64,000 nt of DNA. It comes from Hygrocybe punicea. Its lineage: Eukaryota; Basidiomycota; Agaricomycetes; Agaricales; Hygrophoraceae. The stretch lies in contig OY744472.1 of the NCBI GenBank assembly GCA_963556145.1, positions 4,030,001-4,094,000 on the forward strand, in the 5' to 3' direction. The notes below the pieces were generated by a model. That model did not search any database, was not told the DNA's origin, and saw only the letters and a program-made list of their open reading frames with translations. Both the position numbers and the translations under genes were made by a program. The first letter of the stretch is position 1, and every line of letters begins with the position of its first letter. Positions 1 through 64,000 of the stretch are shown here, in pieces.

Positions 1-239
1 ATGAGCAACCAAAAGACTCAAAGGAGCAAGTGACCCATGTGTGATTGGCCAATATACTAATGAGGATTGGCCAACCTATGATGACTATGTCCTATGGCGA
101 GCCCAATATACCACAAACTGTTGTCAATTTGTGTTCCATGTATAACTGGAATATCCCCAACATTAGCCAATGTCCTTCCTAGGGCCAGCCTGTGTACCCA
201 CCCACTTCAGCTAACTAAAGTTCTATAGCCAGCTAATAT

Positions 240-1410
240 ACCCAGAGATTTGGCCAACTCATGCACCATAGCCAGCCAATATACCAATACAAATCGGCCA
301 ATCCACCTCCCATGGTCAGCGAAAATACCCAGTGCGGTCGGCCAATTCATTTTCCATGGCCAGCCGAAATACCCAGTTCCATTGTCCAATCTACCTTTCA
401 TGGCCAGCCAAAATACCCAGACTGGTTGGCCAATCCATGTTCCATGGCCAGTGGAAATACCCAGTGTGGTTGACCAATCCATGTTCCATGGCCAGCGGAA
501 ATGCCCAGACTAGTCAGCCAACCCATGGTGCATGGCCAGCTGACATACCCAGGGAAGTGGGCCAATGCATCTTCCATGGCCAGCTGAAATACCCAGACCC
601 ATCAGCCAATCCACCTCCCATGGCCAGTGGAAATACCCAGTGCAGTTGGCCAATCCATGTTCCATGGCCAGCCGAAATACCCAGACTAGTCAGCCAACCC
701 ATGGTGCATGGCCAGCTGACATACCCAGGGAAGTGGGCCAATGCATCTTCCATGGCCAGCTGAAATACCCAGACCCATCAGCCAATCCACCTCCCATGGC
801 CAGTGGAAATACCCAGTGCAGTCAGCCAATCCATGTTCCATGGCCAGCCGAAATACCCAGACTGGTCAGCCAATCCACTTCCCATGGCCAGCTGAAATAC
901 CCAGACCCATTGGCTAATCCATGTTCCATGGCCAACTGAAATACCCAGACTGGTCACCCAATCCACATTCCATGGCCACCCGAAATACCCAGGGCAGTCG
1001 GCCAATCCATGTTCCATGGCCAACCAAAATACCCAGACCGGTCGGCCAATCCACCTCCCATGGCCAGTGGAAATACCTAGCCCGGTTGGCCAATCCATGT
1101 TCCATGGCCAGCCGAAACACCCAGACAAGTCGGCCAATCCATGTTCCATGGCCAGCCAAAATACCCGGACAGGTCGGCCAATCCATGTTCCATGGCCAGC
1201 CAAAATACCCGGACAGGTCGGCCAATCCATGTTCCATGGCCAGCTGAAACAACCAGACAAGTCGGCCAATCCATGTTCCATGGCCAGCTGAAATACCCAG
1301 TGCAGTCGGCCAATCCATGTTCCATGGCCAGCCGAAATACCTGGCCTGGTCGGCCAATCCATCTCCCATGGCCAGCCAAAATATTCAGACCGGTTGGCCA
1401 ATATATGCCC
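240..1410. repeat. 44-bp minisatellite, about 26 copies
   Basis: Tandem copies of a 44-bp unit built around CCATGGCCAG, AAATACCCAGAC and CGGCCAATCCA. The spacing is exact between neighbouring copies, for example ATGTTCC at 1141 and again at 1185. Degenerate copies extend the array to about 40 on the left and 1510 on the right. The unit has no stop in several frames, and 44 is not a multiple of three, so long ORFs appear on both strands that simply cycle through three readings of the repeat. I treat these ORFs as artefacts. A four-unit (176-bp) block is itself duplicated (511 and 687), which shows recent unequal exchange. Confidence 0.95.
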
Positions 1411-1599
1411 CTGCTTCGGCCAACTCATGTCCCTCAGAACATAGACCCCTCGGCCAAGCCATCTCCCCTGGAGAAAGATATTGGTCGGCCGAGATTGGCT
1501 GGCCCACTCAGAGTGGGAATTGTCCATCTCGGCTGAGCCATGTCTTGTGGAAAAGATATGCTGTAAGGTGTGGGTACTCAATTGTTTCCTCTCCTGCAG

Positions 1600-1930
1600 A
1601 TTTGCGGACCGCGATATGACTATGCACTATCACTGGGGTCTCGCCATCAGGCATACCTATACACATGGTCAAGTTGCAAGCAGGGTCACACCCTCCAATC
1701 AGTCTACTGAATGTGATATCGAATTGGAAGTGACGCCAGTTGTCCTTCAAAATGTAGATTCAGCTGCAGACGACAACCAGGCGTTCAATGAAGAAGGATC
1801 CAATACCGAACAATGGGAATGAGATGATTGGGAAGATGCTGATGATTTGAGTGATGGGCACACTGACGAGGAGCATGAAGAATTCAGTGATGATGAGATG
1901 GTTCTGGCCATGGATGACATGTATGGGTAG
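1600..1930 (+). pseudogene. acidic C-terminal exon of a hypothetical gene, with in-frame stop
   Basis: A canonical splice acceptor (pyrimidine tract then CTCCTGCAG, ending at 1599) precedes an open frame beginning with residues DRDMTMHYHWGLAI. It becomes strongly acidic, with runs such as DDWEDADDLSDGHTDEEHEE, and ends at TAG 1928-1930. An in-frame TGA at 1820-1822 lies directly between two acidic stretches that otherwise read as one exon, so the gene looks broken. I do not recognise the family and assign no function. The upstream exons would lie in or beyond the minisatellite and cannot be identified. Confidence 0.4.
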
Positions 1931-3618
1931 GATATTGTGATTTCTGGTGAATGTACTCAAAAATTTTGCTACCTGCCTAGCAATGAGGAGCAGATGCAAA
2001 GCACGATGTAGTGAATACATTCATAGCATAATGATCACTTGCAACCACCTCTAACATGTTCATGTTGTCGAGAAATCGATATCACATCCCCCACCGCAAC
2101 CACCATCTCTGCCTGGAACTTTAAGTTCAACAACATTCGAAGCAATCAAGCCAACAACATGTACTTGAAAAAAATGTCTGGCAATTTGTCCTACGATTTT
2201 TTGGTGCAGGACGAGGTGCTCCAGGTGGCTGCCCCTTCATATTCTCCCTCTTCACATCTCATTCGCCGCTCTACTTTATTGCTTGGAATGTCTCGCAGCT
2301 GGCATAATCACAACATGCAACCGCTTGTGCATTCACTAATCACTATGCACATACAATCTAATCTAGGTACTCTTTTCATTTGTGGGTGGTCACCCTCATC
2401 TACAGTCTTACCTTGGTAAGAGTAAAGACTGCTTTCTGCGAGATGACGCTACGTGAACACTTGGGCTTGGGCTTCTGCCGCCATTCCAAATATGGCCCAC
2501 GATGAAATGGCAAACTGTTGTTGCAACCATGATCCTAGTAAGTGAGATATCATCCCATGTGCAACAATAGTGCGCCTGAATTGTGCTTCCACAGGCAATC
2601 ATTTACTTGTCACTGGTAAAGAAATAGAGAGTACGTCAAATTCATTTTTTCTTATGAGCGACTTGTGAATGACAGCGGTAATCCCTCCCTGCTGCCTTGA
2701 CTTTCGGGCAAGGACACCCTCATGAGTTGGATATCACCCATCGATTCCTCCCTCCAAACCCCACTCTCATCTATAAGAAGCCACTACCGAGCATGTCATC
2801 AGCATTCTGTTCTAAAACCCAGCCACTCGGCAATGAGTGATGCATGAGCGCAAGTCCTGAAACGAGTAGCCATGTGGTCAGGACCACCGAGGAGGATTTC
2901 GATAGCAAGGGCATGGGTGTAGGAGGATGTATCTTGGGCGATGGAGGGAAGAAGTGCTTGAGGGAAAGTGTGTGTGAAGTGCGAGGTGGGGATCGAGAGA
3001 GGGAGGGAACTGGAGATGACTTCCACCAGCCCCAGGCATGCTGGTTGAAAGTGAAGGTGAAAATTGGAGATTAAATGGTTATTGGACGACTTACCTGAGC
3101 TGCCCCGCTGATAGATTTTATTCTGGTCAGGTCTGTTTCCTCATCTCTCTTATCAGCATAGCTGTCTTGGTGATCCTTTCCCAAAAGACCCTTAGTGATG
3201 GACTCCAGTTGGCTCATATCTCATCGGCACCAAGCAACTGTTTCCAAGCACAAATGACGTGCAGAGTGTACAAGTTGGTGTGAACGATGCAACTTTTTTG
3301 GTACTGTGTTTTGTATGCAGGCGCAAACGATGCACAAGTATATTCAACCAAGTCAACACTGACCACACTTGACCCTCAACTGTCACATCCCACTGCTCGC
3401 TCACCGCTAACACCTTCCCTCGCTCTGGTGCTGACGACAACTGTTGCCAACCTTTGATGCAGTAAGACCATTGCTCACGGTCCTCAAGCAATATTCAGCC
3501 CAGATAAAAGTGGCTGAAGTAAAGAATCTTTGTTATGTGTAAGTGATCATTTCCTGAATCCATCTGCGGACTTACAGCGGTTTTCAGGGAGGGATATCAT
3601 TGTGGCCACCGACACCAC
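1931..3618. other. no gene recognised
   Basis: About 1.7 kb of AT-balanced sequence with only short, low-complexity ORFs on both strands. I see no transposon ends, RNA gene or domain. It may be eroded intergenic or old repeat sequence. Confidence 0.5.
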
Positions 3619-3857
3619 ATGATCCGTGGCTACTCATTCCTGGACTGGATGAGTTTGACGGTCCTTTTAGTGGACCAGAAGGGTTTTAGTAACTCAGCCG
3701 ATGAAATATTTATCTATTGGGCGAGGGAAGTCGAGAAGTGGAGTGAGCTAAAAAAACCTGGCCTACGACATCGATTCTGGGAGGAATGTTTTGCGAAGGT
3801 CAGTCTCTCATGTTTCAATTATCATCATGCTAAACTTCGTTGTAGGTCAACCGCTAA
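3619..3857 (+). pseudogene. short two-exon hypothetical coding relic
   Basis: An open frame contains a protein-like stretch (FSNSADEIFIYWAREVEKW, then GLRHRFWEECFAK). It stops at a good splice donor (GAAG|GTCAGT at 3798/3799). A 47-nt GT-AG intron follows, and the next exon hits TAA at once (3855-3857). The composition (W, E, R rich; amphipathic) looks genuinely coding, unlike the surrounding frames, but there is no start context and the product would be very short. It is probably the remains of one exon of a larger gene. Family not recognised. Confidence 0.3.
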
Positions 3858-6800
3858 TTCTTTTCTTTACTGGCATTCATGTACACCGTAGATATTCCGG
3901 AACTCAAGCACTGGACGTGATAACGAATGGCAATTGATATTCCCGCTCAGAGATAAAATCATTGGGTCTCCGTTCAAGACAAGTTCATAACGGCGCAAAG
4001 CGCTCGCATCTCAGTACGAGCAATCAAGAAAGTAAACTATCTGGTAAGGAAATATAAGACACTCTGCAGAGCGAGTAAAATGACAGTGACAAAGGAGTTG
4101 CCAGACATTGTGGAAATTGTCACTGATGATGGCGAATATGTTCTCTTCTGGTCAAACCACCTTGGCATACCGCCTGCTCTATCGTGGTGCTCTCTCTCTC
4201 CCAGACTCCAATCTCCTCCTGGACGGTCTCACCTTTTCAGCCCCAAGCGCTGGCCTCAATCTCCTCCAGAACCCACTCGCCCTCACCCTTGAGAGTATGC
4301 ATGGCCAACCTTGTCTGTCTTTTGTATGCGTTGAGAAGATGCAGGATCTCTGGATGGATTTCAGTGGGGACATTTGCATGTAAGCCCGCCCTTGTTGTGC
4401 TGCTGGAAACTCGTGCCAAATGGAATCATGACAATTTCTGCATCATCTAGGGACATCCACCCACATGCAATCCTCTCCTGTATCTACTTTGAAAACATGT
4501 TCTGTCTATTACCGTGCAAGTCCCTGTCCACTCAGGACAGGCACAGCGAAGTCGGCGTCAGAGTTGCACTCAGTGATGCTACCACCACCTCCAGTGTGTT
4601 TCATTATCCACGCCTGGGTCCCCATGCTACCTGCATTCATTGTCTGCCCCCACAGCATCACCTAGAACAACAGAGATCATAATATACACATGACTTGCCC
4701 CTTCCTCCCCACAAAATATACAGCCACCAGTGCACTGGAACTCTGCGTGGCATGCATAACACCCGATCCACCACCTCTGCGCATCCATCTTCCGCGGCCC
4801 GACGATCCAACACCATGTCGTCCACCTCTCACCTTCAGGGACTCCGCAGTCAAGCGCAGACAGCTTGGAGATGTGGCGAACGGAAATACGGGTGAGAGTG
4901 GAAGCTGTGGACGTGTGGTGCGTGAGCAAACTGGCATTGGACAGCTCGGAAGCGGTGTGTGGGTGGGTGTGGGCGCAGACGTGGTATTCAAGGTGCCAGT
5001 GGTGCCCACAAAAGGCAACGCTCACGTTGGTGTGATGGGGATGAGCATAGCTCAAACTTGAGCATGAGGTGGGTGAGGAATGCTGACGAGGAGATTGAGA
5101 CGGCGAATAAGAGCGTGTGTGCTTTCTCATTGCTCCGGCTGCTTGTGCCTCCCTCACATCACTCATTACAGCTCCTAAAGAAGACTACGGTTGCGCAACT
5201 CGCCATGCATGGGGTAGCTCAGACACACTGAGTTTACAGAACTGTTTGGGTTCATGTACCAGGGTGCAGCGTTTGCCTTGGTGCGTTATGTTCCTCTTGG
5301 CGGTTGCCTTCATCACCCTATATTTTTTCGGTGGTCATGAACCTTCACCCAGGCCATCGTCATTGGCTCATGGCATTGCCACCGCTGTTGCGTTCATTGG
5401 CTCGTTGGCCAACTGGGTGGTTGAGGGGGGTTAGTGGTGATGGCGTGTCACAGAGTGATTGTAGATATAAGTAGATATAAGTAGATATAACAAAAAAGCA
5501 CATACCTTTCGCAGCGGAGGTGGGTGCACCACCCTCCGCTGCACCCCTCGCCATTTCCGTCACCCACCATCACCTCACCCATCGCCGTTCTTCGTTTCCG
5601 AGGTCCATCCTCCGTTTCTGTGGACAATGGTGTGGGTGTTTGCATTCACATTCACGGGTGCATTGGTGATGGCATTAATGTGTGGCTGTTGACTTTGGCG
5701 TGGGCAGGCGTTGGGTGCTAGTAGGTTGTGTAGTAGTTAGTAGATGTACAAGTTTTAAAAAAACTTACTTTTGGCAGCTGGGGTGGTGCACATCCCCTGA
5801 TGTTCCCTTTCCCTTGTTTGGGGCTGATTTGTTTGTCATGACGCCTTGGTGGTTGACAGGAGACAGGTGGTTGTGATTGCTTTGAGAAGTGTGATCACTT
5901 TTGCCAAACAAGGTTACATGGTCCGTTGTCGTCGTTACCTGCACACACCGTTACTAATATTAACATTATCATCTTAAAAAACACCCAGTCAGGCCCTAGT
6001 TGTATCACTGTGGTCGTTGCAGCCAGCCCCCTGCTCGTTCTGGTCATCCACGTCATGCTGGTCATCAAGGTTACCCTCGAAGGCACAAGCGCACACCATT
6101 CGACGTAAACAAGTCATCTGGTGTGTGGATTATGGCAAGCGTGACATACCTGTGGGCACACCACCCCCAGCCTTCCTCGTCTCCCTTGTCGTCTTCTTCC
6201 CTGTCATCTTCAAGTTGTGTGTTCTTCATCTTTGTAGTCCGAGTCGTCATTGTGGTCGAAGTTACTTATTACAACTTGAAGTACTTTATTTAGCTTTGGC
6301 CATGGACTGACGCTGTCTTCAATTTAGGTCAGGAACTTCAAGCCAGGACAGCGACACTTGCAGTTGTGCGGTGCAACCATGACCTTACCACACAGCTAAC
6401 AGGGCGGAAAGAACAGCTCAGCTGGTTGATCCAATTTATCAACAATAATGCTGTGTTAACCAAGGTTCCGATTATTTTGTTCGAATTCATTATGCTCTGC
6501 TGATTGTTTGGGCCGTAGATCTCGCCAAGGAGTAGGCAACTGATGCAGATGCAATGGGTCCCATGAGGCCCATCACAGATCCAAGCAGCTTTAGCATTCT
6601 GAGGCCTGAAGCTTGCTGACCGCAACTCCATTATTTTTGAGTGGTCATGTCGAAAAGTATTGGATTCTATTTAATTATAGCTGTTAGTCTTTGCTTTCAA
6701 ATAGTTGGGACTGGGTTTTTCTTCGCTTGCTAATAGAACGTAGGCCATGAAATATTTTCATCAGTGAAAGAGGGACTTGTTGGCATTTCTGACTCATTTC

Positions 6801-7740
6801 TTTTTTGCGTGCGACTTGGATTGGGCAGACTGAGTGTGGGGTCTTGTAGCGCACAACGCCATGTCCAATATAATCAATGAAAGGTACTTTTACAAACAAT
6901 AAATCCATTCAACGTCGCGCCACATCATACCGCAAAACATCGACAGTGATTTCACCAAGAGTCTCCACACGAATGCAAACGCAGTGGCTGCCCTTGTGGC
7001 AGAATGAGCATTGGAATTGGCTATCATACAAAAAACTCACCTGATTCACGGCCTGGATGTAAGTCCCCATTTGCCATGCAGCACCATAGCGGACTTGGAC
7101 AGACTGTCCTTGCTGTCACGGTCGATGTCAGCACACACATATCAGAAGGCCTCGATCACATACCAGGAAACGATTGTCGGCCACAGAATGTCGAGTGGTG
7201 GCCGCAAGTCAAGCCAACCTTGTGGGCTAGGAGGCCACTATTGAATAAATATATGAATATAACAAAAAGACTCACTTTAGAATTCGATTTTGCCATTTGG
7301 TGGTGATGGAGGGCAGGTCTCGTGTTATGAGGTGGAAGTAGAGGATGAGGAGGGTGAACCAGCGGCAGCAGGCCTGGTGCACAGTGATGAAGGCGACACC
7401 GGTGACACAGGGAATGTGGAGGGTCATCTGTGGCGATGCCATCATCTCTGTCATCATTGAAATACTGCTGCCCCAACCGTCAGTACCATCACATATGTCC
7501 CCCTGCTTTTTATTTCCTTTTCTCTCTGCGTATATTATGCTATGTACAGTATCTAGAAGAATAACTAGTTGATATATATAAAAAGCCACTTTAGAAGGCA
7601 GCAGGATAGTGAGAAAAGTCGAGCTGGAGGCATTCCTGACAACAGGCAGCTGTCTGGACAGCGGTGGAAAGATTCGAAACAATGCCGCTATATATAATCA
7701 TATATAATTATATATAATTCAGAAAGGAGGTTTTTCTTGA
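3858..7740. other. gene-poor stretch with recurrent GC hairpins
   Basis: I see no credible gene in this 3.9 kb. It does contain three copies of a GC-rich hairpin centred on TGCA (5511-5542, 5774-5799, 6151-6170) that recurs in hAT-type elements elsewhere in the window. A triplicated GTAGATATAA run sits beside the first (about 5460-5491), and a short (TATATAAT)-type run lies near 7687-7720. The segment around 5.3-6.3 kb is probably a worn non-autonomous transposon whose ends I could not find. Confidence 0.4.
5511..5542 (-). repeat. GC-rich hairpin, TGCA-centred (module copy a)
   Basis: A 32-nt near-perfect inverted repeat with arms starting GCAGCGGAGG and ending CCTCCGCTGC around GTGCAC. On the minus strand it is followed by GAAAG|GTATGT and a T-rich tract, resembling an exon end plus 5' splice site. 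The same arrangement occurs at 5774, 6151, 16041, 24571, 44590 and 44855 (minus) and at 60466 (plus). Confidence 0.7.
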
Positions 7741-7744
7741 TGGT

Positions 7745-8125
7745 ATAGTGTATGGTCAAGGTTCTACAAGACTGATAAAAAATGGTATTTCACAGGAATA
7801 ATTAAATATTTATCAGAATGACTTATATTGTGTGGCTAAGCTTCTACAAGACTGTAAAAAATGGTATTTAACAGGAATAATTAAATGTTCATCAGAATGG
7901 CTTATATTGTATGGCCAAGCTTCTATAAGACCATGAAAAAATGGTATTTCACAGGAATAATTAAATGCCCATCACAATGGCTTATATTATATGGCCGAGC
8001 CTCTATAAGACTTTGAAAAAATGGTATTTAACAGGAATAATTAAATGCTCATCAGAATGGCTTATATTGCATTGCCAAGCTTCTATAAGACTGTGAAAAA
8101 ATGGGATTGCAGCGGAATAATTAGG
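7745..8125. repeat. 80-bp tandem repeat, about 5 copies
   Basis: The block AAAAAATGGTATT(T)AACAGGAATAATTAAATG...GGCTTATATTGTATGGCCAAGCTTCTATAAGACT recurs with starts at about 7781, 7860, 7940, 8020 and 8100, a period of 79-80 bp. The copies are AT-rich, differ at scattered positions, and lack ORFs. It lies just upstream of the gene that the KDZ element interrupts. Confidence 0.9.
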
Positions 8126-8357
8126 TGTATATTGTAGCCCCTTATATACAGCAATCAATTTCCACAAATCTGAGTGCAAGTGATCAACCATCGCAATAAT
8201 TATATTGTACTTGAATGCATTTATTTGCCTAGATAAGACATTGCAAACAGCTGCAAGTCTGCTTATCAATTCTCAACTCCGCCTGGATATACTGGCACCT
8301 CCCCAATTTCCCGATGGCTAAGCGGCAGCGATTATAATCCTGTAGGCTCCAAGTCTT

Positions 8358-8826
8358 TTGTCTGTTTTAGTTCCTGTCTCATTGTTTGTCAAGGCTGGAT
8401 TCCCAAACTGTGGGGTTGCGATCGGTCATGGTCTTGCTCAGGCAGGCCTCAGCGATTCTTTGCTGACCGCAGCACTCAATTTATCAGCAGTTGAGCTTGA
8501 TGCCTTTCTTGTGTTATGGCGACAAGAGTTACATGAAGAATTGTCATCAAATTCAAGTGGCTGCTTGTCTCGGAAATACGTGTCATTGGCCAAAAGCATC
8601 CCTGAATCCTTCCCTGACCCTAAGCACTTACTTTTCTATGCAAAGCCAACAATATTGCATTCCGAAAACACAACTCCAGACCTTTCATTCAGGTGTGCAT
8701 CTACGAGATATTGGAAGGCTGGCCAGAATTTGCAAGCGGCACTTCGATTGGAAATGTAGTGTGGGAGGCTTCTTGACCAAATTCAACCCGGTTTGGGATG
8801 GTCTCTGTGTACGAATGCTTTGTGCT
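8358..8826 (+). pseudogene. 5' part of a host gene split by the KDZ element
   Basis: Two overlapping frames here look coding. The frame running to the insertion point reads ...DWKCSVGGFLTKFNPVWDG..VRMLCA and enters the 8-bp target duplication TTTGTGCT (8819-8826). Across the element, the sequence after the second copy of the duplication gives one more codon and then a textbook 5' splice site (TCG|GTAAGT at about 18146). Removing the transposon and one duplication copy therefore restores an exon end. The domain is not recognised. Frame shifts within 8358-8826 leave the exact exon structure uncertain. Confidence 0.5.
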
Positions 8827-9136
8827 CACCTCGACATCACGTTATCCATAGCTAATTAGCTTGTAAAGCACCCCCAGATCGACAAGCTAATTAGCTTGGA
8901 ATTTATCAAATCCCACACACTCCCAATAATTACATCAATAGCGTTAGATATCTCCTCAAATAGAAGAGTCATATGTCAGCACTCCATCAGCACTCGGCAC
9001 ATTGTCCTGTTCACGTGCCCATCAACAAACATGACAACCGGCACCTGACTTCAACGTGTCACAAATAAATAACAAACACGTCAGCGTCATAGCACATGTT
9101 GCCAACCTCCTGACTCCTGCCCTACCATATTTAGAT
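8827..9136. repeat. KDZ left terminal inverted repeat
   Basis: Pairs with 17833-18134 over about 300 bp with few differences and one 7-8 nt indel near the inner end. It contains two copies of the self-complementary word AGCTAATTAGCT near the tip (8850 and 8890 regions), a likely transposase contact site by analogy with other transposons. Most mismatches between the two arms are CpG versus CpA/TpG. Confidence 0.93.
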
Positions 9137-9445
9137 ACTTATTTTACGTCTCCTACCATGAGGCAAGGGGCATGGTCTCCATGCTGTTCACATGGTTATA
9201 ACTGCACTATCAAAGCCTGTTCAGAATCACGCTCCCCTCCCAACCTCCCTTCAGAAATGTCAGCACATCACAAGGGTGTTTCTCGGAGCATCCATATCTC
9301 CTCAATTCAAGCCCCACTCTCATGTCCCTCCACCTCAACAGTTCCCTCTGCCCGTCTACTTGGGCTGTCAGCCATTTGTCAACAACGCCATATCAGTGAG
9401 CAACGTTATGCGCAGAACGTGGCCAGTTAGTCGTGCCAAGTACCA

Positions 9446-12400
9446 ATGGACTCCACTTACCAGTTCCTAGGCCTTGGTTCTGAATCTCTTCAAGTTCTAT
9501 CTGATCTCCACGGTAACAGTAGCAAGACCCCTCCTGCCAGCCATGATGCAGACATGATGCAGGACCCGACAGAGGGTGATGGTTTGGAGTGGGAAACTCT
9601 TCCCACACACATGCAGGAGGATGAGACGTTCACTCATGCAGCGCACAATATTCTTGATAGTCGGTGAGTTCTCCACCAATGCTTCACCACTGTGCTCAGG
9701 GTAGCACCAGGTGGAAGGCGAGGTGGTACCACGATAAGTGTACTTGGCGCCAATGTATCTGGCGCCTCCATCAAAACTGGGCTCCGTGTATCAATAGCCT
9801 CGCAAATGCCTACTTATGCTGGACCCTCCCATCTCAACAGAATCAGAACCTGTTGACAATTCCTTTGACTTTACCATTGAGGTCATCGACGTCTACACTC
9901 TTGCCAACTCTGCCAACATTCCTTGCGCCTCATCATCAAAGTCAGTTGCCGAAGCCCTTGTCTTGCAAGGATATCTTGGAACATCGCCTGAACAGCCGTC
10001 CTTTGCCATTTCCCTGAGGACACTTGAGTTGTTCCAAAGGATACGCCTCCGGAAACCTTCATTCAGTGTTGAGGCCTTTTCAAAGGTCCTCTGTGATCAG
10101 TATTTGGTATGCAATTTAATCTCCACAATTGAAATACTAACCCACAACCTTGTAGATTCCTTTCAAACATTGATATCGAACCGCTCTTTCCGATGCGTTC
10201 AACGCATACCTTCAAATGCTGCGAATTGTTGATGGGCTTGTTGTGAAGACTCTGGGTCATGTCAGAGAGAATTGGCGAGTCTTAAATGCATGTCCTCCTT
10301 GTAATTATGAAGTACGTATACTCTCACTTTCTCACTGAATGTACATCTGTATCTCTCTACATAACTAGCTTGAAGATGAACCGGAACTTAGGTTCAGTCA
10401 GATGTTTGCTTTTGATGCGAACTTCTCGCTCCAACGAATGGACAGCATTGGCGACCGAGCAGTGGGAGATACTCGAACATTCGAGGAGAGCGACTACTTG
10501 AAACAAGAATATGTCAACAAATTTGATGGCGAAGTAAAGTCCCAACCGCCCCCTGTGGTAGCTGATCTTGATGACGTGGATGATGACCTTGATTTGCCGG
10601 AAAGTGGGGATCCCACTGGTGGTATGCTGGATGGTTCTGCGCCACCATGTGCTGACCATTGGAAGGCATCTGCATCTGAGCAGCGCAAGCGGATGTGGGC
10701 TATCTTTGATGAGTGTGGCTTATTCGCCAGTGCCTGTCGTCATGGCCTTATTCTATGGATCGCCGATATGATTCGTTGTGGTGAACTGTGAGTAATAGCT
10801 TCTTTTTAGATTTGTAACCTTATTAATGTTGATTAGAGCTAAATTTCCATTAGCCATTGTTGCCAAGGCACTAGAAGTCTTTCCACCTCAATGGCTTGGA
10901 GCCTATGACATCGGGTGCAGCTTCAGCGTGACAATATCCAAAAGCTCACTTGCCAAGCTCTTCGAGGAACGAGAATGTCGATGCTGTGTGAACGCGTTCC
11001 ATGGCTATGCACACAATTTCACCTGTCAAGTGAAACACCATCCCAACATAATTGATGGTATGGGTTTAGAAGATCTCGAAACCCTGGAGAGGGTCTTCAG
11101 TTCTTCAAATCAACTCGCAGGGGTCACATGCTACATGTCGAAGTACCGCCGACACGTGTTCATCGACCTCTTTTTTCAACAGTGGGATGCTGAGAAATAT
11201 GCAAATCTTGGCACCATGCTCTACAATAACTACGTCCAGGCACTTCGTATTCTAAAGAAAGATGAACCAGCATTTGCGCACGCGAAGGAATCTCTAAACA
11301 TCTGTGAGGGTGATCTTGAGAAATGGCAACACGAGGAGGCCGACTACTTTGCAACGCTTGGTCAGGAACCTGAGCACGATGTACACAAGGTTGCTTATGT
11401 GGAATTACTTCAAGAATTGCGAGAAGTTATGTGAGTTTCTGGCTTGTATTTCTTTGGTAACAAATGCTAAGCTTCAATGTATTTTCAGTGCTAAATACGA
11501 GAAGACTATGTCACAGTTCTTGACCACGACTCCAGGTGGTGCAGCTGGCAAGACATATGCATCCGAGTTATCACAAACCAGAAAGATTGAGACTGAGCGT
11601 CATTATACAGCCGAGCGTCGTGATCAATCTTACGAGAGGTAGTCAAAATGGAAGTGAAGTTGGGTATTGAGAACCATTGGACGTTCGCCTCTCCGGAATA
11701 TCAGGAGACCCTACGCTACATGACAGCGCGCAAGTATCATCAAGCCCTTGATAAATTACAAAAACTTATCATCCAGCGTTTGTTCGAGTTACAAAAGCTC
11801 AATCTCAGTCACACAGGTTCGTCAATCTCAATGGTGTTCAAACTTAAATTGATAAAATCCATTAGCTTATCGCATGCGCACACATATCGCAAAGTCTCTG
11901 CAGACTCACTGCAAAGCAATTCGGAATGCAGTCAAAAATTGTAATGCAGCAGCCCAGGCCATGAGTCCACCATGCCCCACTTTGGATTGGTCAAGGGTAT
12001 CACACTACGCCTTCCTAGATGAATTCAACATGCTTCGCGACACTAGGAATGACATACAGAATCGGCGATGGGCAGAGTTAGCTGTTCGCGAGACAATGAA
12101 ACAGCATCAGAGAATCAAACGAGCCCGGGAAGAGATTACTCGGTGTAACTGTGAAATTCGTCGGTTGCACACGGCGATTCTCGACGAGCATCAAACCTTT
12201 GATGACGTCCTTCCTAAACTAGTGTTGCCACGACTATAGTTGGTCACTTTTCTTTTCTCTGCTCTACTGCCTTCAATAAAATACATAAAAATATAAAGAA
12301 AATTTCGAGGGGTAGCCTCTACATAGGTCTTGAGTTAGTACACTTAAACCTTTCTGTAATATGTAACCCATCATTGGATAAGTGACCAACTATGGTTTTT

Positions 12401-12928
12401 AGTCGCGACTAACATAGTCGCGACTAAAAACCATAGTTGGTCACTTATCCAATGATGGGTTACATATTACAGAAAGGTTTAAGTGTACTAACTCAAGACC
12501 TATGTAGAGGCTACCCCTCGAAATTTTCTTTATATTTTTATGTATTTTATTGAAGGCAGTAGAGCAGAGAAAAGAAAAGTGACCAACTATAGTCGTGGCA
12601 ACACTATCCTAAACTCAAGGAAACCGGTGATCCATCGTACGGTGCTGTTGAAGACTACATTCAACGGCACCGTCGGGTAAACTCTCTAATTCTGGCTCGC
12701 ATCTTTCAAACCTACTCACTAGAGGGTTTCACGGGTAATCCCTCACCTGGGATCAGGAAGGGCACGAGTGCTGTACCAGCACCACGCTTAGCAGAGAATA
12801 TTGCCTATGAGATTTTTGAACTTGAGCGTGAGGACGAAGGACCTGATGATGATCTTGAAGACGACGAAGAAGTTGCTGGTGACATTGGTGGGCTTGCGGA
12901 TTACATTTCCAACTTGTCTGTAAGGTAG
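9446..12928 (+). pseudogene. KDZ transposase with CxC1-type region (decayed)
   Basis: Cut-and-paste transposase of the KDZ superfamily, spliced with about six introns (for example 10788-10836, 11430-11487). The first clear region reads FTIEVIDVYTLANSA ... SFAISLRTLELFQRIRLRKPSFSVEAF and ends in the cysteine pair CPPC followed by NYELEDEPELRFSQMFAFDAN. This is the CxC1 cluster running into the first acidic catalytic strand. Next come WLGAYDIGC (second Asp) and HHPNIIDGMGLEDLE..ERVFSSSN (catalytic Glu region), then KYRRHVFIDLFFQQWD and a long charged C-terminus. I see frameshifts near 9815 and 11636, and a 387-bp palindromic hAT element inside the C-terminal coding sequence. It ends at TAG 12926-12928. 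Family assignment is firm; the start is uncertain. Confidence 0.88.
12220..12606. mobile_element. hAT-type MITE, perfect 192-bp-arm palindrome
   Basis: The element starts TAGTGTTGCC and ends GGCAACACTA, with an 8-bp target duplication TCCTAAAC on each side (12212-12219, 12607-12614); both are hAT hallmarks. By eye the two 192-nt arms are fully complementary, leaving only a 3-nt loop (ACA, centred on 12413). Each arm itself starts and ends with related inverted words (ACTATAGTTGGTCACTT and AAGTGACCAACTATGG). The whole therefore looks like two ~190-bp MITEs joined head to head. Excising it with one duplication restores the KDZ frame ...VLPKLKETGDPSYG. Confidence 0.93.
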
Positions 12929-13029
12929 CTAGCTATTGGACAATTGAATGAACAGTGTCAATGATTTGTAAATTAAATTAAACTCCTTGGAAAGTTATGA
13001 ACTTCGAATGCATATATGGATGAAGTTCA

Positions 13030-14272
13030 GTGCCACAATTTCGCATTCAACTTGAATTTGGTTCACACTTTCATTTGGCTCACACTTTCATCTCTCATTG
13101 CTGCCAGTCACTATGGCCTTCTGTGTTGTCCTGGGGGGAAAAACCCCTGGCATCCACTCTAGAATGTGAGTCTTTGCATTTACTTTTGAAACATCTGGCT
13201 GATAACTTAAAAAACAGGCCCTTCATCGTCAGTGGAAAAAAAGCACCCCCCTTCCCAATCGCCGTGAAATGTCGATCGAACGAGGAAGCTGTTGAGGTAA
13301 TGAAACTTCAACCGATGGTCGCTGCTGCAGTTAGCGAGGATCCACCACTCTCCAATCAAGATATCGCAACACGATTCTTTTGCTCGAAGTTGGTCTCCGT
13401 CACACTCAATGACGGAACAACCAAATTCTGGGCTGTTAACTATGGGCATCATATTGGTATTTACAGGGCTTGGTACGTTCATGTTCTCTACATATTTGTT
13501 TGACTAACAAACGGCAATCCCAACTGACGACGTGCCATGTCCATTTAGGCACGGCACTGATGAAGCTCAGGATCAGGTCAACGGCTGTGCTATCCAAAAT
13601 TCCAAAGCATTCTCTACATTTTGGGGAGCATTAGTCTTTATGATTTCGAAGGGGTTAGCATTAAAGGGTGATTTTACGCCAGAGCAATGTGCGTCCCCTA
13701 ACACATTCGATAGACACTACACTAACACATCTCACTCCTAAAGTGACAGACAAGTACGACAACCCAGAACCTGAACTAATCTTGAACTACCTCTGGGTAC
13801 CCAGCGCTGGCATGCCAATGGCTTCAACTTCTACTCTGCCACCACCTGCCGTGCCAATGCCTTCTGCTCTGAAATCAAAGCATCAATGTCAAGGTATGAA
13901 GCACACTTATCAAATAAAACAACTTACTTATGCTTTTTCCAAGTCAAAAAATCGTCTACTCCCGACAGTTCGCCGGTGGCAACCATGCGAGCACGGACCT
14001 TCATTTATCAACATGTTCGAAATCTAGGGGGTATTGTCAAAACTCTGACTGAACCGTCTCAGCCTTCAAGTGAAGACGAAGAACAGCCCCCATCGCTTGG
14101 GCCTATCATGGAGTCCCACCTCGCTGCACATGGCTACAGGTCAAGCTCAATCTTTCACATTGTCTGTGCATACATGGAAGCTGAAAATGTTGATGAATTC
14201 ATACATCTGCTCTGCTCCAAGGGCATGCCAAGGCTTGAGGTTCAATGGCTTTGGTGCTATATTCAAATGTGA
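13030..14272 (+). CDS. KDZ cargo gene with RNase H1 N-terminal (RHND)-like domain
   Basis: Multi-exon gene just downstream of the KDZ transposase and inside the element. After splicing at about 13472, the exons read FWAVNYGHHIGIYRAW, then HGTDEAQDQVNG and KAFSTFWGALVFMISKG. This is the spacing of the small hybrid- or dsRNA-binding domain at the N-terminus of RNase H1 and in caulimovirus viroplasmin: hydrophobic strand, GIY..W, QV.G, KSF.T...A..F. Upstream is an acidic/hydrophobic region (SNEEAVEVMKLQPMV), and downstream a proline-rich linker and a C-terminal helical part ending CYIQM. No RNase H catalytic domain follows. The function is unknown; a nucleic-acid-binding accessory role for the element is inference. 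The 5' end is uncertain. Confidence 0.6.
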
Positions 14273-15307
14273 TTATATAGTTATATATGTTTCATGTATC
14301 TTCATCTAACAGAGTGCGCTCAAGGCATGGACAAAATATCACATGCGTTTTATTGTTTGTTGTGCATTCACAACTGTTTGTCCACAGAATGGCGCATCGG
14401 GAGGATGGCCCTCAGCATTTCAAGAGTGCATCATGCAAACTTATGACCACAAAGGTGCGGTACGCTTGGCGGACCAAATCCAAACGGCAGTACATCAAAA
14501 AGACCCCTGCAGAGAAGGCTATTATCAAGGAAAAGCGTCTCACACGCAAGAAGGACTACCACGAGGCCCTTCGAGAAGCTCAGGAAATTGTTTTCCAACA
14601 GGCCGTCAAGCTCCGTGAACAATTTGGTGGACACTCTGTTCAATGGTATTGCGAGGAGATCCTTCAGCAAAGCCGACACACCAAGGGTCAACGGAAAGTA
14701 TCAGCATGGAATGTGTATTTGAGATCAGAGATCAAACAATTAAACAATGGTAAGTCTTCATTGTTTGTAAGGCTGAAAGTTTTGACAAATTGGACAGAGT
14801 CATGAGAGGACGGAAAGTGACAAAATTCTTCAATGCTGTCCGCTGAAATTTCTCAACAGTGGAAAGCCATGTCACATGCTGAACAGCAGGAAGCTACAAA
14901 GGATCTGGTACAGGAACTCCAGGATCAACGAGAGATGAAGGCCCTCTCTACTCAAAATGTACCGCTTGGAGCATTCCGTGATGCTCAGGCAACCATTGAG
15001 ATGTTAGAGAAGGAGGTGAGGATTTTTTCGCCGTGTAATTACTATACAAGCTAATACACTTCAGATTCATGCACTCCATGCTCGCACCGGCACAGAGGTT
15101 GTCCTTTTTGCCGTAAGGTCATCTACCGAAAGCTACCTCCGGCCCTACATTGCCTTTTCTAGTCATCGTATCCCAGATTTCTTTGATTTATCATTGAAGC
15201 AGCCAATCACGGAGGTAGGGCTTCGATTGGAGGCATTTTGTCTCTCTGGTGTACCTGGAAGATACATCAGACATTAATATTACAACCATATTATGCAGTG
15301 TCGAAAC

Positions 15308-16749
15308 TAGTGTTTCAAGGTCCAGTCCATAGGACCAGAAAAAAACCGGGACCCAACCGGACTGAACCAAAAAAGACCGGACCACCGGTTGCGGTTGCGC
15401 CCGATGTGGGAGGCTGCCGGTTGCGGTTGCCCGATTTGGCTCACCCTTATACAACCGAGTTGCAACTGGCTGCAACCGGTTACAACCGGACTTTCCGGTT
15501 CACCTCGTAGATAGGGAAATTGTATATTTTTTGTGTATGTAGATAATAAAACTAAGGGACAAATTATGTATTATAATAGTGGGCATGGCACTTTGCCCTG
15601 CCCTGCCCAATTCTTGTTGGTGCCAATGATGCGGCTTTCACCCTCGCGAGGTAGATGGGGGGGCCTCATGTGAGGCCATGGCCCTTAACCTGCTGTTTTC
15701 CATGACTTGGGGCGCCACATACCTCGCGCGGGCCAGACGCGCGTCAATTGACGCGGTTGTCACCCTCGCGAGGTAGATGGGGGGCCATCCTCGCTGCCAT
15801 CCTCGTTGGATGTGGGGCCGTCCTTGATTGGGCTGTTGGTGTCCAATGGAGCTGGCCGTTGGGGGGACTGGCAGTGCTTGTCCAGCGGGGCCATCCTGTT
15901 GGCCCTTTCCGCATCCTTCATTATTACCATGCCGAATTCCTTGCAAACAACATCTGCATGTCTGTTGATGCATCAGCCCGTGTTTGCGAGGTGTGTGGTT
16001 AGCAAGATGTTGATGGGACAAAGGTGGCATACGTACCTGGGCCGGTAGGTGGGCGCACCACCCTCCCAGCCTTCAACTTCCCTGTCGTCGTCATCATCGT
16101 CGTCTTGTTGTGACGTGGGTGTTGGTAGTGGTCATGGTCTTGTCATCATGCGCCTTTCTGTGGTCCAATCCATGGTTCCTGTGGGAGATGGTGGTGGGTT
16201 GTATTATTCGTTGTCATTGTCGCAGGTGCTGTACTTGTTCTTGCAGAATCTTGTTGTTGTGTCACGGTTGTGATGGCTGTGTGAATTGTTGTTGTCGTTG
16301 TGCTGACCGATGTCGCGGTGAATATCTACATTAGAAAGGTAAAATGTTAGTGAAATATACACAGTACAACGAAAAACAGAAGACTTAACTTGAGCAGAAG
16401 GGTTCACAATCACGAACCATTCTGCTTGACGTTGTGGTCGGAGACTCGGAGTTGAGGTAGTGTCACTTATGTGACGAGAAGTCACACTTACAATTACAAT
16501 TCAATATTCTAAGCTTTGAATAGTATAAACCGGTCCAGACCTGGTGCAAAACCAGTCTGGACTGGTTATTAACTGGTTCAGGTTAAAACCAGTTTAAACT
16601 GGTTAATGGACCGAAAAAAACCGATGGCAACCGGTTTCTGTCAGTCCGGTCCGGTTTTTTTCATTTTTGCAATGTTAGGCAACCGGTCCAGTCCCGGTTA
16701 ACTTCCAAAAAAGGCAAAAAACCGGACCTAACCGGACTTTAAAACACTA
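15308..16749. mobile_element. non-autonomous hAT element with ACCGG subterminal words
   Basis: Ends TAGTGTTT...AAACACTA, with target duplication GTCGAAAC (15300-15307) versus GTTGAAAC (16750-16757), a single CpG to TpG difference. The terminal 150-200 bp on both sides are packed with AACCGG / ACCGGTT words. The interior has no transposase. It holds the two-tier palindrome (15721-15774 and a worn copy at 15939-15992), the GC hairpin at 16041-16070 and CGT/TGT trinucleotide-rich sequence. It lies in an exon or intron border of the KDZ HMG-like gene. Confidence 0.85.
15721..15774. repeat. two-tier palindrome (ACCTCGCG / GCGTCAATTGACGC / CGCGAGGT)
   Basis: An inner 16-nt perfect palindrome (15739-15754, CGCGTCAATTGACGCG) is centred between outer inverted arms ACCTCGCG and CGCGAGGT about 10-13 nt away. 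The same layout occurs at 24827-24879, 35552-35605, 43882-43934, 60559-60613, 60638-60694 and 60815-60869. The core letters drift, but compensating changes keep it palindromic. Confidence 0.75.
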
Positions 16750-17832
16750 GTTGAAACTCACGAAGTTTTTGCAGGATTAATGCGCTGGTCTTTCTCTTGA
16801 GTTCAAGCAAATCCTGAACATAGTTATTCACCACACCTTACAAACTTGTAAGAAAGATGTCAGTTAGATGTATTACAGACATACCTTCCGAAGCTGCAAA
16901 AGCCAATGTCAGCCAGATGTTCTATCAAAACTTTGAAGACAGCATCACCGAGAAATTCAGTGTCATTATTGAGAATTGGCCGCTCAAGACCTTCTGCAGC
17001 CCTAGCAATGTCAAATCGCGCAATGAAGTCAAGGTCTTATACCATGCATGGGAGTCAGGCTCTGCACGCTTCCGCAGGATGAGTAACAAGGCGTGGAAGG
17101 AATGGCAGGAAAACCGGTTCCGGAGCGCCATGGCGCAGATGGATACTGAGACCGACGTTGTTGACCCAACCCATGCCATTACTCCTACGGATACCATGCC
17201 TATCAATCCAGCCTCTGACACAGCTGCTGCCGCCACTCTCGGCGACCTTGCCCTTGACCCCATACTGCCAAATACCACCTTGGATGCAAATATTGACCCT
17301 TCCCTTGATGTAATTGATCCAGCCCTGCATGCTCTACCCTCAATGCCAATCGCTGCCACCTCTCTAGTTGCTGCAGCCATGCCTGGTACCATTTCCGGTT
17401 CAACTCCAGCTCCTCTGGCTCTCACCGCAACATCCTTCACCCCATCTTCCACCTCAGCGAGTAAATGGCCCATGGAAGGTGACGACTGCCGGAGGAAGAG
17501 GGCTAGGCCAGGTCCTCTCACCAAGTTCATCAACGCGAGTACTGTGACATCGTCAACAGGCACTGCTCTTATCATTTCAAAGAAACCTCGCAAGGAGCGT
17601 TCCGACAAAGGGGTCAAAAGAGGACCGAAGGGCTCTCAGGGCAGGCAAAGGGCTGGAAAATAGTGGGGCCGTCCTCTCTGGCTGTAGGTGCCTAAATCTG
17701 CATTTCATCGCTGTTCTCCCCCTCCCCCGACATCATTTTTATCATTTTGTAGTTCTAGTTAGTACCTGGTTTCCTTGTCTTTGCAATCATACACAGGAAG
17801 AATTTAAAATTCTCAGTGGAACACGCTCTATA

Positions 17833-18134
17833 ATCTAAATATGGTAGGGCGGGAGTCGGCAACGTGTGCTACGACGCTGACGTGTTTGTTATTTATTTGT
17901 GACACGTTGAAGTCAGGTGCTGGTTGTCATGTTTGTTGATGGGCACGTGAACAGGACAATGTGCCGAGTGCTGACGGAGTGCTGACATATGACTCGTCTA
18001 TTTGAGGAGATATCTAACGCTATTGATGTAATTATTGGGAGTGTGTGGGATTTGATAAATTCCAAGCTAATTAGCTTGTCGATCTGGGGGTGCTTTACAA
18101 GCTAATTAGCTATGGATAACGTGATGTCGAGGTG
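17833..18134. repeat. KDZ right terminal inverted repeat
   Basis: Reverse complement of 8827-9136, ending ...GATGTCGAGGTG at 18134, followed directly by the target duplication TTTGTGCT. Confidence 0.93.
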
Positions 18135-18780
18135 TTTGTGCTTCGGTAAGTCTCAGTCCGTGTTGGTTCTTTCATAAAAGTGAATTTTAGCACAGGACTG
18201 TTTTAGCTCTTTACCACAATATGGCGGCTTTGGGATGTCTTCCGTTCACCGTATTCGCTCATCAAAATTGGCAAAAGCTCCAGCAGCTGCCCTTAGGCTG
18301 TATCGTGTCAATTACTCAACGTCGGCACTCAATTCTGAGTCTGTGCCTGGAGCAACAACGTTGCGCTCTGTTTGGATTCCTGCTCCTCTCTTGGACTATT
18401 CACTCCCTGGCATGGTTGCAGATTATAAGAATCGACATCCTTCTGCCAATCGCAACAGCAGTCCTCGGAAACCGGTATGAAATTCACGGTTTCTTTTTAT
18501 TCTGATCTCCCATTCGTCTTCAAAGATTTTTGCAGAACTTCGAAACCATCTGGGGACAGCACCTGGGCCAAGTTTTGCTCTTAGCTCAGGCACTGGTCAA
18601 CATGCCGTTGCCCCATTTCTAGACGAGGTGATCGATAATGACGAGCCACTGGCAGTGGCCTCAGGAATTGACTGTGAGGTGATTGATCTGACCCAGGATG
18701 GTTCTGAAGGGTACGGTACACACCCTGGCCATATGTCATTTGGAATCATTGATGGCATTGAATACAGTGAAGCTGCATAG
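18135..18780 (+). pseudogene. 3' part of the host gene split by the KDZ element
   Basis: Begins with the second target duplication and one codon before the splice donor GGTAAGT (about 18145). After an intron, a frame reading YGGFGMSSVHRIRSSKLAKAP..LRLYRVNYSTS runs to about 18475. It is then followed, past another short intron, by an acidic terminal exon (FLDEVIDNDEPLAV ... CEVIDLTQDGSEGYGTHPGH) that ends at TAG 18778-18780. The pieces read as the C-terminal half of one gene whose 5' exon is 8358-8826. No domain recognised. Confidence 0.45.
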
Positions 18781-21602
18781 CACGCAGCCCAAAGCGGTCG
18801 AACTGTAAGAGTATGCATTCGTTTTCTACTAGTTTTCTATGTATCTATGCGTAACCGTACTAGTATCCCAGTCCTTAAGTCAGCGATCCCGATAAGGAAA
18901 ACCCTTGGCCCAAGAACGCACCAGATGGCCTCGAAAACCCCTTCAAATGACCGATTTTTCCGTTCAGGGCCCAGAGCTCTCGATCAGAAATCAATGTCTT
19001 CGATCGCTCCAGTCTGAGATGGGTCTTCAGGGACCTACTGGAAGCACATAAGCATTCAGCGCTACGATCATCACGGAATGCTGAGGTCACCAATGCCTCC
19101 CTCCAGTCCCGTCGGCTGCGGAAGATGTCCCTTAGTACTGAGGAAAGTCAGCCAGCCATTTCAAGAGTGGCAAGAAATGGTTGAATAGACACCACCGGCC
19201 GAAGGTATGCTTGAAAAGGACTCAAGTGTATTAATAGTGTCCTTGACAGCAATATGACATCTGTCGTGCTCGGTGATGGATTGAGTATCGGCGCCGCTGC
19301 GTGATCAGAGTTCTCGACATGGGCAGCACCAGTAATGCCAACGCACCATTGGGTCGGTAGAGATAATGAAGAAATCCAAACAGGTTCACCCTTCAAATCG
19401 TGAATTCGAACAGCTGTCCCACAAATGCTTAGTGGTCACTCGTTGACCCCCATGGTTTCATGCCATATCCTATCGCCTGAAGTTCTGGGGTCGTGTGTGC
19501 TCAACAGGTTCCGGCGAGCGCTGGAAGCTGATGGAATGGTCTAGATGACACGGTTGGCGCTTCGCCCTTTCTTGATCTGGTTAGCAACGGCGCCTCTCGC
19601 TGCCAAAGTCGTCTAACGGCAGGGTCTACAAGTCCATACTGCGCAAGCATTTCCTGGAATGTGCCGGTGCATCGATCGATATGATAACGAGGTACCTTTT
19701 CTTTGGCGTTCCCCGCGAGAATCCGGCCAACGAGGACACTTGCAGGTGCGCCACTGAGGAATACGAGGAACAGCGTGTCAGTGGGCAACTTCGCCATATG
19801 TGAAGGGTTTTCCTGAGGTAGAAAACCCTTCATATGACCAATTTTTCCCGTCCGTTGATGGCCGTTCGCAACAAGCTCAAACAATGCGATGTATAAGACA
19901 CACATTGGGTTTGTTCTCCCTTGTTAGCCCCTGGCAGTGTCGCTGCATCCACATTATTATAAAGAAACCGTTGAACCATGACTTCGGAATTTCAGAACAA
20001 ATCAGAAGCCACCGCCACCTTCTCAGGGACCAAAGTTGAAGTTAAAACTGAGGTAAGTTATCCACACAGTATTCCACACCGTTTGTCCAGCTTGATTAAA
20101 AGGGAGTCCACTAGGAAGACCATTTTTCTGGTTCTGGAGACCAGACAATTTATGGTTGCTAACTTGCTATTGCATTCATCTGGACAGCACGCTAACTTCT
20201 CTAACGGAAACAGGTACAAGTGATGGAGTTCTCTATTTCAACACCCTGCCCCTCGGCTCGTGTTACTTTCTAGCAACATTTACGCCGAAGACTACCATAT
20301 CATTCTTCCAGGACCAGAAACAGATTGCCGAATTTATTGGTAAGCATTTGCTATCCTTTCTGTGACATTTCTCGTTAAATGACCTAATTCCACCAGGTAC
20401 TCCAATATCGGAAGCTGCTAATTTAGGAGGCGATAAAGGAGAAGGCGAATGGAGTCTTGGCCTTGCATGACCGATCGAATGACGCATTTGTGCGATTTTC
20501 TTTGAAAGTTCTTCATATGTTGTACTTGGTGTTTCTACACCCACTCATCTCCATTTTGCGGAGACCAATTTCTTTTGTTCTCGTAGTAGTACACAAATGT
20601 ATGTAGGTAGATATGGACGAAATACTAGGAATCTTGGCCCACTGCAGTTTCAGACTACCAAGACCAAACTGTTGAAGCTCAATGCTCTTGGTGTCTTGGT
20701 GAGAAGATAAGTGAACCACAGGAAGAGTTACGCCGACTTGAAATTAAGTAACATCTTCTCTTTGCAAACCACGCAAGTGACCATGGGCAGGGGCGAAAAA
20801 GGCCCTTCGAAACATATATACATGTACGAGCTGGCTGCAAGACCATAATATTGATTTCAAAGCTCTCCCCAATCGCATCCTCATGGTGAGGAAGACTGGG
20901 AGGTCCTTTTTACAGATGAAGCTGCAAGGCATAATACCATCGTCTATGAACAGCCCATCAAGCATCTGAAGCAACTCAGTTTGGGGTCGAATCTGCACAA
21001 ACTAGCCATGATCAAGATCATGCCTGCAATATTTTTCAACTTATCTGGACACTCACACAGATCACACAAACTATGGATCAAAGGGCAATCATGATGCGAT
21101 TATCCAAAGCACTGTTTGTGCATATTCGGTGTCAACAAGATTCCCTCGGATGCATTCAGGGTCACTAAATCTGGCACGCTTTACTGGGTTTACTGACCAT
21201 AGTACTGGGTATTTATCTGCCAGTTATCTGCCCGGCAAGTTCTGGACACTTAGTGTTGTGGATTTACCTTACCTGGCGGAGGTGCTGAATTGTCAAATTT
21301 AACAAATTCACCCTTGAACACTGTGAGCTGTAAGATTCAAGTTGTCCATGTTCAATGCTGATGGCGCATCAAAATTGCCATATTGGTCACAAGACAATCG
21401 GACCGGTCACATGCCCCCTAGCTCACCACTTTCTGTGTAGATTTCATGGTTCACGGCAGTCATCCCCACCTGAGATGTATAAAACATACAGCCTGGTTCA
21501 GCATGTTTACACTTGGTGCTGTTGTCAGGGATGGTGCCCCTTTCTCTTACCCTTGACCCTCACAACTGACTTCCACCCCCTTCAAGTCGCACAAGCACAC
21601 CA
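18781..21602. other. no firm gene; possible eroded coding and a hairpin
   Basis: I find no gene I can support over these 2.8 kb. A minus-strand frame at 19501-19790 (RYHIDRCTGTFQEMLAQYG) looks protein-like but has no start, partners or family. At 19795-19836 there is a strong hairpin (CATATGTGAAGGGTTTTC and its near-complement around an 8-nt loop). A related AACCCCTTCAAATGACCGATTTTTCC sequence at about 18938 suggests a repeated or inverted small element. Short plus-strand frames near 20.0-20.4 kb show intron-like breaks but cannot be assembled. Confidence 0.4.
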
Positions 21603-23934
21603 ATGGCAGATGACCCCATGGACATTGATGGGATTACCCTCGACCACCAAATCCAAGAGGCTACAGCTAACCTTGCCAAGTATAACAAGGCCAACAAGAT
21701 GGCAAAAAAGAGACTGGGAGGCCCAGGTGACTTGAAGTTTTATCCTTTTTCAACTTAATTACCATCCAGTGGGGGCTGATTCTTATGGTTTTTGTGCAGC
21801 TTACAAGGCAAAGCTAGAAGCTCTGCTTTCTGGCTTGAAGGCAAAGGGTGACTTACCTAGATCTCGAGGTGGATCTCTTGCCATGTCTGAAAGCAATTGT
21901 GAGTGTTTGAGTTCCTGGCGAGTCTTGGGCCTCATGCCAATGTCTCCTGACAGTGAACAGTACTAGCAAGGTAGTATTGAAGCAAAAAGGTTCATGCAGT
22001 AATTTATTTTCATCCTGTCTAGAGTTGACAGCTGGATATGCTGTCAACATTTGACATTTCACGCAACTCGAGGTGTTTATTTTTCACACCCACTCGAGGT
22101 GTCTATTTTCACACACTCACTCAAGATGTCTATATTTCACACCTTCTCAACGTGTCTATTTTTCACACCCACTCGTGGTGTCTGTTTTTCACACCCACTC
22201 ACGGTGTCTATTTTTCACACCCACTCATGGTGTCTATTTTTCACACCCACTGAAGTGTCTATATTTTGCACCTACTCAAGGTGTCTATATTTCACACCCA
22301 CTCAGGGTGTCTATATTTCACACTCACCTGGGGTGTCTATATTTCACTCCTACTCGAGCTGTCTATATTTTACACTCATTCAGGCTCTCTATATTTCACA
22401 CTTGCCTGAGGTGTCCATATTTCACACCTTGATCAACTGTCTTCATTTTACAGTCCAATTGGGTTTGACCAACTGTCTTGTTTTTACACCCAAAAACAAG
22501 GTGTTGAGATTTTGCAGTTGAACAAGGGTAACAGTTTATATTTCACACCTTCCCAACTGTTTCAATTTTACATTGTTGGATTGCCGGTTTCAAATATTGG
22601 CACTTTTGCCAACTGTCTCAATCTTACAGTACAATGTCCTATATTTATATGCAGCTGATGGCATGAATATTTGACATCACACATGTTGTCAAGATTTTAC
22701 ATGTAACTCATAATTGGTGGAAACCTTGCTAACAGTAATAACTGTGTAGATCTTCAACCAGGACATTGACATGATGAAGATATTCAAATGGTAGACAACA
22801 TAGGAAAAGCTTTGAATTCAGGTTCGTCAGGCTTTTGTGCACATCAACGTTTCTTTGAAAAATTCAGCTAGCAGAAGATCTCCTCAAAGAATTCATTCGC
22901 GAGCTTCCCTTCAAATGCATTAATGACTGTCTTCATGCTTATCACAATCACCAGAAGTCTCCAACTGATGATCATGTGCAGAAACTTCATGGTGCATGGC
23001 ACATACTTCACAGAGCAGCGAAAAACCTTGCCTCTGAGGACATCTTAGATTTCGATCTAGAAGAAATCCAATGGCCTACAAAGGACCATTGTCTGCTGGG
23101 CAAGCTGAGTATGCTGTGCTGCATGCCTGGCTCACAGACCATCTGCAGCTCAGCAGTGATGACGAAGAGGATAACGAAGCCTCTCAGAACCCTGGGCCAT
23201 CCGAGGCTGTACAAGAAAAAAAGCAAAAAGGTAATAGTTAAATCCACAATTGTGTCAACCATCTTAATGAGTTTGACAGCAAAGCATTTCAAGATATATG
23301 ACTATGTGAACAAGAAGCACACAGATCTGACACCAACAATCATTTTGGCAGCCAAGGACTTATCATCATGGCTGGGAACCATAGAGGCTGGACGTTCAGT
23401 TGCAGCTGCAGTGTTGGAGAATTGGGTATCTCAAGGTTATTTTTCGAGATTCTGCACACTCAAACCCTTGCAATCCAGGATCACCGCAAGAAATGCATCT
23501 CATGCAGTGAAGGTGGCCAGGCAAAATCCAAGTCAACAAAAGGAAGTGTTTTACGAGGTGTTGGGCCAGATTATCTGCATTGTGAATGCCCTGTTGAATC
23601 TGGTCTGGTCGAACTCTGGATCTCAAAGATCAGTGCACAGAATCTGGATGTTCCCAAACATGGTGATGGGGATGGGAAAGAATTTACAAAAGCCAACTTT
23701 GCATTCAATCCAGTGATGCTATGCATTGTCAGTTCAGCAATCGAAGAAGCTTCTGGTCTGACTACACAGACCATGTTCGCACCCAAGTTAGAATGCCTCA
23801 AAACCACAGTTAGATGGGCATTTGAGCAGCTAAAAGTGTTGGCCATGCAAGATGTTGATGTTCGCGATGTTGAGTTACTGGCTGGGAAATTTGAGAAAGT
23901 GGTGAATACTTTGGAAATGAACGGTGATTCATAG
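21603..23934 (+). CDS. multi-exon hypothetical protein, minisatellite in an intron
   Basis: Exon 1 starts ATG 21603 (MADDPMDIDGITLDHQI...) and ends in phase 1 at about 21726. A 43-nt GT-AG intron then joins cleanly to exon 2 (GADSYGFCAAYKAKLEALL), which ends at a good donor, AATT|GTGAGT at 21898/21899. The next intron appears to hold the 26-bp minisatellite (22060-22430), since clear coding resumes only at about 22870 (DLLKEFIRELPFKCINDCLHAYHNH). Further coding-like exons follow: one with an acidic AWLTDHLQLSSDDEEDNEASQ, one reading LSSWLGTIEAGRSVAAAVLENW, and a terminal exon (FNPVMLCIVSSAIEEASG ... KFEKVVNTLEMNGDS) ending at 23934. Exon phases in the middle are unresolved. I do not recognise the family. 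Confidence 0.5.
22060..22430. repeat. 26-bp minisatellite, about 14 copies
   Basis: Unit GTGTCTATTTTTCACACCCACTC plus three variable bases. Starts at 22152, 22178 and 22204 give a period of 26. Later copies change TATTTTTC to TATATTTC. As 26 is not a multiple of three, all three plus-strand frames are open and cycle through the same peptides; these are not real proteins. The repeat unit lacks AG/GT splice signals, so it could sit harmlessly in the intron of the surrounding gene. Confidence 0.93.
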
Positions 23935-23935
23935 G

Positions 23936-24633
23936 ATTGACAATTGAAGTAAATATGGTTATGTCTAGTCAATTAATATTGTCCACCTCCCAACATCTTG
24001 CTCTTGATGCTTTAGTGGCCTTTGTGGTCCTCATCGTTCTGGTGCAGTCTCGTGCAGTTGCAGCTGCTGCCATTGTCCTACTGCTGCTGCTGTAGCCGCG
24101 ATGACCATTGTCCTGCTGTGTCTGGTTGCTCAGCCAATGTGATCATACCATGCTTCGGTAACGTACTGGTCATCATGCCCTTGCTGTCCACATTGCCATC
24201 ATTGTCCTTGTTGCTGTCGCCACCCTTGTCAGCGTCCTTGTTCAGTTGGGTTCACTGGGCCCCCTCTGTCATTGCTGCTGTCTTCGTGGTGAGGTGGTGG
24301 TGATGATGGTGGTCTCGTCGCCATCACTGCCTTCCATTGTGCATAGCCACAAAGTGTCGAGGCCGGTGGAGCCTGGGGCGAAGTGGGTTTGAGGTTGAAG
24401 GGTGGCAGTCAATGGGCAACGAGAGGGGATATCCTGCCCCTGCTGGCATTGTGCCCATCATTGCTGTTGCCGTTGTCACCTGCACAATGTTGGCGTTGAC
24501 ATCCTTGTTGTCCTGGACTTCAATTCCTGCCTTTGCAGGTCCGCAGGAGACAACAGACAACACACCTGTGGCCAGAGGGTGGGTGCACCACCCCTCCAGC
24601 CTTCCTCCTCATCGTTGTATTTGTTGTCGTTGT
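23936..24633. other. G/T-rich, trinucleotide-rich sequence with GC hairpin
   Basis: No gene seen. CTG/TTG-rich sequence like the interior of the non-autonomous hAT elements, with the TGCA-centred hairpin at 24571-24600. It is probably a fragment of another such element into which, or beside which, the element at 24634 landed. Confidence 0.4.
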
Positions 24634-25291
24634 TAGTGTTGCCAAAGTTCAGTTCGGTCCGGTTCCGACCCTTTTTGGCGGAACCGCGAACCGAACTTCG
24701 GGTCCAGTTTGGCCCTGCGCCAAACCGGAACCCAGACGGCATCGAACCATCTCTCCGCGTTCGGTCTGGGTTCAGACACGGTCTGAACCCAGGACTGAGG
24801 TGGGCTCACCCCATGAGCTCTGTTCTCCTCGTGAATGGCAGGCACGTATCAATTGATACGGCGCTGCACTTCGCGAGGTAGTTGGGCTGCAGGGGAGCCG
24901 TCCGGCGCTGCTGCTGCTGCTGCTGCTGCCACTGCTGCTGTTGCTGCCACTGCTGGCGCTGCTGCTGCTGCCGTCGCCATTGCTGCTGCCACTGCTGCTG
25001 CTGCTGCTGTCATGGCCATTGCTGCTGCTGCTGCTGCCGCCATTGCTGCCGTTGCTGCTGCCGCCATTGCTGCCGTTGCTGCTGCCGCCATTGCTGCCGT
25101 TGCTGCTGCCGCTGTTGCTGCTGCTGCCGGCATTGCTGCTGCTGCTGCTGGCCGTCGTGGTTGTCGTTGCCGTTGGATGGCTTTTGCTGTTGCCGCTGCC
25201 ATTGCTGCCGGCGCTGCTGCTTCCGCTGTTGCTGCTGCTTCCGCTGTTGCTGCTGCTGCTGGCCATTGCCGTTGTCGTTGCCTGGTTGCCA

Positions 25292-25327
<36 letters not shown>

Positions 25328-25834
25328 CCGCTGGTGGTGGTGGTGGTGGTGGTGGTGGTGGTGTTGCTGCTGTCCCACATCCCTTGGCATTGCGTTGGCG
25401 TTGGCATTCAACTTGTGCCAAGGTGGGTGTGGTCGCGATGTGGTCGCGGTCGAGTTGCCTGTCGCAAATAACATTAGTAAAGTTAAGAAAAAATCGAAAC
25501 ATACCTTGATGAACACAACACAAATTGTGTTGTGTTCAACCCACGTTGAAGTTGCTGTGTTGCGTGAAAGGTCACAGCCGGTCACATGATGCCGTTTAAC
25601 ACGAAATAGTAAGTAAAGAAATACGAAAAACAAATGAAATCAATACCTTAAAAATATCCGCGTTCGTGGTTTGAACGCGGTTTGGAGCCATTCAGGAAAT
25701 CCGGCAGGCCTTGAAACCCGGAACTGAACCCGCGGTCCGGTTCAGCACTTGGCTGAACTTAGACCGAACTTAGGGTTCGGTTCGGGGTTTGAACCAGGTT
25801 CGGCTAGGTTCGGAACCGAACTACGGCAACACTA
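24634..25834. mobile_element. non-autonomous hAT element with CTG/GCC repeats (copy 1)
   Basis: Ends TAGTGTTGCC...GGCAACACTA. The terminal 150-200 bp contain repeated GGTTCGG/CCGAAC words. The interior has the two-tier palindrome (24827-24879, core CGTATCAATTGATACG), about 470 bp of CTG/GCC/GTT trinucleotides with a (GTG) run near 25332-25361, and a 12-nt-arm palindrome GAACACAACACA/TGTGTTGTGTTC (about 25512-25538). It is nearly the same as 34654-35797 in the opposite orientation. Unlike that copy its flanks do not match (GTCGTTGT against CCATGGCT), so one side was probably rearranged after insertion. Long homopolymeric ORFs (Ala, Ser, Gln, Leu, Cys) in all frames are products of the repeat. 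Confidence 0.85.
24905..25380. repeat. compound CTG/GCC/GTT trinucleotide tract
   Basis: Interrupted trinucleotide and hexanucleotide runs: CTG, GCC, a GCCGTT run near 25285-25325, and a GTG run near 25332-25361. Read on the minus strand they give poly-Ser/Gly/Asn, poly-Ala or poly-Gln frames. The matching tract in the second element copy (about 35128-35530) is shorter, so the tract is unstable. Confidence 0.9.
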
Positions 25835-26552
25835 CCATGGCTTGTGTTCAAGATTGGATTGGGCCAAGGGACGGGATGGTCAGCAGTAAAATGCCAGAGG
25901 AAAACATTAGTGGTTGAGAGTGCGCACTGTACGCTTGCAATCAGATGTGTCCCCATAGGATTTGCAACTACTTCCTAGGACCGAGATTGAAATAATGTTG
26001 CAAGCGCAGTCAGCGTGAATTGGGCTGGTACCTATGCGGCACCCACAGCAGATCCAGCACCAAGTGCGCAAACTGCAAAGAGGTGGTAAATGAGAGGGTG
26101 AAAGTGCACCAGTCTCTCTATCTCCTTCCCTATTTCTTTCTCCCCTTGTGAGAGAGTACAGGAGGGCAAATGGACTGTGTGGGTTTATCGTGGTCATGGG
26201 CTGAGTAGAGAGTAGGGGAGGTACAACAACAAAGTGAGGATGCAGAGTCATGGGGTTGAGTGATGGAATGATATTTACTTGCCTTTCTAGCTGAGCGCCA
26301 CCTCATGGTAAATCATGACTAAATTCTCAGTAAATTTCTACATAGCTGACCATAGTCTGCTTCCATCAGTGCATATTTCCTGACAGATTTAAGAGCACCA
26401 TGTACTGTGAAAATTTGACCTTTGAGCAATAGAACAAGTTGTCAAGATCTGACACTCAGCCCCCCCTTTGCTTCACTGTGACATGTGCTCACTCCTGCTG
26501 GAATCGGCTTAACAAGCTTCAATATAGATGGCACGTACACACTGGCAACTAA
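25835..26552. other. no gene recognised
   Basis: Low ORF content on both strands. I see no transposon ends apart from the preceding hAT terminus. Confidence 0.5.
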
Positions 26553-29254
26553 TTACAGCTGATTTTTACCCTTCCGTTGCTGAATCTTTGTCTCCCCATG
26601 CTGCATTCTCACCCTCTGAACTGCCACCATCAACTTGGTATATTGGTGTCGAAGTCCCAGAAACTTGGCTGCAAACACACCCCAATCCCCTGCACACTCC
26701 TGCAAGAACTTGAGGTAAACCTTCTCAATCATGCTAAGTTTCTGAGCCTCTGGGCAATACTGATAAGGCTCATATGTAGCCTTCCAGTTCTTGAGTAGAA
26801 CCATAAGACCCTTCTCGGATGCTCCTTGCTCCTAGTATCAAATCACATCATCCATGGAGTTGGTTTCTGGTATATGAGATGGCCAGGTCAATCTCTGTTG
26901 ATCGATGGTGGGAATATCAAGAACTATTGGACTGGATGACGCCAGTGACGAAGCGACAGGGAAAGGTGATGACATGGGTGCGGAATTGCCCTGTGGAATG
27001 CTCAATTGTGGAGGTTTTGGGGAGGGAACATTTGTATGTCCATTGCCTGTTCATCGTGTAAAGTGGTTTAGCTGTCGAATGATCACTGATTAACTCACAA
27101 ATTGACAACATGGAAAGAACAGGTGACAGATTGGCTGCTTGGTCAAATGGCGTGGCAGGGGGGATTGGATGAGGAGAACATGATTGAGACTCAGAGGGTG
27201 CAGTCGGCTGTTGGACGACTGCAAGAATAATCCACATTGTTGTATAGAATCAGTGAATGTCGTCCGTTATGTATTAGATATCAGTCTACTCACTAATTGA
27301 GGTGGCTTGCTGGAGAGTTTGACCATTTGGATTTGAACCAATTATGGGGCTCAAGTATTCATGAATCTCTTGGAGAATGTTTTTCTCAAGTAAGATGAGG
27401 TCCCCCCTCGAAACACCAGCTGAAATATCGCTTGTAGCCATGAAAGTCTCATGTCGTTCGAAGGCTCGATTGGGCATCATGATATCACTGAATCCTTCTT
27501 TGTATGCTGTGAGCTCATCGAGAAGATAGCGCATGATTGTGCCAACCTATACAGACACTAATTCATACTGCTCAGGATCATTGAAAAACTATATCACATA
27601 TGTTTTCACTTGAAGACCAACCACCCCACCACTTAACTGCTTTAAGGCTCCATTTCCAACTAGTGAATAGCACGGGTATGGGTAACCTGTGCGGGTTTGT
27701 ACCCATACCCACACGGGTACGAGTACAGGTAGGGTTTCTCCTACCCGCCAGCTTTAAAACGAGTCCTAGAACAGCCAAAACAGTCAAGAATTGACTGAGA
27801 TATTGTCAAAACAATGCTCCTTGATTGTTTTTACAATATCTCAGCCAATTCTTGACCGTTTGGGCTGTTCCAGGACTCAAAATGACGGGCAAACCCGGCG
27901 GGTTTGTACCCACGGGTCCACCGGGTGTGGGTACGGGTACAGCCATTTGTACCTGTGGGTTACCCATGCCATTCACTATTTCCGACTGGCCCACATAAAA
28001 CGGTATTGTGCACCACCTCTTCAGAAACAATGTGTTGTAAATTTGCCATGTTGACTTTCCAATACCCCTGATCTTTCGATAATGTTGTCCATCAGGGATT
28101 CAAAACCAGACCGAGTTGTCGGCTCTCCAAATTTGAGGCAGTCAGTTGCGGCAATTGCAGGAAACACAAAATCACCAGCATCCAGGGGTACCCTGCAGGA
28201 AGAATTGGAGGTGGCGAAGCCATGCTGTCATATGGGAAAAACAGTCGATCTCGGGATGTTCGGGATCTGGTGGTATCTGATATGTTTGAGCTGGCCACAA
28301 GATTAAGCTGTTAATGCCAAGCTGTGAGTCACAGAGCAACACACCCTTAGTCAGATCCTTATTTGTTTTACAGAAAACCAGCTTGAATTCAAGGTAATCT
28401 GTGTCAGTTGCTTGCATCAAGTTCACGTCTCATTGATGAGTTCATCATTGCTAATGTGAACTGTTAGCAATTAAAGTTGTATTAAAAGAAATGCATGTAC
28501 CGAGTCCACAAACAGAATGCTGTTGTGGCAAAAGCTTTGAAGTAGAGACGTCGAGTTATTGAAAGGTGTTTCTCAGCTTCACCACCGTCAAGAAAGTCCA
28601 TGATAACTTTGAGGTCCTTCGGCAGCATGGGAAGAGCCTGGTTGGATGTTCCTGTTTGGCTGTTGCGATTTTTGAGGGATTCATAGTAGGCTTTATAGTC
28701 ACTGTCAAATACTGGATTCCCCTCCCATTCCTGTAGGTGAGCATTGAATTTCCAGACTTCCCCTTGATAACCAAGAACACTTGGAAGTTGGAAAGACATG
28801 AGTAACACCTGAGACTTCTGTTAAACTGATTCACTTTACCGTTTGAAGTACAGTTTGAAGACTGACCGCAAACCTTCAGCTGTTGAAAATCCTAAGCCAT
28901 TGTGGTCACATTTGTAGGCCATCAGGAGCCACAGTGCTGTTGGAGTCTGTGCAGTAATTTGTCGAATGCATCAGCAAATTGCAGCCACTGTTGTCCATCC
29001 TCAGGCCCATTGCCAACATCATCATCCAGTCCCCCTTCTGCCACCCAGGTTTTGAGCCAGTCCTTACCACTTTTCACATAGTTTGCATAGCCTTTCTTGG
29101 TTTGAGGTGACCAGTACCATTCTTCTGTTGTTTCCTGGCTATGATTGAGTAACACAGACGCTGATGGTGCTGGTTGAGTGGCAGTAAGTTTTTTTTTGGG
29201 ACTTGGCTGTGATGTGCGCAGTTTTCGAGCAGCCTTGGAATGAGAGGATGCTGG
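26553..29254 (-). pseudogene. Crypton-type tyrosine recombinase pseudogene (main part)
   Basis: Minus-strand, multi-exon gene. In order: linker-rich N-terminus (RTSQPSPKKKL), a SAM-like helical region (TKKGYANYVKSGKDWLKTW), MAYKCDHNGLGFSTAEGLRSV, a domain around YYESLKNRNSQTGTSNQALPM, KAFATTAFCLWTR (first catalytic Arg), EFKLVFCKTNKD, the HCF-stop-RGGAQYR motif (His-x-x-Arg box), WSLKAVKWWGGWSSSEN and MRYLLDEL (presumed catalytic Tyr). The His..Arg box has a TGA (28021-28023) where an Arg codon is expected, consistent with CGA to TGA. A frameshift lies near 28960, and a MITE (27661-27978) splits the catalytic domain. The extreme N-terminus is at 61495-61550, beyond a 32-kb insertion. The tail 26553-26804 (MIEKVYLKFLQECAGDWG) may be its C-terminal part. 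Confidence 0.8.
27661..27978. mobile_element. hAT-type MITE with GGGTA words
   Basis: 318 bp, ends TAGTGAATAGCACGGG...CATTCACTA. Target duplication is TTTCCAAC (27653-27660) versus TTTCCGAC (27979-27986), again a CpG/CpA difference. Arms contain reiterated ACGGGTA/TACCCGT words, and the middle has an inverted pair TTGACTGAGATATTGT / ACAATATCTCAGCCAA. It sits in the recombinase catalytic domain. Removing it with one duplication joins YRFMWASRK to WSLKAVKWWGG in frame. Its tip resembles that of hAT-B at 45109. Confidence 0.88.
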
Positions 29255-29459
29255 TAGTGTTGCCACAGTGTGGCTCGGCTCGGCTCCAGCTCGGCTTCTG
29301 CCGGCTTCTACTATTTACGGCTTATTTAGCCAAGCCGAGCTGTCAGCAAGGAACGGCTTTGGCTGGCTATGGCTTGGCTTTGGCTCAAGCCATGGCTTGG
29401 AGTGCTAAAAAGGCAATTCCTTCTACCACAGCCCGTTCCCCCTCTCCACCGTCTTACAC

Positions 29460-30240
29460 AGCACCTGTGCCCCCACTGTGTACTAACACAACACCGGCGC
29501 CCAACAATGCCCGCTTGTGAACACACTGCAGCCCAATCTGAGGCCATAACGCCAGCGTCCAAATGGCTATGAGAGGTGCAGTGGCAGTGGATGCAGCGAG
29601 GTGGTGCATCCACAGCGCTGCAAATGTAGGTTCATTTTTTCATTTTTGTGTTTATTTTACTGACTTACATGGCACCCATGTCCACACCATGCACAACAAC
29701 GCCCATCGATGAACACATCGCAGCCCAATCCAAGGCCATAACACCAGTGTCCAAACGGCTATGAGAGGTGCAGCAGCAGCGGATGTGGCGGGGTGGTGCG
29801 TCCACCGTGCTGCAAATGTAGGTTCATTTTTTCATTTTTGTGTTTATTTTAATGGCCTACACGGCACCCATGTCCACACCGCACACAACAATGCCCGTCG
29901 ATGAACACATCGCAGCCCAATCCAAGGCCATAATGCCAGCATCCAAATGGCTATGAGAGGTGCAGTGGCAGCGGATGCGGCAGGGTGGTGCGTCCACCAC
30001 GACATGTAAGTTCATTTTTTGTTGTTGTGTGTTTATTTTACTGAATTACATGGCACCCATGTCCACACCACGTACCAACACAACACCAGCGCAGAACAAT
30101 GCCAGTCCATGAACCCAATCCAGCCCAATCCAAGGCCATAGTGCCAATACCCGAATGGCTATGAGAGGTGTAACGCCAATGTCTGCGGCGGGGTGGTGCA
30201 AATGTAAGTGCATTTTTTCATTTTTAGTGTTTATCTTACT
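29460..30240. repeat. 192-bp subterminal tandem repeat of hAT-A, four copies
   Basis: GGCTATGAGAGGTG occurs at 29565, 29757, 29949 and 30157 (periods 192, 192, 208). Each unit also has CACCCATGTCCACACC, CAGCCCAATCCAAGGCCATA and, in the first three at least, a GGTGGTGC.TCCAC hairpin, followed by GCTGCAAATGTA or similar and a T-rich tract. The hairpin is the same type as in the non-autonomous elements. Confidence 0.92.
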
Positions 30241-30499
30241 GACCCCTACCCTCACGTCCCACCATCCTGTCTCATGTCCAGTCAGAATGGTCACTTGATC
30301 TACCCCATTCTCGGCTCTGTGCACCGCTGTGAGCTCATGGAGCTGTTTGAGAGCTACCACACCATCACCAAATTCCTCAAAATTTGTGATGTTGTTGTTT
30401 AGTGTACTAAACTTATGTGCAGTAATGATGATAGAAAAGATATAGCATATAACTTCATACTAATACATTTAATATGACATGGTAACTACTTGCTGAGGT

Positions 30500-33454
30500 T
30501 CAGGCCTTTGTCAAGCTGTTGATGAATGAGGGAATGTCCTCAGGAGTCCCTTGGTGCAAATCTGCAAGTGATTCCAATTCCTGCAGCTCATCAGCCCAGT
30601 CTAGACCATTTGTAAAATTTAGACCTCTTCCTTGGCGAATAGAGAACTTCAAGAGTTGTAAGGCCTCCATCAGCTCTGCAGAGATGCGACTCCTATGAGC
30701 AGTCATTGTCTCCTTGCTTGAAGAGAAAACTCGCTCACAAGGAACAGCTGATGCTTGGATGGGTAGAATATCCATGGCAAGGGCAAATATTGTTGAATAT
30801 CGGTGTTGGTTTTCCTTTTTGTGTTCATCAACAATAAAAATTATAATATTTTCAGCTCACTTGCCTGCCAATATGTTAAGGAATTTGTGCCTGTCTCAAT
30901 GTCATTGAGATACAGTTCAACTTCAACCTCCAATGAGCGTTGCAGTGTGCGGACCCAACGCCGGTTCAGTCCAAGAATATCACCTGCATGTGGCCGTGCT
31001 GGTCGTGTATCAGGAGGTTGCAGGCCAGCAGTCTGAGTGGGTACAGGTTCGACATCTTGCACGACAGCTTGGTATGGATGAAGCTAGAGCAGCCAGATAA
31101 ATAAATACTATGAAGTAATAGTATGATAATTCCTATACTCACCTCATTTATAAAAAGACTCTTAGCCCAGTTATATCTTTCAGGCATATTCTCCTGGTAG
31201 AAATCAAGCTTTTGTGATGGATCCACAACTTGGAATATAGATTAGTCATCTTGCAATATAAAAAAGATAAAAAGACACACCCATTGCTAGAACATATGCT
31301 GGAACCAAGTCAACACGATCCTGGTAAGTGCCAAACTTGTCAAGACCCGCTTCCACAATCCGTCTCAGATTAGGATGTTCCTCAATGTACTCTTCCCATT
31401 TGATGGCCGTAGCCTCATATGCAGGGATTGCATGGGATAGAGTTGGCGTCTTCTCTTGAGAGATGATCTGTTGGAAGGCATGTGGCACCTAGAAGAGAAA
31501 TTAGCTTTAGAAACAACAGATGTAATGCAAATACTTGAAGAATCTCCCGGTATGATTCAAGGGCTTCCCAGTCCATATCATCGAATGGATACTTGTTACG
31601 TAGGTCTTTAAATTCATCATCCTCCAAGAGGGTTTCAATGGCCTAAAATATAATTTAATATCCTTGAGAGACAATTATAAAATGGTACTATACATACATC
31701 ACGGAGAAGAAGAGCCCTCTCAATCATTAGCAGAGTGGAAGACCACCTAGTGTCAACATCACGAAGTAATTGAAGGTCCAGAGCATCAAGCCTCTTTAAA
31801 ACAGCTGCAAAATACTGCCTACGAAGTGATGATGCTCGTATCTGAACAAAGAGAGTGAATATTAAAAGAGAGTAAAGATTAAAAATAAAAAACCTACTGC
31901 ATTAATCAAAGATTGAATTGTAGCAATAGGATCTCTACCTAGCTCATCCAAGAATGCTGCAACCTGTTCTGGGGTGTAATCTGGAGCATCAGGAGCAGCA
32001 AATTCAGGGTTGGTAATTGCTGATAACACAGCTTTGCATGTGAGGTTGACAATGTGGGGAAAGCATCCGGAATACAACACATGAAGTGAAGGCAAGTGCA
32101 GGCAATTGTCACTTACCTGATGCGGCGGTGGACCTTATGGAACTTAATTTTTTGACGACGAAGCTCATGATCCAAAGAAAACATGAAGGTGTCATTGTTT
32201 GTTGCATTGTCAAGGGTTATCCATCCAATCTATAAGATAATAAGTCAGAAAATTGACTGAGAAACAAAAAGGAAAATTCCTTCTCTGTGATCTTGAGGCG
32301 GTCTGTAATGTACAGAAATGCATGAGCAAGATGCTCTCCAGTATGTCGTCCTGGAACTCGTATAAATCCCACCAAGTCGGCTCTAAGTTGTAGCTGGCAT
32401 TTTTTCTCAGTGGGTGTGTCTTCAAATTCTGGTTCGATCCAGTGTGCAGTGACGGCCATGAAAGACACAAGATTTGGATCAGTCCATAAATCACTTGTGA
32501 AGGAAATTTTCCCAACGGCATTCTATAATATTATGAATTCTCGGAATTATTGAAGAATGAAAGTTGCATACCTTCATTTCCTCCCCAGGCTGAACAAGAT
32601 GTTCTGCCAGCACCTCTTCAACATGTTTACGAATTGTTGTTCGACCAGGGATATCAGACTCCTTTAATTCTTTTCGAAGCAACAAAAATATGGCATGTAA
32701 ATGTGGAGACTCGACGATATTCAATGACTGTGATGCAAGATCAGCATGAGTGACTCTTGGCACTGAAAACACTGACCTGATCGTCACCAACAACAAACTC
32801 CACAATAGCATCCACAAAAGCTTCATTTGAGTACGGTTTACAAGCATTTGGATCACGCCTTGCAGCTCCTCCTTCTCCCTGAAATTCTTGAATGAAACTC
32901 AACACCTCTTTTGCTTTGATTTCGATTCCAAACCTCTCGCAGTTGCTGAGCCAGAGCTCAGTATGATTTTCATACAAGTGACGGCGGAGTGGCCCTGTCG
33001 CAGTATTGATATCAAACTTGGTAAGTTTGTGGCTAAGATCAGTTGAATGAATGTGCCTATGCAACATGTGATCAGTACATTGAAATTAATGAGATATAAA
33101 CACTGACTGGCAATATCGACACGACCTTTCTTTGTCGTAAAATCTCCACACATCAGCCGCAACATGGTACCTCTTATTTCCCGCAGGGCCAGAATTGCGA
33201 CGGTGGGTACTATGCGAGCCTGCTCATGGAGCACCTGGGGCTCTATGAGAACCTTGAGAAGCCTGAGAATTCCCGGAGGCTTGCGAAGCGTACGATGCAG
33301 AAGAATCTCTTTGTGAAGGATGATCCGAGCTGGACTCAGACAGGAAAGGGTCATCAGGGTCTGCATTCGGCATTCCAGCATCCTTGTCTGACGATGAAGC
33401 AAAACTCTGACGGTGATCAGCATTCACCCCTGGCAAAGGTGACGGTGACAGTGG
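30500..33454 (-). CDS. hAT-family transposase (BED zinc finger, hATC domain)
   Basis: Minus-strand gene in at least eight exons. The N-terminus is S/P-rich (PPLSPSPLPGVNADHRQ). It is followed by a BED-type zinc finger (VWRFYDKERSCRYCQ, then HIHST after a 45-nt intron), then GPLRRHLYENHTELW. The catalytic region includes FTSDLWTDPNLVSFMAVTAHW (first Asp), GWITLDNATNND (second Asp) and CFPHIVNLTCKAV, the hAT C-x-H..NL signature. The C-terminal dimerisation domain (hATC) reads DILPIQASAVPCERVFSSSKE..TAHRSRIS and ends near 30500. One intron (30825-30864) is of GC-AG type. The coding start is lost or displaced because a LINE poly(A) tail abuts the N-terminal exon at about 33470. It belongs to hAT-A. 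Confidence 0.88.
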
Positions 33455-34653
33455 GGGCTCAGGAATGTTTCTTTTTTTTTCTTTTTTTCTTTTTTTTGAG
33501 TCAATTTTATTGTCCCACAGGGTTGTACCCTATGTCGGACATTACATGTGAGCAGAGAAGTATTTTTAAGGAATAAGATTATAAAATTGGGATCTGTCCC
33601 AATTCCTGCGCCTCTGGTTTATGAATGTAGTCATGATGGAATAAGTCCCCCATGACCCCAGCATGTCCAATGCTGTTTTAGACACCTGGCCTGGTTGTGA
33701 GGGTGCCCGGTGGTACTAATGAGGGCTGCTTTGTAGGGGGGTCTAGACCATATAAGTGCTCGGCCGCCGGAGTGGGCATGCACGAGGAAGATGGGGCCGC
33801 AGGGTAAAGAAGGTATAATGAGAGGGGGAACGTCTGTTGGTGTTGGGTCGAATGGTGTGGTCGAATATGAAGTTGGGTGGGTGGGGGCAGCGTAGATCTT
33901 GATGTGAACAAGTGTGTATGGGGGTGGGGGTGGGGGGTTGCCAGTGATGGTGGCGGTGGTGCTGTTGAATAATAGAATTAGTCAGGTATGGGTCAGGTTG
34001 CAAATGTCACCGAGAGAGTCTTTCAGTCTGCCTGTATGGCGCATGAATTTTATTAGCTCTGATATGCCTTTTTTGTTGTTGAGGAGGAAGGTGAGGGATC
34101 GGGCTTGTGTCCTGAGTGTGTTAGTAAGTGAGTGATGTGCGTTTCGGTAGAGCAGACAGTCAAAAAGGAAATGGTGTACTGTTTCCTTTGCTTGGGTGCA
34201 TTTGGGGCAGATTTCAGTGTCGGATTTCTTGATTTTGTGTAGGTAGGCATTGAGCAGGAGGTGTCCAGTGCGGATTTGTGTAATTAAACTGGTCTGGGGG
34301 CGAGTTAAGTTAGATGTGGTTTTAAGGAACTTGTTAAGGGGAAAGTCAGGGTCGATACCGGTGAAGCGTATGTATCGTGGCAAGCATTGCCAGGCGTCCC
34401 TCTATTGTATGTTTAGTTGTTTTTTGAATGATTGTTTGAGAGCGGAGGCATTGAATGGCAGGGATTCGAGTCGAAGGGCATGGGGCAGGGTGTGTTGTGG
34501 GCTAGTGATTCCTCTCGCTGCTGATTTAGCCTCTGTGTCAGCTCATTCATTCCCAGCAACGCCACTGTGGCTTGATATCCATTTGATGGTAATGGTGAGG
34601 AGGTGGTTGGTATTGGTGAGGCGTCGGACTGCTTTGTGGAAGATGTCTAGGGT

Positions 34654-35797
34654 TAGTGTTGCCGTAGTTCAGTTCCGAACCTAGCCGAACCCGGTTCAAA
34701 CCCCGAACCGAACCCTAAGTTCGGTCTAAGTTCAGCCAAGTGCTGAACCGGACCGCAGGTTCAGTTCTGGGTTTCAAGGCCTGCCGGATTTCCTGAATGG
34801 CTCCAAACCGCGTTCAAACCGCGAACGCGGATATTTTTAAGGTATTGGTTTCATTTGTTTTTCGTATTTCTTTACTTACTATTTCGTGTTAAACGGCATC
34901 ATGTGACCGGCTGTGACCTTTCACGCAACACAGCAACTTCAACGTGGGTTGAACACAACACAATTTGTGTTGTGTTCATCAAGGTATGTTTCGATTTTTT
35001 CTTAACTTTACTAATGTTATTTGCGACAGGCAACTTGACCGCGACCACATCGCGACCACACCCACCTTGGCACAAGTTGAATGCCAACGCCAACGCAATG
35101 CCAAGGGATGTGGGACAGCAGCAACACCACCACCACCACCACCACCACCAGCGGCGGCGGCAACGGCAACGGCAACGGCAACGGCAATGGCAACCAGGCA
35201 ACGACAACGGCAATGGCCAGCAGCAGCAGCAACAGCGGAAGCAGCAGCAACAGCGGAAGCAGCAGCGCCGGCAGCAATGGCAGCGGCAACAGCAAAAGCC
35301 ATCCAACGGCAACGACAACCACGATGGCCAGCAGCAGCAGCAGCAATGCCGGCAGCAGCAGCAACAGCGGCAGCAGCAACGGCAGCAACGGCGGCAGCAG
35401 CAGCAGCAGCAATGGCCATGACAGCAGCAGCAGCAGCAGTGGCAGCAGCAATGGCAACGGCAGCAGCACCAGCGCCAGCAGCGGCAGCAACAGCAGCAGT
35501 GGCAGCAGCAGCAGCAGCAGCAGCGCAGGACAGCTCCCCCGCAGCCCAACTACCTCACGAAGTGCAGCGCCGTATCAATTGATATGTGCCTGCCATTCGC
35601 GAGGAGAACAGAGCTCATGGGGTGAGCCCACCTCAGTCCTGGGTTCAGACTGCGTCTGAACCCAGACCGAACACGGAGAGACGGTTCAATGCAGTCTGGG
35701 TTCCGGTTTGGCGCAGGGCCAAACCGGACCTGAAGTTCGGTTCGTGGTTCTGCCAAAAAGGGTCGGAACCGGACCAAACTGAACTTCGGCAACACTA
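34654..35797. mobile_element. non-autonomous hAT element with CAG/GGC repeats (copy 2)
   Basis: 1,144 bp, ends TAGTGTTGCC...GGCAACACTA, flanked by a perfect 8-bp duplication TCTAGGGT (34646-34653, 35798-35805). It is the inverted near-copy of 24634-25834, differing mostly by CpG transitions and by a shorter trinucleotide tract. It sits inside the RNase H domain of the LINE. An intron-like segment (34983-35028, GTATGT...CTAATG...GACAG) lies between the 12-nt-arm palindrome and the CAG tract. Confidence 0.93.
35552..35605. repeat. two-tier palindrome (copy in second CTG-repeat hAT)
   Basis: Outer arms ACCTCACGAA and TTCGCGAGGA flank a core CGTATCAATTGATATG. Same layout as the site at 24827-24879; the core has lost one CpG. 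Confidence 0.75.
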
Positions 35798-36814
35798 TCT
35801 AGGGTGTGTTGACTGGATTTAGGATTTGTTCTGGTGGAGGTTAGTGCACATATTGGGTTGACAATCGATGTAAATGGAGATGTCATGTAGAAGTGTTTCA
35901 TGGCTTAGTAGGTGTATGGCGAGGGTGCCTGCTATGTTTTCTGCCTCGACGTTGTGGTGGAAGTCGCTGGATCCTAAGTGATATCAGAGTGTTTTGACTT
36001 CTGTGCGTCCGTTGCAATATAGGACTGCCGCTGCGCCTACTCCTCCTTCGAGTGTGGAGCTGTCTGAGTAAATTTTTATGTCTGCTTTGTTGTCGTCATG
36101 TTGCTCTATGGATTTGTCTCTGGTGTTGGGTATGGAAGTTTGGAAAGGGGTGGTGGTGTGTGAGTATGTTGGGCATATGGGTTCTACGGTATCTGGGTTG
36201 ATATGGAAAAGGTGGGTGAGTGTGTGAAGGGGGGATCTGTGTCTGGCGATGAGGTGTTTCGTGCAATGTCGTATAGGAGTGTATAATGGGTGTGAGGCGG
36301 GGAGGGATGCCATTCTGATGACTGATCTATGACAGACTTTATGCATTAGTAGGTCGATGGGTAAGATGCCAGCGTGGAGGTCAAGTAGGTCATTTGGTGT
36401 TGTTCTAAGGGCTCTGGTGATGGGTATAGATGCCAGACATTGGGTTTTTGTGAGCTTGCGCATCGCTCTGACTGATCCCTTCCTATGGGTGCCGTCTGTT
36501 GTCTTGTGGACTGGGGTGTACCAGACGTCAGCGGCCTAGGTCATTTTTGGGATAGCGATGGCCGTGTATAGTTGTCGCATTAGTTTTCTGGGAACACCTG
36601 ATTTGGGCCATGCTATTCTGCAAAAGAGATGGATCCATTTGGTGGTCTTGGCGATTGCGTGTTCTCGTTGTTCGTGCCACTGGAGGTGCTGGTCCATAAT
36701 AATGCCAAGGAATCGGTGTGTCTTGACGGGTTTAATGAGAGTGTTGTTGAGTGCGAGTGGGGGTCTTGCTGTGTTGCTTCGCTGTGAAAAATCTATTAGC
36801 GCGAATTTGCTGGT

Positions 36815-37302
36815 TTAATTATGGTCCTTAGACCAGCTGAAGGCTCCATCTTGTTTTGTCATGATGTTTTTGATGACTCTGTTGGTTGCTGTGAAATCTT
36901 TGCCTTCTATGTATATGGCGGCATCGTCTATGAATGCCACAGTGAGTTCGTGTCTCCCTGTAGGTATGTCGAGTAGGTCAGTGTTATAAAATAAGTATAT
37001 TATCATGGATATTGGGTTGCCTTGGCCAATGCCATTTTTTAGATGTATCGGGTTGGATGTGTAGTCGTCGAAGGTGAGGTGGGTTGTGTGATCCGTTAAT
37101 ATGTTGTTGATGAGTTGGATAATCGGCTCGGGGATGCATCTTTTCCTCATATTGTGGAGTAGCTGCTCCGTGACCACGTTTGGGAATGCCCCTTCGATGT
37201 CCAAGAAGAGGATTGCAGCTACTCTTTTGTTCTGCCAAGCGTGTTTGATTTGGTGAACTAGAACGTGCATAGAATTGGTGGTGGTTCGTCTGGGTCGCCC
37301 GC
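36815..37302 (-). pseudogene. LINE ORF2 reverse transcriptase, catalytic half
   Basis: Minus-strand RT palm: LFLDIEGAFPNV (motif A), GIGQGNPISMIIYLFYNTDLLD (motif B) and VAFIDDAAIY (motif C, FIDD in place of YxDD). The N-terminal half of the RT lies at 39299-39712. The two halves join across the inserted LTR element as HHFSG then RPRRTTTNSMHVL. Confidence 0.88.
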
Positions 37303-37458
37303 TGGAGTGGTACCGAGGTACCACTCCAGGGGCTCACGCAGGACTCGAGAGGAAGTCGACTGGATAGGATGGATGGACTGACTACTACATCAGGAAGGCT
37401 ACTAACTAGGTCAACCGTGGGAGCCCAGTCACGTGACTGGCCAGGTCCCACTACTCCA
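37303..37458 (-). repeat. 3' LTR of the small LTR element
   Basis: 156 bp, direct repeat of 39070-39225. TG...CA ends with inverted tips TGGAG/CTCCA. An internal perfect palindrome GAGTGGTACC-GAGGTACCACTC-type tip lies at its start. Confidence 0.85.
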
Positions 37459-38020
37459 AGTGCCCCTTTTCCTCATGGCGACGCCCTCGTCGCCAACTGC
37501 TACAGAAAAGAACACAAAACAAACAGAAACTGACCGAAAAACTCTAAAGCCACAACTCCTAGTCTCTCAGAATGCCTTGACTCAAGGCCGGGGCCTTATA
37601 TTGTGAAGCGGGATGTCATCCTCGTGCAGGGGGCGGTAGATGACCAGACTCTATAGAACTCCTCTCTCAAACTCAAACTCTCCGAATGCCTTCCTCGCAA
37701 GGTTAGGGCTTACGACGCAAGATCCAAAATCGTGCAAATTGCTCTGGCAAGTACTCAGTGCAGCATGGAAGTTCTGGTGATCAAAAATGTAACGGTGTTG
37801 GTGGAACTAGGTGAACAGGTGTGAACAAGTGTAGTGACAGCTCGTAGGTAGACTTTAATTGACATCCAGCAGGTGGGGGAACAGGGGGATAGGGCTATAA
37901 AGCTATAATAAGCAATGGGGACATAGGGTTGTACTAACAAGGGCACAGTATCTCGATGCGAGGGGTTGGTGTATCATGCGAAGGGATCGGGGTGGCTCTT
38001 CCAGGTCGGCATGGGGTACA

Positions 38021-39069
38021 TTACACTGTTGGGTTCCCTGGCAGGGTGGTACGCGACTGAACGAGGGCGTGTGGGGGGCTGGGGCGACTCGTTTGGGTTC
38101 CTATGGGTCCAGGGCAGTCACCACAGTCTAGAACGAGGCTGCGGGGAGATGAATGAGGGCTCGCGGGGCCGGGTATGGTGCAAGAAACCGGCGGGGGGGT
38201 GATGACGTGGCGGAACGCGGTGGGGGTCTGGGAGTGGCGGGCATGGTCCATTCGCGGTAGTGGAGGGAGGTGGGGTGCTCCGGGATGGTGAATGGGTGGG
38301 CGGCGAGCTTCGTGAGTCGGTCCGGGGCTGGGTATGTTGGCAGAATGGGGCCGTGTGATGGTGACGTGGCGGGTGGCCCGGGTGTCTGAAAACGATGGCA
38401 GGGGCTCGTTTGGCGCAATGGAGGGGAACGGGGGGTTCTGGCCGGTGGAACGGGGGTGCGGAAAGTTGAATAAGTCTGTGTAGGGTTGGGGTATGCGAAA
38501 AAACGTGGGTCGATGGTGGTGACGTGGCAGGATGCGGGCACTTAACTTGGACGGCGACGGGGGTTCGTTTGGGCAGGACCGGAACGCTGGGTCGTCGAGC
38601 GTGGGTGCGGGGGTTTGGGTGAACGCGGGGGGAGCCTGGTTACACGAAAAAATGGGGGGTCGAAAGTGATGACGTGGCGAAATGCCGGTGGGTCTTGAGG
38701 CGTCAAAAAACGGGGTCGACGGTGCTCTTGGGGTGACGTGGGACGCGGTGGGGCCGTACGATGTTGAACGACGGTGCGAGGGATGGTCCTGGGTCTGAAA
38801 AATGAAGGTTGAGTGGTGTGACGCGGCCTGGTGCTGGGTGTTCAAAACGGGTCGCGCCCGCGTTTTTGGAGCGACGTGGGGCGTCGGTGGGTTGAACGAG
38901 AGTGCCGGGGGGGTAACTCGAGTACCGTAGGACCTAGAGTAAGGGAAAAAGTCTGCGCAGCGGTGGGTGGTGAGGCCGAAATAAGTCGTCTCGCGAGAAA
39001 AAAACATCAGGAGTGAGAAACCGAGAGAAAAAGAGGTGCGTGGGTCGAAAAACACTCTCATCACCACGT
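38021..39069 (-). CDS. proline/histidine-rich hypothetical ORF inside the small LTR element
   Basis: A long open frame (about 350 codons) on the coding strand of the element, entering from the 5' LTR. It is rich in Pro, His, Thr, Ser and Arg (HHRPTFFRIP, PSFSDTRATRHVT) with no recognisable Gag, zinc knuckle or enzyme motif. The local sequence is CpG- and G/C-rich, which itself makes stops rare, so the frame may be open by composition. A degenerate Gag-like role is possible but unsupported. Confidence 0.3.
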
Positions 39070-39225
39070 TGGAGTGGTACCGAGGTACCACTCCAGGGGC
39101 TCACGCAGGACTCGAGAGGAAGTCGACTGGATAGGATGGATGGACTGACTACTACATCAGGAAGGCTACTAACTAGGTCAACTGTGGGAGCCCAGTCACG
39201 TGACTGGCTGGGTCCCACTACTCCA
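39070..39225 (-). repeat. 5' LTR of the small LTR element
   Basis: 156 bp, direct repeat of 37303-37458. Differences include GTCAACTG versus GTCAACCG (CpG decay) and CTGGCTGGG versus CTGGCCAGG. Confidence 0.85.
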
Positions 39226-39298
39226 CCGCTGAAATGATGGGAAGGTAGGAGTTGGTGTTCTTCGACCATGGTTGTTATGGTTTCTGCGATGATGGATG

Positions 39299-39712
39299 TC
39301 AGTAGTTTTGGGAGAGTGTTAAGTAGTATGATGGGGCAATAGGCTTTGGGGATGTCATATCTTGGTTTATCCAGTTTGCATAGCGTGCTGGTGATGGAGT
39401 CCTTCCATGGGTCATAATAGATGTTGAGTGTGAGAATGTCGTTGAAGATGTTGTAAATGTGGTCTGAGATGAGTGCCGTACATTCTTTGAGTACGATGTT
39501 TGGGATGCTGTCCGGGCCCGGGGCTTTGAAGGGGAGTATTTTGGCGAGGTGTTTGGTGATGAGGTGTTTGGAGATGTGTGTTGTGTAGGGGACTCGATCT
39601 GGGTATATGTAGTCTTGTGGGACCGAGGAGTGTTCAGGTGGGGGGGGGAAGAAGGAGTTAGTGATGGCCCGACTTTTGGCTTCATTCTACGTTGCATAAG
39701 TTGTGTGACCAT
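39299..39712 (-). pseudogene. LINE ORF2 reverse transcriptase, N-terminal half
   Basis: Contains the RT fingers region: ILPFKAPGPDSIPNIVLKEC, then DPWKDSITSTLCKLDKPRYDIPKAYCPIILLN (consensus W....v..L.KPGK.dy....yRPI.LL). It continues past an in-frame region to EEHQLLPSHHFSG, where the LTR element interrupts it. Confidence 0.85.
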
Positions 39713-39906
39713 CCAAGTGAGATATTTCTAGGGTGGGGATAGAGCTCTTGCCGCCGTCTCCTCTGGGGTTGTCGCTGATGGGGTTGGATGCGCATTTGTT
39801 GATTGTCCAGAGATCGTTGTCGCTCGCTTCGTCGAGAAAGGCTGACCAGTGTTTTTCTTTGGCTCTGAGGATTTTGTTACTGTATAGGTTACGTGCAGCT
39901 CTGTGT

Positions 39907-40983
39907 TCATCGTGACTGGGGTGAGCGGTGTCTATTTGGTGCTTGTAGGATAATCGACTTAGTCTGTTTTTGTCTCGCTTGAGCTGGTTTAGTTGCGGAG
40001 TCCACCATCGTTTTGAGTGTGGGCATGGAGCGGACAGGGACTATGGCTTTGATCGTTGACTGTAGTACGTTGGTCAATGAGGATATGGCATCGTCTAGTT
40101 GTTGTTGGGAGGTGATGGGTGCTGTCGGGGGGAGTTGTCGTAATTGGGTGTTGAGGTGGGTGCGGAATGTGTCCCAATTTGTGTTGCAAAAGTTTTGTGA
40201 GGGTTTGTCAGGTCTTAGTTGTGGGTGGAGGGAGATGGAGGTGGATATCGGTATGTGGTCGGTGCCGGTTGGGTGTAGTTCTGGTTTGGTGTTGCAAGAG
40301 AGTATGAGGTTGCTTGTTTTGGCCGTGCAGAAGACATTATCTGTTCTGGTCCAGTTTTTCGTTGCCATAGATTCGAGGGTGGGGAGGTTTTTGGGTAGCA
40401 CCATTATCATGTCGCAGTCAGCCGTGGCTTCGATGAGTATTCTTGCTTGAGCTAGGGCGTTGGCGGTGAATAGGTGATGATTTCGCTCTTCGTCCCATAG
40501 GGGGTGGTGTCTGTTGAAGTCGCCACACCATAGCATATGGTCGGTGTCTTGTTGGTGGAGGGTCGCTTCATGGGCTTGGGCGAAGGCGTGGAGGGTGTCG
40601 AGGGTGTCGGAATGATGGCAGTCATTGTAAATATTGAAGATGGAGATGTTGCCTGTTGGGCTTTTGATTCGGATCGCCATGAGGTCGTTGGATCCGTGGA
40701 TTTTTATTTGTTCCCAGTAGTTGGTGTTGAGCTTTGTGTTGACAAAGATTACTGACCGGGTGGGTGCTTTGGAAGTGAGGTGGTTGGCTGGGTATATGAC
40801 TCTCCAATTGTGTGTGGCTTTCGTATTGCCATAGTAGTCGAAGTACGGTTCCTGTATTAGTAGAATGTTGCATTTAGTGTGGATTAGTGAATTGATGAGA
40901 TCCCATTGAGCTTTGGCCGATTTGTTGAGGTTTATTTGCCAGATGTTTAGCTGAGTCAGTTGTGGGTATGGTTGTTCAGGCAT
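39907..40983 (-). CDS. LINE ORF2 apurinic/apyrimidinic-type endonuclease domain
   Basis: 358-codon open frame starting MPEQPYPQLTQLNIWQINLNKS. The domain nicks target DNA to prime reverse transcription. Visible exonuclease-endonuclease-phosphatase motifs are LNIWQINLNKS (Asn), LLIQEPYFDY (catalytic Glu), ISIFNIYNDC, MLWCGDFNRHHPLWDE (DxN) and PTGTDHIPIS (terminal DH). It is continuous to 39907 and would have been followed by the RT after a connector. The reading frame breaks downstream, so the LINE copy is dead, but this domain is intact. Confidence 0.9.
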   Translation of the reverse strand: MPEQPYPQLTQLNIWQINLNKSAKAQWDLINSLIHTKCNILLIQEPYFDYYGNTKATHNWRVIYPANHLTSKAPTRSVIFVNTKLNTNYWEQIKIHGSNDLMAIRIKSPTGNISIFNIYNDCHHSDTLDTLHAFAQAHEATLHQQDTDHMLWCGDFNRHHPLWDEERNHHLFTANALAQARILIEATADCDMIMVLPKNLPTLESMATKNWTRTDNVFCTAKTSNLILSCNTKPELHPTGTDHIPISTSISLHPQLRPDKPSQNFCNTNWDTFRTHLNTQLRQLPPTAPITSQQQLDDAISSLTNVLQSTIKAIVPVRSMPTLKTMVDSATKPAQARQKQTKSIILQAPNRHRSPQSR

Positions 40984-41164
40984 TAGTTGAGGGGGTCAGG
41001 TGGGAGGCACTGCCTGCTTGGTTATCATTCTGTGTGGAGGTGTGGGGAAGTGGGTTGATGGAGGCTATGAGTGGTTCGTCTCCCCATGCTCAGTAGGGTG
41101 GGATGGGGGTGGTGGTGTGATGCGGTGGTGGTTGTGGTTGTTTCTCAAAGTTGATGGTGGATTG

Positions 41165-42904
41165 TCATGTGGTTTTGGATTGGTGTCTGGAGGGGGGGGG
41201 GTTGGTTATGCGGAGGGGGGTTAGTGGTCGGTCGAAGATGGAGTGGGGTGGAGAGTAGTGTCGTGTGGCCGGGGAGAGAGGGGGGAGTGGGTAGGGAGAA
41301 CGCTGTCTATTTGGGATCGTTGATTGATGATTTGTAGGGGTGTGATGGTCAGGTCGTGTGGGGGGGGCGGCGGTGGTGGTGGCGGTGGATGAGGGGTTGG
41401 GAGCTTTGGAGTGATTGTTGGGGTATGGGGATTGGGTCCATTTTTCAGCTGTGGGGAAGTAAGGTAGGAGGTTTTCCGGGTTGCGAACGTCCACGTCTTT
41501 GCATTTTTGGAGAAATGTTGGGCAGTTGTGGTCCCAGCTGGTGTGGCCGTTTTGTCTGCAGGGGGTGCAGTAGGGGCATGAAGGGTTGTTGCAGGATGAT
41601 GTTCTATGGTGGTCTCCACATGTGCTGCAGGTGTTGATATCTGCTGGGCAACGTGCTGCGGTATGGTTCCATTGATGACATCGGAGGCAGCATATGGGCT
41701 TTTTTTTACATTTACTGGCATTTATTCTTTTGTGACAAACGTAGAAGCCGTTCACTAGAATTTTGTTGGCCGTTTTGGGGGAGTTGAAGGTGAATATGGC
41801 ATGGCCACAGGTTTGATTGGGTGAGCGACAGTCCTTTGGTTTAATCCAGTTAACTCGTTTTATGGAGTTTTTGGGTAGATTATTTGTTTCCTCAATTTCC
41901 CTGAGGTGTTCAGGCGTTTCCGGATCGAAGGTTAGTGGGACGAAAAATGCTAGGGTGGCATAGGTATGGCGTTTGATTGAAGCATTGTGTCCGAAGCTGG
42001 TGAGGCAGGTGGTGAGGTGTTGGTCGTTATGTAGCCATAGTGCGGTGTCATTTGAGTTGGCCTCCAATAGGATACCTCCGTTTCGTAATCTGGTGATGCC
42101 TAAGAACTTGGATGTAGGTGGGGGGGCTGTGATTTGGAGGGCTGCATTAGCTTTTTCTGTTAGTTTTGCTAGGCTGATGTCTAGCGCCTTTTTTGTTTCT
42201 GGCAAGTCTTCGACATCGAGAAGGAATTGGCGGGCTTGTAACTGTTCTTTGGCTGTTATGCGCGGGTCTTTATGAGTGAGCGCGGGGTGTGGGTTCTGTG
42301 ATAATACGGCATCCTTGTATGAGGTGGTTGTGGATTTGAGCATGGTCAAGGTTTTGGTGAGGTTTGCCACCACTTGTTGAAGTTGGGTTTTGGCGTCCAT
42401 AAGGCTGATTTCGATGTGTTCTGTGATTTTTCCTGAGATGGATTCCAGAATTGGTTCCATCGCATGTCCAAGGGAGTCGTGGAAGTCTCCTGCCTGTCGC
42501 TTGAGCTCAGTTGTAATTGCGTCGACCAAAGTGTCAGTTCTCAGGCTAAGTTCTATGGAATCCAATAGAATAGCTACTGATCAGATGGCATTGGAGGTGG
42601 TGGGTGTGATGGGGCAGTTTTCCATGGTGGTAATTTGTATAAGTATATCCGAAAGTGTGGGGATGTTGAGGTGTTGTTCATGGAGGAGGAGTGAGTTGGT
42701 GGTGAGGAAGTTGATAGCTTGTAGCTTTGTTTTTTCCTGTTCTGTTTGCGGGGGTGCATTGTTGGTGAGGTTAAGTTCTCGTGTAGCGGCAGTTCTCGCA
42801 GCTCTTGTTTCTGGGGGGGATGAAATTACTGTTTGTGGTAACTTACCGCGTTTGTTTTTGGACGATCCCTCATTGGTGGTTGTCCATTGCTGTATGCTGC
42901 TCAT
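41165..42904 (-). pseudogene. LINE ORF1 (Gag-like RNA-binding protein), one stop
   Basis: Starts MSSIQQWTTTNEGSS at 42904 and reads in one frame to 41165 except for a TGA at 42581-42583. Coiled-coil-like region (LRTDTLVDAITTELKRQ), a middle globular domain (LGITRLRNGGILLEA), then zinc knuckles CLRCHQWNHTAARC (C-x2-C-x4-H-x4-C) and CSTCGDHHRTSSC, and a Pro/Ser/His-rich tail. Presumed to coat the LINE RNA. Confidence 0.85.
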
Positions 42905-42915
42905 GTTTCTTACTT

Positions 42916-43602
42916 TTAGTCTAATATAGCATGGGTTGTGCTAGTATCAGGGGTGGTATAACGGAGCGCCCGAGCTTGTGCTGGGAGCTCTTTTGGGGTC
43001 CCAGCCGGGGTACCATGCGGTAAGAGTTCAAAGACCATCCCAATGTTTCTATTAATCAGTGGTTCCGGTGTATTCCAGTCGACTACAGGCAGTAGGCTGG
43101 GTCCCACCACTGGAGTCGCTGTGGGTACAGGTTGGCTTGCTTGGGAGTGTCTCAGCATGAATAAAATTTCAGCAGCTGTAGCCGTGAAGCCGACAGGTGG
43201 CAGAGGGGTGGAGAAAATAGCAGGGGCTTTGCCTTTGCCTTTATTCTTCTTGGTTTGCCTCGGTGGGGGTGGGATGACTGCTTGAGCAGGTTTAGTTGTT
43301 TGTTTGCTGCGACGATTTGGACCTTCGGCTTGAGTTGCCTGGTTTTTGGGAACCACTGTGGCAGGCCAACTAGTTTCTGCACTGGCAGCTGGCCTCTTGG
43401 ATCTCTGCGCCTTTCAGGGTGCCTCACTAGGGGCCGGCATAGGCTGGTAACCTGTTCAGCTGATTTTTAGTCAAGTCTGAAAGGTGTGGCTCGTATATCG
43501 AAGAAGGACTCACCTGCCACATGGAATGTGGCCTGTAATGCACCATCTGGTAGCTGAATTTGTGTCTCCATAGCCTTTTCACCCTTTCGTCGTCGGGGGG
43601 GC
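42916..43602 (-). pseudogene. spliced hypothetical gene upstream of the LINE
   Basis: Begins MPPRRRKGEKAMETQIQLPDGALQATFHVAG. A good donor (GGT|GAGT) and an intron of about 60 nt ending GAACAG (roughly 43456-43517) follow. The second exon is basic and proline-rich (RSKQTTKPAQAVIPPPPRQ), then GFTATAAEILFMLRH and VDWNTPEPLINRNIG, ending at 42916. An in-frame TGA sits early in exon 2. It ends only 12 nt before LINE ORF1 but in another frame. An intron argues against it being part of the LINE, while its position argues for. Family not recognised. Confidence 0.4.
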
Positions 43603-43609
43603 ATAATGG

Positions 43610-45100
43610 GCTGTAACAAAATATGAGGCTGTGAAGACAAATGGAGGATTAGGTGCGAATGGCATGTGTTCGCATGCCGGGACCACATTGTAAAAGCGCC
43701 CAACATCTGCATGGGAAGCGATGTGAATTACGGTGGGGAAAGCCGCACCGTACCTGCATTATTGACGCTGTTGAATTTGGGACTACCTGACCTGCAGCCG
43801 CAGTGGGTATGCCGTTCCAGAGGGCCAATACTTGGCTCTTCTGGTGGCATTTCCCCTTCTCCTGTACCCACCCCACCTGCAACCTCGCACACGCAGCCTC
43901 CACATCAATCGATGTGGGTGCACGCTTGTGAGGTGTTGGAGTGGGCCATCCTGGGCATCTGTGTTGTGTCCACAATGCACTAGGAAGCCTTTCCCCCCTG
44001 GCATCTCCTTCTCGTTTGTGAGAGGTTCAAGGCTGCTGGCATGCGTCGTCCTGGTGTCCTCGGTGCACTGTAGTACTTGTCCCCTCATCTGTTGCCCCTT
44101 ACCTTCTCTCCGTGTCTGCCATCACTGTGGTCATTGTCCGCAAGCCGACAGGTGTACAACCAGTCATCAGTGTCGTGCCGGCAAGAGGAGAGGGTGGACA
44201 CTCATCTGCCTGTCCTAGCCTCGTTTCTCTGCTTTGACCTTCCTGGGCACGTCGCCATTCGTTGCTGCTGTTGCCGCCGGTAGCCACTGCCAGCTGTCAT
44301 GGCTGCTGTTGTCGCCGTTGCTGTTGCCACCATTGCTGCTGCCGCTATCACCATTGCAGCCGTTGCAGCCGCATTGCTGCTGCTGCTATCGTCGTTGCAG
44401 CCATTGCAGCTGCACCACTGCTGCTGCTGCTGTTGCCGCTGTTACACTGGGTGATGCCATTGGGGTCCGGCCTCCTTCCCAGGTGCAGGGTGTTTGGAGG
44501 TGGGGGTCCTCATTTGGCATTGGCAATGATGTGGACTGTGGTACAAGATTAGAAGAGAAGAATGAAAACAAAACAAAATTCATACCTGGGCAGCGGGGGT
44601 GGGCGCACCGCCATCCCGCTGTGTCCATTTTACTACCTTTCCTGTCATTCCCATCTCCTCCCCGTTTGGTCAGATCGCGGTCGTCTGGGGGCCGTTGCTG
44701 GCCATTGGGTTTCCCTCCCTGTCTATGCCGCTTTTGGCCGTGTCCTCTTCAATGTGAATGTTGAGAGCGTGGGCGTGGGTGTGGGCATGGGTGTCGTAGG
44801 AAATAGTCAGTAACACAATATAAAAACAAAAACAGCACTAAAAAAACATACTGATGCGGGGTGGGCACATCACCACCCCTCTGTAGCTGCCTGTATTTGT
44901 CTGGGTAGTGAAGTTGCTGTTGCTGTTGGTGCTGTTGCTGTTGCCGTTCCTGTTCCTGTTCCTGTTCCTGTTCCTGTTCCCCCCGTCGGGTTCGTTGTAG
45001 CCCGTCATTGTCATTGCAGTCAAGTATTTGAGTAAAAGAAATTGAATACTTACCAACCATGATCATATTTGGTGCCCGTGGACCGGTGTGGGTTTCACGC
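43610..45100. other. transposon-derived sequence with palindrome, hairpins and microsatellites
   Basis: No gene I can support. It contains a two-tier palindrome (43882-43934), CTG/GCC runs (44250-44450), two GC hairpins (44590-44621, 44855-44880) each preceded on the plus strand by CATACCTG or CATACTG, and TTGCTG/TTCCTG runs (44928-44985). Probably one or two worn non-autonomous elements inside hAT-A. Confidence 0.45.
43882..43934. repeat. two-tier palindrome
   Basis: Outer arms ACCTCGCACACG and CGCTTGTGAGGT, core CACATCAATCGATGTG perfectly palindromic. Same geometry as the sites at 15721 and 24827 with a different core sequence. Confidence 0.75.
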
Positions 45101-45164
45101 AGTCTGCCTAGGGTATAGCACGGGTTCGGGTAAACCCGCAGTTTTTGGGCCGCGGGTTTCTCGG

Positions 45165-46572
45165 TGTCATGACCCCAAGTGTTTTTGGGTGTAATGTCAT
45201 GGGTTTACCATCGGACCACGGACTTAGATATTTAAGTGCAACACTATGGATGCACACCTACACTCATTAGTACCCATTCTATGCCTTTCCACATTACGCA
45301 TGCTAGTGAACAGACACAAATAGCATATATGCTTACCTTTATATCATTTATTATGGCTTCACTAGTAATGCCCAGACCTAGCCGTTTATGTATGGTGCAC
45401 AGAGGCACATCCCCCACTCATTAGTATTTATTATATATTTCTCTGTATTGCGCGTGCAAGGAGACAAGCCCAACTAGCATTGTTACCTATATTAGCAATA
45501 ATGGATTGATTACAAATCTTGTTTACTTGTATTGATCAAAAGCGGCTCAGCTAGATAATGGGAAATGATTAGATAAGATGTGAACAAGAGGATGATAAGA
45601 TAATGATAAGATAGGATGCATCAGAGAGTGATTGTGATATTCTGCTTACATAAAGACAATGGTCTATTGTTCTGAGCAGTCTATTGTTCTAAACAGTCCA
45701 AATGGAGATAGAGCCCATTGTTCACAGCCTCTTTGATGCCATCCATTGTTCTCATGACTCAGTCCTATTGTTCTCACTTTCCCATTGTTCTCAGTCCCCC
45801 ATTGTTCTCCAACAGTATAAATAGGGCCCCCAAATTCCAGTAGTCAGTAGGATTTCCCCCCTCACCACTCAGTAGTCACTCTCAGTTGGGTTCACACAGT
45901 GTGATCCCTCATTCTCTTAGTACTAGTAGTTACTCATTGTAGTAGCTAGTGCTTGCAATCCAGTCTAGTTCACTCTTATTCTATCATTCCCTGAGTTCCC
46001 CTTGTCATCAAGGAGAATTCACCCAGTTCACTCAGTTCAATCAATTCATTAGTCAGCATTAGTCAGCTAGATACATTTCTAAGGTTAAGGTTTCATCCTA
46101 AATAGATACACTTCTAAGGTTAAGGTTTCATCCTAAACAAAAAACAGAGTATTCAAAAGGTATTAAAGATATCCCTGAACTAGTAGCCAATGTGCGTTTG
46201 AAGCTTCGGATTTAAGTCAGATATTATAATACCCAGAGATACTCTTGATTGAATAGGCCCTGTAGCCAAAACTGTCCATATTCAACTGGTGAATATTGTT
46301 ATCAGTATTCATTAGTTCATATTTTTATATTCTAGTAGTGAATATTAGTATTTTCAGTACATCACACACCCAATTGCTATTCATACCTACTCAAAGTCTC
46401 AATTCTTAATTGAAGAGACCTCACTATTACATTCTATTGATTCATATAGTACATATACCCACAAACCCCTTCCTGATAGGTTATTTAGATATTAAAAACC
46501 CACGAACAACAAGAAGATACCTGAACAAAGTCAACTCCGGTAATTCTTGGTGAAACAAACATTCACATAACA
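45165..46572 (+). repeat. 5' LTR of the gypsy element
   Basis: 1,408 bp. Same length as the 3' LTR, and I saw no difference in the stretches compared. It contains the U3 promoter region described separately and a duplicated TTTCTAAGGTTAAGGTTTCATCCTAAA-like segment at 46074-46136. A short ORF at 45236-45424 recurs in the other LTR and is not a gene. Confidence 0.95.
45666..45824 (+). promoter_or_regulatory. U3 promoter: seven ATTGTTC sites plus TATA box
   Basis: Seven copies of ATTGTTC(T/A) start at 45666, 45683, 45717, 45745, 45767, 45784 and 45801, followed at once by TATAAATAG (45816-45824). The complement AACAAT is the core recognised by SOX/HMG-box proteins, so a fungal HMG-box activator is a reasonable guess. 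The same cluster is in the 3' LTR (59312-59470). Confidence 0.65.
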
Positions 46573-46576
46573 AAAT

Positions 46577-46593
46577 TGGAGCCCACCGCGAGG
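46577..46593 (+). promoter_or_regulatory. candidate primer-binding site
   Basis: TGGAGCCCACCGCGAGG begins 4 nt after the 5' LTR, the position expected for a tRNA 3'-end complement starting TGG. I cannot name the tRNA. Confidence 0.55.
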
Positions 46594-46639
46594 ATTTTTA
46601 ATCCAAATAACCCAAGTATTTCTATACCTCTAATACACA

Positions 46640-49600
46640 ATGTCCACAAGCACCAGTACTCGTACCCCAGACATGATGCCCCTGCTAGGGCAGAAGTCTG
46701 CCCCAGCTAAATTCAAAGGAAGCTATGAAGAAGTCAAGAGATTCTTAAGGCATTACAATCAAATGTGCAAATCCTATGCTGTTTCTGATAAAGAGAAATG
46801 TGAAAGGATTGTAGATTACTGCTCCACCAAAGTAGTCAAGCTCATTGAAGCCCTGGAGAGTTACATATCCCAGGACTGGAATACTCTTGAGAAAGATATT
46901 ACTCGCTACTTTGATGCTGCCCTAAAGGAAACAAGATACATTGTTAGAGATCTCATGACCCTTGCACGCATTTGGAAACTTAAGCAGATTAGAACTCTCA
47001 CCAAATGGAAGCAATATGAACGCAGGTTCATTACTATTGCAGGATGGTTAGAGAGCAAGAAGAAGATCTCTGCAGATGAAAAGGCTGCATACTTCTGGCA
47101 TGGAATCAACAAGAACCTCAGACATATCATTGAGACACGTCTCAACACTGGATCAACACCTTTAGATGTCACATCTCCATTCCCTATGAAAGATGTCATT
47201 AAGGTTGCAGAAACTCTATTTGAAAGGAATAGGTTTGACATGAATCTAGCAGATTCAGATTCAGATATACCAGGAAGACTAGACAACTCTGTTTCAGAAG
47301 ACTCTGATACAGATGATTCATCAGAGTATGATACAGATAGTGACTATGAAGCCTGCATCAAGAGAAAGAAAGCTAACAAGAAGAAGAAGGCATTCAAATC
47401 CAAGGCATATGATTCAGATGATGAACTATTTAAGAAGACAGTAAGGAAAGAAACTGAGAAGAAAGATAATGGCAGGAAGGGGATAGACAGGAAGTCTACC
47501 TCCACATCATCATCACACCAGAATGAAGTAGAGTCTTTAATCAAGCAAATGGGAAAGCTTTCTTTGGATGATATTAAGTATGGACTAGCATACTATAGAG
47601 CCTTGAAGCTAGATCCAGACATTGCTCACTGTATTAGCCCACCTGAGTTGAAACAACCTCAGCAAAAGCAAGCACAGTCACAGCAAACACAAAGACCTCC
47701 CTTCAAAATCTCAGCTGCCAATAGTGTTGGCCTTCCACCAAACCCTTCTACTAGTTCGTTTACCCCTACCAATTCGTTTACTCCTTCCAATGAACAAAGA
47801 GGACCCATGACCTGCTATGGTTGTGGAGGACAAGGACATGGAATGCAAACATGTTTCCAAATAAATGAATTACTCAAGACAGGCAAGATAACCAAGGATG
47901 GTCTTGGAAGGATTGTTTATCCAGATGGCTCAATAATTCGCAGAAATATGGGTGAGACATTTGTACAAGCAATTGATAGACATGTAGCTGAAAAGGCCAG
48001 CAATGTCCAGTCACACTTCTATGTATTACAAGATCAATTCTCTGATTACTATCAATCTGATGCTGAAGAAGATTTTGAAGCATATACTATACCTACAATC
48101 AAGGAAGAAGAAATACAAATCCTGCCTGCAGTCAGAGGACCACAGAAAATTGGTGCAGCAAGGAAGGAAGTATTAGATGGAGTATATCCTCCCACAGGTA
48201 TTAAGGCCAAAGGAAAAGAGAATATAAGGCCTAATACAGTACTGCCACCCATTCCTAAAGGCCCAGTCAAACCCGGCCCTCTTTCAGCACAGAAGCAAGC
48301 TCAAGCACATGTACCCGCACCATTACCTTTTGCTCTCAAGAAGACAAACCCATTCCATCCTACAGAAGATCTGCATACAAAACAACCTGTTCCAATGGAT
48401 ATAAGAGCCCCAATACATATTCCTTCAGACACAGATTCAGATGTGGAGATGATAGATCCTTCTCCAACAAAGCCAGCCAAGACTCATATACAAGGACACA
48501 AGGCAAACATAGATAAGAACAAGATCATGGCTGAAAGACATAATGCCATAACTCGTCCAAAGCCCACTCCCAGACAATCTGAAATTTCAGTCAATATTGG
48601 AGAAACTCAAGTTGTCAATCAAATCCTTGACACACCAGTTACCCTGCGCGTTCGTGAAGTATTAGCTTCTTCCAAGGAATTATCTGAGCAATTAACAGAC
48701 ATGATCAAGAGAAAGAATGCAAAGGTATCTGCCATTGCAAGCTCATTCATAACCAAGGATCGTGGAGTGTTAATCAGGCTTCAGATGGAATGTGATAGAA
48801 GACCTATTGAAGCCATCATTGACACTGGATCCCAGTTAAATGTGATTAGTAAAAAAGTCTGGAAAGAAATTATCCAAAGACCTATGGATGTAGGAAAAAT
48901 TCTCACAATGAATGATGCTAATGGAGGCGAAGGAACATTAAAAGGATTGGTCTCAGAAGTTCCATTGACTTGTGGTGGTGTCCTTACCTATGCCAATCTT
49001 TACATAGGAGAGACAGTGCCATTTGATTTATTACTTGGAAGACCATGGCAAAGAGGCAACTATGTTTCTATTGATGAAAGAATAGATGGTACATATTTAG
49101 TATTCAAGAATCCTGAAGATTTGACAAACAGATTTGAACTAATGGTCACACCAAGCCATTCTCAAGTTAATCACATCAGAGGAGCTACTACTGCCCATGC
49201 CTCAACATCCTATTTATGCACTTTACCTATGGAACTTGAAGAAACCACTACAATTCCTTTAACTAAGTCTTATGAACAAAATAAGGCATTAGTCCGCTAT
49301 AATCCGCAATTTCAAACTCCGCTTAAACCGAATTATTTTACCGAAATGATTACATGCTTACAGGATAAGTCTTATTTGGATAAGGATAAGTCTGAAGTAA
49401 AAGGAGATAAAAGTATCTCATGCTTCAATATCCCCAAAAATGCATATGATGGCTCGAAACTTTTTGCATTGTCCATAGCCCATTGTGATGACATGAACAA
49501 TGAAGAATCTGAATTTTCTAAAAGGAGAAAGATAAGAAATGGATTTTCACACCAGGGAAATTTAGATAGGAATTGCTATAAAAACTCTGAAGAAATGGGA

Positions 49601-52600
49601 GAGACAGTAGCCATGTCTGCTGCACAAACCCCCCAGATCCCACCTTTTATGATCAATAACCACCCTCTTCCTCTCCCTGTAGAAGGGATCCACTCCAATG
49701 GTCATCCAGATGCTGGCCGACTTATCACTTCCTTTTTGGGAAATTCCCTTGATTACCAATCTCCCCATTTAAGTAAATTTTTGATTGCTGCCACTGTAGG
49801 ATATAGGCTTTCTCCGGGGATTGATTCCCTTGGTGTTCCTTTTGAGCACGGAATTTTATTAAATGCTTCTCTAGCTACAATAAATTCTCCAAGTGTCCCC
49901 CCCTCTTTAAGGATGGGACATTTAGTTTTTCAATTTTACCCATTTGCTAACCCTTCTACTGAGGAGAACTTTTCTCCTCCCCCTGTCCCTCCTCCTTACA
50001 TAGAGGACTTTTATTCTTTCCCAGTGACCACTCGTGACCCTCGCACGCGCCCCGGCGACATTATTCCGCCCTTAGAACCGCCCCGTAACCCCATTAACTT
50101 ACCGGTCACGCGGATTCCCACGGTTGGCTCTTCTGTCCCCACTATCACGCTCACTGGCGAGGACGACCGCGAATCGTTGTTGACCAACGACGAGGCGCGC
50201 GGTTGGAGCCCAATCGAAGGCTGGGAATGGGACTACGAGGTGGGAAAGATCCCGCTTCATCTGTTCACTGACAAACGACTTCCACTACAGTACACGGAGC
50301 GTGGCCGTAGATGCCCCTCCCTGACTACTACCATGCCTCCGGAAAATACTTCGACCCTCGCAGATGGTACCATGGACCTTTCCGCGACCACGGACAGCAA
50401 TTTCTTTCATTTCCGGGGATCCGAAGTCCACTCAACGGCCCCCACCAATGACATTCACCATTCCGCCCTCGACATCAGCCGCGACCTGTTCGAACATACA
50501 GATCGTGACGGATACGAGGCAGGTGATGAAGGGGAAGTAGAATGGCCAGGTTGCACGGTGTGTACTAGGCACCCCGCTCACGAAAAATGCCCGGATTTTA
50601 CCTCACTCACGAAAAAGCCTTCTTTTGACGATTATACGGCCCCGGCGGCCACCGTTCAGCTCGCAATACGCACGGAACCCATGAACGGCCACAACGCCAT
50701 CCCTGATAGTGACCTCCTCGACGTTATTATCCCCACTTCTCCGCGCGCGCCGTTAGTTGCATCCCTCCTCGAATCCACTAACTATATACCGGCAAATCAT
50801 GAACGTAGCGCCCCGGCGGCGCTCGTTTATGACCACGGACTCCCACCTGGTCTCAATATGCCGCTTGATGCCCATTTACGCGACACTTCGCCCGGTCTCA
50901 TCAATCACTACCCCACTTCCGCGAAAACCCCTGAATTTGTTTTCCCTGCTGATGACGACTGGGACTGGCCCGTCGGCCAGGTCAGATATATCAACCCCGT
51001 CGTGCTCGAACCGCCCCGCATGCTTTACAACCACGCAGAGGTAAATTACGCATTTCCACCCCCTCCTCATGCCGAATTGGGACGCGAGCCGATTTCCCGG
51101 CCCCCCAGCGATCCGGACCTCTTATCAGACGTCTCCAACCATGCCACCCCTGGTTCCGATGTAGGAAACATTTGGTTCCCTGCTACTTCTTATTTGCCTA
51201 CTCCCCCTTTTACCCCCTTTAATAGTAGTGAAAATTTTGTACCTTTAGTCTCTAGCTCCCCTTCCATGTCTTTTGATGATCTATATGGTGATTTAGAATA
51301 TTCTCCTAAGTCTCCTATCTTTGAGGAAATTTTGCCAGATTTAAATAATAATAGTGATAATTATTTATATTCTTCAAATAAATACATAGATATTAAAAAT
51401 ACTTCTATGTCTGTAGATTCTCAATCATCTTCTTCTGTTTATTCTGGGAGTGACTCTGAAAATAAGGCTGTCAAGATCCTAAGCCCCAAACCAGATCCAC
51501 TCACCATCATTATTCCTCATACCACTTCCATAAATTCATCTCTACCTCAGCCTTATCAGGAACCTGGATCTAGGACTAGACCTATCAGTGTGTCCTCTTC
51601 TGAGGACATTAATTCATCTTCTGATGAATCCATGGACACAGACTCAGATGAAGAATTAGAATGGTTCGCTTGGACTAGGTCTGATTCCCCAGATTCAGAA
51701 GCAATAACAGAATTTAATTCAGACCTCAGTCAGGCCATTGAAGAAGCCCAGCAGCCGCTCGATTCCCCTCCAGGCTTGATATCGCTTTCGCCTACACCAC
51801 CCCCACTTGAAGATATACCTTTGTTACAATTGCCACCTGTCTCAGACAATACTTGGTCCTTGCCAGAGGGTGAGGAAATCAATACCCCCTCTGATGAATA
51901 TGCCAGACTTCCATTTGATCGTGCCAATGCCTTAAATGCAGGAGAACGCATTTCGCCCTTATTTCCCTCCAAGGATCCCAGATCCCCATTTAGTGTCAGA
52001 TCAGGCCCATTATATCCAGAATCCAATCTACTCACTCAGCTTCGCATGGAAGCACCTCCTATTCGCCCTCAATCACCCATTCAAGTGTATTCCTTCACCA
52101 TCTCCAATGCTGGCTCCTCTCATCAGGACTTAGCTGCTGCAAGAATCTTAACAGCTGAGCCAGACCACATGTCTACATTTGATGTTCACATCAGTTTCCT
52201 CAAAGCTATTAGAGGATCCTTGGTTGAAGGCATTCGCAGAATTGGATTCAAGCTAGCCACCCCTGACTGGAGGGCCCTCATCAATGAAAGGCCTTCAAAT
52301 GACCCCGTCCGCTATTATTTCAACCACAAGTGTTTACTATTTCGGTTTCTGGAAGAAGGAGTTTCTGAAGGACTACCTGAACCTGCAACAGAGCATTTTA
52401 GGCCCCTTCACTTCACAGAGTCAAACCCTCTCCTTGAAGAAGAAGAAATCACCTTCCTCAAAAATTCCTCTATCATCTTTCGCTCCAATCGCCGCATGTT
52501 ACTCTCTGATGCTATCAATGCAGTCTTGGATATGCGCTTTCGCCGCCCTGAAGCAGTGGCAGATTTGCTTAAGGAAGGATATTTTGATCCTCCCAAATAT

Positions 52601-52621
52601 CACAAGTCCACAATTACTTAG
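46640..52621 (+). CDS. gypsy ORF1: giant Gag-protease polyprotein (1,993 aa)
   Basis: Starts at ATG in ACACAATGTCC. Residues about 20-200 form a retrotransposon Gag capsid-like helical domain (FKGSYEEVKRFLRHYNQMC ... EKAAYFWHGINKNLRH). An acidic/Lys stretch follows, then one zinc knuckle CYGCGGQGHGMQTC near residue 392. The retropepsin motif IEAIIDTGSQLNVIS is near 727 (Asp-Thr-Gly), with LLLGRPW near 800. From about 870 to the end is an unusual 1,100-residue Pro/Ser/Asp-rich, probably disordered extension, with a possible extra Cys/His group (CTVCTRHPAHEKC). The DNA at 50030-51170 is much richer in CpG than the rest. It ends 338 nt inside the next ORF. Confidence 0.93.
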   Translation: MSTSTSTRTPDMMPLLGQKSAPAKFKGSYEEVKRFLRHYNQMCKSYAVSDKEKCERIVDYCSTKVVKLIEALESYISQDWNTLEKDITRYFDAALKETRYIVRDLMTLARIWKLKQIRTLTKWKQYERRFITIAGWLESKKKISADEKAAYFWHGINKNLRHIIETRLNTGSTPLDVTSPFPMKDVIKVAETLFERNRFDMNLADSDSDIPGRLDNSVSEDSDTDDSSEYDTDSDYEACIKRKKANKKKKAFKSKAYDSDDELFKKTVRKETEKKDNGRKGIDRKSTSTSSSHQNEVESLIKQMGKLSLDDIKYGLAYYRALKLDPDIAHCISPPELKQPQQKQAQSQQTQRPPFKISAANSVGLPPNPSTSSFTPTNSFTPSNEQRGPMTCYGCGGQGHGMQTCFQINELLKTGKITKDGLGRIVYPDGSIIRRNMGETFVQAIDRHVAEKASNVQSHFYVLQDQFSDYYQSDAEEDFEAYTIPTIKEEEIQILPAVRGPQKIGAARKEVLDGVYPPTGIKAKGKENIRPNTVLPPIPKGPVKPGPLSAQKQAQAHVPAPLPFALKKTNPFHPTEDLHTKQPVPMDIRAPIHIPSDTDSDVEMIDPSPTKPAKTHIQGHKANIDKNKIMAERHNAITRPKPTPRQSEISVNIGETQVVNQILDTPVTLRVREVLASSKELSEQLTDMIKRKNAKVSAIASSFITKDRGVLIRLQMECDRRPIEAIIDTGSQLNVISKKVWKEIIQRPMDVGKILTMNDANGGEGTLKGLVSEVPLTCGGVLTYANLYIGETVPFDLLLGRPWQRGNYVSIDERIDGTYLVFKNPEDLTNRFELMVTPSHSQVNHIRGATTAHASTSYLCTLPMELEETTTIPLTKSYEQNKALVRYNPQFQTPLKPNYFTEMITCLQDKSYLDKDKSEVKGDKSISCFNIPKNAYDGSKLFALSIAHCDDMNNEESEFSKRRKIRNGFSHQGNLDRNCYKNSEEMGETVAMSAAQTPQIPPFMINNHPLPLPVEGIHSNGHPDAGRLITSFLGNSLDYQSPHLSKFLIAATVGYRLSPGIDSLGVPFEHGILLNASLATINSPSVPPSLRMGHLVFQFYPFANPSTEENFSPPPVPPPYIEDFYSFPVTTRDPRTRPGDIIPPLEPPRNPINLPVTRIPTVGSSVPTITLTGEDDRESLLTNDEARGWSPIEGWEWDYEVGKIPLHLFTDKRLPLQYTERGRRCPSLTTTMPPENTSTLADGTMDLSATTDSNFFHFRGSEVHSTAPTNDIHHSALDISRDLFEHTDRDGYEAGDEGEVEWPGCTVCTRHPAHEKCPDFTSLTKKPSFDDYTAPAATVQLAIRTEPMNGHNAIPDSDLLDVIIPTSPRAPLVASLLESTNYIPANHERSAPAALVYDHGLPPGLNMPLDAHLRDTSPGLINHYPTSAKTPEFVFPADDDWDWPVGQVRYINPVVLEPPRMLYNHAEVNYAFPPPPHAELGREPISRPPSDPDLLSDVSNHATPGSDVGNIWFPATSYLPTPPFTPFNSSENFVPLVSSSPSMSFDDLYGDLEYSPKSPIFEEILPDLNNNSDNYLYSSNKYIDIKNTSMSVDSQSSSSVYSGSDSENKAVKILSPKPDPLTIIIPHTTSINSSLPQPYQEPGSRTRPISVSSSEDINSSSDESMDTDSDEELEWFAWTRSDSPDSEAITEFNSDLSQAIEEAQQPLDSPPGLISLSPTPPPLEDIPLLQLPPVSDNTWSLPEGEEINTPSDEYARLPFDRANALNAGERISPLFPSKDPRSPFSVRSGPLYPESNLLTQLRMEAPPIRPQSPIQVYSFTISNAGSSHQDLAAARILTAEPDHMSTFDVHISFLKAIRGSLVEGIRRIGFKLATPDWRALINERPSNDPVRYYFNHKCLLFRFLEEGVSEGLPEPATEHFRPLHFTESNPLLEEEEITFLKNSSIIFRSNRRMLLSDAINAVLDMRFRRPEAVADLLKEGYFDPPKYHKSTIT
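50030..51170 (+). other. CpG-rich island inside gypsy ORF1
   Basis: Within an AT-leaning, CpG-poor ORF this ~1.1-kb block switches abruptly to G/C-ending codons and frequent CG (for example CGCACGCGCCCCGGCG near 50042, CCGCGCGCGCCG near 50740), then back near 51170. The reading frame is continuous across both borders. Encodes part of the disordered extension. Suggests late acquisition or special sequence constraint. Confidence 0.7.
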
Positions 52622-55600
52622 TGATTTGTTTACTCTTGCAACAATATTTTTGCCCCTATGTCAAACCTCTCTTCTTTATATCTGTCTGTACTACATTTTA
52701 TTACTTGATGTGATAGTGTACAAGTTTATATTTTCAAAGACTATTCAGGATTTGACATCCTTAGCCAGCCCTAGTATACCTGTGTACAAACAAACTGAAC
52801 TGACAAATATAACTTCTGTCAGACTGTATGAAGAGGACCCTCAAAATTCTAAGCATGAAGATAAGCCACTAGAACAATTCAGTGTATACTATGAGACTAT
52901 TAAGGATAGCCAAGAAACAACTATGCCTATTTTAGTCTACCCAGAAGATGAAGACAATCAAGATTACAATCTTAATGAAGTACCAAATAAGCAAGAAAGT
53001 GCCTCAGAAGAAGCAGACTATTACTACATTATAGGAGAAGGAACCTTAATATGTGAAGAAGGAGACATTCTCATATTCCCTTGTGAAGAAACAGATAGTC
53101 AAGGATATCCATTAACACTTACAGCTTACAAAAGAGTGGACAAGAAAATAAATCCTGTCCCTGGAACCTTTCCAGAAGATGCACGTGTTACAAGGAAATT
53201 TCCCTATGACCCTCTTTCCACATTACCACCACTTCCTATGATACCACCAGACTTCATACCTACAGAGAAGCTTACATCTGAACGTCTGAAGATACTCAAG
53301 ATAAACAATGATGGATTTCTTTGGCCAGAAGAAGAAAAATTATTTACTCACCTCTTGTCACTTAACCAAGATGCTATTGGCTTTGAAGATACTGAAAGAG
53401 GCACACTTAAGGAATCTTACTTTTCACCATACATCATCCCTACTGTCCCACATGTACCCTGGGCATTTCGAAATATTCCTATACCACCAGGACTTAGAGA
53501 AAAAGTCATGGATGTTTTGAAGAGAAAAATAGATGCTGGTGTATATGAACCAAGTCAATCCTCTTATAGGTCAAGATGGTTTTGTGTAAGCAAGAAGGAT
53601 GGAAAACTTCGTATAGTCCATGATTTGCAACCTCTCAATGCAGTTACAATACGTGATGCAGGCCTTCCTCCAATACTAGATGAATTTGTAGAACCTTTCG
53701 CTGGTCGCCAATGCTATACAGTCTTCGATTTACTATGGGGATTTGATGCTAGGAAAGTACATCCTACATCTCGTGACCTCACTGCATTCATGACACCACT
53801 GGGATTACTTCGTCTCACATCACTTCCCACTGGATTCACAAATTCACCTGCAGAATTCCAACGTTGTATGTGCTTCATCCTTCAAGATGAAATCCCTCAT
53901 ACTGCAAATAGCTTCATTGATGATTTACCTATAAAAGGACCTTCATCCATTTATCCTGATCAAGACGGAAGACCAGAAGTTTTACTAGAAAATCCAGGAA
54001 TCAGAAGGTTTATTTGGGAGCACGCTCAAGATGTACATCGCATTATGCATCGCCTTGCTTGTGCAGGAATGACAATATCAGCTAAGAAGACACAACTTTG
54101 CCGCTCAAGTGTCGTGATCGTAGGACAGAAATGCACTCCGGAAGGACGTTGTCCTGATGATAGTAGAGTACAAAAGGTTTTGGACTGGCCCCCACTCAAG
54201 ACTCCCAAGGATGTTAGAGGCTTCCTAGGTCTCTGTGGAACAGTTCGCATTTGGATAGAAAATTATTCTGCACTAGCCAAGCCACTAGCAGAGTTATTCC
54301 ATAAAGGAGCAGAGTTTATATGGGATGAAAGAAGACAAGCAGCTTTCCAGGCATTGAAAGAAAAGGTTTCTTCAGCACCTGCACTCCGCTCTATTGATTA
54401 TACATCAGATAGACCCACATATTTATCAGTAGACAGTAGCCATATTGCTGCCGGTTTTATTTTATCACAAGAAGATGAAAATGGAAATCGTCGCCCTGCT
54501 AGATATGGTTCAATACCAATGAGTGAAAGAGAATCCAGATATTCACAGCCAAAACTGGAGTTATATGGACTATACCGCGCGTTACGCCACTGGAGACTGT
54601 ATTTAATAGGAATAAAGAATTTACATATAGAGGTAGATGCCAAGTTTATAAAAGGCATGCTCAATGAACCGGATTTACAACCTAATGCAGCCATAAACAG
54701 ATGGATTCAAGGAATTTTATTATTTGACTTCAAACTTATTCATGTACCTGCAACCCAGTTTAGGGGACCAGATGCACTTTCTCGCAGAGAACTTGCAGAT
54801 AATGAAGAAATTGAAAAGCATGATGATTCATGGCTAGATGATATTGCCTTGCTTGTTCATGTTCCTGATCCACATGAAATAAGAAAATTTAGCTTCACTG
54901 TCCCTACCAAATTGCCATACAAGGCCATCACACTCCTTTCAAATAATGAAATTAAATTACAACAGGACAAGATACTCATTCAAGTAAAACATTTTTTATC
55001 CACATTGGAAATGCCTTCAACAGATACCTTGCAGGCAAGAAGAAGATTTCTGAAGAAAACTGGACAATTTTATTTAAAAGATGATAAACTGTTTAGAAGA
55101 AATGGCCAGAAAATGCCTTCATTAGTGATTATGAATGCAAAGAAAAGAATCGCCATTCTCACTCAAGCTCATGAAAACTTAGGTCATAAAGGAGAACAAG
55201 CTGTGTTTGACTTAGTCAAACTTCGATTTTTTTGGCCTCATCTCAGAGCAGATGTCCATTACCACATTTCATCATGTCATCAGTGTCAAATTAGGAGCTT
55301 GAAGAAAATCGAAATTTCCCCTACAATTTCTACCCCTACAGCAATTTTTCAAAAGGTATACATTGATGTAATGTTTATGCCACCTTCAGGAGGCTACCAT
55401 TTCATTGTAGCAGCACGTGATGATTTATCAGGAGCAACTGAAGTAAAAGCTCTAAGATCAAACAATTCACACAACTTAGCAAAATTCTTCTGGGAACAGA
55501 TCTATTGTCGCTATGGTGCCATTGAACATGTAGTTACTGATAATGGAGGAGAAGTCAAAGGAGCATTTGAGTCTCTGCTTAGAAGACTAGGAATTCCTCA

Positions 55601-56732
55601 GGTTCGCATATCACCCTACAATAAGCATGCAAATGGTGTAATAGAAAGAGGACATTTTACTCTACGTGAAGCCATAGTCAAGTCCTGTGAAAAAGATAAG
55701 ACTGGAAAAATCAAGAATTGGCACAAGCACGTAGAGTTAGCATCATTTGCAGACCGAATTACAGTCAGCAGTGTTACTGGATACTCACCTTATTATCTAC
55801 TCCATGGCACTCATCCTATACTTCCCTTTGACCTAACAGAAGCCACATTTATGGTTGAAGGTTTTTGCTCAGGACTTTCTACATCAGATTTGTTAGCACT
55901 CCGCATACGTCAGCTTGGAAGACATCAAGAAGATATTGATAAAGCAGCAGCTGTGCTTAAACAGGCTCGCTTCATATCTAAATTGCAATTTGATCAGAGA
56001 TTTCATAGACGATTGCAAAAACGTGATTATCAGCCAGGAGAACTAGTTCTAGTATATAATAGTCGTTTGGAGATGACTATAGGAAAATTCAAGACAGACC
56101 CTCGTTACCTTGGCCCATATGAAGTTGTCAGACAAACAAGAAGAGGAACTTATGTTTTAAAAGAATTAGATGGTGCTGTGCATGCTGAGCATTATGCAGC
56201 ATTTCGGATTTTACCATACATTTATCGAACTGACCCTATCCTTTATGAAATAGCAGACCAGGAAGATGAAGCTGCTGAAGTAGAGGATTGCTCAGTAAAT
56301 CAGTTAATATCTCTTAAATCAGGAGACATCACAGATATTATTCTTGCCATCAAGCCAGAATTTGCTGCACACATTGCATCACGCACAAAGAATTTTGAAT
56401 TTAGAAAATATCAAGTTCCAGCCACTGTCTGTCACATGTGGCTTTATGAAACAACGCCAATCAGTTCCATTACAGGTGTCATTACAGTTGGTTCAGTAAA
56501 AATACCAGGAGAAGTCAATGACCCCTCAGGTCTTGGCAATGATGACTTTGATGCAGGTTTAAAGTTGTCAAAATATGGTTATCCTATATATCATCTTCAT
56601 CAGTTACCAGTGCCACTATCTGCAGATTTACTCCAGAAAAGATACAATACCATTATTCCTCACCGCTATTGTATAGCCCCATACTCATTCATTCAAGAAT
56701 TTCCTTTTTCTGCATTGATTCCGATATTCTAG
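52284..56732 (+). CDS. gypsy ORF2: RT-RNase H-integrase with C-terminal ASCH-like domain
   Basis: Overlaps ORF1 by 338 nt in the +1 frame, so it is probably made by frameshifting; true Pol sequence starts after about 52620. RT motifs: RWFCVSKKDGKLRIVHDL, YTVFDLLWGFDA (Asp), LPTGFTNSPAEFQR, NSFIDDLPIKG (FIDD). RNase H: TYLSVDSSHIAAGF, SQPKLELYGLYRALRHW, IHVPATQFRGPDALSR. Integrase: HENLGHKGE..CHQC zinc site, YIDVMFMPPSGG (D), VTDNGGEVKGAF (D), NKHANGVIERGH (E), then the GPY-type module YLGPYEVVRQT. Instead of a chromodomain, residues about 1345-1455 read ILAIKPEFAAHIASRTKNFE, FRKYQ, WLYETTPISSITGVITVG and SKYGYPIYHLHQLP, the pattern of an ASCH (PUA-like) fold. Confidence 0.92.
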   Translation: MKGLQMTPSAIISTTSVYYFGFWKKEFLKDYLNLQQSILGPFTSQSQTLSLKKKKSPSSKIPLSSFAPIAACYSLMLSMQSWICAFAALKQWQICLRKDILILPNITSPQLLSDLFTLATIFLPLCQTSLLYICLYYILLLDVIVYKFIFSKTIQDLTSLASPSIPVYKQTELTNITSVRLYEEDPQNSKHEDKPLEQFSVYYETIKDSQETTMPILVYPEDEDNQDYNLNEVPNKQESASEEADYYYIIGEGTLICEEGDILIFPCEETDSQGYPLTLTAYKRVDKKINPVPGTFPEDARVTRKFPYDPLSTLPPLPMIPPDFIPTEKLTSERLKILKINNDGFLWPEEEKLFTHLLSLNQDAIGFEDTERGTLKESYFSPYIIPTVPHVPWAFRNIPIPPGLREKVMDVLKRKIDAGVYEPSQSSYRSRWFCVSKKDGKLRIVHDLQPLNAVTIRDAGLPPILDEFVEPFAGRQCYTVFDLLWGFDARKVHPTSRDLTAFMTPLGLLRLTSLPTGFTNSPAEFQRCMCFILQDEIPHTANSFIDDLPIKGPSSIYPDQDGRPEVLLENPGIRRFIWEHAQDVHRIMHRLACAGMTISAKKTQLCRSSVVIVGQKCTPEGRCPDDSRVQKVLDWPPLKTPKDVRGFLGLCGTVRIWIENYSALAKPLAELFHKGAEFIWDERRQAAFQALKEKVSSAPALRSIDYTSDRPTYLSVDSSHIAAGFILSQEDENGNRRPARYGSIPMSERESRYSQPKLELYGLYRALRHWRLYLIGIKNLHIEVDAKFIKGMLNEPDLQPNAAINRWIQGILLFDFKLIHVPATQFRGPDALSRRELADNEEIEKHDDSWLDDIALLVHVPDPHEIRKFSFTVPTKLPYKAITLLSNNEIKLQQDKILIQVKHFLSTLEMPSTDTLQARRRFLKKTGQFYLKDDKLFRRNGQKMPSLVIMNAKKRIAILTQAHENLGHKGEQAVFDLVKLRFFWPHLRADVHYHISSCHQCQIRSLKKIEISPTISTPTAIFQKVYIDVMFMPPSGGYHFIVAARDDLSGATEVKALRSNNSHNLAKFFWEQIYCRYGAIEHVVTDNGGEVKGAFESLLRRLGIPQVRISPYNKHANGVIERGHFTLREAIVKSCEKDKTGKIKNWHKHVELASFADRITVSSVTGYSPYYLLHGTHPILPFDLTEATFMVEGFCSGLSTSDLLALRIRQLGRHQEDIDKAAAVLKQARFISKLQFDQRFHRRLQKRDYQPGELVLVYNSRLEMTIGKFKTDPRYLGPYEVVRQTRRGTYVLKELDGAVHAEHYAAFRILPYIYRTDPILYEIADQEDEAAEVEDCSVNQLISLKSGDITDIILAIKPEFAAHIASRTKNFEFRKYQVPATVCHMWLYETTPISSITGVITVGSVKIPGEVNDPSGLGNDDFDAGLKLSKYGYPIYHLHQLPVPLSADLLQKRYNTIIPHRYCIAPYSFIQEFPFSALIPIF

Positions 56733-58009
56733 CACCTTTGGTGACTGAATATTCAGTTATATCCAAGACCCCTATCCCTCATGTGATTTCCCGCTGCACA
56801 CCCTCTTTTTCTATGCCCCATGCATTTTTATTGGCCGCTATTTTTACCTATGCACATGATTTCCCGTCACGCACCCTTTTTTTATGCTATCTAAACTGAT
56901 TGGATAAATTTTATTTGTTTTATGATTTGCTGGTCATTTTTAAGTCAGACATGCAAAGAAAATATATATAACGCTACAAAGTGATAATACAACCCCTCTC
57001 ATCTAATAGTTGACGGACCCATTATATGAATACAATGATAATATATATAAAAGACATAACGAAACGTAACGAAACGAAACGAAACGAAACGAAACGAAAT
57101 GAAATGACAAGACATAATGAAATAGAAAATAGAATAAAAGGAAATACAACTGGTGTATGAATAGAAAGATAAAGAAATGGACGAACGACCGGTGACCCTC
57201 CACTCCCAGTAGTCCAGCAACTGAGTCCCACCCGAAAAAATATAGCGCTCGCCCCTAGTTGAAACGGAGTGATGCTCAACATCACCCCCGGCCCATCCAT
57301 CCTCCAGACGAATTCGTTGTCAAACGATTGCAGCAGATAGTAGTAAGGAACGGCTAGATTTAGACCGTCTTATCTACATGCCAATTATTCAGTAATGGTG
57401 AAAATTGAATATAAATATAAGAAGTTACTTAGCGGTTTGGTTTTTCTTGAGTTTTTCTTGAAGGGAGGATGGAGTGACCATTCATAGCGTCGGATAGATT
57501 TTTTTACGATTTATTGCATAGTGGCATAGCAAGAAAAAGGAGTGGAGCACTACAGAACCATAGTGGCAGACTAGAGGAAAGAAAAGACGGATCGTGCAAA
57601 TGTACAGCTATGACCCTGGAAAACACGTGACCGGCACATGTTTTCTCATGTGACCTGAGTAAACGGTCTAGACCAAATAAGCATTGGTACTATTGCAGAT
57701 CTGTACCCGATACAGCTTCAAGACCCTGAAGAACCAAGGGAATGGTAAAATCCCGATTTGATCAATCATACAACCTTAAATCGAATTTGAAATACATCAT
57801 CCCAATATAGCAAGGCCAGGGCTAGTTTAGTTCTGGACCCACAGGGACCTATTGTGACACAATGTCCCACATTAGTATTGCTTGACCCACCATTCCGGTT
57901 CCCCCACAAATATTTTCCCTTAACGTCTCCTGTTACATCAACTGCACCGCTATTCCGCTCAGCGCTTCAGCACTACCAGACGCCCATATACCGTAATCCA
58001 TATCATACT
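56733..58009 (+). other. gypsy 3' untranslated region with GAAAC pentamer run
   Basis: 1.3 kb between pol and the extra ORF with no credible gene. A run of ACGAAA pentamer-type units (ACGAAACGAAACGAAACGAA, about 57058-57105) is present; elsewhere nothing recognised. Confidence 0.6.
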
Positions 58010-58576
58010 ATGACATCATACTCCAGTCCTTCACCTTCTCCATCTATGGATATTCCTCTACGCCGTCTCGATTTATCACGCTTATTCGATACTCCCACCG
58101 AATACGATACGGACTTTTTTACCAAACCAACTAGTCCCGCTCAGACACCACCGCTACCCCCTTCGGAATCTGACGAATACATCGATTTCGAATCTGTGAA
58201 CGTACGAGGTGTTGACTGTCCGCCGCCAGACGATTTCGACTTTTTCATGGATAGTCTTCCCAACTTTCCTATGCCACCCGCCACCGTCCCTTCGCAATCT
58301 GTACCCTTAGACCCGGAGTTTAGAGAATGGCTCGAATCGCCTCCTTCATTTTCCACAAATCGTAACCACCCAACTTCCTCTCGCCGCAATCGTTTCGAAC
58401 GCCCTGCAATTCCGGCATTACTTCCTAAGCCGCTACAAAAGAAGCGCACTCGCCCTAAGTACCACCTCAAGGCGCTACTAAATGCTACGAAGAAGAACAT
58501 GGATCGGTTAAAGGCAGAAGGAGTTGATGTACAAGATTGGGAGGAATTCTTGGGAAAGATGAAGAAGAAGTTATAA
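58010..58576 (+). CDS. gypsy accessory ORF3 (188 aa), unknown
   Basis: First in-frame ATG at 58010 (MTSYSSPSPSPSMDIPL); the frame is open upstream without a start. The protein has an acidic/proline-rich front (FDTPTEYDTDFFTK, DCPPPDDFDFFMDSLPNF) and a basic helical end (QKKRTRPKYHLKALLNATKK, EEFLGKMKKKL). No signal peptide or membrane segment, so it is not envelope-like despite its position between integrase and the 3' LTR. CpG-rich codon use resembles the island in ORF1, not the neighbouring pol. Function unknown. Confidence 0.6.
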   Translation: MTSYSSPSPSPSMDIPLRRLDLSRLFDTPTEYDTDFFTKPTSPAQTPPLPPSESDEYIDFESVNVRGVDCPPPDDFDFFMDSLPNFPMPPATVPSQSVPLDPEFREWLESPPSFSTNRNHPTSSRRNRFERPAIPALLPKPLQKKRTRPKYHLKALLNATKKNMDRLKAEGVDVQDWEEFLGKMKKKL

Positions 58577-58810
58577 GAATAGTAATAATGTAAAAGCTTC
58601 TTCTCAGATTAAAAAGTTGTTTTCTTTTGGTTTCAACTGGGGACAGTTGATTTAATTGTGTTGTGCGGAGTACGAGATTGGGAGGAATTCTTTGGAAAGA
58701 TGAAGAAGAAGTTAAAAGAATAGTAATAATGTAAAAGCTTCTTCTCAGATTAAAGAGTTGTTTTCTTTTGGTTTCAACTGGGGACAGTTGATTTAATTGT
58801 GTTGTGCGGA
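58535..58810 (+). repeat. 141-bp tandem duplication abutting the 3' LTR
   Basis: 58535-58675 and 58676-58810 are near-identical, covering the last codons of ORF3, its stop and trailer. The second copy ends exactly at the LTR. I see no ordinary polypurine tract before the LTR; the closest is ACTGGGGACAG, present in both copies. Confidence 0.9.
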
Positions 58811-60218
58811 TGTCATGACCCCAAGTGTTTTTGGGTGTAATGTCATGGGTTTACCATCGGACCACGGACTTAGATATTTAAGTGCAACACTATGGATGCA
58901 CACCTACACTCATTAGTACCCATTCTATGCCTTTCCACATTACGCATGCTAGTGAACAGACACAAATAGCATATATGCTTACCTTTATATCATTTATTAT
59001 GGCTTCACTAGTAATGCCCAGACCTAGCCGTTTATGTATGGTGCACAGAGGCACATCCCCCACTCATTAGTATTTATTATATATTTCTCTGTATTGCGCG
59101 TGCAAGGAGACAAGCCCAACTAGCATTGTTACCTATATTAGCAATAATGGATTGATTACAAATCTTGTTTACTTGTATTGATCAAAAGCGGCTCAGCTAG
59201 ATAATGGGAAATGATTAGATAAGATGTGAACAAGAGGATGATAAGATAATGATAAGATAGGATGCATCAGAGAGTGATTGTGATATTCTGCTTACATAAA
59301 GACAATGGTCTATTGTTCTGAGCAGTCTATTGTTCTAAACAGTCCAAATGGAGATAGAGCCCATTGTTCACAGCCTCTTTGATGCCATCCATTGTTCTCA
59401 TGACTCAGTCCTATTGTTCTCACTTTCCCATTGTTCTCAGTCCCCCATTGTTCTCCAACAGTATAAATAGGGCCCCCAAATTCCAGTAGTCAGTAGGATT
59501 TCCCCCCTCACCACTCAGTAGTCACTCTCAGTTGGGTTCACACAGTGTGATCCCTCATTCTCTTAGTACTAGTAGTTACTCATTGTAGTAGCTAGTGCTT
59601 GCAATCCAGTCTAGTTCACTCTTATTCTATCATTCCCTGAGTTCCCCTTGTCATCAAGGAGAATTCACCCAGTTCACTCAGTTCAATCAATTCATTAGTC
59701 AGCATTAGTCAGCTAGATACATTTCTAAGGTTAAGGTTTCATCCTAAATAGATACACTTCTAAGGTTAAGGTTTCATCCTAAACAAAAAACAGAGTATTC
59801 AAAAGGTATTAAAGATATCCCTGAACTAGTAGCCAATGTGCGTTTGAAGCTTCGGATTTAAGTCAGATATTATAATACCCAGAGATACTCTTGATTGAAT
59901 AGGCCCTGTAGCCAAAACTGTCCATATTCAACTGGTGAATATTGTTATCAGTATTCATTAGTTCATATTTTTATATTCTAGTAGTGAATATTAGTATTTT
60001 CAGTACATCACACACCCAATTGCTATTCATACCTACTCAAAGTCTCAATTCTTAATTGAAGAGACCTCACTATTACATTCTATTGATTCATATAGTACAT
60101 ATACCCACAAACCCCTTCCTGATAGGTTATTTAGATATTAAAAACCCACGAACAACAAGAAGATACCTGAACAAAGTCAACTCCGGTAATTCTTGGTGAA
60201 ACAAACATTCACATAACA
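58811..60218 (+). repeat. 3' LTR of the gypsy element
   Basis: 1,408 bp, direct repeat of 45165-46572, with the same ATTGTTC cluster (59312-59454) and TATAAATAG (59462). Followed by target duplication TCGG. Confidence 0.95.
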
Positions 60219-60465
60219 TCGGGTACGGGTACGGTGTCCAAATTTGGCAACCCGTGCACTACCGCACACCCTTACCCGTGGTAGACGGGTATCCACGGGT
60301 TAGCACAGAGGGCCCCAATGGGCCCCACAGGTAAGTTTTTTTTTACTTTTAATTCATTTATCTAACATATCTAATAACTAAGTTATACCCAAACCGCCGC
60401 CACCACCACCACCACCACCACCAACCAACAACAACAACAACAACAACACGGCGATGAAGGGAAAC

Positions 60466-60498
60466 GGCTGGGAGGGTGGTGCATCCACTTACCAGCAC
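60466..60498 (+). repeat. GC-rich hairpin followed by splice-donor-like site (hAT-B copy)
   Basis: GGCTGGGAGGGTGGTGCATCCAC then TTACCAGCACAG|GTACGT. Same module as at 5511 and 16041 but on the plus strand. Translated it gives GWEGGAST, matching the GWEGGAPT and AEGGAPT readings of other copies. Confidence 0.65.
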
Positions 60499-60558
60499 AG
60501 GTACGTGCCCCGATTCTTTCACCACCGACATCGGCTAACCCCCTGCCTTCGAGTCCAC

Positions 60559-60869
60559 ACCTCGCAAACGACGTTGACACGTCAGTCAATGCGTCAACGC
60601 GTGTTCGCGAGGTCCCCAGCATGAAAACACGCATGAAGACTTCGCGAAAGCACGGTGACGCGTCAACTGACGCGTCAACATCGTTAGTGAAGTCGCCAGC
60701 ACCAAACTACGAACAAAGACCGTGCAAAGACAAATGAAGACCTCGCGAAGACAAATGAAGACCTCGTGAAGACAAACGAAGACCTCGAGTGCCCCTACAG
60801 ACCTCAAACTAATCACCTCGCGAAAACGGGCTGGCGCATCAACTGATGCGCAGACGTTGTTCGCGAGGT
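60559..60869. repeat. cluster of three two-tier palindromes
   Basis: Sites at 60559-60613, 60638-60694 and 60815-60869 each have TCGCGA-type outer arms and a TCAACTGA or TCAGTCAATGCGTCAAC-type core. A fourth, partial core GCGTCAATTGACG is at 61016-61030. A CTCGCGAAGACAAATGAAGAC-like segment between them is tandemly repeated (60730-60785). Confidence 0.7.
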
Positions 60870-61494
60870 ATCTGGCCCGTGAAACGACGACGACGGCGAC
60901 GACTTCCACTGCCAACTGGCAGCAGCAAGGCGGTGACGATGGTGGTGGAGCGGGGAGGGTGGCAGTGGGACAAGATGATGGAACCAGCCCAGCCCAGCCC
61001 CACAAATGCGAACCGTCGCGTCAATTGACGTGTACGTTTCATTTGTGGGCTTGAGGAGCTCGCTGCCGCTGTTGTCGACACTACCTGCATGGCCACACGG
61101 GCAACCACCACACCCGCGTCCGACCGCGGGTAATGCAGACCCACACCCGTCACGGGTACGGTGTCTGCGGGTACGGGTACGGTGTCCAGCCTGGCAACCC
61201 GCGGGTCACCCGTGCTACACCCTAAGTCTGCCGCTGTGTTGTCTCGGCATGCTTTGTACTTCAAGGGGCTCGGCTGGTCCAGGGAGCAAGGAGGAACGCA
61301 CTGGAGATCCAGGAAACATTTATTTCCAAATCGGGAATGGCTCCAGCGGCTTAAGCCGCTCGAGCCATGAGCGAGCCACTAGCTTATTAAGCAAAGCTAC
61401 TACAAGCCATGAGCCATTTCTATGGCTTGGCTCAGTTTACATATGGCTTGGCTCAAGCGGCTCGCGGCTTACGAGCCAAGCCATGGCAACACTA

Positions 61495-61550
61495 GATGCT
61501 GGTGAAACAGAACTTGAGGGTGGAGTCTTCTGGCTGACTTGGTGACCCAT
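61495..61550 (-). pseudogene. N-terminal codons of the split tyrosine recombinase
   Basis: On the minus strand ATG at 61550 opens MGHQVSQKTPPSSSVSPAS and runs into the GATGCTGG duplication. After hAT-A is removed the frame continues at 29246 as SHSKAARKL. This is the missing start of the recombinase gene at 26553-29254. Confidence 0.75.
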
Positions 61551-62620
61551 GGTAGCATAGAAAGTCATCACAGAGCGATCACGAAGTGTAGATGAAGTAC
61601 AGCAGTCGAAGACTGTGCACCACAGGAACTACACTTGATGATGCTCACCCAGGCCAAACTAGGCAGACCATAGAGGGTTGATGGTTCATAAGAGGATGCG
61701 AGACAGTGACGGTTCATGCAAGCAAAGCTGATGTAATCGGGCATACTAAATTTTACAGTTTGGCTATTATAAATTTGGTCGGACTAAGGCCTACATGTTT
61801 TTTTACTTCTCGTCACTCTGAAAGTCAAGCAGTGCACTCTAAAATCGGTCTGCAGCATGATATGTGTCTTGTGCATGTCTATGTGTGAAATTTAGAATGA
61901 AATTTGCATGCCTGCCAACAAAAATGTCCAACTGGCAGATAACTTGTCGATATGGCAGATAACTAAGTTCAAATTCTGAAAAGTTATCTGCCATGGCAGA
62001 TACTATTAGTGACTCATCAATATGGTGCCCACTGGAGAACACATGCGATTGGCCTCAGGCTACAGCTATTGTTGGGAATAGTGGCCGAATAGTTGCAGAA
62101 AGGATTAGTAATCCATATCACGTGACCCCGGAACTCAAACGAAGTGTAGCATGTATTCTACTCACCACAAGAAACTTCTAGTAGATTTAAGCTAGTAGTA
62201 TAAAAGCCCTCTCAGAGAGAGGCAAATATAATCAATTCTACATAAAATATCTTAGCAGTCAACAACCACTGCAACTATATATTCCAATAGCTATTCCTCC
62301 TCTCCTCACTCTACCTGCATCGCAGGATTCTCCTTCATCTTTGTAACAGCCGTTTATATTGAATTCACTTCCAACTACACTGCCAAGTTCTGACGTCTTC
62401 CTCTTGTTGCGATGGATGATGATGAAGAACCTTTCGTGAAGAAACATGGTTGTCTGAAAGGATGAAAGGATGGACCATGCTGAGAAGGTGCTCCAAAGCA
62501 TGGCCGACCAACAAAGAAGACTGCGAACGATGAGAACTTGGATGCTGCAGTAATACAAGGTGTGTGCAGTGTTTCTGATATATGCCGCTGTTGCAGCCAT
62601 CTTATATTAATCATTTATTG
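61551..62620. other. upstream region of the recombinase; possible LTR-like promoter fragment
   Basis: No gene. TATCTGCCATGGCAGATA-type inverted repeats lie at 61935-62000. At 62071-62270 a TGTTGGGAATAG start and a TATAAAAGCC box resemble a Copia-type LTR, but I found no partner or end. Short coding-like pieces on the plus strand begin near 62411. Confidence 0.35.
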
Positions 62621-62622
62621 CA

Positions 62623-63715
62623 GAGCAAGATGAATATCCCAGGGACTGGATAGAAAGCGACTTCACAGGTGATGTCTTGGCCCAAATCTTTGAGTTGGAA
62701 GCGACACCATCGACACTTGAGTCAAGCCGGGCTGCATGTGAGTTTCAGCCTGGCTTTTCTATCATAGCATTGTAATAAAACCTTTTTATAGTGCTTTCAG
62801 CTATGCTATCTTTACAACTATGCCAGAGCCAGCACCAGATATTTAGCAGCTGGACACAACCCTTCAGCAACCCATTGTTGCTGAAAGGTTGGACCAAGTC
62901 ATGGAACCTCCTACTGGAAACGTCCAGCAGGAAAACCTCACTTTTGAGCAACTCCATGAGGCTGCATGTGCCTCCCAAACTCATGAGTCCCCCCTTTTTC
63001 AACACAGCTATTTCTCAACTTTATCTAGGGCTGTTCTTCACAACACATGAAACTTTCGATATTGATAGCAACAATGAAGATGATCTGGAGGACGTCTCTG
63101 ACGATGAGCTTCTGAGAGTATGGCAAGGAGATGCTGATACATGAGGAGCTGTGGACAAAGGTGGTGTGTCATTTTTCAATGGTTTAGCTTCTTCCTTTGG
63201 ACTAATAGGAATGAAGGCGCATGGTTCGAACAGCCGGCCTACATGCCTGATTGGCTATACAAGCACTTTGGTGAAGTTATTGCACCAATTGTCTTTCGAA
63301 AAGAGGGCCACAACCTATCAAAGCCAACTATGTACATGGCAATGAGCCCATCGTTTTGGATCCACCCACCTGAGCCAGCTTTCTTGTGATGCCATCACCA
63401 TTTTGAGCCAGCCTTGTATTACCATCCCTGTGTCTTCTTATGGCTGCCACATTTTTTGGTCAATGCGCTACATTGTCCAAGCTGTATATGATGACCAATG
63501 CCATGCAAATACACCCCTCTCAAGGTGTTGTTGACTGTTACGATGCATTTACCACCCCATCCTTGGTAACTGATCTTGCCTTATCTCGTCTGACACCTGT
63601 TTAAGCCCCCCCGACGTCTTTGACAATTCTCGGCCAGTCACATCAAGTGGTTCCAAAATACCAGATGATAACGGTCTTGTTGAGGTGCTTGAATTCCCAG
63701 GGCAAGGCGAGCTGC
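62623..63715 (+). pseudogene. fragments of an unrecognised multi-exon gene
   Basis: Coding-like exons separated by short introns and stops: EQDEYPRDWIESDFTGDVLAQIFELE (62625-62740, followed by GTGAGT), FDIDSNNEDDLEDVSDDELL (63053-63115), and RPVTSSGSKIPDDNGLVEVLEFPGQGELPL (about 63630-63720, followed by GTGAGT). Acidic patches and splice sites support a real gene, but intervening stops prevent a continuous model. Probably the 5' part of the gene that ends in the cysteine-rich exon at 63785. Confidence 0.4.
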
Positions 63716-63784
63716 CATTACCAATGTGAGTTTTGTTTATGAACTTCGAGAGTAGAGAAAATGGAACTACTTCCCTTGTTTGTA

Positions 63785-64000
63785 GCAATGGAAACTTGGA
63801 TATTGAGCACACAGATGTCCAACTCCCAAAGAAATGGTGTCGTGTCATGCCTGACCAGATGCATCAACGAACAAAGCGCAGATGCCGCTGTTGTGGCAAT
63901 AATGAGTGCCCAGGTAACAGTGATATACTGAATTGTCCCCATCCTTGCACAATGCTGTGCAAGTTTTGTCATTGCACTAGTGGTTGCTGTGGTGTGGATG
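63785..64000 (+). CDS. cysteine-rich exon, cut by window edge
   Basis: After an acceptor TTTGTAG a frame stays open to the window end. It reads LDIEHTDVQLPKKWCRVM, then a dense Cys/His cluster: RRCRCCGNNECPG, LNCPHPCTMLC, KFCHCTSGCCGVD. At least ten cysteines with CxxC and CxC spacing suggest a zinc-binding module. Specific family not recognised. Incomplete at the right edge. Confidence 0.5.

What the first reader, a model, noticed from the sequence alone, without database searches (positions are those of the whole stretch)
56300..56732. Ty3/gypsy Pol ending in an ASCH (PUA-like) domain in place of a chromodomain
Seen: after the integrase GPY-type module the ORF continues with ILAIKPEFAAHIASR, KNFEFRKY, a WLYETTP strand, GVITVG, and a SKYGYPIYHL strand before a Pro-linked end. 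Known: this order (IKPE.a..I..G.K..EfRk, then iyLY.t.P...ivG...vG) is the ASCH family signature, a PUA-like fold that binds RNA or modified nucleic acid. Inference: it could steer integration, bind the element's RNA, or read modified bases such as oxidised methylcytosine, which matters in fungi with many TET/JBP genes. I am not aware of a described retrotransposon clade with this fusion.
Basis: partly seen in the sequence, partly recalled or inferred. Interest (0 to 1): 0.9.

Follow-up and report, generated by a model that had tools for sequence, protein, structure and literature searches.

The report
Fungal retrotransposon integrase carrying ASCH domain
A young, multi-copy fungal jumping gene has a nucleic-acid-binding domain of the ASCH family fused to the end of its integrase; the same domain turns up in other, distant jumping genes in several arrangements, so it is a real add-on whose job is still unknown.

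Summary

It lies in a 15,054-bp element with identical 1,408-bp LTRs. Twenty-two listed genomic copies keep the 1,491-aa frame.

'In place of a chromodomain' is wrong. A distant chromovirus family in the same genome carries chromodomain plus ASCH, while the closest sister family (78% RT identity) has neither. A metagenome Pol has ASCH between dUTPase and integrase. So it is a mobile accessory module.

The host has its own stand-alone gene of the same fungal ASCH family. Some prokaryotic kin sit beside restriction enzymes, C5-methylases or a candidate phage-defence gene.

In the chromovirus the domain is under purifying selection but changes faster than RT or IN. A coarse insertion-site comparison showed no significant targeting effect. 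Most likely job: binding (modified) DNA in the particle or integration complex; inferred, not shown.

The parts
45165..46572 (+). 5' LTR (TG...CA, 1,408 nt)
   Evidence: Identical to 58811-60218 over all 1,408 nt; shared 4-nt flank TCGG, a possible target-site duplication
46573..46600 (+). putative primer-binding-site region just after the 5' LTR (AAATTGGAGCCC...)
   Evidence: sequence read; assignment by position only, no tRNA match tested
46634..52621 (+). Gag-PR open frame (1,995 aa stop to stop, first ATG 46640): Gag-like part and CCHC knuckle (by eye), aspartyl protease about 48785-49039, then about 1,100 aa rich in Pro/Ser
   Evidence: Pfam Asp_protease_2 8e-4, gag-asp_proteas 0.0018, DUF4100 4e-5, all below their cut-offs
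52257..56732 (+). Pol open frame, 1,491 aa, in another frame than and overlapping the Gag-PR frame
53589..54128 (+). reverse transcriptase (Pol 445-624)
   Evidence: Pfam RVT_1 1.5e-10; Ty3 7q5b 9e-43 over 416-849
54321..54710 (+). RNase H (Pol 689-818)
   Evidence: Pfam RT_RNaseH_2 7.5e-21, RT_RNaseH 4.8e-17
55137..55832 (+). integrase zinc finger and catalytic core (Pol 961-1192)
   Evidence: Pfam Integrase_H2C2 1.5e-13; PFV integrase 3oym 3.9e-17 over 937-1192
56037..56162 (+). integrase C-terminal SH3/GPY-type module (Pol 1261-1302)
   Evidence: Pfam SH3_Tf2-1 0.013, below cut-off; 1.5e-4 in P0002, also below cut-off
56331..56729 (+). ASCH domain (Pol 1359-1491), the last domain of Pol; conserved K1378, E1381, R1383, Y1397, N1428, D1430, F1431
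58811..60218 (+). 3' LTR (1,408 nt)

Best explanation
SHOWN: a recently inserted Ty3/gypsy element whose Pol ends in an ASCH domain. The domain is a portable accessory module: it has three arrangements in whole Pols and a fourth in a fragment, is kept by purifying selection in the chromovirus family, and belongs to a fungal protein family that the host also holds as a stand-alone gene. INFERRED: a fungal ASCH coding sequence (no intron in the element; a presumed one in the host gene) was captured by a Ty3 element and then passed among element lineages. As part of Pol it enters the particle and the integration complex, and its conserved residues (K1378, E1381, R1383, Y1397) form a pocket that binds nucleic acid, most likely DNA bearing or lacking a modified cytosine. 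The gain would be handling of the new cDNA or of target chromatin in a host that methylates and oxidises cytosine. It need not sit on the integrase C-terminus, since another Pol carries it between dUTPase and integrase.
Against: No binding or activity data; the pocket is inferred from conservation, not from the model's coordinates. Pfam ASCH is under its cut-off. The closest solved relative, ZmASCH, cuts single-stranded RNA in vitro (PMC5615036, passages), which points to RNA. The sister family without ASCH is also multi-copy in the same genome (24 rows at 60-67% identity, 8 of them with 1,413-aa frames; absence of ASCH checked by sequence in 5), so the domain is dispensable. A coarse comparison of insertion places shows no significant difference (p 0.43). 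Vertical inheritance of ASCH is not rejected (AU p 0.0875), nor is a grouping of window and P0002 with the host gene, which would mean a separate capture (p 0.306). The 38-40% ASCH identity between distant elements is near the 32-38% seen with a bacterial protein, so it dates nothing.
Confidence: 0.4

Rival explanations
1. Nucleotide or cDNA sanitation enzyme: like the dUTPase beside it in P0003, the ASCH domain hydrolyses a harmful or modified nucleotide (or base in cDNA) inside the particle.
For: Next to dUTPase in P0003 and, by eye, after a dUTPase-like end in fragments P0019 and P0038. dUTPase likewise changes place between fungal Ty3 families (PMC2864245, passages). YqfB is a proven ASCH amidohydrolase on N4-acylcytosines (PMC6972931, passages). 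Lys and Arg of its active site are kept (K1378, R1383).
Against: At the spacing of the YqfB nucleophile Thr24 all 13 rows have Glu (E1381 here). YqfB itself ranks far below ZmASCH and TRIP4 in the fold search (E 0.12-0.17). In the contexts looked at, prokaryotic kin sit with DNA restriction or candidate defence genes or with unknowns, not with nucleotide metabolism.
Confidence: 0.22
2. RNA-binding domain or single-strand RNase acting on the element's RNA (packaging, removal of template or of silencing RNA), as ZmASCH does in vitro.
For: ZmASCH is the best sequence and fold match. Its Tyr47, needed for binding and cleavage (PMC5615036, passages), is kept as Y1397.
Against: ZmASCH Lys53 is a Ser here and Trp15 a Lys (alignment). 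The PDB calls ZmASCH a helix-turn-helix protein, and PMC7641849 takes frequent HTH-ASCH fusions as a hint of modified-DNA binding. RNase H is already present in Pol.
Confidence: 0.16
3. Integrase tail that picks insertion sites through a chromatin partner, doing the work of a chromodomain without reading modified DNA.
For: In the window family and the chromovirus it is the last domain of integrase, where chromodomains act. Fast amino-acid change would fit a changing partner. The window family has more places within 1 Mb of contig ends (19 of 41) than its sister (8 of 24), though not significantly.
Against: It coexists with a chromodomain. It lies between dUTPase and IN in P0003. Permutation p 0.43 for the difference in coarse places (a weak test).
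Confidence: 0.13
4. Counter-defence module: kin of a family found in phage-defence and restriction loci, it shields element nucleic acid from, or blocks, a host silencing factor.
For: PDC-M11B match; the annotated GevT/GevA pair equals PDC-M11A/B. ASCH dN is 4-9 times that of RT, RH, IN, CTD and chromodomain with similar dS.
Against: The GevA relation is remote (27% identity, E 4e-3). The toxin/antitoxin labels are the depositors' own; one search found no paper on them. dN/dS is well below 1.
Confidence: 0.07

Closest known systems
ZmASCH, Zymomonas mobilis ASCH protein (5guq/5gus; PMC5615036)
   Different: Stand-alone bacterial protein; Lys53 and Trp15 not kept; ssRNase activity not tested here
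Fungal stand-alone ASCH proteins (Sphaerobolus P0007, Ganoderma P0008, Jaapia P0012; host copy at C3:300104-300703)
   Same: P0007, P0008 and P0012 are 44-50% identical to the element domain over 97-100% of it; same conserved residues
   Different: Own gene; Q-x-[TS]-L motif near the N-terminus in 26 of 40; the host copy has a presumed intron; no RT or IN
PDC-M11B / PHROG 3136 (phage and plasmid ASCH proteins)
   Same: Significant profile match: PHROG 3136 over most of the domain, PDC-M11B over its first half
   Different: Separate gene next to PDC-M11A or, in other records, a restriction enzyme; no such partner was sought in the fungus
Fungal Ty3 elements with dUTPase at varying places (PMC2864245, passages)
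   Same: Accessory nucleotide-related domain that moves among Pol positions in basidiomycete Ty3 elements
   Different: Other domain; ASCH is not mentioned there (0 hits)
Orchid Ty3 elements with an AlkB m6A demethylase (PMC9289625, abstract and outline)
   Same: Ty3 element that acquired a modification-related domain with host homologues
   Different: Separate ORF, plant host, RNA demethylase with shown activity
Chromoviruses
   Same: Accessory domain at the integrase C-terminus; the second family here is one
   Different: The window element has no chromodomain; ASCH is another fold

Membership tests
ASCH superfamily | Pfam PF04266 over its curated cut-off | tested here: not met
   14 bits against 21.2. 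None of the 10 kin reaches it either; of the prokaryotic kin GevA and psiM2 do, YS162, Leuconostoc and Sphingobium do not
ASCH superfamily | PUA-like ASCH fold | tested here: met
ASCH superfamily | K-x-x-E-x-R core and following Tyr, shared with remote kin | tested here: met
   K1378, E1381, R1383, Y1397 invariant in 13 aligned sequences
ASCH single-strand ribonuclease (ZmASCH) | Tyr47, Lys53 and Ser128 of ZmASCH | tested here: inconclusive
   Tyr47 = Y1397 kept, Lys53 = S1403 not kept (alignment); Ser128 lies outside the aligned stretch
YqfB-type ac4C amidohydrolase | Thr-Lys-Glu triad with Arg | tested here: not met
   Lys and Arg kept, Glu at the spacing of Thr24; by motif spacing only, YqfB was not aligned and its Glu74 not placed
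Ty3/gypsy LTR retrotransposon | LTRs and Pol order RT-RNase H-IN with Ty3 as nearest RT | tested here: met
   Identical 1,408-nt LTRs; Pfam order; 7q5b Ty3 best among solved structures
Chromovirus | Chromodomain after the integrase | tested here: not met
   No chromodomain in window Pol at E up to 1; it is present in L009 (PF00385 1.1e-10)
PDC-M11 defence system | M11B protein with adjacent M11A partner | tested here: inconclusive
   M11B profile matches at 5.6e-13; M11A was not searched for in the fungal genome

The most novel reading that the evidence does not exclude
A retrotransposon-borne reader of modified cytosine: a DNA-modification-sensing module of the kind found in prokaryotic restriction and phage-defence loci was captured from a fungal gene and then traded among distant Ty3 lineages, giving them a hand in the host's 5mC/TET-JBP system at the integration step.
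Probability: 0.2. Interest if true: 0.87.

Novelty: new variant of a known kind. Interest (0 to 1): 0.62.

Why it matters
Accessory domains carried by Ty3 elements (chromodomain, dUTPase, AlkB) have pointed to host barriers or targeting routes. An ASCH domain that recurs in different Pol arrangements, with a close ASCH-free sister family in the same genome, is a natural with/without experiment for asking what such a domain buys the element. Its kin in restriction and phage-defence loci link fungal retroelements to prokaryotic modified-DNA biology.

Tried and rejected
Chromodomain at the window Pol C-terminus: none found; between the SH3/GPY match and ASCH lie about 56 residues, partly acidic.

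'Replacement of a chromodomain': rejected. Sister families with 78% (Pol 1,413 aa) and 58% (Pol 1,257 aa) RT identity end in short acidic tails with no ASCH by tblastn and no chromodomain by eye (no Pfam run on them); the chromovirus family has both.

Insertion targeting: before thinning 29 of 54 window-family places and 8 of 24 sister places lie within 1 Mb of a contig end; after thinning to one per 100 kb 19 of 41 and 8 of 24; permutation p 0.43. Chromovirus 22 of 76 after thinning. Uniform expectation 0.28. The 24 sister places are rows; only 5 were checked by sequence for lack of ASCH, and by eye none lies beside an ASCH row. Left out by hand: the row on short contig C37, the gag-fused places (C2:7559635, C40:2206727, C34:1162328 and 1162392), second pieces of copies already counted (C41:778889, C35:4415115, C35:820912), the host gene (C3:300098), and four chromovirus rows (C7:6886734, C8:3982326, C40:165395, C39:4640468).

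Dating the sharing of ASCH between families from 40% ASCH against 27% RT identity: rejected as proof, because the bacterial protein L021 reaches 32-38% too. AU test of a vertical history: p 0.0875, not rejected; window+P0002 with the host gene: p 0.306, not rejected.

Viral contigs: 107 pattern matches, none confirmed. Bacterial and archaeal genome contigs: 1 of 36 pattern matches confirmed; this scan is pattern-bound, so rarity in bacteria is not shown. NCBIfam: no model for the domain. Fold search against viral models gave phage and giant-virus proteins with ASCH-like folds; no retroelement among the named rows of the 50 shown.

Strict PIP box in stand-alone proteins: only 1 of 40 (3 of 43 dropped for short N-termini); only the looser Q-x-[TS]-L is common.

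Window-family dN/dS: few changes (ratios 0.18-0.58 for four ASCH pairs); the 0.58 pair rests on 6 changes.

The two papers holding 'ASCH domain' and 'retrotransposon' are unrelated (passages).

Full report
WHAT IS THERE. The finding lies in an LTR retrotransposon, window 45165-60218 (15,054 bp). Its two LTRs are 1,408 nt, begin TG, end CA and are identical; the flanks share TCGG, a possible 4-nt target-site duplication. Identical LTRs mean a recent insertion. A Gag-PR frame (46634-52621) overlaps the Pol frame (52257-56732, 1,491 aa), which lies in another frame. Pol holds RT, RNase H, integrase zinc finger and a weak SH3/GPY module. Ty3 Gag-Pol is the nearest solved relative (7q5b, 9e-43), and residues 937-1192 match PFV integrase (4e-17).

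IT IS A REAL, REPEATED PART OF ELEMENTS. The host genome (92.2 Mb, 42 contigs, unnamed) gives 151 matches to the tail, a lower bound with some copies in several pieces. By hand count of its rows, 22 keep a 1,491-aa frame, and 31 of a second family keep frames of 1,435-1,451 aa. The second family is a chromovirus: RT 27% and integrase core 23-24% identical to the window element, with a chromodomain (PF00385 1.1e-10 in L009, the one copy scanned) followed by ASCH at its C-terminus. Two metagenome Pols extend the picture. P0002 (ASCH 65-68% identical) has the window arrangement. P0003 carries ASCH between dUTPase (2.8e-39) and integrase. Fragments P0019 and P0038 resemble P0003; P0068 runs from an RNase-H-like end straight into ASCH, and P0027 from a chromodomain-like end into ASCH (read by eye from the sequences; no profile run on these fragments). 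L014 and L015 hold single frames of 1,659 and 1,668 aa in which Gag-PR is joined to the integrase C-terminus plus ASCH with RT and integrase core missing (Pfam on L014 only); one search finds the whole junction at 3 places.

CONTROL FAMILIES WITHOUT IT. In the same genome the closest relatives of the window element (L025, L026, L029, L030, L034; for the three aligned, RT 78%, integrase core 84-86%) lose similarity at window Pol residue 1329-1346 and end in a short acidic tail; tblastn finds no ASCH in their fetched 9.9 kb stretches. A more distant family (1,257 aa; L027, L032; RT 58% for L027) also lacks it. None of these seven tails shows a chromodomain by eye. So 'in place of a chromodomain' does not describe the history.

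SELECTION. Among 8 chromovirus copies (28 pairs, Nei-Gojobori by script) dN/dS is RT 0.02, RNase H 0.03, IN 0.04, CTD 0.02, chromodomain 0.03, linker 0.18, ASCH 0.16. ASCH dS (0.68) is like that of its neighbours (chromodomain 0.60, CTD 0.65; RT is higher, 1.09), while its dN (0.111) is 4-9 times that of the other domains. The domain is constrained, yet changes faster than the enzymatic core; 76 of 120 columns stay invariant, and K, E, R, Y of the presumed pocket are among them. Pairs are not independent. In the window family changes are few (ASCH ratios 0.18-0.58 in four pairs).

ORIGIN. A profile search found 66 proteins; by hand count 45 bear a fungal species name and are short proteins without RT, the rest are metagenome pieces. 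The host has its own: two pieces at C3:300104-300703, 59% and 52% identical to the Sphaerobolus protein, with a presumed intron at SAITYV (no transcript seen). P0021 and P0037 carry what look like unspliced introns near the same place. A tree of 69 domains (7 short or odd rows of 76 dropped) puts all 14 rows labelled as element on one side of a branch with support 91/90. Seven of the 14 have Pol in hand, four are fragments with element-like flanks, and three (P0005, P0006, P0013) were labelled by likeness alone. That fits one capture followed by spread among element lineages, since the element backbones are very distant and a close sister family lacks the domain; but a vertical history is not rejected (AU p 0.0875), nor a grouping of window and P0002 with the host gene (p 0.306), and short alignments with long branches limit the tree.

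CLUES TO FUNCTION. (a) Five residues are invariant in 13 sequences from phage to element: P1367, K1378, E1381, R1383, Y1397. By alignment these include the Tyr47 of ZmASCH and, by motif spacing, the Lys and Arg of YqfB, but Glu stands at the place of the YqfB Thr nucleophile, and ZmASCH Lys53 is Ser. (b) Prokaryotic kin: in Streptococcus phage YS162 the ASCH gene overlaps a SinI-type REase gene beside a C5-MTase gene. Of 42 plasmid records with a match 39 are Enterococcus, and 16 of the 20 listed show a SinI REase under the match (one opened). On Leuconostoc pLC22R ASCH neighbours a C5-MTase gene. In lambdoid phages it is the gene annotated GevA antitoxin beside GevT toxin, equal to PADLOC PDC-M11B and M11A. 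Two other phage records (MismyG, psiM2) and the Sphingobium and Sinorhizobium plasmids show no such neighbour in the stretch read. [quoted passage not shown] (c) Twenty-six of 40 stand-alone fungal proteins have an N-terminal Q-x-[TS]-L motif (pattern Q[TSALIV][TNS][LI]; shuffles: mean 0.6, maximum 4), a weak resemblance to PCNA-binding motifs (recalled); only one has the strict form, and the rows are related to each other. (d) The host carries 122 TET/JBP matches, 96 over cut-off by hand count, and 5 DNMT-type matches, counted by exon and not by gene. (e) No significant coarse difference in insertion places between ASCH+ and ASCH- sister families.

HOW IT MOST LIKELY WORKS. I commit to nucleic-acid binding, DNA first, with sensitivity to a cytosine modification, exerted inside the particle or integration complex (0.4). 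The change of place within Pol argues that attachment to the integrase tail is not essential. Sanitation (0.22), RNA (0.16), plain chromatin tethering (0.13) and counter-defence (0.07) remain open. Nothing here measures function.

NOVELTY. Accessory domains in Ty3 elements are a known kind; ASCH as one was not found in the six searches of the held library aimed at it. I call it a new variant of a known kind.

Noticed in passing
window 57791-58576 (+): A further open frame of 261 aa between Pol and the 3' LTR, no Pfam match; its end is part of a 141-nt tandem duplication 58529-58810 just before the LTR.
   Followed up: partly
window 49040-52621: About 1,100 aa of Pro/Ser-rich coding sequence after the protease in the Gag-PR frame, long for a Ty3 element (recalled).
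   Followed up: no
L014:2079-7055, L015:2725-7728, L028 (G000 C2, C40, C34): Derivatives in which Gag-PR is joined in frame to the integrase C-terminus and ASCH, with RT and integrase core missing; two of the three keep one frame through ASCH.
   Followed up: partly
L009:3668-4534 (-); similar frames in L012 and L018: The chromovirus family has a third frame of about 288 aa that overlaps the end of Pol by about 20 nt; no Pfam match for the L009 frame.
   Followed up: no
L020:490-8487 (-), C35:421689: Window-family Pol pieces inside open frames of 2,666 and 3,364 aa, perhaps fused or nested insertions that stay open.
   Followed up: no
G000 whole genome: 122 Tet_JBP domain matches, 96 over the cut-off by hand count: a very large TET/JBP set.
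   Followed up: no
P0003 (metagenome Pol): dUTPase and ASCH sit side by side between RNase H and integrase, the place where some lentiviruses keep dUTPase (recalled).
   Followed up: partly
L039:1447-2875, L040, L041, L044, L046: Phage and plasmid ASCH genes next to a candidate defence gene (PDC-M11A) or to a restriction enzyme or C5-methylase gene.
   Followed up: partly
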